Shown: positions 1 to 64,000 of the stretch, one piece after another
Position numbering within the stretch: the first letter of the stretch is position 1
How the letters are laid out: every line of letters begins with the position of its first letter
Origin: Sneathiella sp. P13V-1
GTDB lineage: Bacteria > Pseudomonadota > Alphaproteobacteria > Sneathiellales > Sneathiellaceae
Direction: 5' to 3'
DNA length: 64,000 nt
Assembly (NCBI RefSeq): GCF_015143595.1
Contig: NZ_WYEU01000002.1
Span: 434,001-498,000, forward strand
Notes under the pieces: model-generated
Database searches by the model: none
Told to the model about the DNA's origin: nothing
Seen by the model: only the letters and a program-made list of their open reading frames with translations
Position numbers and translations under genes: made by a program

Positions 1-39
1 CGCGGACTATACATATTTCCTGAAGTTAATCAAGTGGGC

Positions 40-67
40 TTGACAGGAAAAACTGACGTAATATGAC
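40..67 (+). promoter_or_regulatory. Candidate sigma70 promoter of fabD
   Basis: A perfect -35 hexamer TTGACA (40-45) is followed after 16 bp by TATGAC (62-67), which matches four of six -10 bases. The fabD start is 38 bp downstream. An inverted repeat TGACAG (41-46) / CTGTCA (67-72) brackets the -10 element and could be an operator; this is inferred, and no regulator is identified. Confidence 0.55.
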
Positions 68-105
68 TGTCAGGTCAATTTAACTATGATTGGACCCAAA
101 ATATA

Positions 106-1053
106 ATGAAACGCGCATTCGTTTTCCCGGGACAGGGTAGCCAGGCAGTTGGTATGGGCAAGGAACTTGCCGATGCCTTTCCAGCAGCACGAGAAGTATT
201 TGAAGAAATTGATGACGCCCTCGGTCAAAAGCTGACCAGCCTGATGTTCGAAGGGCCAATTGAGGATCTCACCCTAACAGAAAACACACAGCCCGCCTTG
301 ATGGGTACGAGTGTCGCTGTCGCCCGCGTTTTGGAAAGCGAAGGGAATTTCAAACTTGCCGATATAGCTGATTTTGTGGCGGGCCACTCTCTGGGTGAAT
401 ATTCTGCGCTGACAGCAGTTGGTGCGTTGTCCGTGTCTGATGCGGCGCGGCTGTTGAAAGCACGTGGCCAAGCCATGCAGCAGGCGGTTCCTGTGGGTGA
501 AGGCGCGATGGCCGCATTGTTGGGCATGGATATTGATCCCGTTGAAGAACTTGTAAGAGAAGCAACAGAAGCCGGTGAAGGTGTTGTGGTCGCAGCAAAT
601 GATAATGCTGTTGGTCAGGTGGTTCTTTCTGGTGATAAAGATGCCGTTGCCCGTGCAATTGAACTCGCCAAAGAAAAAGGTGTTCGCAAAGCAATGATGC
701 TGCCTGTTAGCGCACCATTCCATTGCCCACTGATGCAGCCGGCCGCGGATCGTATGGCGGAAGAACTTGCCAAGGTGACAATTACACCGCCGTCATTGCC
801 TGTTGTGGCAAATGTGACAGCTTCTCAAGTCAGTGATCCAGAGACTATCCGCAAACAACTTGTTGAGCAGGTTACTGGTCGCGTGCGCTGGCGCGAGTCT
901 GTTCTTTATATGGGGGAGCAAGGCGTAGAGCAGCTGGTTGAACTCGGTACAGGCAAGGTTCTGACCCAGATGGTTCGCCGAATTAATAAAGATATGAACG
1001 GGACCGCAATTCAGGGTCCAGCAGATATTGAGGCTTTCCTGGGCTCGCTCTAA
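106..1053 (+). CDS. fabD: Malonyl-CoA:ACP transacylase FabD
   Basis: Moves malonyl groups from CoA to acyl carrier protein, the entry step of type II fatty-acid synthesis in the cytoplasm. The N-terminal FPGQGSQ motif and the nucleophile elbow GHSLG (residues 93-97, catalytic Ser95) are intact, and a second histidine follows in SAPFHC. At 315 aa it has the family's usual length. The ATG at 106 is preceded only by a weak ribosome site but is the conserved start (MKRAFVFPGQG). It is the first gene of fabD-fabG-acpP-fabF, so it works with its direct neighbours. Confidence 0.97.
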   Translation: MKRAFVFPGQGSQAVGMGKELADAFPAAREVFEEIDDALGQKLTSLMFEGPIEDLTLTENTQPALMGTSVAVARVLESEGNFKLADIADFVAGHSLGEYSALTAVGALSVSDAARLLKARGQAMQQAVPVGEGAMAALLGMDIDPVEELVREATEAGEGVVVAANDNAVGQVVLSGDKDAVARAIELAKEKGVRKAMMLPVSAPFHCPLMQPAADRMAEELAKVTITPPSLPVVANVTASQVSDPETIRKQLVEQVTGRVRWRESVLYMGEQGVEQLVELGTGKVLTQMVRRINKDMNGTAIQGPADIEAFLGSL

Positions 1054-1089
1054 GGCGGGACAAGGAACGATACAGAACAGGAGAGTGAA

Positions 1090-1827
1090 ATGTTTGATTT
1101 AACTGGTAAGTGCGCACTTGTAACAGGTGCTTCTGGCGGTCTTGGTGCTCAGATCGCAAAAGACCTGCATGACGCAGGTGCCACTGTTGCTTTGTCAGGT
1201 ACTCGTGAAGCAGTGCTTCAGGAAGTTGCCAAGGAAATTGGGGAGCGTGTTCATGTAGTTCCCTGCAACTTGTCTGATATGGAAGCTGTTGATGGCCTTA
1301 TCAAAGCAGCCGAAGAAGCAATGGGACAAGTTGACATTCTTGTGAATAATGCTGGTCTGACACGTGATGGCCTTGCCATGCGCATGAAAGATGAAGATTG
1401 GGATTCCGTTCTCAATGTTAATCTGAAGGCCGCGTTCAAACTGTCTAAAAATTGCCTGCGTGGCATGATGAAGCGTCGGTCAGGTCGGATCATTGGTATC
1501 ACATCCATCGTGGGTGTAACCGGTAATCCCGGCCAGATGAACTATGCAGCCTCCAAAGCCGGTATGATCGGTATGTCTAAATCACTGGCGCAGGAAGTGG
1601 CTGGTCGCGGCATCACTGTAAACTGTGTGGCACCAGGGTTTATTAAAACTGCCATGACAGATGAATTGTCCGATGACCAGAAAGAAAACCTGCTGGGCAA
1701 CGTGCCTGCTGGACGCCTAGGAGACCCTAAAGATATCTCCGCTGCCGTTCTATATTTGGCCTCTGATGAAGCCGCTTATGTGACGGGTCAGACCCTGCAT
1801 GTAAACGGTGGTATGGCCATGATTTAA
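1090..1827 (+). CDS. fabG: 3-oxoacyl-ACP reductase FabG
   Basis: NADPH-dependent short-chain dehydrogenase that reduces 3-oxoacyl-ACP in each elongation cycle. The Rossmann motif TGASGGLG (12-19), NNAG and the catalytic set Ser139-Tyr152-Lys156 are all present, and the length of 245 aa is typical. A good ribosome site (AGGAGAG) precedes the ATG. It lies 36 bp behind fabD and shares its operon. The position between fabD and acpP makes FabG rather than another short-chain dehydrogenase the firm call. Confidence 0.97.
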   Translation: MFDLTGKCALVTGASGGLGAQIAKDLHDAGATVALSGTREAVLQEVAKEIGERVHVVPCNLSDMEAVDGLIKAAEEAMGQVDILVNNAGLTRDGLAMRMKDEDWDSVLNVNLKAAFKLSKNCLRGMMKRRSGRIIGITSIVGVTGNPGQMNYAASKAGMIGMSKSLAQEVAGRGITVNCVAPGFIKTAMTDELSDDQKENLLGNVPAGRLGDPKDISAAVLYLASDEAAYVTGQTLHVNGGMAMI

Positions 1828-2032
1828 TTATTGTCGTGGCCTTGTTTCTAACATAATTTGCACATAACTAGCGTGCAGTTCCCGGATCGTAACAGCTTTG
1901 CTTTGCAATGCGGATAAAGTGTGATAGGAACGCCACGATATTTTTACCGTCGGTTGCCGCTTGTATTATTTCGGCCCCGGGGGTATTGAAGAAGTTGAAG
2001 TTTAACTGCCGCGAGATCTAAGGACAGAACGA

Positions 2033-2263
2033 ATGAGTGATACAGCAAAACGCGTTAAGGAAATCGTTATCGAACATCTTGGTGTTGGAGAAGAGGAAGT
2101 AACATTAGAAGCAAGCTTCATTGATGACCTGGGCGCCGACAGCCTGGATACAGTTGAGCTGGTTATGGCTTTCGAAGAAGAATTCGGCATTGAAATCCCA
2201 GATGACGCTGCTGAAAAAATTCTGACAGTGAAAAACGCTATCGAATTTATCGACGCTGCTTAA
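2033..2263 (+). CDS. acpP: Acyl carrier protein
   Basis: Small acidic carrier (76 aa) that holds growing acyl chains on a phosphopantetheine arm. The attachment serine is Ser37 in the motif GADSLD. The reading frame is rich in Glu and Asp, as in all AcpP. The start has an AAGGACAG ribosome site. A 205-bp gap separates it from fabG, longer than other gaps in the cluster, so acpP probably has its own promoter and long leader, as is common for this very highly expressed gene; no clear promoter could be picked out there. Confidence 0.97.
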
Positions 2264-2321
2264 TTTATCAGGGCGCGACGACTGAACTCTTTGTGATTTT
2301 CATTTATCGATAGGAACTGAC

Positions 2322-3581
2322 ATGCGACGTGTAGTTGTGACCGGACTGGGTCTTGTTACCCCTTTGGCAAATGGTGTTGAGGCATCATGGAAAAGGCTGA
2401 TTAACGGTGAATCCGGTGCAGGAATGATTACCAAATTTGATACGGAAGGTTTGGCCGTACAATATGGTTGTGAGGTGCCTGTTGATGAAAATATTGAAGA
2501 TGCCTTTCGGGCCGACGAAGTGTTGGCCCCGAAAGAGCAACGGAAGCTAGATAGCTTTATTATCTATGGGATTGCTGCCGCAGAAGAAGCTATCATAGAT
2601 TCCGGCTGGAAACCTGAGACAGAGGAAGATTTCTTCCGTACAGGCGTTTCCATTGGCTCTGGCATCGGTGGTCTGCCATCAATTGAAGAAAATTCTATCA
2701 AATTGCATGAGCAGGGCCCACGCCGGATCAGCCCTTTCTTTATTCCTGGTGCGTTGATCAACTTGGTTTCAGGTCAGGTTTCCATCCGCCACGGTTATAA
2801 AGGTCCAAACCATGCCGTGGTTACTGCCTGTTCCACAGGCGCGCACTCAATCGGTGACGCTGCGCGCATGATCGCTTGTGATGATGCGGATGTGATGGTT
2901 GCAGGTGGCGCCGAAGCTGCTATGTGCCGCATTGGTTATGCAGGCTTCTCTGCCGCAAAGGCACTCTCCAAAAATTTCCATGACGATCCTACAAAAGCGT
3001 CCCGTCCATATGACAAAGACCGAGATGGTTTTGTCATGGGTGAGGGCGCCGGCGTTGTTGTTCTGGAAGAATATGAGCACGCGAAGAAACGCGGCGCGAA
3101 AATCTACGCTGAAGTTATCGGCTATGGTCTCTCTGGCGATGCATATCATATTACAGCCCCGGCAAGTGACGGTGATGGTGGTTTCCGCTCAATGCAGATG
3201 GCGCTGAAGAAATCTGGCTTGAATACTTCAGATATCGGTTATGTGAACGCACATGGCACATCTACACCACTTGGCGATGAAATCGAAGTAGGTGCTGTAA
3301 AGCGCCTGTTCGCAAGTGATGTTGATACATTGGCGATGTCCTCCACTAAATCTGCAATTGGTCACCTGTTAGGTGCTGCTGGTGGTGTTGAGGCAATTTT
3401 CTCTATCATGGCGATGAATGAAGGTATTCTTCCGCCAACGATCAACCTCGAAAACCCATCTGATGGTCTGGATATCAATCTGGTTCCAAATGTGGCTCAA
3501 GAGAAGAAGGTTGATGCTGTTCTCTCCAACAGCTTTGGCTTTGGTGGCACGAACGCCAGCCTTGTGATGAAGCGGGTCTAA
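2322..3581 (+). CDS. fabF: 3-oxoacyl-ACP synthase II FabF
   Basis: Condensing enzyme that extends acyl-ACP with malonyl-ACP; FabF class also tunes unsaturated chain length. The thiolase-fold active site is complete: Cys170 (TACSTG), His311 (NAHGTSTP) and His348 (AIGHLLGAAGG). Length 419 aa is standard. The ATG has an AGGA site 5-6 bases upstream. It follows acpP by 58 bp and is followed by mltG after 18 bp. Confidence 0.97.
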   Translation: MRRVVVTGLGLVTPLANGVEASWKRLINGESGAGMITKFDTEGLAVQYGCEVPVDENIEDAFRADEVLAPKEQRKLDSFIIYGIAAAEEAIIDSGWKPETEEDFFRTGVSIGSGIGGLPSIEENSIKLHEQGPRRISPFFIPGALINLVSGQVSIRHGYKGPNHAVVTACSTGAHSIGDAARMIACDDADVMVAGGAEAAMCRIGYAGFSAAKALSKNFHDDPTKASRPYDKDRDGFVMGEGAGVVVLEEYEHAKKRGAKIYAEVIGYGLSGDAYHITAPASDGDGGFRSMQMALKKSGLNTSDIGYVNAHGTSTPLGDEIEVGAVKRLFASDVDTLAMSSTKSAIGHLLGAAGGVEAIFSIMAMNEGILPPTINLENPSDGLDINLVPNVAQEKKVDAVLSNSFGFGGTNASLVMKRV

Positions 3582-3599
3582 TAGAAAAACGGGGCTGAG

Positions 3600-4586
3600 A
3601 TGAAAAAGTTCCTGCTTTTTCTGCTTGGCCTCTTTCTCCTTTTCAATATCGCCTTAGGTGCACTGGCTGGTTACGGCTGGCACCTGTTTACGCGTCCTGG
3701 CCCTTTGGCTGAAGACAAGGTTCTTATCCTAGAGAAGGGGCAGGGGCTGAGGTCTATCGCGACGAAATTGCATAGCGAAGGTATCATCGAAAATGAACTC
3801 TCTTTTATCTTTGGTGTACGCCTGAAAGAACAGCAGAAGCGTTTGAAAGCCGGAGAGTTCCTGTTTCCTGCGGGTCTAAGTCCCGAAGAAGCAATGCAGG
3901 TCATTGTATCAGGTAAAAGCATTTCCTATTCCATTACAATACCGGAAGGCCTTCAGAGCCGGGAGATTGTAGCCCTTCTTAACAAAGAAGATAAATTGGT
4001 CGGTGATATTTCAGGTGTTCTCCCGCAAGCGGTAATTCTCCCTGAAACCTACAATTTTACCCGTGGTGACAGCCGCGATCAGGTCATTTCCAGAATGAAA
4101 GCGGGAATGGATCAGGCATTGGAAGAAGTCTTGAAAGACTTCAAGCCTAACGACCTAATCCGCAACAAAAATGAACTGCTTACCCTTGCGTCTATTGTTG
4201 AGAAAGAGACAGGGAAAGCAGAAGAGAGACCGCATGTTGCCGGGGTCTTTCTCAATCGTTTGAAGAAGAAAATGCGCCTTCAGTCAGATCCAACTGTGAT
4301 TTACGGAATAACCAAGGGCGAAGAAGATCTTGGCAGGCCTATCCGCAAATCGGATCTGAAAAATGAAAACCCTTACAATACTTATGTGATATCGGGTTTG
4401 CCGCCGGGACCAATCTGTAACCCCGGTCTTGCCAGTATCAAAGCTGTCTTGAATCCAAAAGAAACTGACGACCTCTACTTTGTGGCTGATGGTACCGGGG
4501 GGCATGTTTTCGCGAAGACCCTCGCCGAACATAATCGCAACGTGCGTGCCTGGCGTAAGATTGAACGCGCCCGAAAATCCAACTGA
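3600..4586 (+). CDS. mltG: Endolytic murein transglycosylase MltG
   Basis: Membrane-anchored lytic transglycosylase (YceG family) that cuts nascent glycan strands and so sets peptidoglycan chain length. One transmembrane helix (about residues 4-26) anchors a periplasmic domain. The catalytic glutamate is Glu201 in ASIVEKET, and the conserved LQSDPTVIYG and SGLPPGPICNPG stretches follow. 328 aa is close to the usual 340. It directly follows fabF, a very common arrangement that couples lipid and wall synthesis genes. Confidence 0.95.
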   Translation: MKKFLLFLLGLFLLFNIALGALAGYGWHLFTRPGPLAEDKVLILEKGQGLRSIATKLHSEGIIENELSFIFGVRLKEQQKRLKAGEFLFPAGLSPEEAMQVIVSGKSISYSITIPEGLQSREIVALLNKEDKLVGDISGVLPQAVILPETYNFTRGDSRDQVISRMKAGMDQALEEVLKDFKPNDLIRNKNELLTLASIVEKETGKAEERPHVAGVFLNRLKKKMRLQSDPTVIYGITKGEEDLGRPIRKSDLKNENPYNTYVISGLPPGPICNPGLASIKAVLNPKETDDLYFVADGTGGHVFAKTLAEHNRNVRAWRKIERARKSN

Positions 4587-4650
4587 TTTTTCACAAATTC
4601 CTCCTCTCCAACGTTGGTGCTGAAGAACTTCAACTTTAAGGGGAGTTGGT

Positions 4651-5805
4651 ATGTCGGCCACACGGGATTCCATTCAAACGCTACTAAAACAGCGCCGAGA
4701 GTTACGCGGGTATCTCGAAGAATTGAGAGACGAGATTTCCCAACTGAAAATTAAGGCAGATAATTTTTCAGAAGAAGCAAAACCCAAAAAAGCTGCGACT
4801 GTAGAGAAAAATATCGCTCAATCAGATGAAGTTCCGATGCCAACTGCACCGCCCCTCAAGGATTTGAAGCTTTCTGAATTGACATCTGAGTTGGAAGAAG
4901 AGGCTGAAAAATCTGATCAGTCCTCAGAAAAAGTGAATGAGAAACCTATAAGTCCACCCATTCAAAAACGAACGCTGAATGTCGAAAATTTAGGGGCGGG
5001 TTATGTAATCCTGCCAGATCATGAGACGGAGCCTGAACCTGAACATCTGCCTGAAGTCCATCAATCGGTAGATGAAAAGCAAAATGTTCAGGCCGAAGGT
5101 GAGCCGAAATATTTCGAGCATGGAAATAACCGAGAAAAAGATCTTCGGCGATATGCAGTCCTGGTGGCGCGATTTCTATTACATCATCCTACACCTGTCC
5201 CGGATACAAAAGCTGATTTCTTGAACAAGGCAATTGTCCGCACTGATAGTGAAACGCCTGCGAATGCCTATGCGGATCTGAAAGTTGCCTATCAGGATGT
5301 GATCAGCATTTTATACCCCGCCACGGGTGTTAATGGGGATACCATTGAGCAAAGCATCAGAGGTAGCAAATTGTTAGGGGGTATTGCGTTTCTTACGGCG
5401 GTATTGATGTTGGTGATTTTGCCATTATTTACCTTCGCCGACTTATTCCTGCCAGATTGGCCCGATGCGTCTTTTGGGGGGGAGGAGAGGAAATATGTCC
5501 TCTTTGCCTTGCTTTTCCTTTGGGCGGGATGTGGTTCGCTTACCCTTCAGTCATGTAGAATTGCGCGGGCAATTCATAAAATGGCTTTTACCAGAACTCA
5601 CTTTAAAGATAGCTGGATACTTGGCTCGGCAGGCGGCATTTTAGGCTTAGCGAGCTACCCATTCGTAAGCTCATTTTCAATTCAGGATGACGTTGAAAGA
5701 AATTTATTGATGGCTGCTACATCATATGTCATTGGTTTTGTGTTTGTTGCGGTTTATGCTTTTTTCAACAAAACTATCTTATCTTCTCAAGAAAAATACC
5801 TGTAA
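4651..5805 (+). CDS. Unrecognised membrane protein with disordered N-half
   Basis: I do not recognise this 384-aa protein. Residues 1-45 are a charged probable coiled coil, 45-150 are low-complexity, rich in Glu, Lys and Pro and probably disordered, 160-235 form a small globular segment, and four hydrophobic helices follow at about 241-263, 282-300, 321-341 and 351-372. A strong GGGGAG ribosome site precedes the ATG. It lies between mltG and yicC on the same strand, so a role at the envelope is possible, but that is only context. No catalytic motif is visible. Confidence 0.8.
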   Translation: MSATRDSIQTLLKQRRELRGYLEELRDEISQLKIKADNFSEEAKPKKAATVEKNIAQSDEVPMPTAPPLKDLKLSELTSELEEEAEKSDQSSEKVNEKPISPPIQKRTLNVENLGAGYVILPDHETEPEPEHLPEVHQSVDEKQNVQAEGEPKYFEHGNNREKDLRRYAVLVARFLLHHPTPVPDTKADFLNKAIVRTDSETPANAYADLKVAYQDVISILYPATGVNGDTIEQSIRGSKLLGGIAFLTAVLMLVILPLFTFADLFLPDWPDASFGGEERKYVLFALLFLWAGCGSLTLQSCRIARAIHKMAFTRTHFKDSWILGSAGGILGLASYPFVSSFSIQDDVERNLLMAATSYVIGFVFVAVYAFFNKTILSSQEKYL

Positions 5806-5881
5806 ATATGCTGTTCCCTTGTTTGGCTTAATCAACGGGAGTATAAACTCACATCGATTAATTACGGCGAGCGAGGGCCCT

Positions 5882-6778
5882 TTGACCTTACAAAGCATGA
5901 CAGGATTTTCCCGCATTTCTGGCGCGTGGGAAGAATTTACTTGGCTGTGGGAGTTGAAAAGCGTCAATGGGCGTGGGCTTGAAATCCGGTGCCGTCTTCC
6001 TGGTGGATTGGATAGAGTAGAAGAAGTCGCTCGAAAAAAGATGAAGCACATGTTCCAACGAGGAACAATAAACATTCATCTACAATTGCAACGTAGCGGC
6101 AGCAAAACCGAGTACCAGATAAACGAAATCTTCTTAAAGCAACTGATTGAATGCGCCAAAGCTCAGGAGAATGCGGAGCATCTTCAACCCGCTTCAATTG
6201 ATGGATTGTTGAATGTTCGAGGTGTAGTCGAACAGGCAGAACAGTCTCGATTAAATGAGGAAGATCAGGAAGTTTTTGAGGCAGAGCTTCTCAATAGTTT
6301 TGAGCAGGCCCTAGAAGCCTTGAAAGAGGCTCGGGATCATGAAGGCGTTCAACTTACCCCTGTCTTGAAGGAGCAAGTTGAAACAATTCAAAACCTGATT
6401 TCAGAGGCGGAGAAAAGCGCGGCTCTCAGACCTGAAGCGGTTAAGGAGCGTATAAATCGGCAAATGGAGATATTGCTCGCTTCCAAACAGGAGTTGGATG
6501 AGGGCCGTATTGAGCAGGAACTTGCGCTGATTGCAACTAAGGCAGATATCTCAGAGGAATTGGATCGCTTGAAAGGGCATGTCACAAGTTGTCTGGAAAT
6601 CTTGAACCGGGGCCATAAAGACGGGATCGGACGGCGTCTGGATTTTATGTGCCAGGAGTTTAATCGCGAAGCTAATACCCTGTGTTCCAAATCCAATGAT
6701 AAAAGCCTGACACAAGTGGGTTTGGATATGAAAGTGATTATCGATCGCTTGCGGGAACAAGTACAGAATATCGAATAG
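5882..6778 (+). CDS. yicC: YicC family endoribonuclease
   Basis: YicC-type endoribonuclease, implicated in RNA decay in other bacteria. The protein opens with the family signature QSMTGFSR and the ELKSVNGRGLEIRCRLP stretch; the C-terminal DUF1732-like part carries GRRLDFMCQEFNREANTLCSKS. I place the start at TTG 5882, giving MTLQSMTGF and 298 aa, which fits the family and has a GAGCGAGGG site just upstream. Longer upstream starts would run through the preceding gene. It is 11 bp from gmk, a linkage widely conserved. Confidence 0.9.
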   Translation: MTLQSMTGFSRISGAWEEFTWLWELKSVNGRGLEIRCRLPGGLDRVEEVARKKMKHMFQRGTINIHLQLQRSGSKTEYQINEIFLKQLIECAKAQENAEHLQPASIDGLLNVRGVVEQAEQSRLNEEDQEVFEAELLNSFEQALEALKEARDHEGVQLTPVLKEQVETIQNLISEAEKSAALRPEAVKERINRQMEILLASKQELDEGRIEQELALIATKADISEELDRLKGHVTSCLEILNRGHKDGIGRRLDFMCQEFNREANTLCSKSNDKSLTQVGLDMKVIIDRLREQVQNIE

Positions 6779-6789
6779 GAACTAGTTTT

Positions 6790-7440
6790 TTGTCTCAGAA
6801 TACAGAAACCATCACGATTAAACGGCGTGGCTTGATGTTGGTTTTATCCTCTCCTTCCGGAGCTGGTAAAAGTACCATTTCTCGAGCTCTGTTGGAGAAT
6901 GATGACAGATTGTCCATGTCGGTATCTGCCACAACCAGAAAGCCGCGCCCGGGTGAAGTCGATGGAAAAGACTATTTTTTCATGGAACCGGTCGATTTCA
7001 ACCTGCTTGTGAACAAGGGCCAACTTTTGGAGCACGCAAAAGTCTTCGATAATTATTATGGCACGCCTTCAAAACCGGTAGAAGATGCATTGTCGGAAGG
7101 AAAAGACATCCTTTTTGACATTGACTGGCAGGGAACGCAGCAACTAGCGCAAAAAGCCGGTGATGATCTAGTCAGTATTTTTATCTTGCCGCCCTCTACC
7201 AAATCTTTGGAGACACGTTTGAAAACACGTGCGCAAGATAGCGATGAAGTCGTTGCGCGCCGGATGTCCAAAGCATCAGAGGAAATTAGTCATTGGGCTG
7301 AGTATGACTATGTTGTGGTCAATGATGACCTTGAAAGATGCATCGGTGAAGTGAAGGCAATTTTGAAAGCTGAGCGTGTCCGTCGAATTCGGCGTACTGG
7401 CCTTTTGCAGTTTGTGGATGCCTTGAGAGAAGGGTATTAA
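6790..7440 (+). CDS. gmk: Guanylate kinase
   Basis: Phosphorylates GMP to GDP with ATP in the cytosol, needed for GTP, dGTP and (p)ppGpp pools. The P-loop SSPSGAGKST (residues 20-29), the TTRKPRPGE GMP-binding stretch and GKDYFF are intact; 216 aa is typical. No ATG lies upstream of the P-loop except one only six codons before it, so TTG 6790 with an AGGA site is chosen. Its end almost meets rsmA, which runs the other way. Confidence 0.95.
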   Translation: MSQNTETITIKRRGLMLVLSSPSGAGKSTISRALLENDDRLSMSVSATTRKPRPGEVDGKDYFFMEPVDFNLLVNKGQLLEHAKVFDNYYGTPSKPVEDALSEGKDILFDIDWQGTQQLAQKAGDDLVSIFILPPSTKSLETRLKTRAQDSDEVVARRMSKASEEISHWAEYDYVVVNDDLERCIGEVKAILKAERVRRIRRTGLLQFVDALREGY

Positions 7441-7446
7441 CCCTTC
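7429..7446. terminator. Short hairpin at gmk/rsmA convergent ends
   Basis: GAAGGG (7429-7434) and CCCTTC (7441-7446) form a perfect 6-bp inverted repeat over both stop codons. No T-run follows, so it may be a weak bidirectional terminator or an mRNA 3' end stabiliser. Confidence 0.35.
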
Positions 7447-8272
7447 ATTCATACGCTCGGGCAAGCGCGCAGAACTCTTCTACACCCAGTTCTTCTGCGC
7501 GGCTTGTCGGTTTTATACCTGCTTTTTCAAGCCGTTCTTCCGGGTTGCCGCCAAGTGGTTTTAAGCTGGCCCGAAGCATTTTGCGACGTTGACCAAATGC
7601 GGCCGCAACGACTTTCTCCAAAATCTCTTGCTTTGCTTCATACCGTGGCTGTTCCAATGGGACCAGTTTAATTACTGTGCTGGTTACTTTGGGCGGCGGG
7701 GTAAAGGCTTTGGGCGATATGTCAAATTGCTTGGACGTATCACATAGCCACTGACTTAAGATGGATAGGCGGCCATAGGCTTTGGTGCGTGGTGCTGCAA
7801 CAATTCTGTCAGCGACCTCTTTTTGGAACATCAGCGTCATTGATTTAAATAAATGACGTTTTTTCAACCACTTAATAAGAAGGGGGGTCGCCACATTATA
7901 GGGCAGATTTGCAATAATATGTGCTTTCTCACCCAGAAGGTCTTCTTCTGAAATCTCAAGTGCATCTTCATTTAGAACTGTAAGGCGATTATCGTAGTCT
8001 GCAGAAACTTCCGCCAACAGCTCCAGACAACGAGTATCTTTTTCAATGGCAACAAGTTTTGCCGCGCCCTCGGATAAAATTGCTCGGGTTAAGCCACCAG
8101 GACCGGGGCCAACTTCCATCACCGTTTCGCCTTCAAGTTTACCTGCGCATCTGGCGATACGGCCTGTCAGGTTTAAATCCAAAAGAAAATTTTGACCAAG
8201 TGATTTTTCTGCGCGCAGGCCATATTTATTTATCACGTCCCGAAGGGGAGGGAGGTTTTCGCCGTTACTCAT
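7445..8272 (-). CDS. rsmA: 16S rRNA dimethyladenosine transferase RsmA (KsgA)
   Basis: Dimethylates A1518 and A1519 of 16S rRNA in late 30S assembly, using S-adenosylmethionine. Seen motifs are SLGQNFLLD near the N-terminus, the SAM loop [10 protein letters not shown] and the catalytic [11 protein letters not shown]. Length 275 aa fits. It is the last gene of the lptF-lptG-lptD-surA-pdxA-rsmA run, and its start overlaps the pdxA end by 8 bp, which suggests translational coupling. Confidence 0.97.
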
Positions 8273-9248
8273 TATAATGTCCTGAGGCTTCAGCCATCTG
8301 CGATGCCATTTTGATTGCAGCGATCATACTTGCTGGATTGGCAATTCCCATATCGGCAATATCATCGGCTGTTCCATGGTCGGGGGATGTTCGAATGATA
8401 GGGAGACCGAGCGTTATATTTACTCCCCCATCAAAGTCGATGGTTTTGATGGGGATCAGGGCCTGATCGTGATACATGCAGATCGCAGCATCGTAGGTCT
8501 CGCGCGCAGCTTTGTGAAATAAAGTGTCAGCAGAATGAGGGCCACTTAAGGCCATTCCCTGATTGGCAAGTTGTTCCACAAGAGGCCGGATTAGTTTCTC
8601 ATCCTCCTCACCGATGCTTCCCCCCTCACCAGCATGAGGGTTGAGACCAGCGATCGCGAGACGTGGGTTTGAAATTCCAAATCGGGATTTCAGATCATTG
8701 GAAGTCGTGAGAATTACTTTTTCCAGAAGTTCAGCGGTTAGTTTTCTCGGCACTTCAGCGATGGGAATGTGAATTGTTGCCGGGACTACTCGTAGTTCTG
8801 AGCAGGCAAGCATCATCACTTCTTTTCCAGAACAATTGGTTATTTCCGCAAGATATTCAGTGTGACCAGGTTGTTTGAAACCAGCATCATATAGTCGTTT
8901 TTTCTGAATAGGAGCGGTTACCATAGCGGAAGCTGCACCTGATCGACAGAGTTCAACGGCCTTATCTATTGCTGCTATTGTATGGGCCGGTGCTGTGGCC
9001 CCTTTTTGTGGATCCAACACAGGCAATGCGTTGGAGAACAGGGGCGTGATATCGTTTAGATCTTCTACAACTTCAATAGGAACGCCAAGCCCAATTTTGC
9101 GGGCGTATTCAATTATGGTTTCAGCGTCTCCGACAATAAAAAATGGAGCCAGATGTGCAACCTCTCTTTGCAACCAGGCTTTAAGACAGATCTCAATGCC
9201 GATCCCAAAAGGGTCTCCCATTGTTACGGCTAATGGTGCAGGCATCAC
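8265..9248 (-). CDS. pdxA: 4-hydroxythreonine-4-phosphate dehydrogenase PdxA
   Basis: NAD-dependent dehydrogenase of the DXP-dependent pyridoxal phosphate pathway; needs a divalent metal. Conserved motifs seen are [26 protein letters not shown] and [11 protein letters not shown]. Length 327 aa is normal. The order surA-pdxA-rsmA is conserved in Proteobacteria. The start ATG is 19 bp after the surA stop. Confidence 0.97.
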
Positions 9249-9267
9249 TCTGTCTCCAAGCTGGACA

Positions 9268-10533
9268 CTAGCGGGATTCGATTACAGCTTCGCGGCGTAG
9301 ATCATTAAGGTAACGAACAACGCGGGCCTCGATACGCTGCGCTCCAAGTTTCTGACGAATGGCATCTTCACTGTCACTCTGTGTGTTGGCATCTACGCGA
9401 TCACACACAATGAAGATGCGGTAAACGTCTTTATCGAGGAATGGTGCACTGGCTTGCCCCGGTTGAAGGTTCCCGACTATATTTTTTATGTTATCCGGCA
9501 GTTTGCTTAACTGAACACGACCCATTTTACCCGTCTGAGGGTTGGAAATCTCTTGGAACATTTGTGGTAGATACTCACAATTGTCGACAAACTGGCTTAC
9601 GGATTGTGCTAGTTGAGCTTGGCTGTCCGTTCTACCTGTTTGTTCTGCTAGCTTTACAGGAATGACAATCTGGCTGAGATCGATTTGACTGTCTCCCGGT
9701 TTGTCGCTCAGGATTTGTCGGACATCGTTGATAGAAACAATGTAATAGCCATCTTGTCCTCTAACTGGAGGGAGAACAGCCCCCTTTTTCTTACCAGCGA
9801 CCACTTGTCCAATGGACGGCTCCAAATCTTCTGCCATAAACCAGCCCATCTCACCACCCTTTGAGGCAGTTGGTCCCTGGCTAAACTGAGTGGCAACGCG
9901 ACCGAAATCTGCGCCCTTACCCAGCTGTTCGTATAGTCTGGTTATTTGATCAGATATTTTCGCTTCTTCTGTTGGAATATCCACAGCCATAAAAATTTCG
10001 CTGATCAGGTACTCATTTTTCCCTTTATTCTCGCGAAGATGTTGCTGCTCTGCTTTTACTTCTTCTTCAGTAACATTGACACGAGGAACTACACGACGTC
10101 TTATCAGTTTGTCCCAAGCGATAGCGACGCGTATTTGATCAATGAGACTATCCAGGGCAATTTTCTTGGAGGCTAGGGCCGGTTCAGCCATTCCAGGACG
10201 TATGCCGTACCTTTGTTCAAATCGCTCAATCGCGCTATTAACCTCACCATCACTGGCGCTGATATTAAAACGGGCTGTTTCCTGAGCCTTTAACCTGTCA
10301 TCGATGAGTGTATTGATTGTCGATGCAACGAGTTGCTCACGGGTCGCTCTGGTATCAGGCAAGCCTCCCATGAAGATCCGCAGAGAAATGCGTTGAATCA
10401 CATCAAACCCTGAAATAATGTCCTCATTAACAATGGCGACAATTTTCTGAACTTCCTGGGCTCTTACCGCTGTTGAGGCGGCGACCAATATGGTGCCGAC
10501 CATCAGGATATTTAGTAGTTTTTTCAACAACAT
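9268..10533 (-). CDS. surA: Periplasmic chaperone/peptidyl-prolyl isomerase SurA
   Basis: Periplasmic chaperone for outer-membrane proteins, LptD among them. The ATG at 10533 gives a clean signal peptide (MLLKKLLNILMVG to AVRAQ); the longer frame to 10608 adds an unlikely cysteine-rich leader and reaches the lptD stop. A SurA N-domain is followed by one parvulin domain (about residues 170-275, with GPTASKGGEMGWF) rather than the two of E. coli, as often in alphaproteobacteria. It follows lptD, its client, in the same operon. Confidence 0.92.
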   Translation of the reverse strand: MLLKKLLNILMVGTILVAASTAVRAQEVQKIVAIVNEDIISGFDVIQRISLRIFMGGLPDTRATREQLVASTINTLIDDRLKAQETARFNISASDGEVNSAIERFEQRYGIRPGMAEPALASKKIALDSLIDQIRVAIAWDKLIRRRVVPRVNVTEEEVKAEQQHLRENKGKNEYLISEIFMAVDIPTEEAKISDQITRLYEQLGKGADFGRVATQFSQGPTASKGGEMGWFMAEDLEPSIGQVVAGKKKGAVLPPVRGQDGYYIVSINDVRQILSDKPGDSQIDLSQIVIPVKLAEQTGRTDSQAQLAQSVSQFVDNCEYLPQMFQEISNPQTGKMGRVQLSKLPDNIKNIVGNLQPGQASAPFLDKDVYRIFIVCDRVDANTQSDSEDAIRQKLGAQRIEARVVRYLNDLRREAVIESR

Positions 10534-10607
10534 AAAATTTCTCAGCGCTTTTTTAAAAAAACAGATACAAATTCGCAACAGCTCATTACTTAATGTATGG
10601 CATGTCA

Positions 10608-12782
10608 CTAGTTAAAGGGCAACAATCGGATTTTGAAACCTATTGATGTTGAAGGTTCTACATCGCGATCGCGGGTAAAGGTTTTCTTGGCTTCTAAGGC
10701 AAAGCCGAAGCACTCATCTAGATATTCAATACCTAGTCGGGCCTCAATGGATCCACCATCATCTTCAAGATCGCGAATATATCCGCCATATGTACTCCAA
10801 TATTCGGCAAATTTCACTCGACCTTTCAGATCAATTTGATGCTGGCTTTGAATACCAGTAAGAACTTGATCATCAGCAAGATTCAAATAGCTCACATTTA
10901 GCCAGTTTTCATCTGTCCCCAAGAACAGGTCGACTTCATTTCTAGAGAAGGAGAAATCATCCTGATCAATACGGGTACGGTGCGTTAATTTGAAAAACTC
11001 GGAGGGTTGAATTTCGAGGCGCGTGACATAGTCGGATAGCTGCTGTTCCAGGCCGCTGCCCTCACTAAATCCAGTGTTGTTACTTTCAAATACACTTTGT
11101 CCGATCATCAACGATGTATAGCCACCGTTTTCTCCGTAGAAGCCAAAATTCATTCCATAGTTTACGCGGATGCCTTCCTCAACCTCATCAAGTCCAACAT
11201 GGCGGTTGGTACCAAACAGGTTTGTATCGTCAAATTCAAAGCTAAGGCTGTCTTCATTTGGAGTATCATCACTACCAAAAGCTTCGGACCAGACCGCTTC
11301 AACAATAGGCTCGATTGTTTGACGGACTTTGCCTGCTTGCCTGACAAAAGGATAACTCCATTTTAACGAAAGGGAGGGGATAACACGTCCTGTAAACTCA
11401 TCTGAAGTGTCACTATTTGGATCAAAAGGATCAGCAAGCTGGTCCCTCGTGTAATAGAGATCCCCTCTCAGCTTGGCGTCCAGATTTATTAGCTGTCCAG
11501 ATGGAGACGTGTAAGGTAGGTGCCAGCCCGCAGAGGCGGAAATGCGATTGGTATCCTGTCCTTCACTTCTGAAAAGAACCAGTCCATCTAAGTCGAAGTT
11601 AAATCGAGAGCCGTATTTGTTTGGCTCACTTACATAAGAATATTCAAGCCACGCTGGGACAAGGGGAGTTTCCCCGGAATCATCTTCTGCTTCCAAGCCC
11701 TGAAACGCATAGGCACTTAGCTTTCCGAAATTACGTCCGCGAATTGCCTGGAGGTAAGCTGTCGACGTGAGAGTATCTTCACTACTGATGTCATATTTAT
11801 CGAGATAGGTGTCATTACTGGTGGCAAAAAAGTCGTAACCCCAACTCCAGCCTTTCTCCAGGTCAAATTGACCCACACCGCGTATGTGTCCTTGAAACTC
11901 TTGATCACCGGTTTTGTCGTTATTTGATGTCCGTTCATCGACATAAGTAAGAGAAGCATCCAGCACCATGTCCCCGGTTTCAAAGGCTTGCCTGTATTCG
12001 GTTGCGATTTGAACGCCTTCTTTGGTCGTAATTGTTGGCGTGAAGGTCAGGTCTTTATCTTCATCGATCACGTAATAATAAGGAAGGCTGACACCATACC
12101 CCAGAAAAGAGGAATCGAATGCTGTTGGGGCAAGAAAACCACTTTCCCGTTTAACGGTTGGGTCTGGATGACTGAAATACGGAGTGTATAAAACGGGAAC
12201 ACCAAAGAACTCCAATACCGCATTTCGGTATGTGATCGTTTTCTCAGCTTTATCGTGTTCTACCTTCTCCGATTTAAGTTGCCACAACGGGTCAGCATTT
12301 CGATCTTCTTTGCAGAGATTACATGTCGTGTAAACGGCCTGATTCAGGCGTGTCCTGTTCTCGTCCAGTTTTTGGGCGCTACCTGCAGCCAGCCTTGAAT
12401 TATCTGTAAACAGAATTCTTATCCCGTTTACGGCTCCGGTTTTCAGTTCATTCTGCAACTCAATCTGATCTGCAAAAAGTACTTCACCGCTTGGTTCCAC
12501 CAAGACAATATTTCCGCTGGCTGTAATACGGTCCGCGCGCACGTTATAGACAACCTGATCCGCTTTAAGGACGCGTTCCCCTTGTACTATTTCGACATTG
12601 CCTTTGGCTGTAACGATGTCCGACTGCTGATCATATTGGATTTCATCCGCAGAAAAGAGCGAGTCTTTCTCGAAGGAAATGTCTTGCGAATTTGCGTATG
12701 ACTGAGCCATAGCGGAACTGCTGGCAATACCAGCAAAACCAAGACAGGTTGTTGTAAGAAGAAAGTGGGCGAAGCGGCGCAT
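10608..12782 (-). CDS. lptD: LPS-assembly protein LptD
   Basis: Outer-membrane beta-barrel that inserts lipopolysaccharide into the outer leaflet. A signal peptide ends near SSAMAQ; residues about 40-130 form the OstA/jellyroll domain (DEIQYD, AKGNVEIV, ADQVVYN repeats); the remaining part is a long beta-barrel ending in KIRLLPFN. A CNLC pair follows the jellyroll and a single cysteine (DECFGF) lies near the C-terminus, so the disulfide pattern may differ from the two-pair E. coli scheme. It starts 3 bp after lptG ends. Confidence 0.96.
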   Translation of the reverse strand: MRRFAHFLLTTTCLGFAGIASSSAMAQSYANSQDISFEKDSLFSADEIQYDQQSDIVTAKGNVEIVQGERVLKADQVVYNVRADRITASGNIVLVEPSGEVLFADQIELQNELKTGAVNGIRILFTDNSRLAAGSAQKLDENRTRLNQAVYTTCNLCKEDRNADPLWQLKSEKVEHDKAEKTITYRNAVLEFFGVPVLYTPYFSHPDPTVKRESGFLAPTAFDSSFLGYGVSLPYYYVIDEDKDLTFTPTITTKEGVQIATEYRQAFETGDMVLDASLTYVDERTSNNDKTGDQEFQGHIRGVGQFDLEKGWSWGYDFFATSNDTYLDKYDISSEDTLTSTAYLQAIRGRNFGKLSAYAFQGLEAEDDSGETPLVPAWLEYSYVSEPNKYGSRFNFDLDGLVLFRSEGQDTNRISASAGWHLPYTSPSGQLINLDAKLRGDLYYTRDQLADPFDPNSDTSDEFTGRVIPSLSLKWSYPFVRQAGKVRQTIEPIVEAVWSEAFGSDDTPNEDSLSFEFDDTNLFGTNRHVGLDEVEEGIRVNYGMNFGFYGENGGYTSLMIGQSVFESNNTGFSEGSGLEQQLSDYVTRLEIQPSEFFKLTHRTRIDQDDFSFSRNEVDLFLGTDENWLNVSYLNLADDQVLTGIQSQHQIDLKGRVKFAEYWSTYGGYIRDLEDDGGSIEARLGIEYLDECFGFALEAKKTFTRDRDVEPSTSIGFKIRLLPFN

Positions 12783-12785
12783 GAA

Positions 12786-13883
12786 TTAGCCGTCCTCCAG
12801 ATGGAACATCATTGCGACACCAAGAAATATTATTGCCACTGCAGGGATCCATGCTGCCAGCAGGACAGGCAGGTTTCCAGACATTCCGAGGGCACGGATG
12901 ATGTCCGTGAAGAAATAAAACACGAAACCGCTCGTGATTCCCGCCATTATCAGAATACTCCCCCCACCTCGGCGTGTAGTTCTTAAACTAAAGGTCGCCG
13001 CAACCAGAACCATCGCCATTAACAATACAGGGCTGGCGATCAAGCTATGCCAGTATATACGATGATTAAGTGCAGAAAAGCCTGCTTCTTCCAAAGTGCG
13101 GATAAATTTTGGTAATTCCCAAAAGGACAGTGTTGCAGGAGGTGAAAAACTTTCTTGAATTTGCGCAATGGTCAAATCGGTTTTTAGGGTCATTTCTTCC
13201 CTTATGACCGCTGCCTGCTCCGGACTTGTCATCAGAACGTCTTTCAGTTCCCAGTAACCCGAGCGCAATAAGGCTCTTTTTGCTTCTATTCGGCCAATGA
13301 ATTGCTCTTTCAGGTCATATCGGAAAATGATGACGTCGGTAAGATCGATCCCTTGATTAATGGCACCGCGGGCGTGAATGACGGACAAACCATCTCTGTC
13401 GGTTTGACGAAGCCAAAGGTTATTTGAGCTTAGAAAGAGAAGACTTGACCTGTTTTGAAGTTGGGTCGCTTCGATTTGGGAGGCCTTTGCCGACATGGCT
13501 GAAGCAATGGGATTGATAATCCCGACGGTAAAGACACCAATAGCAAAGGCAAGTAAAAGGGCAGGCATTAGAAATAGCCATGCAGATACGCCGGATGCGC
13601 GGATAACGGTGAGTTCACTGGTACGCGACATTCTAAAGAAGGCAAGCATACTGCCAAACAGCGCGACAAATGGCAGTAACGTTAGGATCAGGTTTGGTAG
13701 TCGGAGCAGGGCCAGATTAGCGAGCATCCAGATCGTGATGTTCTCTTTCCCGGTAGAGCGGCGAAGCAGTTCAATGAAATCGACAAGAAAGATAATAGCC
13801 ATCAGAATGGCAAGCACGATGCCGATATTTTTTAAGAACTGCTTTCCAAGATAAATTGAGAGGGTTCCCCAAATTTTCATCAC
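12786..13883 (-). CDS. lptG: LPS export permease LptG
   Basis: Inner-membrane subunit of the LptB2FG transporter that extracts lipopolysaccharide. Three hydrophobic helices lie in the first 125 residues and three in the last 85, with a periplasmic beta-jellyroll between them, the YjgP/YjgQ layout. The 365-aa length fits. Its ATG overlaps the lptF stop by 4 bp. The ATPase LptB is not in this window. Confidence 0.93.
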   Translation of the reverse strand: MMKIWGTLSIYLGKQFLKNIGIVLAILMAIIFLVDFIELLRRSTGKENITIWMLANLALLRLPNLILTLLPFVALFGSMLAFFRMSRTSELTVIRASGVSAWLFLMPALLLAFAIGVFTVGIINPIASAMSAKASQIEATQLQNRSSLLFLSSNNLWLRQTDRDGLSVIHARGAINQGIDLTDVIIFRYDLKEQFIGRIEAKRALLRSGYWELKDVLMTSPEQAAVIREEMTLKTDLTIAQIQESFSPPATLSFWELPKFIRTLEEAGFSALNHRIYWHSLIASPVLLMAMVLVAATFSLRTTRRGGGSILIMAGITSGFVFYFFTDIIRALGMSGNLPVLLAAWIPAVAIIFLGVAMMFHLEDG

Positions 13884-15013
13884 GCGCCCCCTTCTGCCAA
13901 ATGTGGGTTAGGGGATGCGTGGGAATTACTCTCGAATCCGCCACCTTTTCGGATAAAGTGCAGAGCAACAAGGGCAACAATAACAGGCCAGATATAAATG
14001 AGGGCAACCAGAAGTGCATGTTTCGGGCCTAAGGAGAATGACGCCATGGCAACAACCATTGCAACAATTCCTGAAGCCCCTGCCGCGAGGAGCTGTTTCG
14101 GACGTCCTCGTCTGGTAAATTCCCCGCCAATAACGCCAGCGATAGCGATCAGCGTTAAGCAGATGGCATATAAGGGTAACGCCATACGTTGATGGAGTTC
14201 CTGTTTGATCTTATCCATGTTGCGCAGCGTTGTTTTGTCATTCTCTGGCCAAACCAGTTCACTGAAATAACGTGTGGAAGGTTTCAGCCAGATAGCACCT
14301 GTTTCTTTCTCATATTGGCTGAGGTCTAGGGTGTAGTCTTCAAAATACAGTATGCTGAGTTTCGCTTCTTCTTTCTGGACTTCTTGAATATTGCCTTTTC
14401 TCATAAAGAAGCGAGGGCCAGCATCTGTGGTAATAAAAGCCCCTTCTTCCGCCATATATGTCACCGGTTTTTCCGGTACGGTTTCGTCATGAACCAGAAT
14501 GCCGAGTAATCTGCCGTTTCTTGTTTTCTCGCGGATATAAACAGTGACGTTACTGGAGAGGTCATTGAAAACACCTTCGCGTAAGACGACGGATGCTAAA
14601 CTTTCACGCCATTCCACTCTTAATTCCCTGACCGTCCTAAGGCCGTATGGAGTCAAGAAAAAATTGAGAAGATAGAGAATGATCATGACGACGAAGGCTA
14701 GATAAACTGCGGCTTTGGTAAGTGATAGATTACTAAGGCCAGCGGACCACATAACAACCAACTCGGATTCAGAATAGAGCTTATTGAAAGCAAAAAGGGT
14801 TCCAAAGAAAAGCCCCAAAAGCAGGGTATATTTAAGAATGCCCGGAAGCAGCAGAACCGTCAGAGTCAGAAAAGTAGAAACTGGCAACCCCTCGATCAGC
14901 TTTTCAACAAACTGTAAAGTCTGCGAAAGCCAAATGACCCCTGTAAGTGCAAAAGTGATAAACAGGGTCGGGACCAATAACTGTTTGATTATGTAACGGT
15001 TCATATTCAGCAT
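13880..15013 (-). CDS. lptF: LPS export permease LptF
   Basis: Partner permease of LptG. It begins MLNMNRYIIKQLL and has the same helix-jellyroll-helix layout, with RELRVEWRE and the C-terminal ALPLYAICLTLIAIAG region typical of LptF. I chose ATG 15013; ATG 15004 is equally possible, while the frame up to 15157 would add a 48-residue leader unlike the family. It heads the - strand operon and is divergent from pepA, with about 175 bp between the starts to hold both promoters. Confidence 0.9.
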   Translation of the reverse strand: MLNMNRYIIKQLLVPTLFITFALTGVIWLSQTLQFVEKLIEGLPVSTFLTLTVLLLPGILKYTLLLGLFFGTLFAFNKLYSESELVVMWSAGLSNLSLTKAAVYLAFVVMIILYLLNFFLTPYGLRTVRELRVEWRESLASVVLREGVFNDLSSNVTVYIREKTRNGRLLGILVHDETVPEKPVTYMAEEGAFITTDAGPRFFMRKGNIQEVQKEEAKLSILYFEDYTLDLSQYEKETGAIWLKPSTRYFSELVWPENDKTTLRNMDKIKQELHQRMALPLYAICLTLIAIAGVIGGEFTRRGRPKQLLAAGASGIVAMVVAMASFSLGPKHALLVALIYIWPVIVALVALHFIRKGGGFESNSHASPNPHLAEGGA

Positions 15014-15188
15014 GGCGGCAGTATACCTAAACGAAACTGGGGTGCCATAAAGAAGGTGGATTTTGTTCAAAAAAAGACAAATCTTCAGCAAATTACAACT
15101 GCTTGGCAGTTGAACCGGGGCGAATGCTCCTGTAATGATTAAGGAAAGCAATATCACTTAACCCAATTTCAGAAACCAGGTGTCTCTC

Positions 15189-16700
15189 ATGAAATTCGCA
15201 TTTACCGAACTTTCCCTGCCAAAACGCAGTTCTCTGGCCGTTCCAGTCTTCGCTGACAACGAACTGTCACCAACAGCGATGGAAGTAAATGAACTGACTG
15301 GCGGTGCATTGAGCCGTGCGCTGGAGACCAGTCGTTTCAAGGGTAAGAAAGGTGACTATCTGGAAGTTTTGGCACCGTCTGGTGTTGAAGTGTCACGTGT
15401 CATCTTGCTTGGGTTTGGGGAGCCGGAAAAACTGAAACTGACAGATTTTGAAAATCTCGGCGGTTCGTTGGTCAAAAAATTGAACGCAGCGGGTGCGCGC
15501 GCAGTGACCTTCATGCTGGATGGTCTTGATCTGGAAGAGATTAAAGATAATGAAGCCGCCGCACATATGGCTTTTGGCGCAAAACTGGCGACTTATCGTT
15601 TTGAAAAGTACAAATCCACAAGTGAAGAAGACAGCGCAAGCCAGCCGTCACTGACCCGCATGACGGTAGCGTGCAAAGCGTCTTCTGGTGCCCGCAAGTC
15701 TTTTGCTGACTTGGAGGCGATTGCAGAAGGTGTATTTATGACCCGCGATCTGGTAAGTGAGCCAGCGAATGTGCTGCACCCAGAAAGTTTTGCGGAACGC
15801 TGCAAAGAGCTGACTGCGCTTGGTGTTGAAGTTGAAATTCTTGATGAAGAAAAAATGCGTCGTTTGGGGATGGGGGCGCTTCTTGGTGTGGGGCAAGGAT
15901 CCATTCGCGAAAGCCGCATTGCGATTATGCAATGGAACGGTGCAACAAAGAAAAGCGCCAAGAAGCCTATTGCTTTTGTCGGTAAAGGTGTTTGCTTTGA
16001 TACTGGCGGAATTTCCTTAAAACCGGGCCCTGGGATGGAAGAAATGAAATGGGACATGGGCGGTGCCGGTACCGTCACCGGCCTCATGAAAGCTCTTGCG
16101 GGTCGCAAGGCAAAAGTCAATGCTGTTGGCGTTGTTGGGCTTGTTGAAAACATGCCGGATGGCAACGCACAACGTCCCGGTGATATCGTAACCGCGATGA
16201 ACGGGACAACTATTGAGATTTTAAACACCGATGCAGAAGGGCGTCTTGTCCTTGCCGATGCGCTTTGGTACACACAAGATCGGTTTGATCCAGAAGTGAT
16301 GATTGACCTCGCAACGCTCACAGGCGCGATCATTATTTCACTCGGGCATGAAAATGCAGGCCTATTCTCCAACAATGATGAACTTGCTGAAGATATCTTC
16401 GCGGCAGGTAAAGAAGTAGGAGAGGGAGTATGGCGCCTTCCGATGCAGAAGGAATATGCAGACCAGATCAAATCTCCCATCGCTGATCTTCAGAATATCG
16501 GTACAGGAGGCAGAGGCGCTGGATCAATTGTTGCCGCCGAATTCCTGCAGAAATTTGTGAACGACACACCTTGGGCACATCTTGATATCGCTGGAATGGC
16601 TTGGTCCAAGAAAGACACCGCAACAGTTCCTAAAGGTGGTACCGGTTTTGGTGTGCGTCTTCTTGATCAATATGTTCGTGCAAAATACGAAGGTAAATAA
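15189..16700 (+). CDS. pepA: Leucyl aminopeptidase PepA (M17)
   Basis: Cytosolic two-metal aminopeptidase; in E. coli PepA also binds DNA. The catalytic domain shows GKGVCFDTGGISLKP, the M17 signature NTDAEGRLVLAD and the metal/catalytic Lys, Asp and Glu residues therein. The ATG at 15189 has AGGTG eight bases upstream and gives 503 aa, normal for the family; a GTG three codons earlier is less likely. The next gene, holC, follows 8 bp downstream, a pairing seen widely. Confidence 0.95.
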   Translation: MKFAFTELSLPKRSSLAVPVFADNELSPTAMEVNELTGGALSRALETSRFKGKKGDYLEVLAPSGVEVSRVILLGFGEPEKLKLTDFENLGGSLVKKLNAAGARAVTFMLDGLDLEEIKDNEAAAHMAFGAKLATYRFEKYKSTSEEDSASQPSLTRMTVACKASSGARKSFADLEAIAEGVFMTRDLVSEPANVLHPESFAERCKELTALGVEVEILDEEKMRRLGMGALLGVGQGSIRESRIAIMQWNGATKKSAKKPIAFVGKGVCFDTGGISLKPGPGMEEMKWDMGGAGTVTGLMKALAGRKAKVNAVGVVGLVENMPDGNAQRPGDIVTAMNGTTIEILNTDAEGRLVLADALWYTQDRFDPEVMIDLATLTGAIIISLGHENAGLFSNNDELAEDIFAAGKEVGEGVWRLPMQKEYADQIKSPIADLQNIGTGGRGAGSIVAAEFLQKFVNDTPWAHLDIAGMAWSKKDTATVPKGGTGFGVRLLDQYVRAKYEGK

Positions 16701-16708
16701 GCCCCTTA

Positions 16709-17158
16709 ATGGTTGAGGTCAGCTTCTATCACTTGCAAGTGCAACCGCTTGAACAGGCTCTGCCCAAACTCCTCGTCAAGGTGTTTGAGCGGGGCATGAA
16801 GGCACTTATTCGCGTGAAAGAAGATGAAATGGCAGATTACCTTAATAATCTGCTTTGGACTTACCAGCCTGATAGTTTTTTACCGCATGGTTTAGATTCA
16901 GAAAAATCACCTGAAGCGCAGCCAATACTGATCTCGACGAGCGTAGATCAAAATTTGAATGATGCGAATGTCCTAGTTCTGCTTCAAGATACTGATGCAG
17001 CAGATTTGGAAAACTATGATCGTTGCCTCTATATGTTTGATGGCAACGATCAATCTTCATTGGGTAAGGCGAGGGCACGCTGGAAACTATTTAAAGATCA
17101 AGGGTGTACAGTCACTTATTGGCAGCAATCTGAAAAAGGATGGCAACAAAAAGCCTAA
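16709..17158 (+). CDS. holC: DNA polymerase III chi subunit HolC
   Basis: Chi subunit of the clamp-loader, which links the replisome to single-stranded DNA-binding protein. The 149-aa protein has the family pattern: VSFYHLQ at the N-terminus, KALIRVKEDEMADYLNNLLWTY, FLPHG in the middle and RARWKLFKDQGCTVTYW near the end. It is coupled to pepA and overlaps the 3' end of the opposite-strand ABC-F gene by 4 bp. Confidence 0.92.
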   Translation: MVEVSFYHLQVQPLEQALPKLLVKVFERGMKALIRVKEDEMADYLNNLLWTYQPDSFLPHGLDSEKSPEAQPILISTSVDQNLNDANVLVLLQDTDAADLENYDRCLYMFDGNDQSSLGKARARWKLFKDQGCTVTYWQQSEKGWQQKA

Positions 17159-19068
17159 CTATTCTCCAGTTCTTCCAATTCTTCCAGAGCAATCAGCCAG
17201 TTTTCTTCTGTTTGCTCTTGTTCAGCCTTCAATCTTCCAATTTCTGTAGAAACACTAGCCTGGTAATCGGCACCTTTTTCGTATGTGGTCGGATCCGCTA
17301 GCTTAATTTCCAGTTTTTCAATTTCCTGCTGTAGGCTTTGGATTTGTTTCTCGAGTTTTTGCACGGCCTTTTTCTTTGGTGCAAGAAGTGCACGAGCTTC
17401 GGCGCGCGCTTTACGGGCCTCTTTGCTGTTGCCCCGTGCCTTACCAGAGTTAGGTTGTTTTTCTTCGCTAACCGCAGATGGGGAGTTCCCACTGCCACCA
17501 TTTCTGGCCTGGTCAATCACCTGTTTTTTGTAGTCATCGATATCACCGTCATAGGTTGTGACGGTTCCACCAGATACCAACCATAAACTGTCAGCAACAA
17601 GGGCTACCAAGTGAGGATCATGGCTGATGAGAATGACAGCGCCTTCAAATTCGTTTAACCCTTGAATGAGTGCTTCACGGGCGTCTACATCCAAATGGTT
17701 GGTTGGCTCATCGAGAATTAGAAGATGTGGCGCATCGATAGAAAGCAGGCAGAAAATTAGTCGGGCCTTTTCACCACCTGAGAGTTTTTTCACGGCGACA
17801 TCAGATTTATCTTTTGAAAATCCAAATTGTCCCAACTTTGACCGTACGACTGCTTCCCGTCCATTGCCCATGCGTTCCACAAGGTGCTGATAGGCTGTGT
17901 CTTCAGGGTGTAGATCGTCCAATGTATGTTGGCCAAAGAAACCGATCTTCAATTTACCCGATTTTGCAAATTGACCGGTTTCTGCGCGCAACTTGCCAGC
18001 CAGTAACTTTGCAAATGTTGATTTACCGTTCCCGTTTGGCCCTAACAACGCAATACGATCTTCCATATCTAGTCGCAGATTGAGTCGCTTTAGAATTGGT
18101 TTTGTCGCTTCATATCCAACTTCGCAATTTTCCATGGTAACAATTGGAGATGAAAGCGGTGCAGGAGAGGGAAATGAGAAGTTGACCGAATATTCTTCCA
18201 TAGCGGAAGCGATTGGTTTCATTTTTTCCAGCATCTTAACGCGGCTTTGCGCCTGACGTGCTTTACTGGCTTTCGCTCGAAAACGATCTACAAAAGATTG
18301 CAGATGTTTACGTTGCGTGTCCTGTTTTTTCGCCATGGCAGCATCAAGTGCCAGTTTTTCTGCCCGGGTTTTTTCAAAGAAGTCGTAATTACCATTGTAT
18401 TTAACTAGTTTTAATTGATCCAAATGAACAATTGTTTCGATCACATTATTCAACAGATTTCTGTCGTGACTGACCATGACCAGAGTGCGAGGGTAATTTC
18501 TTAGAAAGTTCTCCAGCCACAGTGTTGCCTCCAGATCCAGATAGTTGGATGGCTCATCCAGCAGTAAGAGGTCAGGTTCAGCAAATAGTGTAGCCGCAAG
18601 AGCCACACGGGTTCGCCATCCACCAGAATAAGAGGAGCATGGCCTCTGCTGAGCTTCAAAATCAAATCCTAAACCGGTCAGGATTTTTGCCGCCCGGCTT
18701 TCTGCTGTATGAGAATTGATATCGGCCAAGCGTGTATAGATTTCCGCGATCCGCTGTGGGTCTTCTGCGGTCTCTGCTTCGTTCAACAGGTTTTTCCGCT
18801 CAATATCCGCATCCAACACGGTTTCAAGCAGACTTTCTGGTCCAGAGGGTGCTTCCTGCGGCAGGACGCCAAGTTTTGCTCCATTTTGCAAACGGATGCT
18901 GCCACCTTCGGGATGAATTTCCCCGGTGATCAGCTTTAGCAGCGTAGACTTGCCTGTACCGTTCCTGCCGATCAGGCCAATTTTGTGACCAACGGGGATG
19001 TGGAGAGATGTCTCTTCCAGCAGCGTACGCCCTGCAACGCGATATGTAATGTTTTTGATATGAAGCAT
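17155..19068 (-). CDS. ABC-F family ATPase (Uup/YheS-like)
   Basis: Soluble protein with two ABC ATPase domains and no membrane part, the ABC-F class that acts on ribosomes. Walker A motifs are GRNGTGKST and GPNGNGKST; signature loops are SYSGGWRTR and KLSGGEKAR. A linker of about 80 charged residues (the P-site tRNA interaction motif) joins them, and a C-terminal coiled coil of about 90 residues resembles the Uup DNA/RNA-binding tail. ATG 19068 is preferred to a GTG two codons upstream. The exact subgroup is not resolved. Confidence 0.93.
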   Translation of the reverse strand: MLHIKNITYRVAGRTLLEETSLHIPVGHKIGLIGRNGTGKSTLLKLITGEIHPEGGSIRLQNGAKLGVLPQEAPSGPESLLETVLDADIERKNLLNEAETAEDPQRIAEIYTRLADINSHTAESRAAKILTGLGFDFEAQQRPCSSYSGGWRTRVALAATLFAEPDLLLLDEPSNYLDLEATLWLENFLRNYPRTLVMVSHDRNLLNNVIETIVHLDQLKLVKYNGNYDFFEKTRAEKLALDAAMAKKQDTQRKHLQSFVDRFRAKASKARQAQSRVKMLEKMKPIASAMEEYSVNFSFPSPAPLSSPIVTMENCEVGYEATKPILKRLNLRLDMEDRIALLGPNGNGKSTFAKLLAGKLRAETGQFAKSGKLKIGFFGQHTLDDLHPEDTAYQHLVERMGNGREAVVRSKLGQFGFSKDKSDVAVKKLSGGEKARLIFCLLSIDAPHLLILDEPTNHLDVDAREALIQGLNEFEGAVILISHDPHLVALVADSLWLVSGGTVTTYDGDIDDYKKQVIDQARNGGSGNSPSAVSEEKQPNSGKARGNSKEARKARAEARALLAPKKKAVQKLEKQIQSLQQEIEKLEIKLADPTTYEKGADYQASVSTEIGRLKAEQEQTEENWLIALEELEELENS

Positions 19069-19144
19069 GCGCACCGTGTAGCAGTTTTTTAAATGACAGT
19101 CTCAGGAAAACTACAGTGCAAATAAGAAAAAAATGGCAAATGAG

Positions 19145-19173
19145 TTGCGGCGAGGGCCAAGGACAGTTATAAG
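19145..19173 (+). promoter_or_regulatory. Candidate promoter of ndk
   Basis: TTGCGG (19145-19150), a 17-bp spacer and TATAAG (19168-19173) lie 44 bp before the ndk start. Both elements match the consensus at four or five of six positions. Confidence 0.55.
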
Positions 19174-19217
19174 GCGCGAAATATCATTTGTTTCCCAACC
19201 AAATCAGGGTGATTAAC

Positions 19218-19640
19218 ATGGCGCTAGAACGCACATTCTCAATTATTAAACCAGATGCAACTCGTCGTAACCTGACTGGTGGCATTAACGCAATGCTGGA
19301 AGAAGCTGGTCTTCGTATTGTCGCTCAGAAGCGCATCCAGATGACACGTGAAAACGCAGAAACTTTCTACGCTGTTCACAAAGAACGTCCTTTCTTCGGT
19401 GAACTGGTAGACTTTATGATTTCCGGTCCTGTTGTTGTGCAGGTTCTTGAAGGTGAAAATGCGATCCTGAAAAACCGCGAAGTTATGGGTGCAACTAACC
19501 CTGAAGATGCAGACGAAGGCACAATTCGTAAAACTTTCGCAGAAAGCATCGAAGCTAACTCTGTACACGGTTCCGACAGCGCAGAAAATGCAGCTATCGA
19601 AATTGCTTACTTCTTCTCCGGCGCTGAAATCGTTGGATAA
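19218..19640 (+). CDS. ndk: Nucleoside-diphosphate kinase
   Basis: Exchanges the terminal phosphate between nucleoside triphosphates and diphosphates through a phosphohistidine. The catalytic His117 lies in SVHGSDS and the N-terminal TFSIIKPDA motif is intact. The ATG at 19218 (MALERTFSI) has an AGGGTG ribosome site and gives the standard 140 aa; the frame could extend ten codons upstream but without support. A promoter and a strong terminator flank it, so it is transcribed alone. Confidence 0.97.
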
Positions 19641-19660
19641 TTAGAAGTGCAGAATTGGAA

Positions 19661-19685
19661 AAGGGCCCTTCGGGGCCCTTTTTTT
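19661..19685 (+). terminator. Rho-independent terminator of ndk
   Basis: A perfect 8-bp stem AAGGGCCC / GGGCCCTT closed by a TTCG tetraloop is followed by a T-run to 19685. It is 21 bp past the ndk stop and in the reverse sense could also serve the convergent bactofilin gene. Confidence 0.92.
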
Positions 19686-19706
19686 GTGCTTAAATCCAGT
19701 TGGACT

Positions 19707-20123
19707 TCATTTTTCAGCTGCGGCTTCTGCAGATTCAGCAAAATTTATAACCAGATCCGGGTTTTCTCTTGGTGTGTCGCTGTGACGACAGTGGCCGTCA
19801 ATTTTTGCACCAGGTTCAATTTGCAATGAACTGTTGGTAACGTCCCCTTTAACGCTGGCAGTCGCGCTAATTGCAACGTTGCAGCCCGTAATGTTACCAT
19901 CAACCTTACCGCGGATCGTTACATTGTCTGCATCAACATCACCCGTCACATGGGATGTTTCACCAATGGTTATTGTGGTGGCTTGAATATTGCCTTTAAC
20001 AATACCGTCAATCTGTACTTCACCGTCTGAGATCAGGTCGCCAGTAACAACCAGTCCTTTCGCGATGATGGAGGGCATGGTATCGCTAGACATATTTTTC
20101 TTGTCATTACCACTTGAAAACAT
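19707..20123 (-). CDS. Bactofilin (polymer-forming cytoskeletal protein)
   Basis: Short beta-helical protein that polymerises without nucleotide and often places wall enzymes. Residues about 18-120 show the repeated pattern of the bactofilin/DUF583 fold (GLVVTGDLISDGEVQIDG, VTGDVDADNVTIRG), with flexible ends. 138 aa is usual. A GGGGG site precedes the ATG. It lies 22 bp downstream of an M23 peptidase gene, the classic bactofilin partner, so the two probably shape the cell wall together. Confidence 0.92.
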   Translation of the reverse strand: MFSSGNDKKNMSSDTMPSIIAKGLVVTGDLISDGEVQIDGIVKGNIQATTITIGETSHVTGDVDADNVTIRGKVDGNITGCNVAISATASVKGDVTNSSLQIEPGAKIDGHCRHSDTPRENPDLVINFAESAEAAAEK

Positions 20124-20145
20124 CGATACCCCCGTCGTTTAGTTA

Positions 20146-21600
20146 CTAATCAGTTGAGACGCTATCTGTTTTAAACGCGTAATTTCCGGCTTTAAAGAAA
20201 TTCGCTGGATTGAGTGTCTTGTCATTGTACCAGATTTCATAATGTACATGACGTCCGGTACTGCGTCCACTTGATCCCATTGTACCGATTTTTGTCCGGA
20301 AATTAACGGTATCGCCCTTTTTGACGTGGATACGTTTCATATGGCCGTATTTTGTTTTGAAGCCTTGTCCGTGATCGATTTCAACCATCAGGCCGTAAGG
20401 GCCATATCGACCGGCTTTAATCACCTTACCCGGTGCAGTCGCCAGAATTTTCGTATTTTTGGGACCGCTAATATCAATACCGGAGTGGAACGCTTTGCGT
20501 TTGGTCACGGGGTCACTGCGTTGGCCGTAGCTTGAAGAAACATATCCCCGATCCGTTGGGCGGGCGAGTGGGATGTTCTTCATGATTTTGTTGAGTGTAT
20601 TCCAGCGGGCGAGGCTCGCTTCCATTTTTTGGGCGTCTTCGTAATATTGCTGTTCTTTCTCCAGCAATTCACCAGTTTGAGACACACCGTGCAGTGGGCC
20701 GCCAATACCTTCGATGTTATCAGGCGCCAGGATTTTGTCAGGATCCAGACCGGTAAGAGTAATCGTTTCATGCAAAGCATCTATACCAAGTTCGGCTTGC
20801 GCGTGAACTCTTTCAATTAACGCTTTGTTTTCAGTTGAAATTTTTGACAAACGATTTTTCAAAGACGCCACTTCATTATGAAGGTTTTCAAGCGTGCTTT
20901 CTTTCTCCAGACGTTCTTTATCGTATGTTGTCAGCTTGCGTTTCGTCTGCTGCAGCTCGTTGTAGATTTCATCTTTAGTAGATTGGAAAATCTGCAGTTC
21001 GCGTTTCAACGAAGTAAGTTTTTTCTGGGCGATCAGTTTGGCTTCAGCCTGCTGATCCCGCTCTTCTGTCGTTTGATATAACTTCTTTGTTACACGCGTG
21101 ATTTCCAGCGACAGATCTTCGCTCCGCAGATTAGTATGCTGTAAGCGGGATGACAGCATATCAATTCGATCTTCAAGATCTTTGGCATATTGATCACGGC
21201 TGCTCAGGTCAGTCGCCGTCTTTTGCAGGTTTTGAGTAGCGGCCTGCAGTGTTTTTTCCAAATTCTGACGCTGGTTCAGAATATCTTCCAAGCGAGTATA
21301 TTGTTGATCCAGTTCGTTTTTAGTGATTTTAAGGCTGGCTTTGGTGTGAAGAAGGTTTGAGGAAACACTTCTCACCTTATCCTGGAGCTCGGTAAGTTGC
21401 TGATCCCGAAAATCGACCTGATCGGAAAGGTCGATAACTTTGAAGCTGAGGGTACCAACAAGAGCAATCAATGAAACACCGCAAACGGCTGCTGCGATCT
21501 GCTTCTTTTTCCCCAAATTAAGATAGGTGGGGGTTCCGTTTTGGCTGATGATAATTTGCCGATCGGAAAAGGCCCGTTCTAAAACAGGTATCTTCTTCAT
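20146..21600 (-). CDS. M23 (LytM-type) metallopeptidase with coiled coil
   Basis: Probable cell-wall endopeptidase. The ATG at 21600 (MKKIPVLE) has a GGGGGAG ribosome site; a start 12 codons earlier lacks one. Order: short cytoplasmic tail, membrane helix (about 34-55), long coiled coil (about 60-290) and a C-terminal M23 domain whose zinc ligands look complete (HSGIDIS, then KYGHM, then HVHYEIW). It is therefore likely an active hydrolase rather than an EnvC-like activator. The bactofilin gene follows in the same operon. Confidence 0.92.
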   Translation of the reverse strand: MKKIPVLERAFSDRQIIISQNGTPTYLNLGKKKQIAAAVCGVSLIALVGTLSFKVIDLSDQVDFRDQQLTELQDKVRSVSSNLLHTKASLKITKNELDQQYTRLEDILNQRQNLEKTLQAATQNLQKTATDLSSRDQYAKDLEDRIDMLSSRLQHTNLRSEDLSLEITRVTKKLYQTTEERDQQAEAKLIAQKKLTSLKRELQIFQSTKDEIYNELQQTKRKLTTYDKERLEKESTLENLHNEVASLKNRLSKISTENKALIERVHAQAELGIDALHETITLTGLDPDKILAPDNIEGIGGPLHGVSQTGELLEKEQQYYEDAQKMEASLARWNTLNKIMKNIPLARPTDRGYVSSSYGQRSDPVTKRKAFHSGIDISGPKNTKILATAPGKVIKAGRYGPYGLMVEIDHGQGFKTKYGHMKRIHVKKGDTVNFRTKIGTMGSSGRSTGRHVHYEIWYNDKTLNPANFFKAGNYAFKTDSVSTD

Positions 21601-21712
21601 CAACGCTCCCCCAAAACCCTTAAATTGATGGCTCAAAATCAGGGGCTTTATTAAACTGATTTTTAGCCAAAACTCAACGTGGCAAGTGATGAAAATTAAG
21701 GATGAATTGACT

Positions 21713-22510
21713 CTAGTTTTTGGCGCTCAAGGGTAAATAATAGTCAGGTGTGAGGTCGGCTTCAGTTCGCGCTTCTTCGTTAAAGGGTGGTTTTAAAAGG
21801 CCTCTGAAGTTTTCACGGACAAGTTTTTGCCAATATTCGCGTGGGCTTTCACCCAGCTTTCCGCAAAGGAAATGGAACCAGCGGTTGCCTGTAGCAACAT
21901 GTCCAATTTCCTCTGTTAAGATAATTTTAAGGATATCGATGCTCGCAAAATCCTCCATTTTTGCGAATCGCTCGATCATTCCGGGGGTCACATCAAGACC
22001 TCTAGCCTCCAGAACCATCGGAACAACAGCAAGTCTGGCGCAGATATCATGGCGGGTATCGTATGCCGCTTCCCAAAGCCCGTTATGGGCGGGGAAGTCG
22101 CCATATTTATATCCCAGCTTTTCAACGCGCGCTGACAGAAGGCGAAAATGCTTTCCTTCTTCTGCGCCCACTTTTACCCAATCGTCGAAAAACTCGCGCG
22201 GCATTTCACTGTCACTGAAGCGCGCTATGACATCCCAAGCCAGATCAATTGCATTGAGTTCGATATGAAGAACGGCATGAAGAAGGGTTGCGCGTGCCTT
22301 TTCAGATTTGCCGCGTCTTTTGGGCATCTCTGTTGGCGGAAGCAGCTCTGGCTTTTCAGGTCTTGCGGGGCGGTCCGGTGGGGTGACTTTACCAACTTCC
22401 ATACTGCTGTCTGCCCACCAACGCTCCGCATATTGTTCGCTGAGGCGCGCTTTTTCTGCGGCGTCACTGGTGGACAGGATTTCTAGGGCAAAATCACAAA
22501 GGGTGGTCAT
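21713..22510 (-). CDS. DUF455 ferritin-like protein
   Basis: Member of the DUF455 family with a ferritin-like four-helix fold; the true substrate of the family is unknown. Metal-ligand type residues are seen in ELNAIDLAWD, EEGKHFRLLSARVEKLG and LTEEIGHVATGNRWF, the E...ExxH pattern of di-iron carboxylate proteins. 265 aa is typical. Its ATG overlaps the stop of the peroxiredoxin gene by one base (TAATG), so the two are coupled and may share a redox role. Confidence 0.88.
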   Translation of the reverse strand: MTTLCDFALEILSTSDAAEKARLSEQYAERWWADSSMEVGKVTPPDRPARPEKPELLPPTEMPKRRGKSEKARATLLHAVLHIELNAIDLAWDVIARFSDSEMPREFFDDWVKVGAEEGKHFRLLSARVEKLGYKYGDFPAHNGLWEAAYDTRHDICARLAVVPMVLEARGLDVTPGMIERFAKMEDFASIDILKIILTEEIGHVATGNRWFHFLCGKLGESPREYWQKLVRENFRGLLKPPFNEEARTEADLTPDYYLPLSAKN

Positions 22511-22968
22511 TAAAGTGCTTTTGCAGCCTCCAGAACAGCGTCTGCGTGGCCTTTCACCTTCACTTTGCGCCAGACATTGCGAACAGTGCCTTCTGCGTCA
22601 ATCAGGAAGGTAGCGCGCTCAATACCCATATATTTGCGGCCATACATGTTTTTCTCGACCCAAACGCCGAAAGCTTCGCAAAACTCAGTGCCTTCATCAC
22701 TCGCCAGAATGACATCCAGTTCCTGTTTATTCCGGAAATTTTCATGACGCTTTAGGCTGTCTTTGGAAACCCCGATGATTTTAACACCAAGAGCATCAAA
22801 TTCGGATTTCAGTGCTGTAAAATCCTTTGCTTCATTTGTGCAGCCTGGTGTGCTGTCTTTTGGGTAGAAGTAGATTATGTAGGGACTTCCCATCAGGCTT
22901 TCATTGCTAACGTTTCCAACTGTATCCGTTGGCATGTCAAAAGCGACGACTTTTTGTCCTTCTTCCAT
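22510..22968 (-). CDS. bcp: Thioredoxin-dependent peroxiredoxin (BCP/PrxQ)
   Basis: Reduces hydrogen and lipid peroxides using thiols. The peroxidatic Cys43 lies in STPGCTNEAKD. The resolving cysteine found five residues later in E. coli BCP is replaced by Lys48, so this protein is either of the one-cysteine type or uses another cysteine such as that in EFCEAFG. 152 aa is normal. It is coupled to the downstream DUF455 gene. Confidence 0.93.
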   Translation of the reverse strand: MEEGQKVVAFDMPTDTVGNVSNESLMGSPYIIYFYPKDSTPGCTNEAKDFTALKSEFDALGVKIIGVSKDSLKRHENFRNKQELDVILASDEGTEFCEAFGVWVEKNMYGRKYMGIERATFLIDAEGTVRNVWRKVKVKGHADAVLEAAKAL

Positions 22969-23037
22969 TCTTGCTCTCCACTGTTTGTCTTTGCTGTTTG
23001 GTAGCAGCCGGGATTGATTAAAACAAGTTGTACGTTG

Positions 23038-26004
23038 CTACGCTTTTACAAGTTTGGAAAAAATTTGAGAAACTTTGTACTGCCTGTCTTGCAAATAGTC
23101 GCACAGCATTGGGAAGTCAGGTTGTCCACCTGCGATGGCCAATGCTTCTTTCAAAGCAATCGGGATGTCATCTGTCACCACACGGTCGTTCAAAGACAGT
23201 CGAATGAGACCTTGCAGATTGAGATAGAGTTTCATTGCAGAGGTTAAATCCCGTGCATCTTTTGGATCAATTAACCCTGCGTCGCCAAGTTTCTCCAAAG
23301 CACTGATTGTGTTTGGTTCCAGTATTTCAGGGTTGGTCGCACCATGACGCAATTTTAAGTACTGGCAGATAAATTCCAAATCCATCAAACCGCCTTCGTG
23401 GTGCTTTAACGCCCAATAAGGCTTTCCTTCATGTTCTTTTTGAAGCCGGCGGCGCATGTCCAAAAGATCATCAGTGATTTTTTCGGTATCACGTTTGGTC
23501 TGAAGGATGGCAGCCAGTTTATCAGCCGCTTGCTTCATCAAACTCGCGTCACCTGCAATCGGCCTCGCTCTCGTAAGGGCAAGATGTTCCCATGTCCAGG
23601 CCTCTTCCATGTAGTATTTTTCAAATCCGTCCAGTGGCAGGGCGATGGGGCCTGAATTTCCATGTGGCCGAAGGCGCATATCGACTTCATAAAGCGACCC
23701 TTCACCTGTGAGGGCGCTGATCGCATTGATAAATCGTTGGGAAAGGCGCGTGTAGTAAAGACCCGCTGGAATGGGTTTATCCCCATCGGTCATGATCCCT
23801 TCCTCAGGCGTGTCATAAATAAATATAAGATCCGCATCTGAGCGTGGGGTCATTTCTCGGCTACCAAGTTTTCCAGCTGCCAAAACGGCAAATCTTCCAT
23901 TTGGGATGCTGCCGTGACGAACCCCCAACTCGGCTTCCACCAGAGGGAGGAGGGCTTGCATGACGACCTCAGCCAGGGTGGTAAGGCAAGCACCAGCCGC
24001 GACCGTTGCTCCAAGTTCAGTGCCGTGATCAATGTTATCCAGAATTTGAACGCCAACCCGGAATTTCTGGTCTTTCGCCCAACGACGGCTGATATCCAGA
24101 ACATCCTGAAAATCCCGTCCAGTCGCGAGCATAACAGCAAGGTCATCTGCCAATGTTTGCCGGTCTTCCAGCGGTTCCATGAAGTCGGATGTGAGGACGC
24201 CGTCCAACAGTGTTGAGTTGGTGGAGAGGCGATCCGCAAGTTCTGGTGCCATTCCCATAATCTTGGCAACCAGATTCAAGAGGCTGGGATAGGCTGAAAA
24301 CAAAGAGAATAACTGCACACCGGCGGGGAGTTTTTTCAAGAACGCATCAAATCGTTTGAAGGCCGCATCCGGACTGGCTGTATCAGCAAGCGTTTCAAGA
24401 ATTTTTGGCATCAACTCCGTGAGCAATTGTTGCGCACGTGTTGTCCGTGTGGCGCGATACCGTCCATGATGCCATTCACGCACCGTCTGAGAGACCATTG
24501 CGGGCTCTTCAAAGCCAAGTTCCGCAATGGATTGAAGTGTTTCCGGATCGTCGTCGGACCCGGTGAAAACAAGGCGACCTGCTTTGCGTCCTTCTGTCTC
24601 TTCAAATTGGAAGAGGCGATCGTAATGCCCCTGAACGGTTTTTAATGTGCTTTCCAAAGTTTCCCTGAACTCTGCGGGATCATTATACCCCATAAACATA
24701 CCTAGACGATCCAGGTCATCCGGCCGATCAGGCAACAATTGGGTTTGCTCGTCATTGATCATCTGAAGGCGATGTTCAAGAGTTCTGAGGAAGATGTACG
24801 CCTTGTGCAGGTCGTCCCGCACATCTCCTTCGATATTTCCGTTTTCTGTTAGCAGATCCAGCGTTCCAAGGGTTGAGGAACTTCTGAGAGAAGGGTTTCG
24901 TCCACCTTCGATAAGTTGCTGGGTCTGGCAGAAAAATTCAATTTCCCGAATGCCGCCACGCCCGATTTTGATGTTATGACCATCAAGGGAGATTTTGGAA
25001 AAGCCTTTGTGAGTATGGATTTGCGATTTGATGGCCTGAATATCCGCAATAGCCGCGAAATCAAGAAACTTGCGCCATACAAAGGGGCGTAAGAATTCAG
25101 TAAACTCATGGCCGCAATTGATGTCACCGGCAATTGGACGTGCCTTAATCATAGCAGCTCGTTCCCAGTTCTGTCCCTGGCTTTCATAATATGTGTGTGC
25201 CGCAGCCAAAGGGAGCGCGAGAGGGGTGGCCCCGGGATCAGGGCGAAGCCTCAGATCGGTCCTGAAAACATATCCATCCTGAGTGCGTTCCTGCATCATC
25301 TTGACCAGGTTTCGTGTCAGACGGATAAAAAACTCATCCATGAATTTGCGACCCGTATAGACCACTTTTTCGCTATCATAGAGAACGATCAGGTCGATAT
25401 CGCTGGAATAGTTGAGCTCAAATGCTCCGAGTTTGCCCATGCCAAGAATGATCACCCCTGAATCGGGTGTTGGATCATCTGGGTTGCTCAGTTCAATGTC
25501 ACCTTTTTGATGGGCGTGAAATAATAGATGTGCAAGGCAGTGGTCTACAGCTGCGCCGGCAAAATCTGACAGAGTTTTGGTGATCTTTAGTAGTGGCCAT
25601 GCATTACCAATATCCGCTGTGGCTGTTAGCAGTGCGATACGTTTTTTTGCGACCCGCAGGGCTTTCATAATCTCGGTCATGCCAAGGGCAGGGGCGGCAT
25701 TGAGTTTCAAATCTTCATAGATTTTCTCTAATGCCTTTTCGCTACCTTTCTGCAGAAGATAGAGGAAGAAGGCCGGATCTGAAAATATGCACTGTGAAAG
25801 ATAAGGGCTGTTCCCGAATATCGCGTGAAGCAAATCGTTCGCAATCACAGAATTGCCCAATTCTGATCTTATATCTGACCAGTTATTAATTTCCGGCGCT
25901 AGAACCTCCCAGTTTTCCTGCCCAATCCGCAAATAGTCGTTGTTGGAGGGAAGAGGAAGGTTCTCAATTTCAGTGAGAAATGAAAATTCTTTGATTTCAG
26001 GCAT
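23038..26004 (-). CDS. glnE: Bifunctional glutamine synthetase adenylyltransferase/deadenylase GlnE
   Basis: Adenylylates and deadenylylates glutamine synthetase in response to PII proteins. Two nucleotidyltransferase domains lie in tandem: the N-terminal deadenylase has NYSSDIDLIVLYD, the C-terminal adenylylase has PRSDADLIFIYD, each with the Asp pair that binds metal. RGGIREIEFFCQTQQLI and a second like stretch (HEGGLMDLEFICQYLKL) mark the family. 988 aa is full length. The gene is divergent from the large AsmA-like gene, 100 bp away. Confidence 0.97.
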   Translation of the reverse strand: MPEIKEFSFLTEIENLPLPSNNDYLRIGQENWEVLAPEINNWSDIRSELGNSVIANDLLHAIFGNSPYLSQCIFSDPAFFLYLLQKGSEKALEKIYEDLKLNAAPALGMTEIMKALRVAKKRIALLTATADIGNAWPLLKITKTLSDFAGAAVDHCLAHLLFHAHQKGDIELSNPDDPTPDSGVIILGMGKLGAFELNYSSDIDLIVLYDSEKVVYTGRKFMDEFFIRLTRNLVKMMQERTQDGYVFRTDLRLRPDPGATPLALPLAAAHTYYESQGQNWERAAMIKARPIAGDINCGHEFTEFLRPFVWRKFLDFAAIADIQAIKSQIHTHKGFSKISLDGHNIKIGRGGIREIEFFCQTQQLIEGGRNPSLRSSSTLGTLDLLTENGNIEGDVRDDLHKAYIFLRTLEHRLQMINDEQTQLLPDRPDDLDRLGMFMGYNDPAEFRETLESTLKTVQGHYDRLFQFEETEGRKAGRLVFTGSDDDPETLQSIAELGFEEPAMVSQTVREWHHGRYRATRTTRAQQLLTELMPKILETLADTASPDAAFKRFDAFLKKLPAGVQLFSLFSAYPSLLNLVAKIMGMAPELADRLSTNSTLLDGVLTSDFMEPLEDRQTLADDLAVMLATGRDFQDVLDISRRWAKDQKFRVGVQILDNIDHGTELGATVAAGACLTTLAEVVMQALLPLVEAELGVRHGSIPNGRFAVLAAGKLGSREMTPRSDADLIFIYDTPEEGIMTDGDKPIPAGLYYTRLSQRFINAISALTGEGSLYEVDMRLRPHGNSGPIALPLDGFEKYYMEEAWTWEHLALTRARPIAGDASLMKQAADKLAAILQTKRDTEKITDDLLDMRRRLQKEHEGKPYWALKHHEGGLMDLEFICQYLKLRHGATNPEILEPNTISALEKLGDAGLIDPKDARDLTSAMKLYLNLQGLIRLSLNDRVVTDDIPIALKEALAIAGGQPDFPMLCDYLQDRQYKVSQIFSKLVKA

Positions 26005-26104
26005 ATCTATTGATCCAAAAGTTGGTCATAGCATAATGTATCAATGATCAGTCACCGGGCTTTGATAACGGTCAACCTTGTTCTTTAAATGTGAATAACA
26101 CGAA

Positions 26105-29100
26105 TTGATAAAAACAACGTCAAAAATACTATTTCGCACGATATTAAGTGTCGTTGTTCTGGCAGTCGTGATCATCGCCGTTGTCATTGGTGCTGTAAGC
26201 CGTGGTCCTGTGTCATTGGCTTTTATGACCCCGTACCTTTCTGAAGTGCTGGTGGAACAATATCCCAAACTGGATTTGCAATTTGATGATTTGCAGATGC
26301 TTTGGGATGGTCGCGATAAAAATATGGTTTTTGCGGTCACGAACCTGTCCGTTGGCCGGGAAGGTGAGAAGGTTGCATTTGTTCCGCAAGTCACCGTAAC
26401 GTTTAGTCGTAAAGCACTGATAAACAAGAAAATTGCGCCGTCCGGATTAGAGTTCGAAGGGCTTAACGTACGTCTTCGCCGGGATCATGAAGGGTCGGTA
26501 AAACTTGGCTATAGTTATGGTGAAGTTGAACGGACAGAGCAAGTTGACGCGTCACAAAATGAAAAATCCAGTGCGGATACAGAGACCCTGCACCGTTTGC
26601 TGGCAGGCCTAGGCCAGCAAAGTGAAAGTGATGATTTAACAGCTTATCTGCAGCGGTTGGAGATATACAGATCTGAAATTCAGATTGACGATGATAAGCT
26701 GGGAAAAAGCTGGAAAATATCCTCCGCTGACGTTGTGATTTGGAGTTCGGATGAAGGGGTAAATGGTCATATCAACGGTAAAATTGGACTTGGTGGGGAG
26801 CAAATTGAGCTTGTGGCCAACACAGTATATGACCGCAAAGAAAGAACCACAACTCTTGCATCCAATATTCAGGATTTCCCTGTCAGCCTATTAGCGGCCG
26901 AAATCCCAGATCTTGAGATACTGTCCGGAGTAAGCCTCGTCACTTCAGGGGATATTCACCTTTCCATTGATGAAAACTTCACCCCCATCCAAGTTGGCTT
27001 CAATCTTGGGGTTGGAGAAGGAATAATTGATATTCCTGACCTCTATAAAAAGCCACTCCAAATTCGTAGTGCTACTTTCGAAGGTCACAGTATGTTCCCG
27101 TTCAACGGGGTCAATATCAATAAGGCAAATATAGTAACCGTTGGGCCAACAGTCGATTTAGCCGGTAGTTTCTCGCAAAGTGAAGATGGATTGGCACTTT
27201 CTTTGGAAGGTGGCATCAAGGGGCTAAAAACAGATGATCTTGGTCTTTATTGGCCCTATTCGGCGGCGGTAGACGGATATAACTGGGTTACGGCGCGTAT
27301 TCGGGATGGCATTACAAAAGATGTGAAATTCCTGGTGGATTTGCAGCCAGAAATGCTCAAAAGCGGTAAAATTCCAGATGAAGCGATTAAGTTAGAGTTT
27401 GCCTTTGATGGCCTTTCCACCAACTATTTCCCACCGCTTCCCAAAGTGACAGACATCTCCGGTGAAGCGGTTCTGACGGCAACAAAAATCCACCTTTACG
27501 ATTTGACCGGTAAATTGCAGGACATGACTGTCAGCAGTGGTGACGTGCTGATTTACGATTTTGATAAACCCGATCAGATGGCGGATATCACGGTGACGGT
27601 TGAAGGTCAGAACAAAAGCATCTTTGGCTTTCTGGACAAAAAGCCTCTGGAACTTGTAAGGGATTTTGGTATCCAGCCCGAACAGATGACAGGTGTTGGG
27701 AAGGTTACTGCACAATTTGTCTTTCCGCTTAAAGACGATCTTTTGCTTCAGCAGGTGCAATATGAAGCGAAAGGTCAGTTTGCGGATGCGTTAATTCCGG
27801 ATGTGTATGACGAGTACGATGTCACCAATGGTAATTTTGCGGCTCTGGTAACACCAGAGAAGCTGACTGTTAAGGGGCAGGGGAAACTTGCGGATATCCC
27901 TTCAGATATTTCGTTTCAGGCGTGGTTAAATGGAAAACAAAAAGGTCAGCGCCGTTATGAGGTGCAAGCCAGCCTGAGTGACAAAGACCGTCTGGCCCTA
28001 GGACAGCCGAACGCTGATTTCTTGAAGGGGAACGTGGATACCTCATTGGTATTGAATGTTATTGGAGATGGCACTGCCAACGGCCTTGTGACGATGAACC
28101 TTTTGGAGGCTTCTATTGAGGTTCCTGATCTCAGAATAAGCAAACCGATCGGTGTTGCCGGGCATATTGGCACTCAGTTTTCAGTGAGCACGGGCGGAAA
28201 TACAGAGTTCACAAACATCCGAATGGTTTCTGAAACTCTTGAGTTTAATGGGAATGCCACGCTGGACGCGCAGGGACTTGTACAACTTACCGCAAAAAGA
28301 CTGCAATTTAGTGGAAATGATCTAGGACTTCAGGTCATTCGGAATAATCAGGATAGCTACACGGCCAATTTACGAGGGGAATATTTCGACCTTCGCCCCT
28401 ATATCGTGGAAAATTATTCACTGAACGAAGGTAAGGCAGAAGCTAGAAAAGAGGACAAAACACCTGATGTACTGCTCAACCTGACAATGAAGAAAGTCCA
28501 AATGGATGGGGATGTCTTCATTGAGAATGTGAACGGATATGTTGATTACGCGAATAATGTTATCCGCCAAAGCAATGTAGAAGGCCTTCTGAACGGTAAG
28601 AACAAGCTGGTTTTCGATATGACGCAAAGTCTGAAGGGGCGTCATATGGAGTTTAAGACGGATCACGCCGGGCTATTGCTGCAAGGGTTGGATATCTATG
28701 ATAACGCGCGCGAGGGAGAAGTTGTTATCAAAGCGGATATTGATGACACACAAGAGGAAAGTGTCGCCAAGGGTTGGGTGGACATGAAAGAGATCCGCAT
28801 CGTTAATGCTCCCGTTTTGAGCCGCATTCTCACTGTTGGATCTTTGGGCGGTATTGTGGAACTTCTGGAAGGTGACGGGATGACTTTTGCCACGGTTGAA
28901 GGGCCCTTTACCTATACAAACGGAGTGATTGAGACCAAAAATTTCAGGGCTGTAGGGTCCATTGGAATTACATTCTCTGGCAAAGTGGATCAAAAAAGTG
29001 GATCGCTTGATGCCTTCGGTACGGTTATTCCATCTTATACACTTAACTCCATGCTCGGCAATATTCCGCTTTTAGGCCGCTTACTTGTTGGTCGAGAAGG

Positions 29101-29293
29101 AGAGGGAATTTTCGGTTTCTCTTACCGTGTAGAGGGTACCAGTGAGGATCCGAAAATTTTCGTAAATCCTGTATCCGCGTTGGCACCGGGTATCTTGAGA
29201 CGCATGTTCTTTGAGCCTTGGACTGGCGCTGGAGATGCTGACCCGAGTATTCCTGACTATCCAGGAAAAGGGGACGAGTCACCTAGACAGTAA
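26105..29293 (+). CDS. YhdP/AsmA-like envelope protein (DUF3971 and AsmA-like C-terminal)
   Basis: Giant (1062 aa) membrane-anchored periplasmic protein of the AsmA-like group, whose members bridge the periplasm and move phospholipids to the outer membrane. One N-terminal helix (about 9-30) is followed by repeated beta-rich DUF3971/AsmA-type segments; the end (GSLGGIVELLEGDGMTF, IPSYTLNSMLGNIPLLGRLL) is the diagnostic AsmA-like C-terminal domain. The only start that keeps the membrane helix is TTG 26105, nine bases past an in-frame stop. Assignment to YhdP rather than TamB-like proteins rests on that C-terminus. Confidence 0.88.
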   Translation: MIKTTSKILFRTILSVVVLAVVIIAVVIGAVSRGPVSLAFMTPYLSEVLVEQYPKLDLQFDDLQMLWDGRDKNMVFAVTNLSVGREGEKVAFVPQVTVTFSRKALINKKIAPSGLEFEGLNVRLRRDHEGSVKLGYSYGEVERTEQVDASQNEKSSADTETLHRLLAGLGQQSESDDLTAYLQRLEIYRSEIQIDDDKLGKSWKISSADVVIWSSDEGVNGHINGKIGLGGEQIELVANTVYDRKERTTTLASNIQDFPVSLLAAEIPDLEILSGVSLVTSGDIHLSIDENFTPIQVGFNLGVGEGIIDIPDLYKKPLQIRSATFEGHSMFPFNGVNINKANIVTVGPTVDLAGSFSQSEDGLALSLEGGIKGLKTDDLGLYWPYSAAVDGYNWVTARIRDGITKDVKFLVDLQPEMLKSGKIPDEAIKLEFAFDGLSTNYFPPLPKVTDISGEAVLTATKIHLYDLTGKLQDMTVSSGDVLIYDFDKPDQMADITVTVEGQNKSIFGFLDKKPLELVRDFGIQPEQMTGVGKVTAQFVFPLKDDLLLQQVQYEAKGQFADALIPDVYDEYDVTNGNFAALVTPEKLTVKGQGKLADIPSDISFQAWLNGKQKGQRRYEVQASLSDKDRLALGQPNADFLKGNVDTSLVLNVIGDGTANGLVTMNLLEASIEVPDLRISKPIGVAGHIGTQFSVSTGGNTEFTNIRMVSETLEFNGNATLDAQGLVQLTAKRLQFSGNDLGLQVIRNNQDSYTANLRGEYFDLRPYIVENYSLNEGKAEARKEDKTPDVLLNLTMKKVQMDGDVFIENVNGYVDYANNVIRQSNVEGLLNGKNKLVFDMTQSLKGRHMEFKTDHAGLLLQGLDIYDNAREGEVVIKADIDDTQEESVAKGWVDMKEIRIVNAPVLSRILTVGSLGGIVELLEGDGMTFATVEGPFTYTNGVIETKNFRAVGSIGITFSGKVDQKSGSLDAFGTVIPSYTLNSMLGNIPLLGRLLVGREGEGIFGFSYRVEGTSEDPKIFVNPVSALAPGILRRMFFEPWTGAGDADPSIPDYPGKGDESPRQ

Positions 29294-29301
29294 TCGTCCC
29301 C
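29270..29301. terminator. Inverted repeat at AsmA-like/tyrS convergent ends
   Basis: GGGGACGA (29270-29277) and TCGTCCCC (29294-29301) make a perfect 8-bp stem with a 16-base loop that spans the stop codon of the AsmA-like gene. No T-run follows, so termination is possible but not certain. Confidence 0.45.
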
Positions 29302-29308
29302 GTTAGTA

Positions 29309-30562
29309 TTAGGATGGCAGGATCAGGTGGTGGCGTTTCTTGCCAGCGGATAACTTGATCCGGCCTGTTTCATTTACATCTGCAGATGTCAGAACCAGTT
29401 TTTCATCACTGATTTTCTCATCATTGAGACGTGCTCCGCCTCCTTTGATCAGTTTGCGTGCTTCTGAACTGGATGGGCTAAGACCAACACGATTGAACAG
29501 AGCAAAAGCAGGGATGCCTTCATCAAGTTCGGCCTTTGGAATTTCTGTTGTTGGCAAGCTTTCAGCCGTTTCACCCATTTCAAACGTCCGGCGCGCTGTC
29601 TCGGCAGCTTCTTCTGCGGCGGCATCGCCATGGGCAAGGCGGGTACATTCGTTGGCGAGCACCTTTTTGGCCTCGTTAAGCTCAGCACCTTGCATTTTTT
29701 CAAGCTTGGCGATTTCATCCAAGGGAAGCTCAGTAAACAGACGTAGGAAACGACCCACATCTGCGTCTTCCGTGTTGCGCCAGAATTGCCAGTAGTCATA
29801 AGGCGACAACATGTCTTCGTTTAGCCAAATCGCACCAGCCGCAGTTTTACCCATCTTCGCACCGGAAGATGTGGTGAGCAGCGGTGTGGTTAGGCCAAAC
29901 AGATTGAAGCTGTTTGTACGGCGACCAAGTTCAGTGCCGTTCACAATATTGCCCCACTGATCAGAACCACCGATTTGCAAATCACAATTGAAACGCTTTT
30001 TAAGTTCCACAAAATCGTAAGCTTGAAGGATCATGTAGTTGAACTCAAGGAAGGAAAGAGACTGTTCCCTTTCCAGGCGCAATTTCACGCTATCAAAAGT
30101 CAACATGCGATTGATGGAGAAATGACGACCATAGTCGCGAAGGAAACGAATATATCCAAGTTCGCTGAGCCAATCGTCATTATTGACCATCACTGCGTCA
30201 GTGGGACCGTCACCAAAAGTCAGGAATTTCTCAAACACTTTTTTGATGCCATCCATATTTTCCTGGATGATTTCGTCAGTGATTACAGGACGGCTTTCAT
30301 CCTTACCGGATGGATCGCCAACTTTTGTGGTGCCACCGCCCATCAGGACAATCGGTTTGTGACCTGCCTGCTGCATACGGCGCAGGATCATGATCTGCAT
30401 CAGACTACCAACATGAAGACTGCGGGCGGTACAGTCAAAGCCGATATACGCTGTGACTGGCCTGTCAGCAAATGCAGCATCCAGTGCTTCCAGATCTGTA
30501 CATTGATGCATGTATCCCCGATCGCGGAAGGTTTTCATAAATTCAGAGCGTAGTTCGGTCAT
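29309..30562 (-). CDS. tyrS: Tyrosyl-tRNA synthetase
   Basis: Class I synthetase that charges tRNA-Tyr. The HIGH-like motif is HVGSL and the KMSKS-like loop is [16 protein letters not shown] marks the tyrosine pocket. An S4 RNA-binding domain ends the protein ([17 protein letters not shown]). ATG 30562 (MTELRSEFM) gives 417 aa, normal for the family; the 18-codon upstream extension has no homology-like sequence. It is divergent from anmK. Confidence 0.96.
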
Positions 30563-30669
30563 TTTAACTGTGTTATCTTTTCTGTTAGTTAGAAAAATAG
30601 AGTAGTGCTGTACCACATTCTGATTTGAATTTAAAAGCCTGCTTTGGGGTTTTACGGGGATTTTTGCGA

Positions 30670-31749
30670 ATGAATGATACCAATCGTGCTTATTGGGCCA
30701 TCGGATTGATGAGCGGAACCTCGATGGATGGCATTGATGCCGCGTTAATTAAAACAGATGGTGAGCGGGTGCTAGAACTAGGGCCGGCTTATTCAAAAAG
30801 CTATGCCGACGGCTTTCGAAGGGAATTCCAGAAGTTCTTGGGAAAGAAAGAGGCCCCCTCTGAGATCATCAATGCATTTACTGATTTAAACATTGAAGCT
30901 GTCAGGGCAGTTGTTGATAAATCAAACCTGAATATGAGCGACATCAAAGTGATCGGTTTCCACGGCCAGACGTTGTTTCACGATCCGTCAAACGGAATAA
31001 CAGTTCAGGTCGGGGATGGGCAGCGGATCGCTGATGCGGTGGGAGTGGATGTAGTGGATGATTTCAGATCTGCGGATGTTGAGGCTGGCGGGGAAGGGGC
31101 GCCTTTTGCGCCAATTTATCATAAAGCCCTCTCTAATGATTTGGAAAAGCCGTTGGCGGTACTCAACTTGGGTGGTGTTGGTAATGTCACATATCTAAAC
31201 GGTCGGGACATCCTTGCCTTCGATACAGGGCCTGCAAGCGCCATGATTGATGATTGGGTTTTTCAAAATACAGGGGAGAAGTTCGATCAGGATGGTGAAT
31301 TGGCGAGATCTGGAAGAGTTGATCAATCCATTTTGAAGGCTTACCTTGCACACCCATATTTTCAGCAAAAACCGCCTAAAAGCCTGGATAGAAATGACTT
31401 TGATTTGAGTTTAGTTGAAGGACTGTCTTCAGAGGATGGGGCTGCTACGCTAACAGCTTTTACCGTCGCGTCAGTGGTTATGTCGCTTGATCATATGCCT
31501 TCTGTGCCGCGCAAATGGCTGGTGACAGGTGGTGGGCGTCACAACGGATATATTATGGAATGTCTATCAGAGCAACTGAACGTACCTGTTGAGCCTGTTG
31601 AAGCTGAAGGGTGGCGTGGTGATGAGTTGGAGGCAGAAGCGTTCGCATTTCTCGCCGTACGATCCCTGCTTGGGATGCCGTTAAGTTTCCCTGGAACCAC
31701 AGGCGTACCAGCCCCGCAAGTCGGCGGCAAACTAAATCGTGCTGCGTGA
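30670..31749 (+). CDS. anmK: Anhydro-N-acetylmuramic acid kinase
   Basis: Phosphorylates and opens 1,6-anhydro-MurNAc from peptidoglycan turnover, feeding the recycling route. The ASKHA-fold motifs [15 protein letters not shown] at the N-terminus, [11 protein letters not shown] and [11 protein letters not shown] are present. ATG 30670 gives 359 aa, in line with the family; a start 15 codons earlier is unsupported. Divergent to tyrS and convergent with the kinase gene (6-bp gap). Confidence 0.95.
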
Positions 31750-31755
31750 GACTAC

Positions 31756-33435
31756 TCAGTGATCAAGCTGGGTGCGAACCTTCTCAGCAAGCTGGCTTAA
31801 CGTGTAAGGTTTGTTGAGCATTTCAGTCATCAAATCAGCGAGTGCCGTTTCCTGATCTTTGGTGAGAAGTTCTTGTGAGCGGGTATAGCCGCTTGTCAGA
31901 AGAATTTTAGCTTGAGGATAGTGGTGCCTGATTTTTTCAGCCAGTTGGAAGCCATTTAACTCGCCAGGCATCACGATATCGGTGAACACCAAATCAATGT
32001 CAGGGTTCTCGCTCAAGATCTCCAGGGCCTTAATGGCGTTGGCAGCTGTGAATGTCTGATATCCAAGATTGGACAATTTGTCATTTGCGATATCCAGCAG
32101 ATGAACTTCATCATCGACAAGCAGAATTTTTTCAGAACCAGAAGGAGATGTTTTCTTGACTGAGGTAGATTCAACCTTCACTTTGCACTCAGTTTCGGCC
32201 ACGGGAAAATAGAGAATGAATTTTGTGCCGCTACCGGGAGCGGACTCAACTTCCAAATGCCCATCTGAACGTTTCACAAAGCCGAAGACCATACTCAAGC
32301 CAAGTCCAGTTCCCTTACCGCTACTTTTAGTCGTGAAAAAGGGCTCGAAAATCCTGTCACGGATATCTTCCTGCATTCCATCTCCGGTATCCTCAACAGT
32401 AACCGCGATATAGTCGCCAGGTGTCAAATTTGGATGGAAAGCGCAGTAATCGTCACCTAATATAACATTTTCAGATCTGATGGAGAGGCAGCCTCCGTCT
32501 GGCATTGCATCATGGGCGTTAATGCTGAGATTAATCAACGCGTCTTCAAACTCCCCCGGATCCAAGTTGGCTGATTTTAAGTCTTCTGCCAGATCAAGTT
32601 TGAGATCAACTGAGGCGGTGATGGATTTTGAAATGAGATCGCTTGTTTCGTTAATAAGAAGGTTCGGGTTGATAACGATATTGCCGCCAGCATGACGGCT
32701 GGAGAAGCTTAGCAGTTTTTTGGTAATGTTGACGCCACGTTTGGTTCCATGTAGCGCAGATTGTAAAAGGCGATGTAGGTTTTCATATTTGTTTGGAAGC
32801 TGCTCTTCCAGAAGCTCCAGATTCCCTTGAATAATGGCTAGTAGGTTGTTGAAGTCATGAGCAATACCGCCTGTAAGCTGTCCAACGGCTTCCATTTTTT
32901 GGGTGCGTTGAAGGTTCTTGTCAATTTTCTTGTTCTCGGTAATGTCCATGCCAGAGAAGAAAAGAAGACGCTGACCATTTATGTGGAGAACTTCTGCATT
33001 TAGAATAAAATCACGAACCTCCCCGGATCGCATCACAGATTGCGTTTCGTAGTTGCGCAAACGGCCATGCTTGCTGATGTCGTTGATGAGTTTTTCACGT
33101 AGTTCTGGCCCGCCCCAGATATTTAGCTCGTCGGCGGTTCTGCCGATTGCTTCTTCTCTCGTGTAGCCGCGGGTTTTGACCCAAGTCTCATTTACATCTA
33201 GGAATCGCCCTGAATCTAACTCTGAAACCGAGGCAAGTTGAGCATTCGAGTAGAAGGCAGCTGTTGCCAATTCCTGAGTGTAAGCAAAGTCTTTATCGAA
33301 TTGATCCAGCTGCTGTTCAGCGACAGCTAATCTCATCTTGAGGTTCGCAACTTCTGCTTCAAGTTCTTCGGTGCTTTTTTCCTGCAAACGGGGAGTCTGC
33401 AGTTCAGCCTGATTTAAGGAGTTCTTTTCGTCCAT
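31756..33435 (-). CDS. Soluble hybrid histidine kinase (PAS-HisKA-HATPase-receiver)
   Basis: Sensor kinase without membrane segments, so it senses a cytosolic signal. Order: coiled coil (about 18-50), PAS domain (about 60-170), HisKA with phospho-acceptor His193 in GGIAHDFNNLL, HATPase (N box INLSINAHDAM, G boxes VEDTGDGM and GKGTGLGLSMV) and a C-terminal receiver with acidic pair VDDE and acceptor Asp486. GGIAHDFNNLL is the HWE/PAS-hybrid type H-box. No partner regulator gene is adjacent. Confidence 0.93.
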   Translation of the reverse strand: MDEKNSLNQAELQTPRLQEKSTEELEAEVANLKMRLAVAEQQLDQFDKDFAYTQELATAAFYSNAQLASVSELDSGRFLDVNETWVKTRGYTREEAIGRTADELNIWGGPELREKLINDISKHGRLRNYETQSVMRSGEVRDFILNAEVLHINGQRLLFFSGMDITENKKIDKNLQRTQKMEAVGQLTGGIAHDFNNLLAIIQGNLELLEEQLPNKYENLHRLLQSALHGTKRGVNITKKLLSFSSRHAGGNIVINPNLLINETSDLISKSITASVDLKLDLAEDLKSANLDPGEFEDALINLSINAHDAMPDGGCLSIRSENVILGDDYCAFHPNLTPGDYIAVTVEDTGDGMQEDIRDRIFEPFFTTKSSGKGTGLGLSMVFGFVKRSDGHLEVESAPGSGTKFILYFPVAETECKVKVESTSVKKTSPSGSEKILLVDDEVHLLDIANDKLSNLGYQTFTAANAIKALEILSENPDIDLVFTDIVMPGELNGFQLAEKIRHHYPQAKILLTSGYTRSQELLTKDQETALADLMTEMLNKPYTLSQLAEKVRTQLDH

Positions 33436-33514
33436 AGTTGACTATTTAGTTAGAGAAAATAAACATAGGGTTAACTATAGTCATATAGACGAGAAAACTA
33501 ATATATGTAGTGAA

Positions 33515-33551
33515 CAAAAAAAAAGCCGCTGAAGCTCTGACAGCGGCTTTT
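33515..33551 (-). terminator. Rho-independent terminator of the alpha/beta hydrolase gene
   Basis: An 11-bp stem AAAAGCCGCTG (33521-33531) / CAGCGGCTTTT (33541-33551) is followed, on the - strand, by a run of nine T. It lies 20 bp past the hydrolase stop and separates that gene from the hybrid kinase. Confidence 0.9.
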
Positions 33552-33571
33552 GAACTTGGTGCTTTAGACCT

Positions 33572-34228
33572 TCATTCTTGGTCTTCTTTACCCAATAACC
33601 TCATATTCAGGTAGTCATCAACTGAAGACATGAGGTTCTGTAATGTTTCTTGGAAGAAGTGGTCTGCGCCAGTTACTTCACTATGATGGATCGTAATACC
33701 CTTTTGCGCCTGCAATTTTTCAACCAGTTTCAAAACATCTTTTTGAGGTACTTGAATATCACGAGTGCCATTAATGATGATGCCGGAAGAGGGGCACGGT
33801 GCCAGGAACGAGAAATCATACATGTTGGCCGGTGGTGCAACGGAAATAAATCCTTCGATTTCAGGACGGCGCATCAGAAGCTGCATGGCGATCCAGGCAC
33901 CAAAGGAGAAACCTGCGACCCAAACAGGGCCGGCATTTGGATTATGTGTCTGCATCCAGTCCAGTGCAGCCGCCGCATCGGACAGCTCACCAATTCCCTG
34001 ATCATAATCACCTTGGCTTCGGCCAACGCCACGGAAGTTAAAGCGTAATACTGAAAAGCCGCGTTCTTTGAAATTGGTGAACAGGTTGAAAACAACCTTG
34101 TTGTTCATTGTGCCCCCATATTGTGGGTGAGGGTGCAGGATCAAAGCAAGTGGCGCGTTCGCCTCTGCGGAATGGTGATAGCGGCCTTCAAGGCGACCTT
34201 CAGGTCCATTAAAAATTACGTCTGGCAT
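33572..34228 (-). CDS. Alpha/beta hydrolase (dienelactone hydrolase-like, CocE/YfcH-type)
   Basis: Serine hydrolase fold of unknown substrate. It shows HPHPQYGG near the N-terminus, the GRSQGDYD loop, the nucleophile elbow GFSFG, and a late histidine in GADHFF. This is the conserved 'HPHP' subgroup common in alphaproteobacteria. ATG 34228 (MPDVIFNGPEG) has a GGA site seven bases upstream; the 22-residue longer frame is Lys/Cys rich and unlike the family. 218 aa. Confidence 0.88.
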   Translation of the reverse strand: MPDVIFNGPEGRLEGRYHHSAEANAPLALILHPHPQYGGTMNNKVVFNLFTNFKERGFSVLRFNFRGVGRSQGDYDQGIGELSDAAAALDWMQTHNPNAGPVWVAGFSFGAWIAMQLLMRRPEIEGFISVAPPANMYDFSFLAPCPSSGIIINGTRDIQVPQKDVLKLVEKLQAQKGITIHHSEVTGADHFFQETLQNLMSSVDDYLNMRLLGKEDQE

Positions 34229-34360
34229 ATAGGTCCAAGTTCCTATTGGTTTAGTTTTTGTCCTTTTGCCACATTCACAGCGCGATTTCATCATCTATCA
34301 CGCAAATGTGATGCAGGTCATACATAGCCTGTTCAAGTGCTCCGCCACAAGGGCGTTTCC

Positions 34361-34388
34361 TTGACAGCACTGCCGCAGTCCTTATATC
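34361..34388 (+). promoter_or_regulatory. Candidate sigma70 promoter of cysE
   Basis: A perfect TTGACA (34361-34366), a 16-bp spacer and TATATC (34383-34388) lie 75 bp before the cysE start, in the 234-bp gap between divergent genes. An ACTG-CCG-CAGT palindrome sits in the spacer. No other gene or RNA was seen in the gap. Confidence 0.6.
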
Positions 34389-34462
34389 ACAAGAATACGG
34401 GCGCGTTGTAACCTGTTGTGCATTAGGCTATAAGGGCCGCACAATACAGAAGGAATGGGCAT

Positions 34463-35227
34463 ATGTTCAAGCATATAAGCGATGATATCGCCGCGGTTAT
34501 CGAAAGAGATCCCGCCGCGCGCTCCAGAATTGAAGTTATTCTTCTTTATTCTGGGTTCCACGCGGTCATGTTTCATCGGTTTGCCCATGCCTGTTACAAA
34601 CGCGGATGGTTCTTTCTTGCAAAATTGATTTCTCAGTTCAGTCGATTTATCACCGGTATTGAAATTCATCCGGGTGCGAAAATCGGCCGCCGTCTTTTCA
34701 TTGATCATGGTATGGGTGTCGTCATCGGGGAGACCGCAGAAATCGGCGATAATGTAACTCTTTATCATGATGTGACATTAGGTGGTGTGGCACCGTCAAT
34801 TGACAGTGATAAACAGCGCGATGTGAAGCGTCATCCGACCCTATGCGATAATGTTATTGTTGGATCAGGCGCGCAAGTACTGGGTCCTATTACTGTTGGC
34901 CGTTGCGCGCGCGTCGGTGCGAATTCGGTTGTTGTGAAAGATGTTCCTGAACGTGTGACCGTGGTGGGTAGCCCCGCCCGGGCCGCAAAATCAGGTGCGA
35001 ATAATGGCACCGAAGCAAGATTCGCAGCCTATGGTATTGGTGCTGAAGAATTGCAGGATCCAGTTTTCAAGGTGATGGATGGTCTTCTTGATAAGGTTCA
35101 GTCTTTGTCAATGAGGGTTGAAGAGCTCGAAAAAGAACTGGAAAATGAACGTCGTGGTCCGGTTATGTTGACGTCAGAAGATATCGAAATTGATATCAAG
35201 CTGAAAAGCGACGACCCCAAAGCCTAA
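34463..35227 (+). CDS. cysE: Serine O-acetyltransferase CysE
   Basis: Makes O-acetylserine from serine and acetyl-CoA, the first committed step to cysteine; the product is used by CysK (coded at 53.7 kb). An N-terminal helical domain is followed by left-handed beta-helix repeats with [24 protein letters not shown] and [13 protein letters not shown], then a C-terminal charged tail of about 60 residues. 254 aa. The ATG has a good AGAAGGA site. A terminator separates it from the cysteine desulfurase gene. Confidence 0.95.
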
Positions 35228-35251
35228 ATTTTATCCAATCAGTCGAACGAA

Positions 35252-35287
35252 ATGCCTTGTCGGAACTTCTGGCAAGGCATATTTTTT
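35252..35287 (+). terminator. Terminator between cysE and the cysteine desulfurase gene
   Basis: ATGCCTTG (35252-35259) pairs perfectly with CAAGGCAT (35273-35280) around a 13-base loop, then A and six T follow. The 3' arm holds the only ribosome-site-like AAGG of the next gene, and the T-run touches its first possible start codon. Confidence 0.8.
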
Positions 35288-36395
35288 GCCCATGCAGCAA
35301 CAGGTATATCTAGATTATAACGCGACCTGCCCAATACGGGATGAGGTGATCACTTTCATGACGGAAATCATGAAGGAAGGGGGTAATCCTTCTTCTGTTC
35401 ATGCGTCCGGCAGAAAAGCACGAAACCGCGTTGAAAATGCGCGTCGTCAAGTGGCCGCATTGGCAGGTGCCAAACCGCAAGAGGTTATTTTCACTTCTGG
35501 CGGAACCGAAGCCAACAACATGGTGCTTAACGGGTTTCCTGATAGGGAGGCGATCATCAGTGCAGGAGAACACGACTCTCTTAGAAGTGTAGAAGGTGCC
35601 AAAACGATCCCCTTGGATAAAGCCGGTTTGGTTGACTTAGAAGCCTTAAAACATATTTTGGGGGACTTACAACGTCCCGCACTTGTTAGCGTGATGCTGG
35701 CCAATAACGAAACAGGTGTTTTGCAGAATATCTCTGAAATTGCTGAACTTGTTCATGAATATGGTGTTTTGTTGCACACCGACGCAATCCAGGCGCTTGG
35801 GAAAATTACATTTAATTTCAAAGATCTAGGTGCTGATCTTATGAGCCTCTCCAGCCACAAAATTGGTGGTCCACAAGGGATGGGCGCGCTTGTGGTGCGC
35901 GATGGTGTGGTGATCAAAACCCTCCAAAAAGGCGGTGGACAGGAACAGGGGCGCCGAGGCGGGACTGAAAATGTTGCTGGTATAGCGGGGTTCGGACTTG
36001 CTGCAGAGCAGGCAGAGGCAGAACTTTCCGAATATGCCCGGCTTTCGAAGATCCGGGATAAAATGGAAGCAGATATTGAGGCCATTACGGAAACCGAGGT
36101 TTTTGGAAAAGGCGCAAGCCGTCTGCCAAATACGAGCTGCATCCGAATGCCAGGCGTGCCTTCAGAACTTCAGGTAATGACATTTGATCTGAACGGTTTT
36201 GCCGTGAGTGCAGGATCAGCCTGTTCCAGCGGTAAGGTCAAAGCCAGTCATGTTTTAACCGCTATGGGATACGATGATATCACCGCATCCCAATCGCTGC
36301 GGGTAAGCATGGGGCGGCACACAACACAAGAAGATGCAGATAGATTTGTTCTGGCGTGGAAAAATCTATATGAAAGAAAAGGGGCGGGTCGGTAG
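35286..36395 (+). CDS. Cysteine desulfurase (class V aminotransferase, NifS/IscS-like)
   Basis: PLP enzyme that removes sulfur from cysteine for Fe-S cluster and thio-cofactor synthesis. The N-terminus VYLDYNATCP, the PLP lysine in LSSHKIGGPQG and the persulfide Cys313 in SAGSACSSGKV are intact. The start is TTG 35286 or ATG 35292; AAGG lies eight bases before the TTG but inside the terminator stem upstream. No IscU or IscR gene is next to it; a ferredoxin gene is, 39 bp on. About 369 aa. Confidence 0.93.
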   Translation: MPMQQQVYLDYNATCPIRDEVITFMTEIMKEGGNPSSVHASGRKARNRVENARRQVAALAGAKPQEVIFTSGGTEANNMVLNGFPDREAIISAGEHDSLRSVEGAKTIPLDKAGLVDLEALKHILGDLQRPALVSVMLANNETGVLQNISEIAELVHEYGVLLHTDAIQALGKITFNFKDLGADLMSLSSHKIGGPQGMGALVVRDGVVIKTLQKGGGQEQGRRGGTENVAGIAGFGLAAEQAEAELSEYARLSKIRDKMEADIEAITETEVFGKGASRLPNTSCIRMPGVPSELQVMTFDLNGFAVSAGSACSSGKVKASHVLTAMGYDDITASQSLRVSMGRHTTQEDADRFVLAWKNLYERKGAGR

Positions 36396-36434
36396 ACTTG
36401 TCTAAAGTTGATCTAAAGTAGGGATCCAAAACCA

Positions 36435-36764
36435 GTGTCAAAAATGACCTTTATCAAACCTGATGGAACTCGGGTCGAAGTAGATGCGCCACTTGGCAAA
36501 ACCATCCTTGATATCGCGCAGCAAAATGGGCTGGAGCTTGAAGGCGCGTGTGAGGGAAGCCTTGCCTGTTCAACATGTCACATCATTGTGGATGAGGAAG
36601 ATTTTGAACGGCTTCCGGACGCTTCGGACGATGAAGAAGATATGCTGGACTTGGCCTACGGTTTGACACCGACCTCTCGTCTTGGATGCCAGGTCGTGAT
36701 GACGGAGGAGCTTGAAGATTTGATTGTCTCCCTCCCATCCGGATTTAACAATCAACTGTTTTAA
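36435..36764 (+). CDS. Adrenodoxin-type [2Fe-2S] ferredoxin
   Basis: Electron carrier with a single 2Fe-2S cluster held by Cys39, Cys45, Cys48 and Cys85 (C-x5-C-x2-C-x36-C), the adrenodoxin/Isc ferredoxin pattern. 109 aa, very acidic. I use GTG 36435 (MSKMTFIKPDG); ATG 36444 is possible. Its position behind a cysteine desulfurase suggests use in cluster assembly. The adrenodoxin-reductase-like enzyme coded at 38262-39575 is a plausible electron donor. Confidence 0.93.
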   Translation: MSKMTFIKPDGTRVEVDAPLGKTILDIAQQNGLELEGACEGSLACSTCHIIVDEEDFERLPDASDDEEDMLDLAYGLTPTSRLGCQVVMTEELEDLIVSLPSGFNNQLF

Positions 36765-36772
36765 TTGATAAA

Positions 36773-37441
36773 ATGACGTTTTTTGATCGACTGAAAGACC
36801 AGAATAAAGATGTCTGGCACGCTTATACGCATCATGAATTTGTGTCGGGGATGCAAAATGGTACTCTTCCCGAAGACGCGTTCAAATATTATCTTAAGCA
36901 GGATTATGTATTTCTGATCCACTTTGCGAGGGCCTATGCGCTTGCAGCCTATAAAGCAGATAATCTGGAGGATATGAGGGCTGCAACTCAAACAGTGCTA
37001 GGTTTGATTGACACGGAAATGCAACTGCATGTGGAGTATTGCAAAGGCTGGGGGATCAGCGAGGTGGATATGCAAAACATGCCAGAAGCCCCGGAGAATA
37101 TGGCCTACACGCGCTATGTATTGGAGAAAGGCGTGTCAGGGGATATTTTGGACCTATACGTCGCGCTGGCTCCGTGCGTTATCGGGTATGGTGAGATAGG
37201 AGAACGCTTGAAATCCTCCATAGATACTGTTCTTGACAATAATCCATATCTTCCGTGGATAGACATGTATAGCGGTCAGGAATATGGTGAAGTTCTGGAA
37301 GGAGCCATAGAGCAACTACAGAAAATAGCAGATAACCGTCTGACAGAGGCGCGCTTTGAAGATCTATCCAAAACCTTCCGTCAGGCAACCCAGTTGGAGA
37401 TCAATTTCTGGCAGATGGGACTGGATCACATTTCCCAATGA
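36773..37441 (+). CDS. tenA: TenA family aminopyrimidine aminohydrolase/thiaminase II
   Basis: Salvages the pyrimidine part of thiamine, or cleaves thiamine. All-helical TenA fold with the active-site cysteine at position 135 (LAPCVIGYGEIG), the same number as in the Bacillus protein, and a late Glu in LEINFWQMGLDH. 222 aa is typical. It starts 8 bp after the ferredoxin gene, so it is co-transcribed with Fe-S genes; no thiamine riboswitch lies in front of it. Confidence 0.93.
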   Translation: MTFFDRLKDQNKDVWHAYTHHEFVSGMQNGTLPEDAFKYYLKQDYVFLIHFARAYALAAYKADNLEDMRAATQTVLGLIDTEMQLHVEYCKGWGISEVDMQNMPEAPENMAYTRYVLEKGVSGDILDLYVALAPCVIGYGEIGERLKSSIDTVLDNNPYLPWIDMYSGQEYGEVLEGAIEQLQKIADNRLTEARFEDLSKTFRQATQLEINFWQMGLDHISQ

Positions 37442-37445
37442 GCCT

Positions 37446-38255
37446 TTAGAAATCCAAGGGTCCGTCAAGTTCCCATAAAATATCAAAGGGTGCCGTAAAG
37501 GCGCTATGTGTTGTGATGCGGCTTTGCCCATCCCAAAGATGCAGCTGGATTTCTGCAGGCTCGTTGGTCGTTGCAAGCCTTGTGTCCTTTTCAAGATGCA
37601 TGAGAACTTTGTGAGATGTCGAAGGGCATACTGTCGTTATCTTTCCGCCAAATCGGGAAGTAATATTTCTGTGGAGGTGCCCGCAGAAGATCTGAACAAT
37701 ATGGTCGTGTTTCTCGATAATTTCTTCAAAAGGTTCTGGATCTTTTAGGCCCATAATATCCATCGCCTCAATTCCGGTTTTGAAGGGTGGGTGATGCATG
37801 AATATCAGAGCAGGCGTAGTTGTGTCTTCGGAAAGAGTTTCATCCAACCACTTGAGACGTTCTTCGCAGAGAGTGCCATTTGGTGATTTTGGAATATAGG
37901 TATCCAGCATTATCAGGCGCACACCACCCAGATCCACGGCATATTGAACGAACCCGTCCTCAGGCAGGTAATCTTGATCTTTAAACTCTTCAAGAAACAC
38001 TTCCCGGTGGTCATGGTTGCCAATGCCCAGATACAAAGGAATCTCGGATTTCGAAACAATGTTTTTGAAAACCTTATATTCGGTAGCGAGTCCATTGTTC
38101 ACAAGGTCACCTGACATGACGGCGCAAACAGGACGGGGACGTATCGAATTGAGTTTTTCAATGGAAAGAGCGAGCTTTCCAGCGGTGTCGTACAATTCCT
38201 GAAACTTATCATCCGATTCTGCAATGTGAGGGTCACTCAATTGGGCAATGATCAT
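37446..38255 (-). CDS. Class III cyclic nucleotide/metallo-phosphodiesterase (CpdA-like)
   Basis: Calcineurin-like phosphoesterase with two metals. All family motifs are present in order: DPHI (D-x-H), GDLVNNG, GNHD, HHPPF and GHLHR. This set and the 269-aa length resemble CpdA, the 3',5'-cAMP phosphodiesterase, but other substrates are possible. It is 6 bp downstream of the ferredoxin reductase gene. Confidence 0.9.
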   Translation of the reverse strand: MIIAQLSDPHIAESDDKFQELYDTAGKLALSIEKLNSIRPRPVCAVMSGDLVNNGLATEYKVFKNIVSKSEIPLYLGIGNHDHREVFLEEFKDQDYLPEDGFVQYAVDLGGVRLIMLDTYIPKSPNGTLCEERLKWLDETLSEDTTTPALIFMHHPPFKTGIEAMDIMGLKDPEPFEEIIEKHDHIVQIFCGHLHRNITSRFGGKITTVCPSTSHKVLMHLEKDTRLATTNEPAEIQLHLWDGQSRITTHSAFTAPFDILWELDGPLDF

Positions 38256-38261
38256 TACTGT

Positions 38262-39575
38262 TTAGTCCTCACTTAGCAGTGTCAGCATATCGCGCTTTCT
38301 AACAAATTTCTTTCTCGGGCTTTCATCGCCTGCGCGATCCTGCTCGGCCTGATTGATTTTCTGCCAATCTTCAAAACTCACTGTATGTATCTGGTTCTCT
38401 TTACAGTATTTGTCCAGCCCTGCAGAGCCGGGCTTTTCTGGATCAGGCCCGCCACAATGGTCTTCCAAAATCAGATCAACAACATTTTGGCTGTCAATTC
38501 GGTTTGTTCCGATGGTGCCAGATGGTCCACGTTTTGCCCAACCCACAACATAAAGGCCATCGCTAACACGGCCATCCGTGTTTTTGACAACCCCATTTTC
38601 AACAGGCAGTCCGCCTACATTGGTTAGCTCATAGCCAATACAGGTCACCAGCAAATCGCAAGGTACTTCGATAACCTCCCCGGTGCCGACGGCATTGCCG
38701 TTCTCAATCCGGTTTACCTCAAGCTTCAAAGACCTTATTTGCTCATCTCCGACAGCCTCTAGCGGTGTGAGGAGGAAATCCAGATATAAGGATCTTTTAT
38801 CCTCACTTGGAGCATTCTCTGAATAGGCTTCCAGCAGCGCCAGGTTGTTTTTGACTTTCTTTTCCGTTTTGGCATCTTCATGGGTGAAATTTCTGGGGAG
38901 CAATTCGGGATCAGTGATTACCGTTGCGGTTTCAAGATCCTTTAATTCACCAAGTTCCTTGGTGGAAAACTGGGCATGTTCGGGGCCCCGCCTTCCGACA
39001 ATACGTACAGATTTAAGCGGACTATCGAAAATATGTTGCCCCGCATGGTCCACAAGGTCTGAAGCCTGCATTTCCCCTTCAGTGCTGAGGATCACGCGCG
39101 CCACATCCAGTGCGACATTACCATTTCCAATGACAATGGCGTTTTCCACTTCAAGGTGAGGAACAGCATCGCGAAATTCCGGATGTCCGTTGTACCAGTA
39201 AACGAAGGTTTGAGCGCCAAAGACGCCGTTTTTATCTTCACCTTCAATTCCAAGGCTTCGATCCTTCGGTGTGCCGATGGCAAAGACAACCACATCATAA
39301 AGTGATTGCAGTGTTTCAAGAGAGATGTCGTCACCGAAACTGACATTGCCGACAAAGCGAACATTGCCATTTTCCATGATCTTATCATAGGCGCGAGAGA
39401 CATTTTTGGTTGTTTGGTGGTCAGGGGCAACCCCGGTTCGAATGAGTCCATATGGCGTTGCCAACTTATCGAGAATATCGATCTCGCAGCCTGCGCATTT
39501 GGTGTTTAACGCACCCGCAGTGTACATTCCGGCCGGGCCGGAACCTATGATTGCTACTTTTAGTCCTGCTCCCAT
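38262..39575 (-). CDS. FAD-dependent ferredoxin/adrenodoxin-type NADP reductase
   Basis: Flavoprotein of the FprA/adrenodoxin reductase family that passes electrons between NADPH and a 2Fe-2S ferredoxin. The N-terminal FAD motif is IIGSGPAGMY, the NADPH motif GNGNVALDVARV, and the C-terminal FAD contact GWAKRGPSGTIGTN is intact. 437 aa. The likely partner is the adrenodoxin-type ferredoxin coded at 36.4 kb. It lies between PaaX and phosphodiesterase genes on the same strand. Confidence 0.93.
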   Translation of the reverse strand: MGAGLKVAIIGSGPAGMYTAGALNTKCAGCEIDILDKLATPYGLIRTGVAPDHQTTKNVSRAYDKIMENGNVRFVGNVSFGDDISLETLQSLYDVVVFAIGTPKDRSLGIEGEDKNGVFGAQTFVYWYNGHPEFRDAVPHLEVENAIVIGNGNVALDVARVILSTEGEMQASDLVDHAGQHIFDSPLKSVRIVGRRGPEHAQFSTKELGELKDLETATVITDPELLPRNFTHEDAKTEKKVKNNLALLEAYSENAPSEDKRSLYLDFLLTPLEAVGDEQIRSLKLEVNRIENGNAVGTGEVIEVPCDLLVTCIGYELTNVGGLPVENGVVKNTDGRVSDGLYVVGWAKRGPSGTIGTNRIDSQNVVDLILEDHCGGPDPEKPGSAGLDKYCKENQIHTVSFEDWQKINQAEQDRAGDESPRKKFVRKRDMLTLLSED

Positions 39576-39593
39576 AACGCTCTCTTTCGCTCC

Positions 39594-40496
39594 TTACTTC
39601 AGACCCCCAAACCTCGATAAAAACTCTTTACTCGCTTCTGGCAACTGGCCTTCTTCGGTTTCCAGTATTTGTGTGAGATAGCTTTCTGCATCTCGCCAGA
39701 TCAGCTGATAAATATCGTGAAATAATTGACGTGCATCGGCACCCGCCCATCCTTCGGGCAACAGACGATCCGGCAATCTAGGGTCTTGCAGTAAAGCGCG
39801 ACGATAATCATGCACCGCAAGTATTCGCAGCAGGAAGGCTGTTTTGCTTGAAATAGTCTGTTCGTTTTTTATTTGATTGAGAACAGGGGCAAAACTTTCA
39901 ATAAAATCCTTGTAACCGCTTTCGATTTCCTCCAGGTTCCAGCCTTTTTTGACCATAATGTGGGCTGGTGTTTTTTCCGGAGCCGCGATGGAAGCCGCCT
40001 GCATAACGGCCACCTGATCCTCCACCCCTAAATCTTCAAGGAGGTGCTGAATACTACTGACATTCCCCCGAGGGTGCGCAAGGATACCTGAGCCCAAATC
40101 ACCATATCCCAGCCAGTGAAGCTCGGAATAGAGCTTCTTCTTGAGGGAGGATTTCATTTCTCTGCGGCCGGTAAATAACAATGTCCATTTGCCATCCCAG
40201 GCTTCGGGAAGGTGACTGTAAATCCTTTTGGTGGCTTCTTCAAAACGCAGCTGACCGGACCCTGTGAGCGTATAGAAACTCTTCCTGCCTTTTTGGGAGC
40301 TTACCAGTATCTTCTCGTTTTTAAGGCGAAAGACACTGGTTCGGACCGCGCGTTCATTCAATCCCAGACAAGATACCAATTCAATTAAGCTGCCAAGCCA
40401 GACAGTACGGCCATGAGGAGCAATGCAATCCCCCCAGATTGTGACAAGGAGAGACCGGGCTTTAATATCAAGATCGGCAAGAATATCCTCAACCAA
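39594..40496 (-). CDS. PaaX family transcriptional regulator
   Basis: Winged-helix repressor family best known for phenylacetyl-CoA-responsive control of phenylacetate breakdown. The N-terminal wing helix region (SLIELVSCLGLNERAVRTSVFRL), the central GKWTLLFTG segment and the C-terminal helical domain with LLHDYRRALLQDPRLP-type residues match the family. 300 aa. No paa catabolic genes are nearby, so the regulated pathway is not known; the ferredoxin reductase starts 18 bp downstream. Confidence 0.9.
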   Translation of the reverse strand: MVEDILADLDIKARSLLVTIWGDCIAPHGRTVWLGSLIELVSCLGLNERAVRTSVFRLKNEKILVSSQKGRKSFYTLTGSGQLRFEEATKRIYSHLPEAWDGKWTLLFTGRREMKSSLKKKLYSELHWLGYGDLGSGILAHPRGNVSSIQHLLEDLGVEDQVAVMQAASIAAPEKTPAHIMVKKGWNLEEIESGYKDFIESFAPVLNQIKNEQTISSKTAFLLRILAVHDYRRALLQDPRLPDRLLPEGWAGADARQLFHDIYQLIWRDAESYLTQILETEEGQLPEASKEFLSRFGGLK

Positions 40497-40638
40497 TGTA
40501 TCAACTGTTTTTGGAATGGTATTTCCCCCTAAATACGCTTACCCGAACCTGACCGATGACCTCGGCGGATTTAATTTTCCTAGTATCTTAAATGGCTTGA
40601 GGCTTTTGGCAACCTACAAATGCATGCTGTTGACGGTA

Positions 40639-41982
40639 TCAGCTATGATACAGTTGATGTGCGAGAGATTTATGTTCCCGCATCAGTTCATTCATGTCTA
40701 GTTCCGGAATTTCCCCGTTTTTCACGCGCCACTCACCTTTGATCATGACATGTTCGGCTTTATGGGCACCACATAAAACAAGCGCTGCCATGGGATCTCC
40801 GGCACCTGAGAAGCGTGCTTCATCAAGTGCGAACAATGCCAAGTCTGCTTCTGCACCAACTTTAATCTCCCCGATGTCGCCACGCCCTAAACACTGTGCG
40901 GATCCCTTAGTGGCAAAGGAGAGGGCTTCAAGATGAGTCATTTCATCGGCTTCATATCTTAGACGCCCAATCATCATGGCCTGCCTCACCTCCTGAATAA
41001 GATTGGATCCGTCATTGGAAGCGGATCCATCAACACCAAGTCCAACAGGAGAGCCCGCTTTTTTCAGTTCCAGTGTCCTGCAAATACCGGATGACAGGAC
41101 CATGTTGGAGGATGGGCAGTGACAGATACCAACTTTCGCGTTTCCAAGTCGGGCGATTTCATTGTCATCAAAATGGATACCATGGGCAAGCCAGGTCTTA
41201 TCATTCATCCACCCAACATGTTCAAGGTAATCTAGAGGACGCATGCCAAACATTTTGAGACAGAAATCTGTTTCGTCATGGGTTTCCGCCAAATGTGTAT
41301 GGGTGCGCACATTATGTTCACGAGCAAGCTTGGAGCTTTCTCTCATCAGATTTTCACTTACAGAAAAAGGAGAGCAGGGGGCGAGAGCCAATTGCACCAT
41401 CGAGCCGTCATCTGGATCATGATAGTCCTTAATTAAACGAAGGCTGTCATCCAGAATGGTTTGTTCTTCCTGAACTGTTGACTGAGGAGGTAGTCCGCCA
41501 TCATCTTCGCCGAGACTCATGGATCCTCGGGTGAGGACGGTACGGATGGACAACTCTTTCGCTGCTTCAACCTGATGATCAATGGCGTCCTGCAATTGCG
41601 CGGGGAACAGATAGTGGTGATCTGCCGCTGTTGTGCAGCCCGACAGCAATAGTTCAGCCAATGCAAGTTTGCTAGAGCTTTTGATCATTTGAGGGGTAAG
41701 GCGCGCCCATATCGGGTAAAGAGCCTTCAGCCAAGGGAAAAGTGGCTTGTTGAGTGCTGGCGGGCAGGCGCGTGTCAGTGTTTGATAGAAATGATGATGA
41801 GTATTGATAAGGCCGGGGATTAAAACCAGATCACTGGCGTCAAAGGTTTCAAGTTTCTGGTATTGACCCTTGGGCTTGTCTCCGGCTTTTACAAGTTCAG
41901 CTATTTTATCGCCTTTAATAACAATGCCGTTGCCGGCGTTTTCTGCCAGAATAGCTAGCGGGTTTTTAATCCAGATGGCCAT
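40639..41982 (-). CDS. Amidohydrolase, probable 8-oxoguanine deaminase
   Basis: Zinc hydrolase of the cytosine deaminase/TRZ-like family. Zinc ligands are seen in NTHHHFYQ (His62, His64), HLAETHDE, WLAHGIHF and the GVDGSASND aspartate. The combination of a cysteine-bearing CHCPSSNMVLSSGI loop and overall layout resembles 8-oxoguanine deaminases, which turn 8-oxoguanine into urate; guanine or triazine-type substrates remain possible. 447 aa. A 142-bp gap separates it from paaX. Confidence 0.85.
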   Translation of the reverse strand: MAIWIKNPLAILAENAGNGIVIKGDKIAELVKAGDKPKGQYQKLETFDASDLVLIPGLINTHHHFYQTLTRACPPALNKPLFPWLKALYPIWARLTPQMIKSSSKLALAELLLSGCTTAADHHYLFPAQLQDAIDHQVEAAKELSIRTVLTRGSMSLGEDDGGLPPQSTVQEEQTILDDSLRLIKDYHDPDDGSMVQLALAPCSPFSVSENLMRESSKLAREHNVRTHTHLAETHDETDFCLKMFGMRPLDYLEHVGWMNDKTWLAHGIHFDDNEIARLGNAKVGICHCPSSNMVLSSGICRTLELKKAGSPVGLGVDGSASNDGSNLIQEVRQAMMIGRLRYEADEMTHLEALSFATKGSAQCLGRGDIGEIKVGAEADLALFALDEARFSGAGDPMAALVLCGAHKAEHVMIKGEWRVKNGEIPELDMNELMREHKSLAHQLYHS

Positions 41983-42149
41983 TTTATTTCCCCAAAGCTG
42001 AAGATAGGCGGGATCAACTGCCTATCTTCAAATAATTCTTTTAATAAAGCCTATTTATATGACTTGCCGAAAAGTAATTCAGCCCTTAAATTCCTTGAAA
42101 TGGGTAAACTGGCGTTCGCCAGTCTTTTGGGGTGGTCTGGGCATTTAAG

Positions 42150-42851
42150 ATGCAAAATCTAGATAACATTGAATTACTATCTGAGCTGACTTCTGAAGAA
42201 CGCATCATGATTGCGGGTAAGTGCGTATGGCGTACCTACAATGGAGGCGAGCAGATCTTGGAGCGTTCCAGCACAAGCCGGGACGTGTTCTTTGTTGTGG
42301 ATGGAAGCGTCAATATTGTGAATTTTGGTGTCTCCGGTCGTGAGGTGGCTTATGCGACTGTGGATGCTGGTCAATATTTTGGTGAGCTATCCGCCATTGA
42401 TGGCCGTCCAAGGTCTGCCAATGTCATCGCCCACAAGAAATGTTTGGTGGCCTCCTTATCACCAGAGAATTTTATGGAGCTGCTGCAAAAGCACCCAATG
42501 GTGACCATTCAGGTGATGCAGAGACTGGCGCGCATCATCCGCGTCAATGATGAACGCATTTTGGATCTCTCCACGTTAGGCGCTGTTCAGCGCGTTTGTC
42601 AGGAACTTCTGCGTATGGCAAAGCCAGATCCACTTATGGCGGATTCTTGGCTGATCTATCCGATGCCAACACAAAGCACAATTGCCAGTCGGGTATCTAC
42701 AACGCGTGAGACAGTTGCCCGTGTTTTGGGACAGCTTGCAAATGATGGTTTGGTACTGAAAAAAGGGAAGAACCTTTACCTGAAAGATCGCAAAGGCATT
42801 GAAGAGATGATCAATAGTCTCGCTGCTTCTTCAGGCAATATCGCGCGTTAA
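42150..42851 (+). CDS. Crp/Fnr family transcription regulator
   Basis: One-component regulator: cyclic-nucleotide-binding fold (residues about 15-130, with AGQYFGELSAIDGRPRSANV, close to the cAMP pocket motif) followed by a helix-turn-helix (STIASRVSTTRETVARVLGQL). It has no Fnr-type cysteine cluster. The GELS...RPRSA pocket suggests a nucleotide ligand. ATG 42150 is chosen over a GTG six codons upstream because a GGGG-rich site precedes it; 233 aa. It overlaps the opposite-strand flavoprotein gene end by 4 bp. Confidence 0.92.
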   Translation: MQNLDNIELLSELTSEERIMIAGKCVWRTYNGGEQILERSSTSRDVFFVVDGSVNIVNFGVSGREVAYATVDAGQYFGELSAIDGRPRSANVIAHKKCLVASLSPENFMELLQKHPMVTIQVMQRLARIIRVNDERILDLSTLGAVQRVCQELLRMAKPDPLMADSWLIYPMPTQSTIASRVSTTRETVARVLGQLANDGLVLKKGKNLYLKDRKGIEEMINSLAASSGNIAR

Positions 42852-44071
42852 GCATCCAACCAGCGGAGTATTCCTTTTGCAGCGCTGACACCGGTCGAAA
42901 AACAACCTTGAAGCAGATATCCTCCTGTTGGTGCCTGCCAATCCAGCATTTCGCCCGCCGCGAACCATCCTGGATTTTTACGGATCATCAGGTTTTCATC
43001 CAGTTCGGATAAATCAAGTCCGCCCATGACGCTGATGGCCCGGTCCATAGGTGCAGTATCCAGAATAGGGATTTGCAGGTTCTTTATTGAGGCTGCGATA
43101 TAGCTTGGATCCTGAAAGCGATCTCGGTCGGTAAACTCGTTTAAAAGAGAGACTTCCAGTGAAGACAGTTTAAGTCTCTTCCTCAAGTAATTGGAGAGAC
43201 TGTCTTTTTTGCGCCTTTTGGACAATTTTTCCTGTAATTCTTCGGCAGTTTGATCAGGGCGCAAATCCAGTGACAAGTGAACAGGTTTGCTGATTTGTAG
43301 CTGTTTGGTGACTTCAATGCTGATCGCGTAAATAGCCCCACCTTCCAGCCCCGATTTTGAAATAATCAGATCACCACGGCCAACTTTGCCATTTAGAGAG
43401 ACAGCTACATTCTTCAAAGGTTCGCCTTCAAAGGTTGGAAGTATATGGTTTGACCAGTCTACTCTGTAACCGCAATTAATCGGTGCGAATGGATTGCAAA
43501 CTAAGTCAAAACCTTTGATTGCATCTACCCATTCTCCCGTAGCCCCTAAATGTTTGTAGCTTGCGCCACCACAAGAAAGGAGAACAGCGTCTGGGTTATC
43601 AAAAAATAAGGTGTTATCCTTATCTTTGAACTGAAGGGTACCATCGTCACCAAGGCCAGTGAATGTAGTGCTTAACTTAAATTGGACATTGGCGCCGGAT
43701 AAGTATTTCGTCCACGCCCGCATCAGGGATGTAGCTTTCATTTTAACAGGGAATACGCGCCCGCTTGACCCGGTAAAAGTTTCAACCCCTAGATCATTTG
43801 CCCAGTTTTGAAGATCCTGAGGTGTGAAATTTTGAATATGAGGTGCCATAAAAGGCGTGGCTTTCTCATACCTGTTTAAGAAGAACTCCAAATCTTCCGC
43901 ATTTGTCAGGTTAAGGCCTCCGCGTCCGGCAATCAGGAATTTTCGCCCAACGGATGGTTTTTGTTCATATACCGTGATGTTCAGGTTTTTGTTCTGACAC
44001 AGAAAGTAAGCCGCCATCAGTCCCGCAGGACCACCGCCAATGATTGCAACAGATTTCATGTGGGATGTCAT
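42848..44071 (-). CDS. BaiN/HI0933-type flavoprotein
   Basis: NAD(P)/FAD-dependent oxidoreductase of the HI0933-like (BaiN/RdsA) family, mostly of unknown substrate. The FAD motif IIGGGPAGLMAAY and the motif GRKFLIAGRGGLNLTN are diagnostic; the C-terminal GWFAAGEMLDWQAPTGGYLLQGC is the family end signature. The long variant (TIGR03862-like) is common in alphaproteobacteria. Start ATG 44071; ATG 44059 also fits. A hairpin separates it from hisI. Confidence 0.88.
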   Translation of the reverse strand: MTSHMKSVAIIGGGPAGLMAAYFLCQNKNLNITVYEQKPSVGRKFLIAGRGGLNLTNAEDLEFFLNRYEKATPFMAPHIQNFTPQDLQNWANDLGVETFTGSSGRVFPVKMKATSLMRAWTKYLSGANVQFKLSTTFTGLGDDGTLQFKDKDNTLFFDNPDAVLLSCGGASYKHLGATGEWVDAIKGFDLVCNPFAPINCGYRVDWSNHILPTFEGEPLKNVAVSLNGKVGRGDLIISKSGLEGGAIYAISIEVTKQLQISKPVHLSLDLRPDQTAEELQEKLSKRRKKDSLSNYLRKRLKLSSLEVSLLNEFTDRDRFQDPSYIAASIKNLQIPILDTAPMDRAISVMGGLDLSELDENLMIRKNPGWFAAGEMLDWQAPTGGYLLQGCFSTGVSAAKGILRWLDA

Positions 44072-44090
44072 TGATAGCAACTTAAATCTA

Positions 44091-44123
44091 AAAGAGGGCC
44101 ACAAACGGTTTGTCGCCCTCTTT
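44091..44123 (-). terminator. Hairpin after hisI
   Basis: AAAGAGGGC (44091-44099) and GCCCTCTTT (44115-44123) form a perfect 9-bp stem that extends inward through ACAAAC / GTTTGT. On the - strand the stem ends in a run of four T, so it could end metC-hisI transcripts or weaken readthrough into the flavoprotein gene. Confidence 0.6.
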
Positions 44124-44146
44124 ATAAATAGAAATGAAGAAAAAGG

Positions 44147-44536
44147 TTACTTTTTCCCGTACATTTCTTCCTTGGACATGATGGGCGCAGATATAATCTC
44201 AACACCTGCATCCTTAGGTTCGTAGAAAAAACAGTTGCGCCGGCCTGTATGACAAGCCGCGCCTTCCTGATCGACAAGGACAAGGATGGTATCGCCATCA
44301 CAGTCTAGCCTGAAACTGATCAGCCTCTGTGAATTGCCCGATGTTTCCCCTTTGCGCCAAAGAGACTGGCGGGAGCGGGACCAATAACAAACGCGACCGG
44401 TTTTCAGAGTCTCTTCAATGGCGTCCTTATTCATCCACGCCATCATCAAGACTTCGCCAGTGTCATGCTGTTGGGCAATGGCTGGGATCAAGCCATCCGC
44501 ATTCAGTTTGAGGAGTTTTTCCAGTTCACTGTTCAT
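44147..44536 (-). CDS. hisI: Phosphoribosyl-AMP cyclohydrolase
   Basis: Third step of histidine synthesis. The zinc/magnesium motif DCDGDTILVLVDQEGAACHTG and the RKGETSGNSQ stretch are complete. 129 aa, the stand-alone form without a HisE domain. Its ATG overlaps the metC end by 4 bp, so translation is coupled to metC although the pathways differ; no other his gene is nearby. Confidence 0.95.
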   Translation of the reverse strand: MNSELEKLLKLNADGLIPAIAQQHDTGEVLMMAWMNKDAIEETLKTGRVCYWSRSRQSLWRKGETSGNSQRLISFRLDCDGDTILVLVDQEGAACHTGRRNCFFYEPKDAGVEIISAPIMSKEEMYGKK

Positions 44537-45708
44537 TGTGCTGCTTTCAATCGATCAAATCCTGCAGTGAGGTCGGCAATCAGATCATCCGTATCTTCCA
44601 GACCAATATGCAGACGAATCAGTGGGTTAGTGTTGTCCCACTTGGTCGCTGTACGATAGTTGCTTGGGTCTGCATATATAATGAGGCTTTCATAACCGCC
44701 CCAGGAATACCCCATGCCAAAGAGTTCAAGATCATCCATAAAGGCTGCGAGCGCATCACGAGACAAGGCATTTAGGCGGAAAGAGAAGAGACCGGAAGCA
44801 CCCAGGAAATCACGTTTCCAAAGATCATGTCCCGGATGATCTTTAAGGGCAGGGTGCAACACAGAGTGTACCTCAGAACGACCCTTGAGCCATTCTGCGA
44901 CTTTAATGCCGTTTTCCATATGTTGTTTGAGACGAACAGAGAGTGTCCGCATACCCCGCTGCGCCAGATAAACGTCATCTGGACCTGCTGTTTGACCATT
45001 GAGATTCGCAGCCGTTTGCAATGTTTCCCAATGTTCCTTGTTCGTGGTGACGGTTCCCATCATCACATCAGAGTGACCTACGATATATTTTGTACCCGCC
45101 TGAATGGATACATCCACGCCATGTTCAAACGGCTTATAATAAAGAGGAGAGGCCCAGGTATTATCCATCAAGACAACGGCACCGCGTTTGTGAGCCTGAT
45201 CTGAGATTGCAGGAATATCCTGCATTTCAAATGTCTGTGAACCTGGTGATTCGACAAAGACAACGCTTGTATTGTCTCTGATAAGCTCGGATATGCCGCC
45301 ACCAATGAGCGGATCGTAATATGTAGTCTCAACACCAAAACGGCTCAGTACATTGTCGCAGAAGTAACGCGTTGGACCGTAAACACTGTCGGTGACAAGG
45401 ATGTGGTCTCCTGTTTTCACAAAAGCCTGAATTGCTTGCGCACAGGCAGCTAGACCCGACGGAAACACCTGACAACGGTAACCACCTTCAATTTCAGCTA
45501 CAGCCTCTTCCAGCGACCAGGTTGTAGGGGTTCCCATACGTCCGTATGTGACAACTTGCTTACCTTCCGCACGTTCTTTATGGCGTTGCTGCAGGTCATC
45601 TAGGGAAGAATAAAGGACTGTTGAGGCGTGATACACCGGAACATTGACAATACCGAAGTTGGATTCAGGGTCCCGTCCAGCTACGACAAGCTTTGTTTCA
45701 TCTTTCAT
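44533..45708 (-). CDS. metC: Cystathionine beta-lyase (Cys/Met PLP enzyme)
   Basis: PLP-dependent enzyme that cleaves cystathionine to homocysteine, ammonia and pyruvate in methionine synthesis. Conserved parts are YGRMGTPTTWSLEEAV, SVYGPTR, VDVSIQAGTKYIVGHSDVMMG (PLP lysine in GTKYI) and the C-terminal GYSWGGYESL that is typical of MetC rather than gamma-synthases. ATG 45708 is preferred to TTG 45729; an AGGAG lies 12 bases upstream. 391 aa. Expressed divergently from aapJ. Confidence 0.92.
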   Translation of the reverse strand: MKDETKLVVAGRDPESNFGIVNVPVYHASTVLYSSLDDLQQRHKERAEGKQVVTYGRMGTPTTWSLEEAVAEIEGGYRCQVFPSGLAACAQAIQAFVKTGDHILVTDSVYGPTRYFCDNVLSRFGVETTYYDPLIGGGISELIRDNTSVVFVESPGSQTFEMQDIPAISDQAHKRGAVVLMDNTWASPLYYKPFEHGVDVSIQAGTKYIVGHSDVMMGTVTTNKEHWETLQTAANLNGQTAGPDDVYLAQRGMRTLSVRLKQHMENGIKVAEWLKGRSEVHSVLHPALKDHPGHDLWKRDFLGASGLFSFRLNALSRDALAAFMDDLELFGMGYSWGGYESLIIYADPSNYRTATKWDNTNPLIRLHIGLEDTDDLIADLTAGFDRLKAAQ

Positions 45709-45780
45709 CTTCTCAAATGACTCCTGCAATGGATTGATTTCCCTCCATCAATATAGGATTGCTGAGAGTGATGAAAGAAG

Positions 45781-45840
45781 GAAATTTTGTTATCAAAATT
45801 ATGAAAAATTGTCGGCTTTAACCATAAATCCGAAATTTTG
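45781..45840. repeat. GAAATTTTG direct repeat in the metC/aapJ gap
   Basis: GAAATTTTG occurs at 45781-45789 and 45832-45840, 51 bp apart, about five helical turns. The first copy is also half of a palindrome AATTTTG-TTAT-CAAAATT (45783-45800). The 279-bp gap between the divergent metC and aapJ starts holds nothing else I can name. Confidence 0.35.
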
Positions 45841-45987
45841 CATTGACGGGTAGGTCAAAAATATTATCGTCAAAGATGAAATTCGGAACTGGGAAAGCCG
45901 GATTTTGGAAAGTGCGATTTTTTTAATCTGGAACTTAGTTCCGGTTCGTACACAAAGAATTGAAAAACTGACAGGAAGGTTATTTCT

Positions 45988-47001
45988 ATGAAAAAAGCGA
46001 GCTTTATGGCGATCGCTACTGCAGCTACGATGATGGTAGGTACTGCCTCTGCAGCGACTCTGGACGACGTTAAAGCAAAAGGCTTTATCCAGTGTGGTGT
46101 CACTACTGGTCTGGCTGGCTTCGCGGCTCCAAACGACAAAGGTGTATGGGAAGGCTTTGACGTTGATTTCTGCCGTGCGATGTCCGCAGCGATTTTCGGT
46201 GACCCTGACAAAGTAAAATACACACCAACAACTGCTAAAGAACGTTTCACAGCGCTACAGTCTGGTGAAATTGACGTTCTGGCACGTAACACAACATGGA
46301 CACTGTCTCGTGACGTGAACCTGGGCTTTGAATTCGTAGGTGTGAACTACTACGACGGTCAAGGTTTCATGGTTAAGAAGTCTCTTGGCGTTTCAACTGC
46401 TAAAGAATTGGACGGCGCACGTGTTTGTCTGCAGTCCGGTACAACAACTGAACTGAACCTCGCTGACTACTTCGCAGCGCAGGGCATGAAATTTGACTCC
46501 GTTCTGTTCGACACAGCGGATGAGGTTCGTGAAGCTTATATCAAAGATACATGTGACGTTTACACAACTGACCAATCCGGTCTGTATGCTCAGCGTTCTG
46601 TGATCGCAGATCCAGAAAACCACATCGTTCTTCCAGAAGTTATCTCTAAAGAGCCACTCGGCCCACTTGTACGTCACGGCGACAATGCATGGGGTGATAT
46701 CGCTCGTTGGACACTGAACGCTCTGGTTATTGCTGAAGAACTTGGTGTAACAACTGCAAATGCTGCTGAAATGAAAGGTAGCAAAAACCCAGAAATCCAA
46801 CGTTTGATGGGCGTATCTGGTGACCTCGGTCAGCAGCTCGGCCTGGACGCTGCATGGGCTTACAACATCGTTTCTATGGTGGGTAACTATGGTGAAATTT
46901 TCGAGAAGCACCTTGGTCAAAGCACACCTCTGAAAATCTCTCGCGGTCTTAACCAGCTGTGGAGCAAAGGCGGTATCCTTTACGCACCACCAGCACGCTA
47001 A
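45988..47001 (+). CDS. aapJ: General L-amino-acid ABC transporter, substrate-binding protein AapJ
   Basis: Periplasmic binding protein for broad-range L-amino-acid uptake. A signal peptide ends at about residue 23 (GTASAA). The Venus flytrap domain starts VKAKGFIQCGVTTGLAGF, with the family marks GFDVDFCRAMSAAIFG and the paired cysteines that form disulfides. 337 aa. Codon choice looks strongly biased and the ribosome site (AGGAAGG) is strong, as for an abundant protein. A hairpin follows before the permease genes. Confidence 0.96.
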   Translation: MKKASFMAIATAATMMVGTASAATLDDVKAKGFIQCGVTTGLAGFAAPNDKGVWEGFDVDFCRAMSAAIFGDPDKVKYTPTTAKERFTALQSGEIDVLARNTTWTLSRDVNLGFEFVGVNYYDGQGFMVKKSLGVSTAKELDGARVCLQSGTTTELNLADYFAAQGMKFDSVLFDTADEVREAYIKDTCDVYTTDQSGLYAQRSVIADPENHIVLPEVISKEPLGPLVRHGDNAWGDIARWTLNALVIAEELGVTTANAAEMKGSKNPEIQRLMGVSGDLGQQLGLDAAWAYNIVSMVGNYGEIFEKHLGQSTPLKISRGLNQLWSKGGILYAPPAR

Positions 47002-47018
47002 GGCGCTGAACTGAACTA

Positions 47019-47058
47019 AAAAAGAGTGTGTGTCTCTTAACAGACATGCACTCTTTTT
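47019..47058 (+). terminator. Attenuating hairpin between aapJ and aapQ
   Basis: AAAAAGAGTG (47019-47028) pairs with CACTCTTTTT (47049-47058); an inner TGTCT / AGACA stem tops it and the 3' arm supplies the U-run. It probably lets only part of the transcripts pass into aapQMP, so that binding protein exceeds permease. Confidence 0.7.
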
Positions 47059-47096
47059 GTTTATAGAGATCTTCATTCTCCCAAAGGAGCTACCAC

Positions 47097-48293
47097 ATGA
47101 CAGCTGATGTCCCTGGTATGTCAGAGGGAGCCAAGGTAAGTCCGTTCCGCGATCCGAAGATAAGGGCCCTGTTTTTTCAGGTCCTGGTGATCGTGACTTT
47201 CCTCGCTTTCGTCTACTACATCGCTGACAATACGATCACTAATCTCGAGAAGCGTGGTATTGCATCTGGTTTTGACTTCTTAAGTCAGAATTCTGGATTT
47301 GATATCGGGATTGTTCTACTTGTCGACTATAACGCACAAACCTCCACACATGGTGATGTGCTGCTTATTGGTATAATCAATACCTTGGCTGTATCGCTTT
47401 CAGGCATTGTCCTGGCAACGATTATCGGCTTTGTTTTTGGCGTTTTGCGCCTCTCCAATAACTGGATCGTAAACCGTATCGCCTATGTTTACATTGAAGT
47501 GGTTCGGAATATTCCATTGCTGGTGCAACTTCTGTTCTGGTATCTGGCCGTTCTTCTGGAACTTCCAAAGGTTCGTGACAGTGTCAAATTAGGTGACAGT
47601 GTAGCCATTAACAACCGTGGCTTCTACTTCCCTAGCATTGTTCCAGACAGCGGCTTCTGGCTTATTCCAACAGCTTTTGTGCTGGGTATCATTGCGACAG
47701 TTTTTGTGAGCAAATGGGCTCACAAACGTCAGGATGAAACTGGGCAGCAATTCCCTGTTTTCACCACCGGTTTGGCACTAATCATTGGTTTGCCAGTTCT
47801 GGCAGCTTTGGTTTCCGGAATTCCGTTCGCGCTTGAATATCCGTCAATGGGCCGCTTTAACATTGCGGGCGGTTGGGTGATTAAACCTGAATTTATGGCG
47901 CTCTTCCTTGGGCTTTCCATTTATACAGGTGGATTTATTGCTGAAATTGTCCGCTCAGGTATTAATGCGGTGAGCCATGGTCAAACCGAGGCAGCCAACT
48001 CGCTTGGTATTAAACCGAGTGTCACCATGCGTCTTATTATTATTCCGCAGGCGCTTCGTGTGATTATTCCACCGCTTACCAGTCAGTTCCTGAACCTGAC
48101 GAAAAACTCATCCCTGGCAACAGCGATTGGTTATTCGGAAATTGTTGCGATTTTTGCAGGTACGTCATTAAACCAGACAGGCCAGGCCATTGAGATCATT
48201 GCTTTGACAATGTTGTTCTACCTGACGATCAGTTTGATCATCTCGGTCTTTATGAACTGGTACAATAAACGCATTGCATTGGTGGAGAGGTAA
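47097..48293 (+). CDS. aapQ: Amino-acid ABC transporter permease AapQ
   Basis: Membrane subunit of the Aap importer. A long insert before the permease core, about eight membrane helices and the EAA loop region (SHGQTEAANSLG) near residue 300 mark the AapQ/BztB branch of His/Glu/Gln/Arg permeases. 398 aa. AAGGAGC precedes the ATG. aapM follows after 3 bp. Confidence 0.95.
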   Translation: MTADVPGMSEGAKVSPFRDPKIRALFFQVLVIVTFLAFVYYIADNTITNLEKRGIASGFDFLSQNSGFDIGIVLLVDYNAQTSTHGDVLLIGIINTLAVSLSGIVLATIIGFVFGVLRLSNNWIVNRIAYVYIEVVRNIPLLVQLLFWYLAVLLELPKVRDSVKLGDSVAINNRGFYFPSIVPDSGFWLIPTAFVLGIIATVFVSKWAHKRQDETGQQFPVFTTGLALIIGLPVLAALVSGIPFALEYPSMGRFNIAGGWVIKPEFMALFLGLSIYTGGFIAEIVRSGINAVSHGQTEAANSLGIKPSVTMRLIIIPQALRVIIPPLTSQFLNLTKNSSLATAIGYSEIVAIFAGTSLNQTGQAIEIIALTMLFYLTISLIISVFMNWYNKRIALVER

Positions 48294-48296
48294 GAC

Positions 48297-49397
48297 ATGG
48301 CTATTGTTAAAACAGAACGCCATCCGGAAATGCCACCTCCGGTAACAACAACAGGCGTTATTGGCTGGTTGAGACAGAATTTGTTCTCAAGTTGGTTCAA
48401 CACAATTCTGACAGTTGTTGCTGCTTATGTAGCCTATAAAGCACTGTATGCATTCATCGACTTCACGATTATCAGCGCGAATTTTGCGGGAACGACCCGT
48501 GATGACTGTACACTTGATGGTGCTTGCTGGGTTTTCATTAAGCAGCGCTTTGGTCAGGTTATGTATGGTTTCTATCCGGAAGCTGAACGCTGGCGCATTA
48601 ACGTCGGTTATGTGCTTGGTGCAATTGGTCTTTTTCTTGTTCTTTCCAACTATGTTAAGAACAAAAAATGGCCAGCGTTGTACCTGTTCGTCATCTATCC
48701 AATTATCTGTTACTTCCTTTTCTTTGGTGGTTTCGGATTGGAAGTTGTCGAAACATCCCAGTGGGGTGGCCTGTTCCTGACATTGGTTCTGGCGTCGGTA
48801 TCCATCTTTGTGGCGTTGCCGCTTGGTATTATTCTGGCGCTCGGCCGCCGGTCTGAAATGCCGGTGGTTCGTATGGTCTGTGTCGGCTTTATTGAGTTGA
48901 TCCGTGCCGTTCCACTTATTTCCGTTCTCTTCATGGCATCTGTGATGCTGCCACTGTTCCTGCCGGAAGGTCAGAATTTTGATAAACTGATCCGTGCTCT
49001 GGTGGGTATGTCACTCTTCTCCGCGGCTTATATGGCTGAGGTGGTGCGTGGTGGTTTGCAGGCACTTCCAAAAGGACAGACAGAGGCAGCCATGTCACTT
49101 GGTCTTGGTTACTGGCAGACCATGTGGCTGATTATTCTGCCGCAGGCGCTGAAGATCTCTATCCCGTCTATCGTGAACACCTTTATCGGTTTGTTCAAAG
49201 ATACGACATTGGTTTTGATCATCGGTCTGTTTGATCTGTTGAGTGTTGTGAAAGCGGGTACTCAAGATAAAAACTGGCTTGGTCTGGCGACCGAGGGTTA
49301 CGTGTTCGTAGCCATAGTTTTCTGGGTTTTCTGCTTTGGCATGTCAAGATATAGCATCTGGTTGGAGAACAAACTCCATACCGGTCATAAACGATAG
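48297..49397 (+). CDS. aapM: Amino-acid ABC transporter permease AapM
   Basis: Second membrane subunit, pairing with AapQ. It carries the matching EAA loop (LPKGQTEAAMSLGLGYWQTM) and GLFKDTTLVLIIGLFDLL near the C-terminus, with a large N-terminal extension that includes one extra periplasmic loop (DDCTLDGACWVFIKQRFGQ region). 366 aa. It starts 3 bp after aapQ and is followed by aapP after 12 bp. Confidence 0.95.
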   Translation: MAIVKTERHPEMPPPVTTTGVIGWLRQNLFSSWFNTILTVVAAYVAYKALYAFIDFTIISANFAGTTRDDCTLDGACWVFIKQRFGQVMYGFYPEAERWRINVGYVLGAIGLFLVLSNYVKNKKWPALYLFVIYPIICYFLFFGGFGLEVVETSQWGGLFLTLVLASVSIFVALPLGIILALGRRSEMPVVRMVCVGFIELIRAVPLISVLFMASVMLPLFLPEGQNFDKLIRALVGMSLFSAAYMAEVVRGGLQALPKGQTEAAMSLGLGYWQTMWLIILPQALKISIPSIVNTFIGLFKDTTLVLIIGLFDLLSVVKAGTQDKNWLGLATEGYVFVAIVFWVFCFGMSRYSIWLENKLHTGHKR

Positions 49398-49409
49398 GAG
49401 GCAGGCGAA

Positions 49410-50180
49410 ATGAGTGAAGCTGCCATGAATAATTCAGCAAGTGAAGCTGCAATCCAGATCATCGGAATGCACAAATGGTATGGTGATTTCCATGTTCTTC
49501 GGGACATTAACCTGACCGTTGAACGTGGTGAGAGAATTGTTGTTTGTGGACCTTCCGGTTCCGGTAAATCAACAATGATCCGTTGTATCAACCGTTTGGA
49601 AGAGCACCAGCAAGGCCAGATCATTGTGGATGGTATTGAACTTACAAACGATGTGAAGAAGATTGATGAAATCCGTCGTGAAGTAGGGATGGTGTTCCAG
49701 CACTTTAACCTGTTCCCACATTTGACAGTGCTTGAGAACTGTACTTTGGCTCCGATCTGGGTGCGTAAAACACCTAAGGAAGAAGCAGAAGCAACAGCAA
49801 TGAAGTTTCTGGAGCGGGTAAAAATTCCTGACCAGGCACTTAAGTATCCAGGCCAATTGTCTGGTGGTCAGCAACAACGTGTGGCGATTGCCCGTTCATT
49901 GTGCATGAACCCACGTATAATGTTGTTTGATGAGCCGACATCAGCGCTTGACCCTGAAATGATTTCAGAGGTTCTGGACACAATGATCAGCTTGGCCGAA
50001 GAAGGAATGACAATGGTTTGCGTGACCCATGAAATGGGTTTTGCGAAAACGGTTGCTGACCGTGTGATCTTTATGGATCAGGGTGAAGTAATTGAACAGG
50101 CGCCACCAACCGAGTTCTTCGACAACCCGCAAAGTGAGCGCACGAAATTGTTCCTGTCGCAGATCCTGCACAACGGATAA
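49410..50180 (+). CDS. aapP: Amino-acid ABC transporter ATPase AapP
   Basis: ATPase that drives the Aap importer. Walker [11 protein letters not shown]-loop [12 protein letters not shown], signature LSGGQQQR and Walker [14 protein letters not shown] are complete; 256 aa is typical of polar amino-acid ATPases. AGGAGG precedes the ATG. A strong terminator ends the operon 20 bp downstream. Confidence 0.97.
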
Positions 50181-50199
50181 ATTTCTCAATGCAAAAGAA

Positions 50200-50225
50200 A
50201 GCCCCGGTTTTTCCGGGGCTTTTTT
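50200..50225 (+). terminator. Rho-independent terminator of the aap operon
   Basis: AGCCCCGG (50200-50207) and CCGGGGCT (50213-50220) form a perfect 8-bp stem around a five-T loop, followed by six T. Confidence 0.93.
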
Positions 50226-50295
50226 ATTTGTAGTTTTTGTTAATGTGTTTTACTGTTTTCTCAATTAGGGATTGTGCGGAGAAGGCTGTAGGTAG

Positions 50296-50514
50296 ATGCC
50301 TCATGGGCTTATAATCTTTATCATTCAGATGTTGGCACTTGGATTTTGTGCTGCTTTCATTAGCGCGATTTACTACCTGAATACGACTGTTCATTGCGTG
50401 GTCGGAGGTGGCCATGGCGTATGCCTGTTTGACGGAGCGTTGTCGCTCTTCCTATTTGCGGCAACGCTGATAACTGCAGCATTTGCTGCTTTGCTGTTTA
50501 AAGCCTATTCCTGA
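50296..50514 (+). CDS. Small membrane protein of unknown function
   Basis: I do not recognise it. 72 residues with two hydrophobic helices (about 5-27 and 45-68) joined by a short loop with His, two Cys and several Gly (VHCVVGGGHGVC). An AGGTAG lies three bases before the ATG, closer than usual. It ends exactly at the stop of the convergent acetyltransferase gene. Its hydrophobic pattern is too regular for chance, but expression is not shown. Confidence 0.55.
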   Translation: MPHGLIIFIIQMLALGFCAAFISAIYYLNTTVHCVVGGGHGVCLFDGALSLFLFAATLITAAFAALLFKAYS

Positions 50515-51075
50515 TTAGTCATGATCCGCAATTGGATCAATAATCACTTCACGTTGCTCATAAGGGACATAACCAAAGCGCTGATACATCGGAAGTGCTT
50601 TTGGATGATCCAGCGTACAGGTGTTGACGGTAATGCAGTCAGGGTCTCTATACCATGCTTGCTCAATTGCCCAGTTCAGAAAATAAGGGCCCATTTTCAT
50701 GCCAATAAATTCCGGCATGATTCCGAAATAAGCAAGATCAACAGCTGCTGGGTAGTTCTTGAAATTTAGTTCTGCGTAACCAGCAGGAGTGCCGCGGACA
50801 TACAAAACATAAATCTCTGTGTCTTTGTCCTTGATGACCCGATCGAGATCTTCATCGGACAGTTTCTTGCGGTCAGTCCATCCCCAATCTCTTCCAACAG
50901 CGTCATATAAATAGCGATAGAAAGATACCGTCGGGTTTTCAGAGCGAATTATTGAATGAGGTATTGCGGGGGGAGTGATGTTCTGGGGGCGAGGGCCCCC
51001 AGTCATCTTAAGGTAAGTAATGGTGACCGGCCAGAGGCCATCTTCATTGGGCTCAGGTTTGCGCTTAAGGGGCAT
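50515..51075 (-). CDS. GNAT family N-acetyltransferase
   Basis: Acetyltransferase fold: central GTPAGYAELNF, then FGIMPEFIGMKMGPYFLNWAIEQAW (acetyl-CoA loop, degenerate R/Q-x-x-G-x-G/A) and the C-terminal NTCTLDHPKALPMYQRFGYVPYEQ. 186 aa; the substrate is unknown. Its ATG shares a base with the sseA stop (TAATG), so the two are translated together and it is the last gene of the cysK-alaX-sseA run. Confidence 0.88.
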   Translation of the reverse strand: MPLKRKPEPNEDGLWPVTITYLKMTGGPRPQNITPPAIPHSIIRSENPTVSFYRYLYDAVGRDWGWTDRKKLSDEDLDRVIKDKDTEIYVLYVRGTPAGYAELNFKNYPAAVDLAYFGIMPEFIGMKMGPYFLNWAIEQAWYRDPDCITVNTCTLDHPKALPMYQRFGYVPYEQREVIIDPIADHD

Positions 51076-51935
51076 TATTTTTTCTTACCTGTAGAAATTG
51101 GCAGCTGTTCGTCCAACGCCCATTCTGTCCAGGAGCCGTCATACACAGATACAAAGCGGTGTCCCAGCATATGAAGCCCAAATGCAAGCACACACGCGGT
51201 GACACCAGATCCACATGACGTAATCACAGGCTTGTTCATGTCAATGCCTGCTTCAAGGTAGGCTTTCTTAAGGTCATTAGCGGCGAGCAGTGTACCGTCT
51301 GTTTTGAACAGTTGATCAAACGGCAGGTTTAAGGAGCCTGGGATACGACCGCCGCGCAATCCTTCACGTGGCTCCGGCGCGGTGCCTTCATAACGGCCTT
51401 GAGAGCGCGCATCCAAAACCTGTTCTTTATTGGTTTCCAGGTTGCGGCGAACCTGCGCCTTCTCCCGCAGGATCATATTGTTCATTCGTGCCGTAAAGTG
51501 ACGTTCCGTTGGCTTGGACGGCATATCGGAAACTGGACGGCCTTCGTCCAACCATTTTTGCATACCGCCATCCAGTATTGCGACATCGTCATGACCAAAA
51601 AGTTTGAACAACCACCAGGCACGGGCCGCGCTTCTAACGCCGGATTTATCATAGATAATGATCCGGCTGCCATCGCCAAGGCCCAGCTTGCGGACGCGGC
51701 TGGAAAATTTTTCAGGACTTGGCACCATGTGTGGCAAGGGTATATCAGTGTCAGCGATATCATCGATATCAAAAAAGACAGCTCCCTCAATATGGCTTTC
51801 TGCAAATTCAGCTTTCGGATCACGGTTTTCCGCTGGCATATACCACGACGCATCGACGATACGAATGTCAGGTGCTGACATATTTTGTTGAAGCCATTCG
51901 GTGGATACAAGAGAAGTTGGATTTGCGTAGGCCAT
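51075..51935 (-). CDS. sseA: 3-mercaptopyruvate sulfurtransferase
   Basis: Two rhodanese domains; the C-terminal one is active. The loop CGSGVTAC with Cys241 is the mercaptopyruvate-type loop, rather than the CRKGVTA type of thiosulfate rhodaneses. 286 aa. It is in a - strand run with cysK and an AlaX-type editing protein, in keeping with a cysteine breakdown or sulfur-transfer role. Confidence 0.93.
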   Translation of the reverse strand: MAYANPTSLVSTEWLQQNMSAPDIRIVDASWYMPAENRDPKAEFAESHIEGAVFFDIDDIADTDIPLPHMVPSPEKFSSRVRKLGLGDGSRIIIYDKSGVRSAARAWWLFKLFGHDDVAILDGGMQKWLDEGRPVSDMPSKPTERHFTARMNNMILREKAQVRRNLETNKEQVLDARSQGRYEGTAPEPREGLRGGRIPGSLNLPFDQLFKTDGTLLAANDLKKAYLEAGIDMNKPVITSCGSGVTACVLAFGLHMLGHRFVSVYDGSWTEWALDEQLPISTGKKK

Positions 51936-51966
51936 TGATATTATAAGTCCTGTTAAACGTCACAAT

Positions 51967-52680
51967 TTATTCGTCAAAGATTAAAGACACGCGTCTGTTT
52001 TGACGACCCTTTTTTTCAATTTTCCGCACAAGAACAGGTCCAATTTCGGAGGTGTTTCTGACATGTGTACCACCGCAGGGCTGCAAGTCGGTGTTGGCGA
52101 TACGGATCAGGCGAACCCGGCCGCTTCCGCGTGGTGGCTGAACGGACATGGTTTTAACAAGCTCGGGCTTCTGGTCCAGTTCTTCATCTGAGATCCAGCT
52201 AAAGGAAACATCCAGATTTTGACAGATGAGATCATTCAATTTTTGTGTGATTTCTTCCTTGTCCAGCGTGGCTTCAGGCAAATCGAAGTCAAGTCGGCCC
52301 TTACCATCAGAAACTTGCCCACCGGTTACAGGGTAGGGGAGAACAGCAGAAAGAAGGTGTAAGCAGCTGTGCATTCGCATAAGGCGATGACGTGCCTCCC
52401 AATCGATAGTAGCCGCGACGGTATCACCTACAGCAGGAAGGTTTTGTCCTTCAGCGGGTACATGAACAATTTCGTCTGGGGAGTTGCCTTTAACAGTGGT
52501 CGCAATCGTGACCGACGCGCCATCGGAAAGTATTAAGGTCCCTTTATCGCCAGGTTGACCGCCGCCTGTCGGGTAAAAAACAGTTTGGTCCAAAATAATA
52601 CCGCCAAGGTCGTTAATTTCCACGACTTTGGCGGTGCATTCTTTAAGGTAAGCATCTTCACGGAAAAGATCTTGTGTCAT
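51967..52680 (-). CDS. AlaX-type trans-editing alanyl-tRNA hydrolase
   Basis: Free-standing homologue of the AlaRS editing domain that frees serine or glycine wrongly bound to tRNA-Ala. Zinc motifs are HSCLH (HxxxH) and CGGTHV (CxxxH); the N-terminal segment with FYPTGGGQPGD is the AlaX-M feature. 237 aa. It sits 35 bp after cysK and 31 bp before sseA, so it is probably expressed with cysteine genes, which is uncommon. Confidence 0.92.
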   Translation of the reverse strand: MTQDLFREDAYLKECTAKVVEINDLGGIILDQTVFYPTGGGQPGDKGTLILSDGASVTIATTVKGNSPDEIVHVPAEGQNLPAVGDTVAATIDWEARHRLMRMHSCLHLLSAVLPYPVTGGQVSDGKGRLDFDLPEATLDKEEITQKLNDLICQNLDVSFSWISDEELDQKPELVKTMSVQPPRGSGRVRLIRIANTDLQPCGGTHVRNTSEIGPVLVRKIEKKGRQNRRVSLIFDE

Positions 52681-52715
52681 TCTTGGTAAGGCTCCCGGTT
52701 ATCAGCCGGTATTAT

Positions 52716-53720
52716 TCAGTCCTCTAGCCAAGGCGCAACCGGCAAGTCGTTTGCCCTCAACATATCAACATCCATGAGTTTGCTAAAGTATTTTTGGGCT
52801 GTATCACAGAGTACCGTAACGATTGTGTGCCCAGGTCCCATTTCTTTGGCCATACGAATTGCACCGGCCACATTCACACCGGAAGAAAGTCCCATCTGAA
52901 GGCCTTCCTTGATGTTCAAATCATATAGAACTTTCAAGGCCTCTGCGTCACCTATTTGGTACGGCATGTCAACTTCAAGCCCTTCAAGGTTGGCGGTAAT
53001 ACGGCCTTGTCCAATACCTTCACTGATGGAACTTCCCTCAGCTTTAAGTTCTCCATTTTTATAATAGTTGAAGAGGGCAGCGCCCATAGGATCAGCTATG
53101 CCGATTTTAATGCCCGGATTGCGTTCACGAAGAGCATCCGCTGTCCCTGCAAGTGTGCCGCCACTGCCAACTGCGCAGATAAAGCCATCTACCTTGCCGT
53201 CTGTTTGATCAAAAATTTCTGGGCCAGTTGTTTTATAGTGGCCAAGTTTGTTCGCTACATTGTCAAACTGATTGGCCCAGATGACGCCGTGGTCACTGCT
53301 TCCGGCCAGTTCTTCTGCAAGGCGACCTGAATATTTCACATAGTTACCAGGATCTTTATATGGCTTGGCTGGAACAAGGCGAAGGTCAGCGCCGCAGTAT
53401 TTTAGGATCGCCTTTTTTTCATCGGTTTGGGTTTCAGGCATCACAATAATGGTTTTGTAGCCTTTTGCGTTACCAACCAAGGCCAAACCAATACCTGTAT
53501 TGCCTGCGGTACCTTCAACGATGGTCCCACCTGGCTCTAGAATGCCTTTCTTCTCAGCATCTTCGATGATGGCAAGAGCTGCACGATCTTTAACTGAGCC
53601 GCCCGGGTTAAGAAACTCTGCTTTACCGTAAATATCACACCCAGTTTCTTCGGAAGGGCCCGTAAGGCGGATAAGAGGGGTGTTTCCGATGGTGTCAACA
53701 AAGTTGTTGCGGATAGTCAT
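52716..53720 (-). CDS. cysK: Cysteine synthase A (O-acetylserine sulfhydrylase)
   Basis: PLP enzyme that joins O-acetylserine, made by CysE, with sulfide to give cysteine. PLP lysine in GGSVKDRAAL, the substrate loop EGTAGNTGIGLAL and the pocket GSGGTLAG are intact. 334 aa, slightly longer than E. coli CysK. First gene of the - strand run cysK-alaX-sseA-GNAT. Its upstream side meets the prophage region, and no terminator separates it from the repressor gene in the same direction. Confidence 0.94.
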   Translation of the reverse strand: MTIRNNFVDTIGNTPLIRLTGPSEETGCDIYGKAEFLNPGGSVKDRAALAIIEDAEKKGILEPGGTIVEGTAGNTGIGLALVGNAKGYKTIIVMPETQTDEKKAILKYCGADLRLVPAKPYKDPGNYVKYSGRLAEELAGSSDHGVIWANQFDNVANKLGHYKTTGPEIFDQTDGKVDGFICAVGSGGTLAGTADALRERNPGIKIGIADPMGAALFNYYKNGELKAEGSSISEGIGQGRITANLEGLEVDMPYQIGDAEALKVLYDLNIKEGLQMGLSSGVNVAGAIRMAKEMGPGHTIVTVLCDTAQKYFSKLMDVDMLRANDLPVAPWLED

Positions 53721-53761
53721 GGCATTCTCTGTGTTAAATTTAAATTACAGCAATAAATGGT

Positions 53762-53809
53762 TATTTAATTATATAGCACACAAGGTCAATGGAAAATATT
53801 TAATTATAT
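53762..53809. repeat. 13-bp direct repeat upstream of cysK
   Basis: TATTTAATTATAT occurs at 53762-53774 and 53797-53809, 35 bp apart, in the 121-bp gap between cysK and the repressor gene. It could be a paired regulator site for cysK or a remnant at the prophage junction. The rest of the gap is AT-rich with nothing else named. Confidence 0.45.
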
Positions 53810-53841
53810 GTCAGGGATTAGTGAAAATGTGATGGGGGTAT

Positions 53842-54378
53842 CTAAATTTCTTTGTATTCTCCAATTTGATGCATGTCCTCTTCGTTCATGCATTGAAAGG
53901 TTTTTGTCGGTGTAAAGTTACTTGCATCAGGTAAAGGTGGGTCATTTGGGAAGTCAGAATTAGTGATGCACACGAAGATTCGAAGCCTCTTTGACGTATT
54001 GGTGTTTTCTATGAAGGCATATTTGGTTGAGTAGGAAAAATTGTGGCTTGTGGGTAAGGTAATGATGTAGCGGTTTGCTTCGGGCCAAAGTGAATACGTA
54101 CTATTTTTTGAACAGGCCTGACCTGCAACAATGACGGTTTCAATGGTTTTTTTAATATCTAGATTCGCCTCATCCGTTTCTTTGCGGATATGGTGAATAA
54201 CCTCATCCTGATTGAGTAGTAAAAATTTTGCTAATTTAGAAATTTCGTTGGATTGTATGCGCCTGCGGCCGTTTATGATTTCGCTGACACGAGATGGAGG
54301 AAGTGAAAGTGCTTTGCCTAAGTCGCTTTTCCGGCGATTTATTTTTTTCAACCTCTCTTCTATCCAGTCGCGTCTCAT
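53842..54378 (-). CDS. Phage-type XRE repressor with degenerate S24-like domain
   Basis: The N-terminus is a helix-turn-helix of the kind found in S24 phage repressors (SLPPSRVSEIINGRRRIQ). The C-terminal half begins like an S24 domain (VIVAGQAC...LWPEANRY) but the expected Ser-Met-x site after the FA-type strand is replaced by ENTNTSKRLRIFVC, and no Lys partner is evident, so RecA-driven self-cleavage is unlikely. ATG 54378 has GGAGG nine bases upstream and is chosen over GTG 54408; 178 aa. It is divergent from the 174-aa gene and probably controls it. Confidence 0.82.
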   Translation of the reverse strand: MRRDWIEERLKKINRRKSDLGKALSLPPSRVSEIINGRRRIQSNEISKLAKFLLLNQDEVIHHIRKETDEANLDIKKTIETVIVAGQACSKNSTYSLWPEANRYIITLPTSHNFSYSTKYAFIENTNTSKRLRIFVCITNSDFPNDPPLPDASNFTPTKTFQCMNEEDMHQIGEYKEI

Positions 54379-54414
54379 GTACAAAATCCTCCCATTTTCG
54401 ATAATCACATTAAA

Positions 54415-54429
54415 TTACGAATATCGTAA
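54415..54429. promoter_or_regulatory. Candidate repressor operator, perfect palindrome
   Basis: TTACGA-ATA-TCGTAA is a perfect 6+3+6 palindrome 37 bp from the repressor start and just before the -35 box of the divergent promoter, where a repressor could block both. Confidence 0.6.
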
Positions 54430-54435
54430 AAAAAA

Positions 54436-54463
54436 TTGACCGGTAACTGCTTTATTTTATCCT
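54436..54463 (+). promoter_or_regulatory. Candidate rightward promoter of the prophage
   Basis: TTGACC (54436-54441), 16 bp, TATCCT (54458-54463). It is followed by a leader of about 200 bp before the 174-aa gene; no gene was seen in that leader. Confidence 0.5.
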
Positions 54464-54468
54464 AAAGA

Positions 54469-54510
54469 TCGAAAAATTTTAGTTACGCAAATTTAGCGAG
54501 AATTTTTCGA
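54469..54510. repeat. 10-bp inverted repeat in the immunity region
   Basis: TCGAAAAATT (54469-54478) and AATTTTTCGA (54501-54510) are perfect inverted copies 22 bp apart, just past the rightward -10 box. A second regulator or a repressor dimer pair could use them. A weaker CGC-AAATTTA-GCG palindrome lies between. Confidence 0.5.
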
Positions 54511-54670
54511 ATTGTAAAAAATATGTGCAATATCAATCAATAAGAGTGATTTATTTTTTTCATCTCTCTCTTTTTGATGGTGTCATTGCCTGGATTGAAA
54601 GAGAGGCCCGTTTAGTTCGAGGCAGTACTTTCAGAATGTTTTTTCAGCAATATCAGGAGTAAACGCGCCA

Positions 54671-55195
54671 ATGAATAGTAAAAATACCGCAGAAAAATCG
54701 AGAAGTATAAAGGCGATAATTAAGACCGCTCCGGCGGGGAATGATAATTTCCCTTATGAGATGCTCCAGAAAAGGTTAAGGGAGCAGGAGGAAAATTCCA
54801 GAACAACTAGGAAAAAGCCTAGAAACAATTCGCAAATTTGGACGAACTTGAGCGAAGCGCAAGTAAAGGCAGCGCATCGAATATATTTTGGATTTGTCGC
54901 CAAGTTCAGAGGGTTGGAAGCACGTACCCAGAATTTTATTTGGATGCCGAAAGGGAATAGCAATCCCAGTGACTTTACAGAGCATCTTATAGATAAATTC
55001 ACTTTTTGGGCCAGCTATAATCATGGTACCTATTTCAGCGTAGTCGCAGCATTGGATATACTGATTTTTGGGAAAAGTTGCCGTGAAATTGATCAGGCCT
55101 TTAGCCGCAGAAAAGGGTTTGCCAAGGGCAATCTTATTACGGCTTTGGATGAATATAATAAAATTAAAATGCACCATAATGTAGAAAAAACTTGA
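54671..55195 (+). CDS. Unknown protein, candidate late-gene antiterminator/activator
   Basis: I do not recognise the 174-aa sequence by family. Residues 1-60 are basic and probably flexible (many Lys, Arg, Asn); 60-165 look helical, with AAHRIYFGF, ARTQNFIW and a C-terminal ALDILIFGKSCREIDQAF...FAKGNLITALDEY that reads like a helix-turn-helix. An AGGAG lies 11 bases before the ATG. A Q-type late regulator role is inferred only from place: its stop lies within a promoter that runs into a terminator ahead of the terminase genes. Confidence 0.7.
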   Translation: MNSKNTAEKSRSIKAIIKTAPAGNDNFPYEMLQKRLREQEENSRTTRKKPRNNSQIWTNLSEAQVKAAHRIYFGFVAKFRGLEARTQNFIWMPKGNSNPSDFTEHLIDKFTFWASYNHGTYFSVVAALDILIFGKSCREIDQAFSRRKGFAKGNLITALDEYNKIKMHHNVEKT

Positions 55196-55218
55196 CGCCA
55201 CGGGGTCAATTTGATAAT
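55192..55218 (+). promoter_or_regulatory. Candidate late promoter (pR'-like)
   Basis: TTGACG (55192-55197), a 15-bp spacer and GATAAT (55213-55218), each five of six consensus bases. It overlaps the stop of the 174-aa gene. An inverted repeat TTGAC-N8-GTCAA (55192-55209) covers the -35 box and part of the spacer, where a Q-type factor could bind. Confidence 0.6.
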
Positions 55219-55243
55219 CTGTTTTCCATAGTCGAGAAAAAGG

Positions 55244-55277
55244 GCCTGAAATTCTGAAGGAGTTTCAGGCTTTTTTT
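55244..55277 (+). terminator. Intrinsic terminator just past the late promoter (tR'-like)
   Basis: GCCTGAAA (55244-55251) and TTTCAGGC (55263-55270) form a perfect 8-bp stem followed by seven T. It would end a transcript from the promoter at 55192 after about 50 nt, ahead of both terminase genes. The following 137 bp to the small terminase are AT-rich with no other feature seen. Confidence 0.9.
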
Positions 55278-55414
55278 ATTCTCTTTATTTGAATATAAAA
55301 CAAAGACTTATTACGTGATTCTGTGGGTAGAAGTTTTGTATTCTCAGTGTTTTGAGTAATTTCTAACAATAACAGACTTTAGATAATTCCATAAAATACA
55401 ACTAAGGGTAGGAT

Positions 55415-55840
55415 ATGGCGTTTGGATTTCCAAAATACAGGCGCGGTGTGGCAGCAGTGCGCCAACTGCTTTTCGACAAGATTGAGACAAATAACGAAAC
55501 CGCTACCTTTTTTGAAGAGCTATCAAGTTCGAACATATTGCAAAAAGCAATGACTTTTCGAAGTACGGCATTTTCAAAACAGGAAGATCGAAAAATCCGC
55601 CACTTGTTGGCGGATTTTTTTTCGCGTGAAATCTTGTTAATCGCAGATGCCAAAGAACAGGAGGAGGGTGTTGAAAATAAAGAGGCTGCAGCGCGATCAA
55701 AATTGAGGATCGATGTCAGGCGATGGTTAATGGAGCAATTTGCGCCTGAGATTTATGGAAATGCCAAAGGTAATAACAGCACTGGCGGTGTGAAATCTAT
55801 CAAACCAAAAATCTATATTCCTGACAATGGACGATCTTAA
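55415..55840 (+). CDS. Probable phage terminase small subunit
   Basis: 141-aa protein before the large terminase. The stretch KLRIDVRRWLMEQFAPEIYGNAK is close to a common small-terminase-like motif (lysine-rich, ID-x-R-x-W...YG). An AAGGGTAGG site precedes the ATG. The last 14 bases overlap the large terminase start, so the pair is coupled. It should recognise packaging sites and recruit the large subunit. Confidence 0.75.
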   Translation: MAFGFPKYRRGVAAVRQLLFDKIETNNETATFFEELSSSNILQKAMTFRSTAFSKQEDRKIRHLLADFFSREILLIADAKEQEEGVENKEAAARSKLRIDVRRWLMEQFAPEIYGNAKGNNSTGGVKSIKPKIYIPDNGRS

Positions 55841-57176
55841 ACCACAACCAGGTCCGCAAGAGACCTTTTTGGCAAGTTCCGCTGATATCGGGATTTATGG
55901 CGGCGCAGCAGGAGGCGGGAAAAGCTACGCGTTACTGCTGGAGCCATTGCGCCATATTGATAACCCACTGTTTCGGGCGGTCATTTTCAGGCGTACATCA
56001 AAGCAGATCAGAAACGAAGGGGGGCTTTGGGATGCAGCCCGAAAACTATATTCACATCTGGGAGCAACAGCCAAAGAGACAGATCTGGTCTGGAGATTTC
56101 CATCCGGGGCAACAATAAGTTTCGGATCTATGGAGCATGAGAAGAACTGTTATGACTGGCAGGGAACTGAGATTGCTTTTCTGGGATTTGATGAACTTAC
56201 TCATTTTACGGAAAAACAGTTTTATTATCTGTTGAGTCGCAACCGTTCAGTTTGCGGTATCAGGCCATACGTAAGGGCCACTTGTAATCCAGATGCTGAC
56301 AGCTGGGTTGCGCGTCTGATTGATTGGTGGATTGATGACGCAACCGGCCAAATCCCGGCGTGCAACAGTGGAGCTGTCAGATGGTTTGTGAAAGAGGGAG
56401 ATGACCTGCATTGGTCCGGTAATGAACACGAACTAAAGCAGCGGTTTGAGGACCAATCTCCAAAATCCATGACATTCGTGTCCGCCTCGGTGGAAGACAA
56501 TCAGATCCTTCTTAAAAGTGATCCAGCCTATCGTGCAAATTTGGCGGCCCTAGATCGGGTGGAGCGTGAACGACTTTTGAACGGAAACTGGAGGATAAGG
56601 CCCGAAGGGGGGGAGTTTTTCAGAAGAGAATGGTTTTCCAGAGCTCCAGCACTCACGGCAGATCTTCGAGAAGTGCGAGGTTGGGATCTGGCGGCCACAT
56701 CGGAAAATGAAAGCGGTGGAGGCCGGGCTGACTGGACGGCCGGGGTCAAAATCGGCAAAGACTCCAGTGGTAGGTACTACATCCTTGATGTGAAGCGCAT
56801 GCGAGGAAGTCCCGGTCAAATTGAAGACCTTATCAAAAGGACGGCAAAAGAGGATGGCAAAGCGGTTGCCATTGTCCTGCCTCAAGATCCGGGGCAGGCG
56901 GGGAAATCACAATCTCAAAGCCTGATCAGGATGTTAGCGGGATACAGAGTAAAAGCACTGCCGGTATCGGGAAGCAAGATGGCACGGGCGCGGGCTTTTT
57001 CTGCTCAAGTTGAAGCAGGGAATGTTGGGCTTGTATCGGATGACTGGAATGAGCTTTTCCTCCGGGAATTGGAAGCCTTTCCAGGAGGGCGTCACGATGA
57101 TCAGGTGGATGCTGCCGTGGACGCGTTTAACTTTTTCCTTCGCCAAAGAGCGACAAGCAGAAAGGAAATGTATTGA
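55827..57176 (+). CDS. Phage terminase large subunit
   Basis: DNA-packaging motor: ATPase plus nuclease. Walker A is GGAAGGGKS (residues 25-33), Walker B AFLGFDE, and the C-terminal RNase H-like nuclease has GWDLAAT and HDDQVDA with the metal-binding Asp residues. 449 aa. The C-terminal half matches the Terminase_6C-type nuclease. It overlaps the small terminase upstream and the portal gene downstream (TGATG). Confidence 0.95.
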   Translation: MDDLKPQPGPQETFLASSADIGIYGGAAGGGKSYALLLEPLRHIDNPLFRAVIFRRTSKQIRNEGGLWDAARKLYSHLGATAKETDLVWRFPSGATISFGSMEHEKNCYDWQGTEIAFLGFDELTHFTEKQFYYLLSRNRSVCGIRPYVRATCNPDADSWVARLIDWWIDDATGQIPACNSGAVRWFVKEGDDLHWSGNEHELKQRFEDQSPKSMTFVSASVEDNQILLKSDPAYRANLAALDRVERERLLNGNWRIRPEGGEFFRREWFSRAPALTADLREVRGWDLAATSENESGGGRADWTAGVKIGKDSSGRYYILDVKRMRGSPGQIEDLIKRTAKEDGKAVAIVLPQDPGQAGKSQSQSLIRMLAGYRVKALPVSGSKMARARAFSAQVEAGNVGLVSDDWNELFLRELEAFPGGRHDDQVDAAVDAFNFFLRQRATSRKEMY

Positions 57177-58333
57177 TGATCGATCCATCAATAAAATCGC
57201 CCGAGTATATGGAAATGGCGGAAAAATGGATCCTGCCCAAAGCGTTGATGGGAGGGACGCAAGCGATGCTTTCCCATGGCAGTCGGTTTCTGCCCAAACA
57301 CCCGGCTGAGAATGAGCGGGTTTATGCAGAACGGTCCCGCCGGACAGTGCTCAGAAACTATTTTAGGAAAAGTGTTGATCGTATTACCGGGCATGTCTTC
57401 GCTGGGGCCGTCTCTCCAGATACGGCATTTAATATCAAGTTTCTGGAGTTTCTGACGGATATTAATTTGATGGGACAAGGGGTGACGAGCTTTGCCAGAG
57501 ATTGGTTCGTGGATGCACTGGTTTGCGGTATTTCCTATGCCTATGTGGATTTCGCAGCGGGGCGTCCATATGCGGTTCATTTGAAAGCTGACCAACTGCT
57601 ATCTATCGAATGGTCAGATGCTCAGGGGGCTCCTGATATTCAGGAAATAAGAATATTGGAAGCGACAAGAAATAGCTCCCAGGTCCACGGGCGATCAAGA
57701 GAGCGGATCAGACGCGTTGCTAAAGATGTGTGGGAGCTTTATGAGCAAGATGACAAGGGGAAATGGCAAATTATTGAAAGCGCTGAGAACCAGTTGGGTG
57801 CCGTTCCCATAGTCCCGCTTTATGCCAAGAGAACAGGCTTTATGCAGGCGGAGCCCCCGCTGGAGGATCTGGCATATCTCAATCTGGAGCATTTCCAAAT
57901 CAGGTCTGATCAACGAAACGCACTGAACGTGGCTTCTTTTCCCATTCTCGCTGCCTCCGGGTATGATCCGGAACTGGATGGCCCCATAGAAGTGGGTCCA
58001 AACAAGGTACTGACCACGTCCGATACAGACGGCAGATATTATTATGTGGAAAGTACAGGCTCTGCTCTGGAAGCAGGAGCAAGAGAGCTTAAAGAGCTTG
58101 AGCAGGTGATCCAGCAATTCGGAATGCAACTGGAAAAAGGTAGTGCGCTTGAGACTGCAACAGGGCGTTTATTAGAAGCTGGTGACAGTTATTCGCCGAT
58201 ACGAATGTTTAATTTCGAAGTGGAAGAAAGTTTGAATAACCTGATGCGATGGTTCGGAAAGTGGATAGGTCATGATCCAGAAGGTCGATTAAAGCTCCCT
58301 TTCGAGATAGCAACCAACTCCTCTGAAAACTGA
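57176..58333 (+). CDS. Phage portal protein (DUF4055 type)
   Basis: Ring protein at the capsid vertex through which DNA enters. 385 aa. The N-terminus with HPEY-like SPEYMEMAEKW, the KSVDRITGHVF segment and NLEHFQIRSDQRNALNVASFPIL match the DUF4055 portal family. ATG 57176 shares bases with the terminase stop. No protease gene lies next to it, in keeping with a P22-like head without maturation protease. A hairpin terminator follows. Confidence 0.85.
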   Translation: MIDPSIKSPEYMEMAEKWILPKALMGGTQAMLSHGSRFLPKHPAENERVYAERSRRTVLRNYFRKSVDRITGHVFAGAVSPDTAFNIKFLEFLTDINLMGQGVTSFARDWFVDALVCGISYAYVDFAAGRPYAVHLKADQLLSIEWSDAQGAPDIQEIRILEATRNSSQVHGRSRERIRRVAKDVWELYEQDDKGKWQIIESAENQLGAVPIVPLYAKRTGFMQAEPPLEDLAYLNLEHFQIRSDQRNALNVASFPILAASGYDPELDGPIEVGPNKVLTTSDTDGRYYYVESTGSALEAGARELKELEQVIQQFGMQLEKGSALETATGRLLEAGDSYSPIRMFNFEVEESLNNLMRWFGKWIGHDPEGRLKLPFEIATNSSEN

Positions 58334-58350
58334 TTTTTATTCAATATGTA

Positions 58351-58375
58351 AGCCCTCTTTTGAAGGGCTTTTTTT
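58351..58375 (+). terminator. Terminator-like hairpin after the portal gene
   Basis: AGCCCT (58351-58356) pairs with AGGGCT (58364-58369), then seven T in all. It is inside the late operon. Confidence 0.8.
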
Positions 58376-58388
58376 ATGGAGAGATGAC

Positions 58389-58916
58389 ATGGAATTTGAA
58401 CAGGAAGTTCAAAATATCCTGGAGGAAGCCTCTGGTGAGTTTCAGGAAGACAAAATGCCAAGCGGTGACCCTGTTCCAGATTTAAGGAAAGCACTGGATG
58501 AAAAAAACGAAGAAGCCAATGCACTGCGCGAAGAGAGAGATCAACTGAAGAGAATGTCAGAAATCAAGATGGGTCTTTTTGAAGCTGGCGGAAATTATTC
58601 CCTCCTTAGTCCTCATCTTGAAAAGGTGACCTCTGTTCGAAACATCGATGGGGAGGCTGTGGTTTGTGTGGTCGGCCCTGATCAAGAGCCACTACGCAAT
58701 AGAGAAGGGGGGCTTCTTACCGTTGCTGATAAAATTCAGGAAATGAGGCAAACACCGGAGATGGCAGCTGCCTTTATGAGCGCTCCCTCCAGAGGAGCCG
58801 GGGTTAAGACGACTTCATTTCGCTCGCCTCTCAAGCCGCTTAGTGCATTTGATCAAGCGGCACTTAATTCAAACATCGAAGATATCGCCCGCGGGAAAAT
58901 TGAGGTGTCCCGCTAG
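58389..58916 (+). CDS. Probable capsid scaffolding protein
   Basis: 175 aa, acidic and helical with a coiled coil at about residues 35-60 (EEANALREERDQLKRM). No family recognised with certainty. Placed between portal and coat protein, where P22-type phages keep their scaffold; size and charge fit. The C-terminal 50 residues (SFRSPLKPLSAF...) are looser and could hold the coat-binding helix. Confidence 0.6.
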   Translation: MEFEQEVQNILEEASGEFQEDKMPSGDPVPDLRKALDEKNEEANALREERDQLKRMSEIKMGLFEAGGNYSLLSPHLEKVTSVRNIDGEAVVCVVGPDQEPLRNREGGLLTVADKIQEMRQTPEMAAAFMSAPSRGAGVKTTSFRSPLKPLSAFDQAALNSNIEDIARGKIEVSR

Positions 58917-58959
58917 TCCTTATTAACACGTACCTTACCTTCAACTTTCGGAGAACAAT

Positions 58960-60084
58960 ATGACAAACGAAATTTCGGCGGTGATGCCGAAGATTCTTGC
59001 GCGTGGCCTGCTTTCATTGCGTGAACAGGCGATCATGCCGCGACTGGTAAACGGTAGTTACAGTTCTGTCGCTGCCGAGGTCGGGGATACAATTGATGTG
59101 CCTGTCCCAGTGGATATGCAGGCAGAAAATGTAACACCTTCTGAAGTCTCACCAGCATCAGCAAGCGTAACGACGGAAAAAGTTCAAATTGAACTTAACA
59201 ACTGGAAGAAGGCGAGCTTCCATCTGACCGACAAGGAAATGATGGAGATATCCTCCCAAGAAAACTTCCTGCCAATGCAAGTAAGTTCTGCGGTTCGTGC
59301 CCTTGCCAACGCTGTGAATAAGAGTATCCATGCAGAATATCGCGGGGTTTATGGGATGGTCGGCGCCCCTGGCACGACACCTTTTGCTGCAAGTTCCGCG
59401 GATGCAACAGCGGCGCGGAAACTTCTGTTGAAACAAAGAGCCCCTAAAGAAAATCGCTTTGGAGTTCTGAACTTTGATGCGGAAGCCAATGCCCTTGATC
59501 TGTCAGCATTTGCAGATGCGGACAAAGCTGGGCAAAGCGACGTCAAGATCGAAGGGGAAATCGGCCGTAAATACGGTATCAACTGGTTCAGTGACGATCA
59601 TGTGATGGAACATGTCACGGGTGCTGCGGGAACGCCGATTATTGATGCTATCGATGGCGCGACAAATAGCCTCGAAGTCTCTGGTCTGACGTCAGATCCA
59701 AATGTGGGCGATGTCTTCACTATTGAAGGTGGGGAGCAGCAATATACAGTCCTTTCCGTTGCTTCTGTGGGGGCAAACAGGTCGCTTACGGTGGCACCCA
59801 AATTGCCAACACTGACAACTGGTTTGGAACTTACTTTCGCAGGATCCCACGTGGTCAACCTTGTGTTTAACCGCGATGCGTTCGCCTTTGCAAACCGTCC
59901 GCTGTCGCAAAGTGGTATAGGGGCAGGCCTTGGTAATCAGATTATGACGATGACGGATCCTCAAACCGGGATTTCGCTCAGGTTGGAGGTAAGCCGTCAA
60001 TATAAACAGGTCGTCTGGGAATTTGATCTGCTTTGGGGCGTGAAACTGGTGCGGCCAGAATTGGCAATCCGCTTAGCCGGCTAA
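58960..60084 (+). CDS. Major capsid protein, P22 coat-like
   Basis: 374 aa. Begins MTNEISAVMPKILARGLLSLREQAIMPRLV and goes on with VGDTIDVPVPVDMQ and WKKASFHLTDKEMMEIS, the pattern of the P22 coat protein family. A small insert with VGDVFTIEGGEQQYTVLSV occupies the middle, as in P22's insertion domain. No N-terminal delta domain cut by a protease is expected. A strong ribosome site (CGGAGAA) precedes it. A hairpin terminator follows. Confidence 0.9.
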   Translation: MTNEISAVMPKILARGLLSLREQAIMPRLVNGSYSSVAAEVGDTIDVPVPVDMQAENVTPSEVSPASASVTTEKVQIELNNWKKASFHLTDKEMMEISSQENFLPMQVSSAVRALANAVNKSIHAEYRGVYGMVGAPGTTPFAASSADATAARKLLLKQRAPKENRFGVLNFDAEANALDLSAFADADKAGQSDVKIEGEIGRKYGINWFSDDHVMEHVTGAAGTPIIDAIDGATNSLEVSGLTSDPNVGDVFTIEGGEQQYTVLSVASVGANRSLTVAPKLPTLTTGLELTFAGSHVVNLVFNRDAFAFANRPLSQSGIGAGLGNQIMTMTDPQTGISLRLEVSRQYKQVVWEFDLLWGVKLVRPELAIRLAG

Positions 60085-60094
60085 AAAGAAACAC

Positions 60095-60122
60095 AGAGGG
60101 GGCTTTTGTCCCCTCTTTTTTT
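60095..60122 (+). terminator. Terminator-like hairpin after the coat gene
   Basis: AGAGGGG (60095-60101) pairs with CCCCTCT (60110-60116), with seven T to 60122. It is 11 bp past the coat stop. Confidence 0.85.
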
Positions 60123-60143
60123 GTCAAAAACAGGAAAAACAAT

Positions 60144-60614
60144 ATGAGTTTGATTGTTGAAGACGGAACTGGTGTCCCCAATGCCGAGAGTTATGTTTCG
60201 ATCAGTGATGCTGACGAACATTTTGCCGCGTTGGAAAACAGCAGCTGGACGCGTGCCTCTTCAGGTTTGAAAGAGAACGCCCTCAAAAATGCCAGCGCCT
60301 ATGCCGATCTCTATAGCTATCCGGGATATCTGTTGAATGCGCAGCAAGGCCTAAAATGGCCAAGGGCGAAAGCCTATGATCAAGATGGGCGTCGTCTTTT
60401 TGGTCTGCCGACAGCCCTTCGCGCAGCTGTTCTGGAACTTGCCGTCGAGATGATAAACAAGTCAGCAGCGGAAACTTTCAGGCGACCCATAAGAGAAAAG
60501 GTGGGCCCCCTTGAACTTGTTTATTCAAACACTCAAAAGCAGCCGAGCTTTGTGTTCCGACTGTTGATGAAAATTGGCGCGCGGCCTTATTCAATCACAA
60601 TGCAGCGGGGATAG
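60144..60614 (+). CDS. Head-tail connector (DnaT-like family)
   Basis: 156 aa from ATG 60144 (MSLIVEDGTGVPNAESYVS); the reading frame is open back to 60033 but that part overlaps the coat gene. The start, ALRKAxxY-like repeats (ALKNASAYADLYSY) and LRAAVLELAVEM match the family annotated as DnaT-like that lies between coat and tail genes in many alphaproteobacterial prophages. Its role is probably the adaptor ring on the portal. Confidence 0.8.
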   Translation: MSLIVEDGTGVPNAESYVSISDADEHFAALENSSWTRASSGLKENALKNASAYADLYSYPGYLLNAQQGLKWPRAKAYDQDGRRLFGLPTALRAAVLELAVEMINKSAAETFRRPIREKVGPLELVYSNTQKQPSFVFRLLMKIGARPYSITMQRG

Positions 60615-60615
60615 A

Positions 60616-60975
60616 ATGTATCGATTTGATATCAAGAAAATCGTTCGTCGATCTTTCGAATTGGCAGTGGGTCTGACAGAAGATGTAAATGTTGTTCAGC
60701 ATTCTGATGACAGTTATGTCCCGGGTGAGGAGAGTTTAACGAACCCCTCCAAAGTTCACGCCAAATATATGAAAGTAAAAGAGTTTGGTGGGTTCTCTAA
60801 AATCGAAGAGGGGCCGGTATTTCAAAATTCTCCTATAATTGGCTGGCTTTGGTGTGAAGAGGCTGCCCCGTTATCCGGAGACGAGCTTGAATTTGAAAAC
60901 AGTCTTCAGAGAATTGTGCAAGTGCGCAGTTTGGACCATGGGGCTGGCAGCTTTTATGAGGTGTGGACAGAATGA
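60616..60975 (+). CDS. Putative head-closure/stopper protein
   Basis: 119 aa from ATG 60616. Not recognised by sequence. Its place between the connector and the tail terminator, small size and beta-rich end (QRIVQVRSLDHGAGSFYEVWTE) suit a head-closure protein. A GCGGGG site precedes the ATG one base after the previous stop, and its own stop overlaps the next start (ATGA). Confidence 0.6.
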   Translation: MYRFDIKKIVRRSFELAVGLTEDVNVVQHSDDSYVPGEESLTNPSKVHAKYMKVKEFGGFSKIEEGPVFQNSPIIGWLWCEEAAPLSGDELEFENSLQRIVQVRSLDHGAGSFYEVWTE

Positions 60976-61361
60976 GTTACGCCAACGTCAAGCTCGCCTT
61001 TGAGAAACATATAGATGGCTTGCAGCTTGGGCTAACTGTTTATGATAGCAGTAGGCACAGGCGCACCCATAAAACATCCTTTATCCTCACTGAGTTTTAT
61101 CCTGGAAATACAAAGCAGATTTTTGTGGGGGCAGCAGAGCCGCAAGAGCGCACTGGCACTTTTGAGTTTCAAGTACGGGAAGCGAGCCGGGAGATAGAAC
61201 TACAAAAGCTGGATGAAATTCGGGAGGGGTTTCCAGTAGGGGCAATCCTGACTGAACCGGATTTAAGGGTCACGATTGGTATTGCTGAACTAGTCCGTCA
61301 GAAATCGCCCCCGTCAAATTTTCACTATCGCCTCAAAATTAACTGGCGCACTTATTTCTAA
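60972..61361 (+). CDS. Tail terminator-like protein (DUF4128 type)
   Basis: 129 aa. ILTEFYPGNTKQIFVGAAEPQERTG, LDEIREGFPVGA and the end FHYRLKINWRTYF resemble the DUF4128/tail terminator family, which caps the tail tube before head joining. ATG 60972 overlaps the previous stop by four bases. Next is the tail tube gene, 11 bp on. Confidence 0.7.
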   Translation: MSYANVKLAFEKHIDGLQLGLTVYDSSRHRRTHKTSFILTEFYPGNTKQIFVGAAEPQERTGTFEFQVREASREIELQKLDEIREGFPVGAILTEPDLRVTIGIAELVRQKSPPSNFHYRLKINWRTYF

Positions 61362-61371
61362 GGAGAGTTAA

Positions 61372-62289
61372 ATGACGTTTGCCATGCAGTCTCTTCACAA
61401 GATGTCTTTTGTTGAAGAACAGGAGTTTGGTGTGCAGCCCGATCCTGCCAATCACACCAGTTTACGACATAGTGGATGCGAACTTAGTCTGTCTCGCCAA
61501 ACCATCGAAAGTGATGAAATCAATGAGAGTCGGCAATTGTCGGGATTGATCTCTGGTGTCGGTAAAGTGGAAGGGGATGTGGATTTTGAGCTGTCTTTTG
61601 GGGCCTATGATACCTTGTTTGAAGGATTGCTGGGAGGCACATGGATAGCAGATACTTTAAAGACGGGTGCAGCATTCAAAAGCTATACATTGGAACGTGT
61701 CTTCACAGATATTGGCGAGTATCAGCAATATTCAGGATGCGTATTCAACGAAATGACCCTCAATATCCGGCCGGATAGTATTATAAGTGGGCGCTTTTCT
61801 GTATTGGGTAAGACAATGAGCCGCTCTGAGAGTTCTGCGGCTACGACTTTGACACCTGCGACCTTTGCTGCGCCGATGGATAGTTTTCAGGCGGAGATTA
61901 AGGAAGGTGGCAGCGTACTAGGTTACATTGTTGGGGTGGAACTGAAGCTAAACAATAACGCCGAAGAGCATTATGTGATCGGTGCCGATAGTGCCGAGGA
62001 TATTTCCCTTGGCAAAAACAGAATTACAGGGGAACTCAGTGCATATTTTCAAAATAGCGCTTTACTTCAAAAATTCTTAGATAAGCAAAAAAGCAGTCTT
62101 TCCATCAATTTAAAAGGTGAGGGGGGAGAGTATGAATTACACCTTCCCCATATTCAGTTTACCGGCCAAGAGATGCCCGTAAAAGGGGACAGCGCCGTTA
62201 TTCAAACCCTCCCTTTCACAGCGCTTTATGATGAAACGGAAGCAACCAGCTTAAAAATAACTAGAGCAGCAGAAGGGGCAAGCGCATGA
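61372..62289 (+). CDS. Phage tail tube protein
   Basis: 305 aa beta-rich major tail protein of the Phage_tube_2-like family, with LRHSGCELSLSRQTIESDEINESRQLSGLI and DVDFELSFGAYDTLFEGLLGGTW. A GGAGAG site precedes the ATG. The presence of a tail tube and tail terminator shows a siphovirus-type long tail rather than the podovirus tail of P22. No sheath gene lies beside it, so the tail is not contractile on present evidence. Confidence 0.88.
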   Translation: MTFAMQSLHKMSFVEEQEFGVQPDPANHTSLRHSGCELSLSRQTIESDEINESRQLSGLISGVGKVEGDVDFELSFGAYDTLFEGLLGGTWIADTLKTGAAFKSYTLERVFTDIGEYQQYSGCVFNEMTLNIRPDSIISGRFSVLGKTMSRSESSAATTLTPATFAAPMDSFQAEIKEGGSVLGYIVGVELKLNNNAEEHYVIGADSAEDISLGKNRITGELSAYFQNSALLQKFLDKQKSSLSINLKGEGGEYELHLPHIQFTGQEMPVKGDSAVIQTLPFTALYDETEATSLKITRAAEGASA

Positions 62290-62675
62290 GTGATCTTGAT
62301 TTGTGGGATCTGGACATTAGCCAAAGTGCTGAGCTGGGGGCCAAGATGGTTCTTTGTCATCCTGTTCGTAAAGAACCCTTGCCGATTGGTATTTATCTGA
62401 AAGGAAAAGATGCGCCAAGTTTCCGCAGGGTTATTCGACGCCAGATAGACTGGCAGATTTCTGAAGGCAAAGCAGATCTGTCAGCTGCAGAAATGGAACG
62501 CCATTTGGTTGAGAGGTTGGCCGCTGCAACTGTTGGCTGGGAGGGGGTTAAGTACCATGGTGAGCCTTTCCCGTTTACTGAGAGAAATGCAGAGAAACTT
62601 TATTCTGAGCAAATCTGGATACGGGAACAAGTTCAGCAATTTATCGATGAACGCGCAAATTTTCTGAAAGACTGA
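62286..62675 (+). CDS. Tail assembly chaperone, short form (gpG-like)
   Basis: 129 aa acidic protein between tail tube and tape measure genes, the position of lambda G. It includes SFRRVIRRQIDW and an acidic C-terminal helix (EQIWIREQVQQFIDE). Overlaps the tube gene by four bases. Its last codons hold an A_AAT_TTT slippery site. It should coat the tape measure during tail assembly. Confidence 0.75.
   Translation: MSDLDLWDLDISQSAELGAKMVLCHPVRKEPLPIGIYLKGKDAPSFRRVIRRQIDWQISEGKADLSAAEMERHLVERLAAATVGWEGVKYHGEPFPFTERNAEKLYSEQIWIREQVQQFIDERANFLKD
62657..62663 (+). promoter_or_regulatory. -1 frameshift slippery heptamer A_AAT_TTT
   Basis: The bases AAATTTT read A-AAT-TTT in the chaperone frame and fit the rule X_XXY_YYZ exactly. 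The -1 frame is open from 62651 (after a TGA at 62648) to 63019, so a slip here gives a long fusion. No stimulatory stem was verified. Confidence 0.7.
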
Positions 62676-63019
62676 TCCAAAGATTTTTGGTCTGGGCGAA
62701 GAATGAACTTCGTCAACTGATTACATCTTCGGGTCAGTCAATTTCAATAGATGCCGCAACCAGACAGTTGCGCCGTCAGGGCATTAAAATTGAACCACAC
62801 GGCTTTCAGGTGGGGACTTGCCCCGATGCACTTCTTCATGTGTGGGAAATGTTTGGAAGTTTGCTGAATGTATGCCGTCCGGGGGAAATGCTTTCGCCAA
62901 TTATCATTGCTGAGAATTTGCGCTGCCTTGCAGAGGTATCTCCCCAAAGGTGGGAGGTTAGGCTGGTGTTCAAGCTGTTCCTGATGTTGCGAGACTTACA
63001 GGATCAAACGAAATTTTAG
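62663..63019 (+). CDS. Tail assembly chaperone extension (gpT-like, reached by -1 frameshift)
   Basis: The frame has no ATG before residue 60 and only a TTG at 62687 without a ribosome site, so separate translation is unlikely. After the slip it would read SERLIQRFLVWAKNEL and continue for 118 codons, giving a 244-aa fusion to the 129-aa short form, a ratio like lambda G (140) and GT (279). The sequence has helical LLHVWEMFGSLLNVC and basic stretches. Function by analogy: the T part binds tube subunits. Confidence 0.65.
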   Translation, partial: SERLIQRFLVWAKNELRQLITSSGQSISIDAATRQLRRQGIKIEPHGFQVGTCPDALLHVWEMFGSLLNVCRPGEMLSPIIIAENLRCLAEVSPQRWEVRLVFKLFLMLRDLQDQTKF

Positions 63020-63020
63020 A

Positions 63021-63040
63021 AGCGGCCAAAAGCCGCTTTT
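63021..63040 (+). terminator. Terminator-like hairpin before the tape measure gene
   Basis: AGCGGC (63021-63026) pairs with GCCGCT (63032-63037), followed by four T, C and two T. The T-run is short, so it may be weak. Confidence 0.6.
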
Positions 63041-63054
63041 CTTATGAGGTGACA

Positions 63055-63684
63055 ATGGCTGATTATCTTGCTTCTGATTTAAAAAGCGTGTCGAGTGATC
63101 TGGATGTACTGTTTAAGAAAACTCAACAATTGAACAGGGAGTTTTCTAAGAACAGCGCTGCAGCATATGTGTCTGGATTATCCAGTGAATTCAACAAGTT
63201 GAGTTCTGTTGTTCGCTCTGGCTTTGAAAAGTCATTGGGAAGTATCTTCGATGTGTTTCTGACCAAGGGGGGGGATGCCAAGGATCTTGTGAAAGCCCTT
63301 GAAAATGACCTTCTGAAACTTGGTAATCAGTATTTTGGTGGAGAGACTTCGAAGAGGTCGTTGGGTCGCGGTATCGCCGCTGTTGGTGGTGATTTACTAA
63401 GTAATCTGCTGCCGGGTTTTGCAACTGGCGGATCATTTACTGTTGGTGGTGTGGCTGGGCATGATCGAAATCTGGTGGGACTTAGACTAAGCCGAGGGGA
63501 GCGAGTGGATATCTCAACCCCCGCTCAGCAGAGACAAGAAAAGCAAGCCTCCTCACAATCTCAGGTGATTAATCTGAATTACAACATTCAAGCTTCGGAC
63601 GCAGCGAGCTTTAGGCGATCTCAATCTCAAATCCAAACCGAAGCCCTTCGAAATGCGCAGCGACTTTTAAAACGAAACGGGTAA
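63055..63684 (+). CDS. Very short tape measure protein (GTA-like)
   Basis: 209 aa from ATG 63055 (GAGG five bases upstream; a GTG two codons earlier is also in frame). Helical N-terminus (LKKTQQLNREFSK), then the Gly-rich FATGGSFTVGGVAGHDRNLVGLRLSRGERVDI found near the end of gene-transfer-agent and small siphovirus tape measure proteins, and a basic C-terminus. Most tape measures are three to six times longer. It directly precedes the DUF2460 gene, as in gene-transfer-agent clusters. Confidence 0.8.
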   Translation: MADYLASDLKSVSSDLDVLFKKTQQLNREFSKNSAAAYVSGLSSEFNKLSSVVRSGFEKSLGSIFDVFLTKGGDAKDLVKALENDLLKLGNQYFGGETSKRSLGRGIAAVGGDLLSNLLPGFATGGSFTVGGVAGHDRNLVGLRLSRGERVDISTPAQQRQEKQASSQSQVINLNYNIQASDAASFRRSQSQIQTEALRNAQRLLKRNG

Positions 63685-63688
63685 AAGA

Positions 63689-64000
63689 ATGACTTTTCAC
63701 AATGTCCGATTTCCAACCAAAATCTCTTATGGAGCGACGGGAGGTCCGCGATTTTCCACTACAGTACAATTGATGAATTCCGGTCACGAACAGCGGAACA
63801 TCAATTGGGTGGATGCCAGACGGGAATATGAATTTGATGTGACACCAGCACGCGAAGAAAGCTGGCGCGCATTACTGGCATTTTTCCATGCAAGACGTGG
63901 GCGCGCTTACGGATTTCGTCTCAAAGATTTTGCAGATTTTAAATTGGCGGAAGAGCCTATTGGTACAGGCGATGGTGTAGCAACAAGTTTTCAGATCACC
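63689..64000 (+). CDS. Distal tail DUF2460 protein, cut by window end
   Basis: 104 codons are visible from ATG 63689 with no stop. MTFHNVRFPTKISYG, INWVDARREYEFDV and FHARRGRAYGFRLKDFADF are hallmarks of DUF2460 (TIGR02217), the distal tail ring of gene transfer agents and related phages. The complete protein is about 200 aa, so about half is missing. DUF2163, NlpC/P60 and hub genes are expected next. Confidence 0.9.
   Translation, partial: MTFHNVRFPTKISYGATGGPRFSTTVQLMNSGHEQRNINWVDARREYEFDVTPAREESWRALLAFFHARRGRAYGFRLKDFADFKLAEEPIGTGDGVATSFQIT

Follow-up and report, generated by a model that had tools for sequence, protein, structure and literature searches.

The window analysed here, a stretch of 64,000 nucleotides (positions 434,001 to 498,000) on contig 2 of the 3.7-Mb genome of the alphaproteobacterium Sneathiella sp. 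P13V-1, carries a gene for a 174-aa protein that is followed by a promoter, an intrinsic terminator and a set of terminase, head and tail genes. This arrangement raises the question of whether the protein allows RNA polymerase to read through the terminator, in the manner of the Q protein of phage lambda, and what kind of element would be switched on in this way. A preliminary description of the sequence had proposed a Q-pR'-tR'-like module in which the 174-aa protein occupies the position of Q. Strong comparative support for this proposal comes from a layout held in 21 of 21 loci, a covarying terminator stem, a promoter geometry shared with lambda and the occurrence of homologues at the Q position of prophages. 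The retention of promoter, pause element and terminator beside the gene across the genus constitutes the strongest evidence. We estimate at about 0.8 the probability that the protein is a processive antiterminator, which loads at the promoter overlapped by the end of its own gene and switches on a late operon resembling that of a gene transfer agent (GTA).

Evidence for a remote relationship between the 174-aa protein and GafZ

The candidate antiterminator gene (54671-55195, forward strand) occupies a Q-like position and is open throughout its 174 codons. Its TGA stop codon (55193-55195) lies within the -35 hexamer TTGACG (55192-55197), so that the gene does run into the promoter as previously described. 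No Pfam, NCBIfam or PHROG family could be assigned to the protein, all matches being at the level of noise, and a sequence-profile search of the PDB returned nothing. None of the 21 family members matches the Pfam, NCBIfam or PHROG profiles of the lambda, 21 and 82 Q families, in agreement with the earlier view that this is not a known Q. The protein can, however, no longer be considered one of unknown affiliation, as both profile (hhalign) and fold (Foldseek) comparisons point to the DUF6456 family, to which GafZ belongs.

When 25 domain-trimmed members of the 174-aa family were aligned by hhalign with 26 DUF6456 domains, the match had a probability of 90.7 and a score of 45.4 over 113 columns in order, against maximum scores of 15.4 over 100 column shuffles and 16.3 over 15 unrelated families encoded at the same loci. 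An initial comparison of 21 and 8 sequences had given a non-significant probability of 1.2, and a more diverse set one of 19.8; the gain thus came with depth and trimming, while the controls on the final alignments stayed flat. In single sequences of the family DUF6456 falls below the Pfam threshold and is not seen by hmmscan, and no DUF6456 gene was detected in any of the 25 Sneathiella genomes with a Caulobacter control genome scoring positive. The AlphaFold model of the protein has a mean pLDDT of 74.8, rising above 90 in the C-terminal third, where helices 124-131, 137-143 and 150-164 form a predicted helix-turn-helix (HTH, approximately residues 124-164; pLDDT of the block >90). This HTH resembles sigma region 4, with a weak match to the -35-binding domain of SigC (TMt 0.75). 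Among viral models, Foldseek retrieved DUF6456 proteins at probabilities of 0.96 and 0.85 with weak E-values (0.14-0.15), and the fold evidence is therefore to be read jointly with the profile evidence; against the PDB there was no significant match, phage 21 Q (21Q) appearing only as a weak one. The alignments and the model together suggest that the 174-aa family is a remote relative of DUF6456/GafZ, within a related superfamily and outside the Pfam family proper.

Distribution of the protein and its neighbouring regulator

Homologues of the 174-aa protein are encoded in 22 of the 25 Sneathiella genomes and in none of the 118 genomes from outside the genus in the same whole-genome search, while five further, divergent homologues, all outside the genus, emerged from a profile search that covered 289 genomes of the class. 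The homologous proteins share only 27-50% identity with that of the window, and several start codons in the protein alignments are guesses. No close relatives were found in IMG/VR, the GTDB contigs or the GenBank phages, and searches of phages with two divergent family members likewise gave no matches. Among IMG/VR and genome contigs with a related terminase, a homologue was found in the examined flanks of just three, two of them Sneathiella loci and the third a viral contig whose terminase is 60% identical.

Upstream, and in the opposite orientation, lies a gene for an XRE/CI-type HTH regulator (53842-54408, reverse strand; HTH_3, E=1.1e-5), comprising 188 aa from a GTG or approximately 178 aa from an internal ATG start codon. 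In one clade (G003, G016, G018, G020, G022, G023 and others) no such regulator was detected, and control of the 174-aa gene must consequently differ there.

Two lambda-like Sneathiella prophages (L041 and L134) encode divergent homologues of 261 and 158 aa at the position of lambda Q, preceded by the repressor, Cro-like and replication genes and followed by the late genes. Each has a promoter-like TTGAC site 3' of it, although the fixed CAnnnT layout described below is not obvious there. The promoter layout was not found 3' of the homologous genes outside the genus (G183, G184 and G117). In two other genera, genes of the 174-aa family are paired with a divergent HTH gene (L135, 7042-8735; L136, 8372-10048, reverse-complement), with no phage structural genes nearby, which is reminiscent of the unlinked gafYZ genes of Caulobacter.

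A conserved promoter with a spacer element and a putative pause element

The -35 element TTGACG is separated by 17 nt from the -10 element TAATCT (55215-55220, forward strand), and a further 6 nt precede CATAGT (55227-55232), the probable start site and a -10-like, putatively sigma-dependent pause element at +1 to +6, the numbering being set by lambda geometry. Directly 3' of the gene, the layout TTGAN-N17/18-TAnnnT-N6-CAnnnT, followed by a terminator, recurs in all 21 homologous Sneathiella loci with a readable 3' flank. The -35 is TTGAC in 20 of these and TTGAA in one, and the spacer is 17 nt long in all but two loci, where it is 18 nt. The promoter had previously been drawn as TTGACG-N15-GATAAT; its existence and its -35 stand, but the -10 is reassigned to TAATCT, since the register TTGACN-N17(18)-TAnnnT is invariant across the 21 loci. 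The CAnnnT element, absent from the preliminary description, is likewise found in 21 of 21 loci at N6 after the -10, which is the offset of AACGAT in lambda. Lambda pR' (NC_001416, L042) reads TTGACT-N17-TAAATT-N6-AACGAT and its spacing, including the +1 to +6 element, is identical to that in Sneathiella.

An inverted repeat over the -35 had also been put forward as the binding element of the protein. The repeat TTGAC...GTCAA (55192-55196 and 55205-55209) is present in the window, but was rejected as it is not conserved across the homologous loci. Conserved instead, with small variations and at about -25 to -20, is GGG(G/A)(T/A)C, represented in the window by CGGGGTC (55201-55207, forward strand; GGG at about -25 to -23). 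Its location between the -35 and -10 makes it a candidate binding element, and a possible loading site akin to the QBE, ABE and ZBE. In one clade a AACACYTAANGATAGAA-like motif occurs about 20 nt upstream of the -35 (L035, 5424 and 5655; also L036, L029 and L034), and in some genomes it is repeated just before terS, past the terminator.

A general promoter scan of the region showed no excess (13 matches against 13.8 expected), and consensus matching alone is thus insufficient to support a switch. The combined pattern TTGAC-n-GGGG-n-TAnnnT-N6-CAnnnT has one match in the window against 0.00 expected, and the near-identical pattern TTGAC-CGGGGTC-TAnnnT-CAnnnT has a single match in the whole 3.7-Mb genome. 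In the relatives, a looser pattern mostly recovers just the module's own site, with a few scattered extras in line with a reversed-pattern control. A chance promoter was rejected on the rarity of the pattern in window and genome and the confinement of flank conservation to the module.

The terminator and the predicted short RNA

The intrinsic, tR'-like terminator (55244-55277, forward strand) consists of the 8-bp core stem GCCTGAAA/TTTCAGGC (55244-55251 and 55263-55270) and seven T (55271-55277), as had been noted, and its position before the terminase genes would give a default RNA whose predicted length of approximately 50 nt agrees with that proposed earlier. The RNA from +1 to +51 folds at -22.4 kcal/mol (z = -4.9), and none of 200 shuffled sequences folded equally well. 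In an alignment of 20 loci, the sequences of stem and loop vary freely with preservation of pairing, and at 12 of the 14 pairs of the stem one or more genomes show compensatory changes. The homologue in G019 (L009) is an exception, with a weak hairpin of -6 kcal/mol.

The sigma-4-like HTH would also suit a DNA-binding activator (RinA/ArpU- or sigma-region-4-like) that leaves read-through unaffected, the terminator then merely ending a transcript from upstream, and the homologue of GafYZ in R. capsulatus, GafA, whose matches are annotated as DUF6456, has been characterised chiefly as an activator that contacts the omega subunit (PMC9638019). The near-consensus promoter is, however, always located upstream of the terminator, so that activation alone would produce more of the 50-nt RNA. 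An activator would also leave the invariant -10-like element at +1 to +6 unaccounted for, and no conserved promoter by which the terminator could be bypassed was found between it and terS in the homologous loci, as conservation collapses 3' of the terminator. We consider an activator of this kind improbable.

Even less weight can be given to the possibility that the short RNA is itself functional, either as an sRNA or as a leader attenuator that responds to a signal different from the 174-aa protein. The predicted RNA of about 50 nt does retain a conserved 5' stretch and a hairpin in 21 of 21 loci, yet it is the pairing rather than the sequence of stem and loop that is kept, the best-conserved sequences are the promoter and the pause element, and the module always accompanies the 174-aa gene.

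The downstream genes form a vertically inherited, GTA-like cluster

The genes downstream of the terminator, all on the forward strand, begin with an Sf6-like small terminase (55415-55840), the large terminase (55827-57176), a DUF4055 portal protein (57173-58333), a head scaffolding protein (58389-58916) and a major head protein of the P22 coat type (58960-60084). These are followed by a DnaT_2-like protein, probably a head-tail connector (60033-60614, the true start probably lying downstream of 60033), two small head-tail or tail genes (60574-61361, comprising 60574-60975 and the tail-terminator-like 60963-61361) and the tail tube protein (61372-62289). Two small genes without a Pfam match (62286-63019; 62286-62675 and 62687-63019) separate the latter from a very short tape measure protein of 211 aa (63049-63684), after which RcGTA-like tail genes come next in the genome. 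The first of these, a DUF2460 tail protein (63689-64000), continues past the window to approximately 64297 and starts an RcGTA-type tail module of DUF2460, Gp84-like hub, NlpC/P60 and Rcc01698-like proteins. The cluster spans about 15 kb and ends at approximately 69665, where it is succeeded by a 108-aa gene and host RND efflux genes.

In most genomes the cluster adjoins cysK, and the interval from cysK to the RND efflux genes showed neither integrase nor replication genes. The trees of the cluster and of the host are congruent (Mantel r 0.94; five of eight splits in common), dS is of similar magnitude in cluster and host genes, and dN/dS of the cluster genes is 0.04-0.14. The coat gene is single-copy and present in 20 of the 25 genomes, three of the five genomes without it being very incomplete assemblies. 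By these measures of sequence divergence, the cluster is vertically inherited and under purifying selection, a genus-wide feature that had not been recognised in the preliminary description. Together with the site beside cysK and the lack of an integrase, the combination of a P22-like head with an RcGTA-like tail suggests a domesticated, GTA-like element rather than an ordinary prophage.

The structural genes have been lost in two genomes. In G006 (L027, 4065-5414), the HTH gene, the 174-aa homologue and the promoter-terminator are kept, whereas no structural gene remains and on its left side the locus does not adjoin cysK; the module may there have another target or be decaying. In G001 (L032), the genes from the portal to the tail tip are missing and the regulator module and terminase remain, an apparent decay of the cluster. 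Such losses and the phage-type character of all genes would suit the late region of an ordinary prophage in which promoter and terminator came together by chance or are in decay, with neither a special switch nor domestication, but the common site, congruent trees, host-like dS, low dN/dS, single-copy coat gene and retention of the module in 21 of 21 loci make this highly unlikely.

A model for the switch and its relation to known systems

If the 174-aa protein is an antiterminator, RNA polymerase would start at about 55227 and pause early through renewed binding of sigma region 2 to the -10-like CATAGT at +1 to +6. Without the protein, polymerase would stop at 55271-55277 and release the RNA of about 50 nt. 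Once the divergent repressor or a host signal permits expression of the 174-aa gene, the C-terminal HTH of the protein would bind GGG(G/A)(T/A)C between the -35 and -10, and the protein would then attach to the paused polymerase, enabling it to pass the terminator and transcribe the 15-kb terminase-head-tail operon. This operon would constitute a vertically inherited, GTA-like phage remnant of Sneathiella, from which particles might be produced.

One close parallel is GafZ of the Caulobacter crescentus GTA, an experimentally supported antiterminator with an element between the -35 and -10 (PMC11150451). The remote relation in sequence and fold to GafZ and to the C-terminal part of Rhodobacter GafA extends over the whole conserved domain, and GafZ controls a GTA-type cluster, as the Sneathiella protein probably does. 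In contrast to gafZ, the Sneathiella gene is located in cis, directly before its own promoter, and in a non-systematic look no linked GafY or IHF layout was noticed. The Sneathiella terminator lies at about +45, whereas that of the GafZ system follows the first gene, and the element GGG(G/A)(T/A)C differs from the GCGCCCG-CTGGCGC palindrome of GafZ.

With lambda, the module shares a gene at the Q position that ends just before the late promoter, identical -35, -10 and pause spacing and a promoter-proximal terminator, while the Sneathiella protein has no sequence similarity to the Q families. Lambda tR' is situated at about +194, and the Sneathiella terminator is thus much closer to the start. 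In lambdoid phages Q loads at a sigma-dependent pause, which is brought about by a -10-like sequence within the initial transcribed region (PMC6606751). Phage 21 Q and AlpA, an antiterminator of P. aeruginosa, are both HTH proteins; each loads between the -35 and -10 during a sigma-dependent pause, and a terminator lies downstream. The layout in Sneathiella is the same, with loading probably similar. The AlpA element (ABE), GGGACG at -25 to -20, occupies the same place as GGG(G/A)(T/A)C (PMC9371919). Neither protein has a detectable sequence relation to that of Sneathiella, the fold match to phage 21 Q being weak and non-significant.

Judged from its genes, the cluster resembles the RcGTA-type GTAs in its DUF2460, Gp84-like hub, NlpC/P60 and Rcc01698-like tail module, its short tape measure and its vertical inheritance. 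It differs from RcGTA in its P22-type coat, DUF4055 portal and Sf6-type small terminase, with no HK97-type portal and capsid.

Implications for GTA regulation and origins

If the 174-aa protein acts as proposed, one more family would be added to the unrelated proteins that function as Q-type antiterminators, and the little-understood GafZ class would be tied to the loading layout of lambda. The system is compact, with gene, promoter, pause element and terminator contained in about 600 bp, and would be suited to the reconstitution of GafZ-type antitermination. The genes under its putative control (54671-64000 of the window, module included, and on to approximately 69665; L002) have the appearance of a phage domesticated throughout the genus. 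A published survey that included two genomes of the order, Sneathiellales, detected no RcGTA-like cluster in them (PMC6821227), and the Sneathiella cluster is a candidate GTA of a kind not represented in that survey. More tentatively, and at somewhat below even odds, Sneathiella may possess a GTA of independent origin, with a P22-type head and an RcGTA-type tail, that is switched by a cis-encoded distant sister of GafZ, and GafZ-type proteins may generally load in the manner of lambda Q, through a spacer element and a sigma-dependent pause at a -10-like element. The Sneathiella cluster makes the question of whether GTAs have independent origins directly testable.
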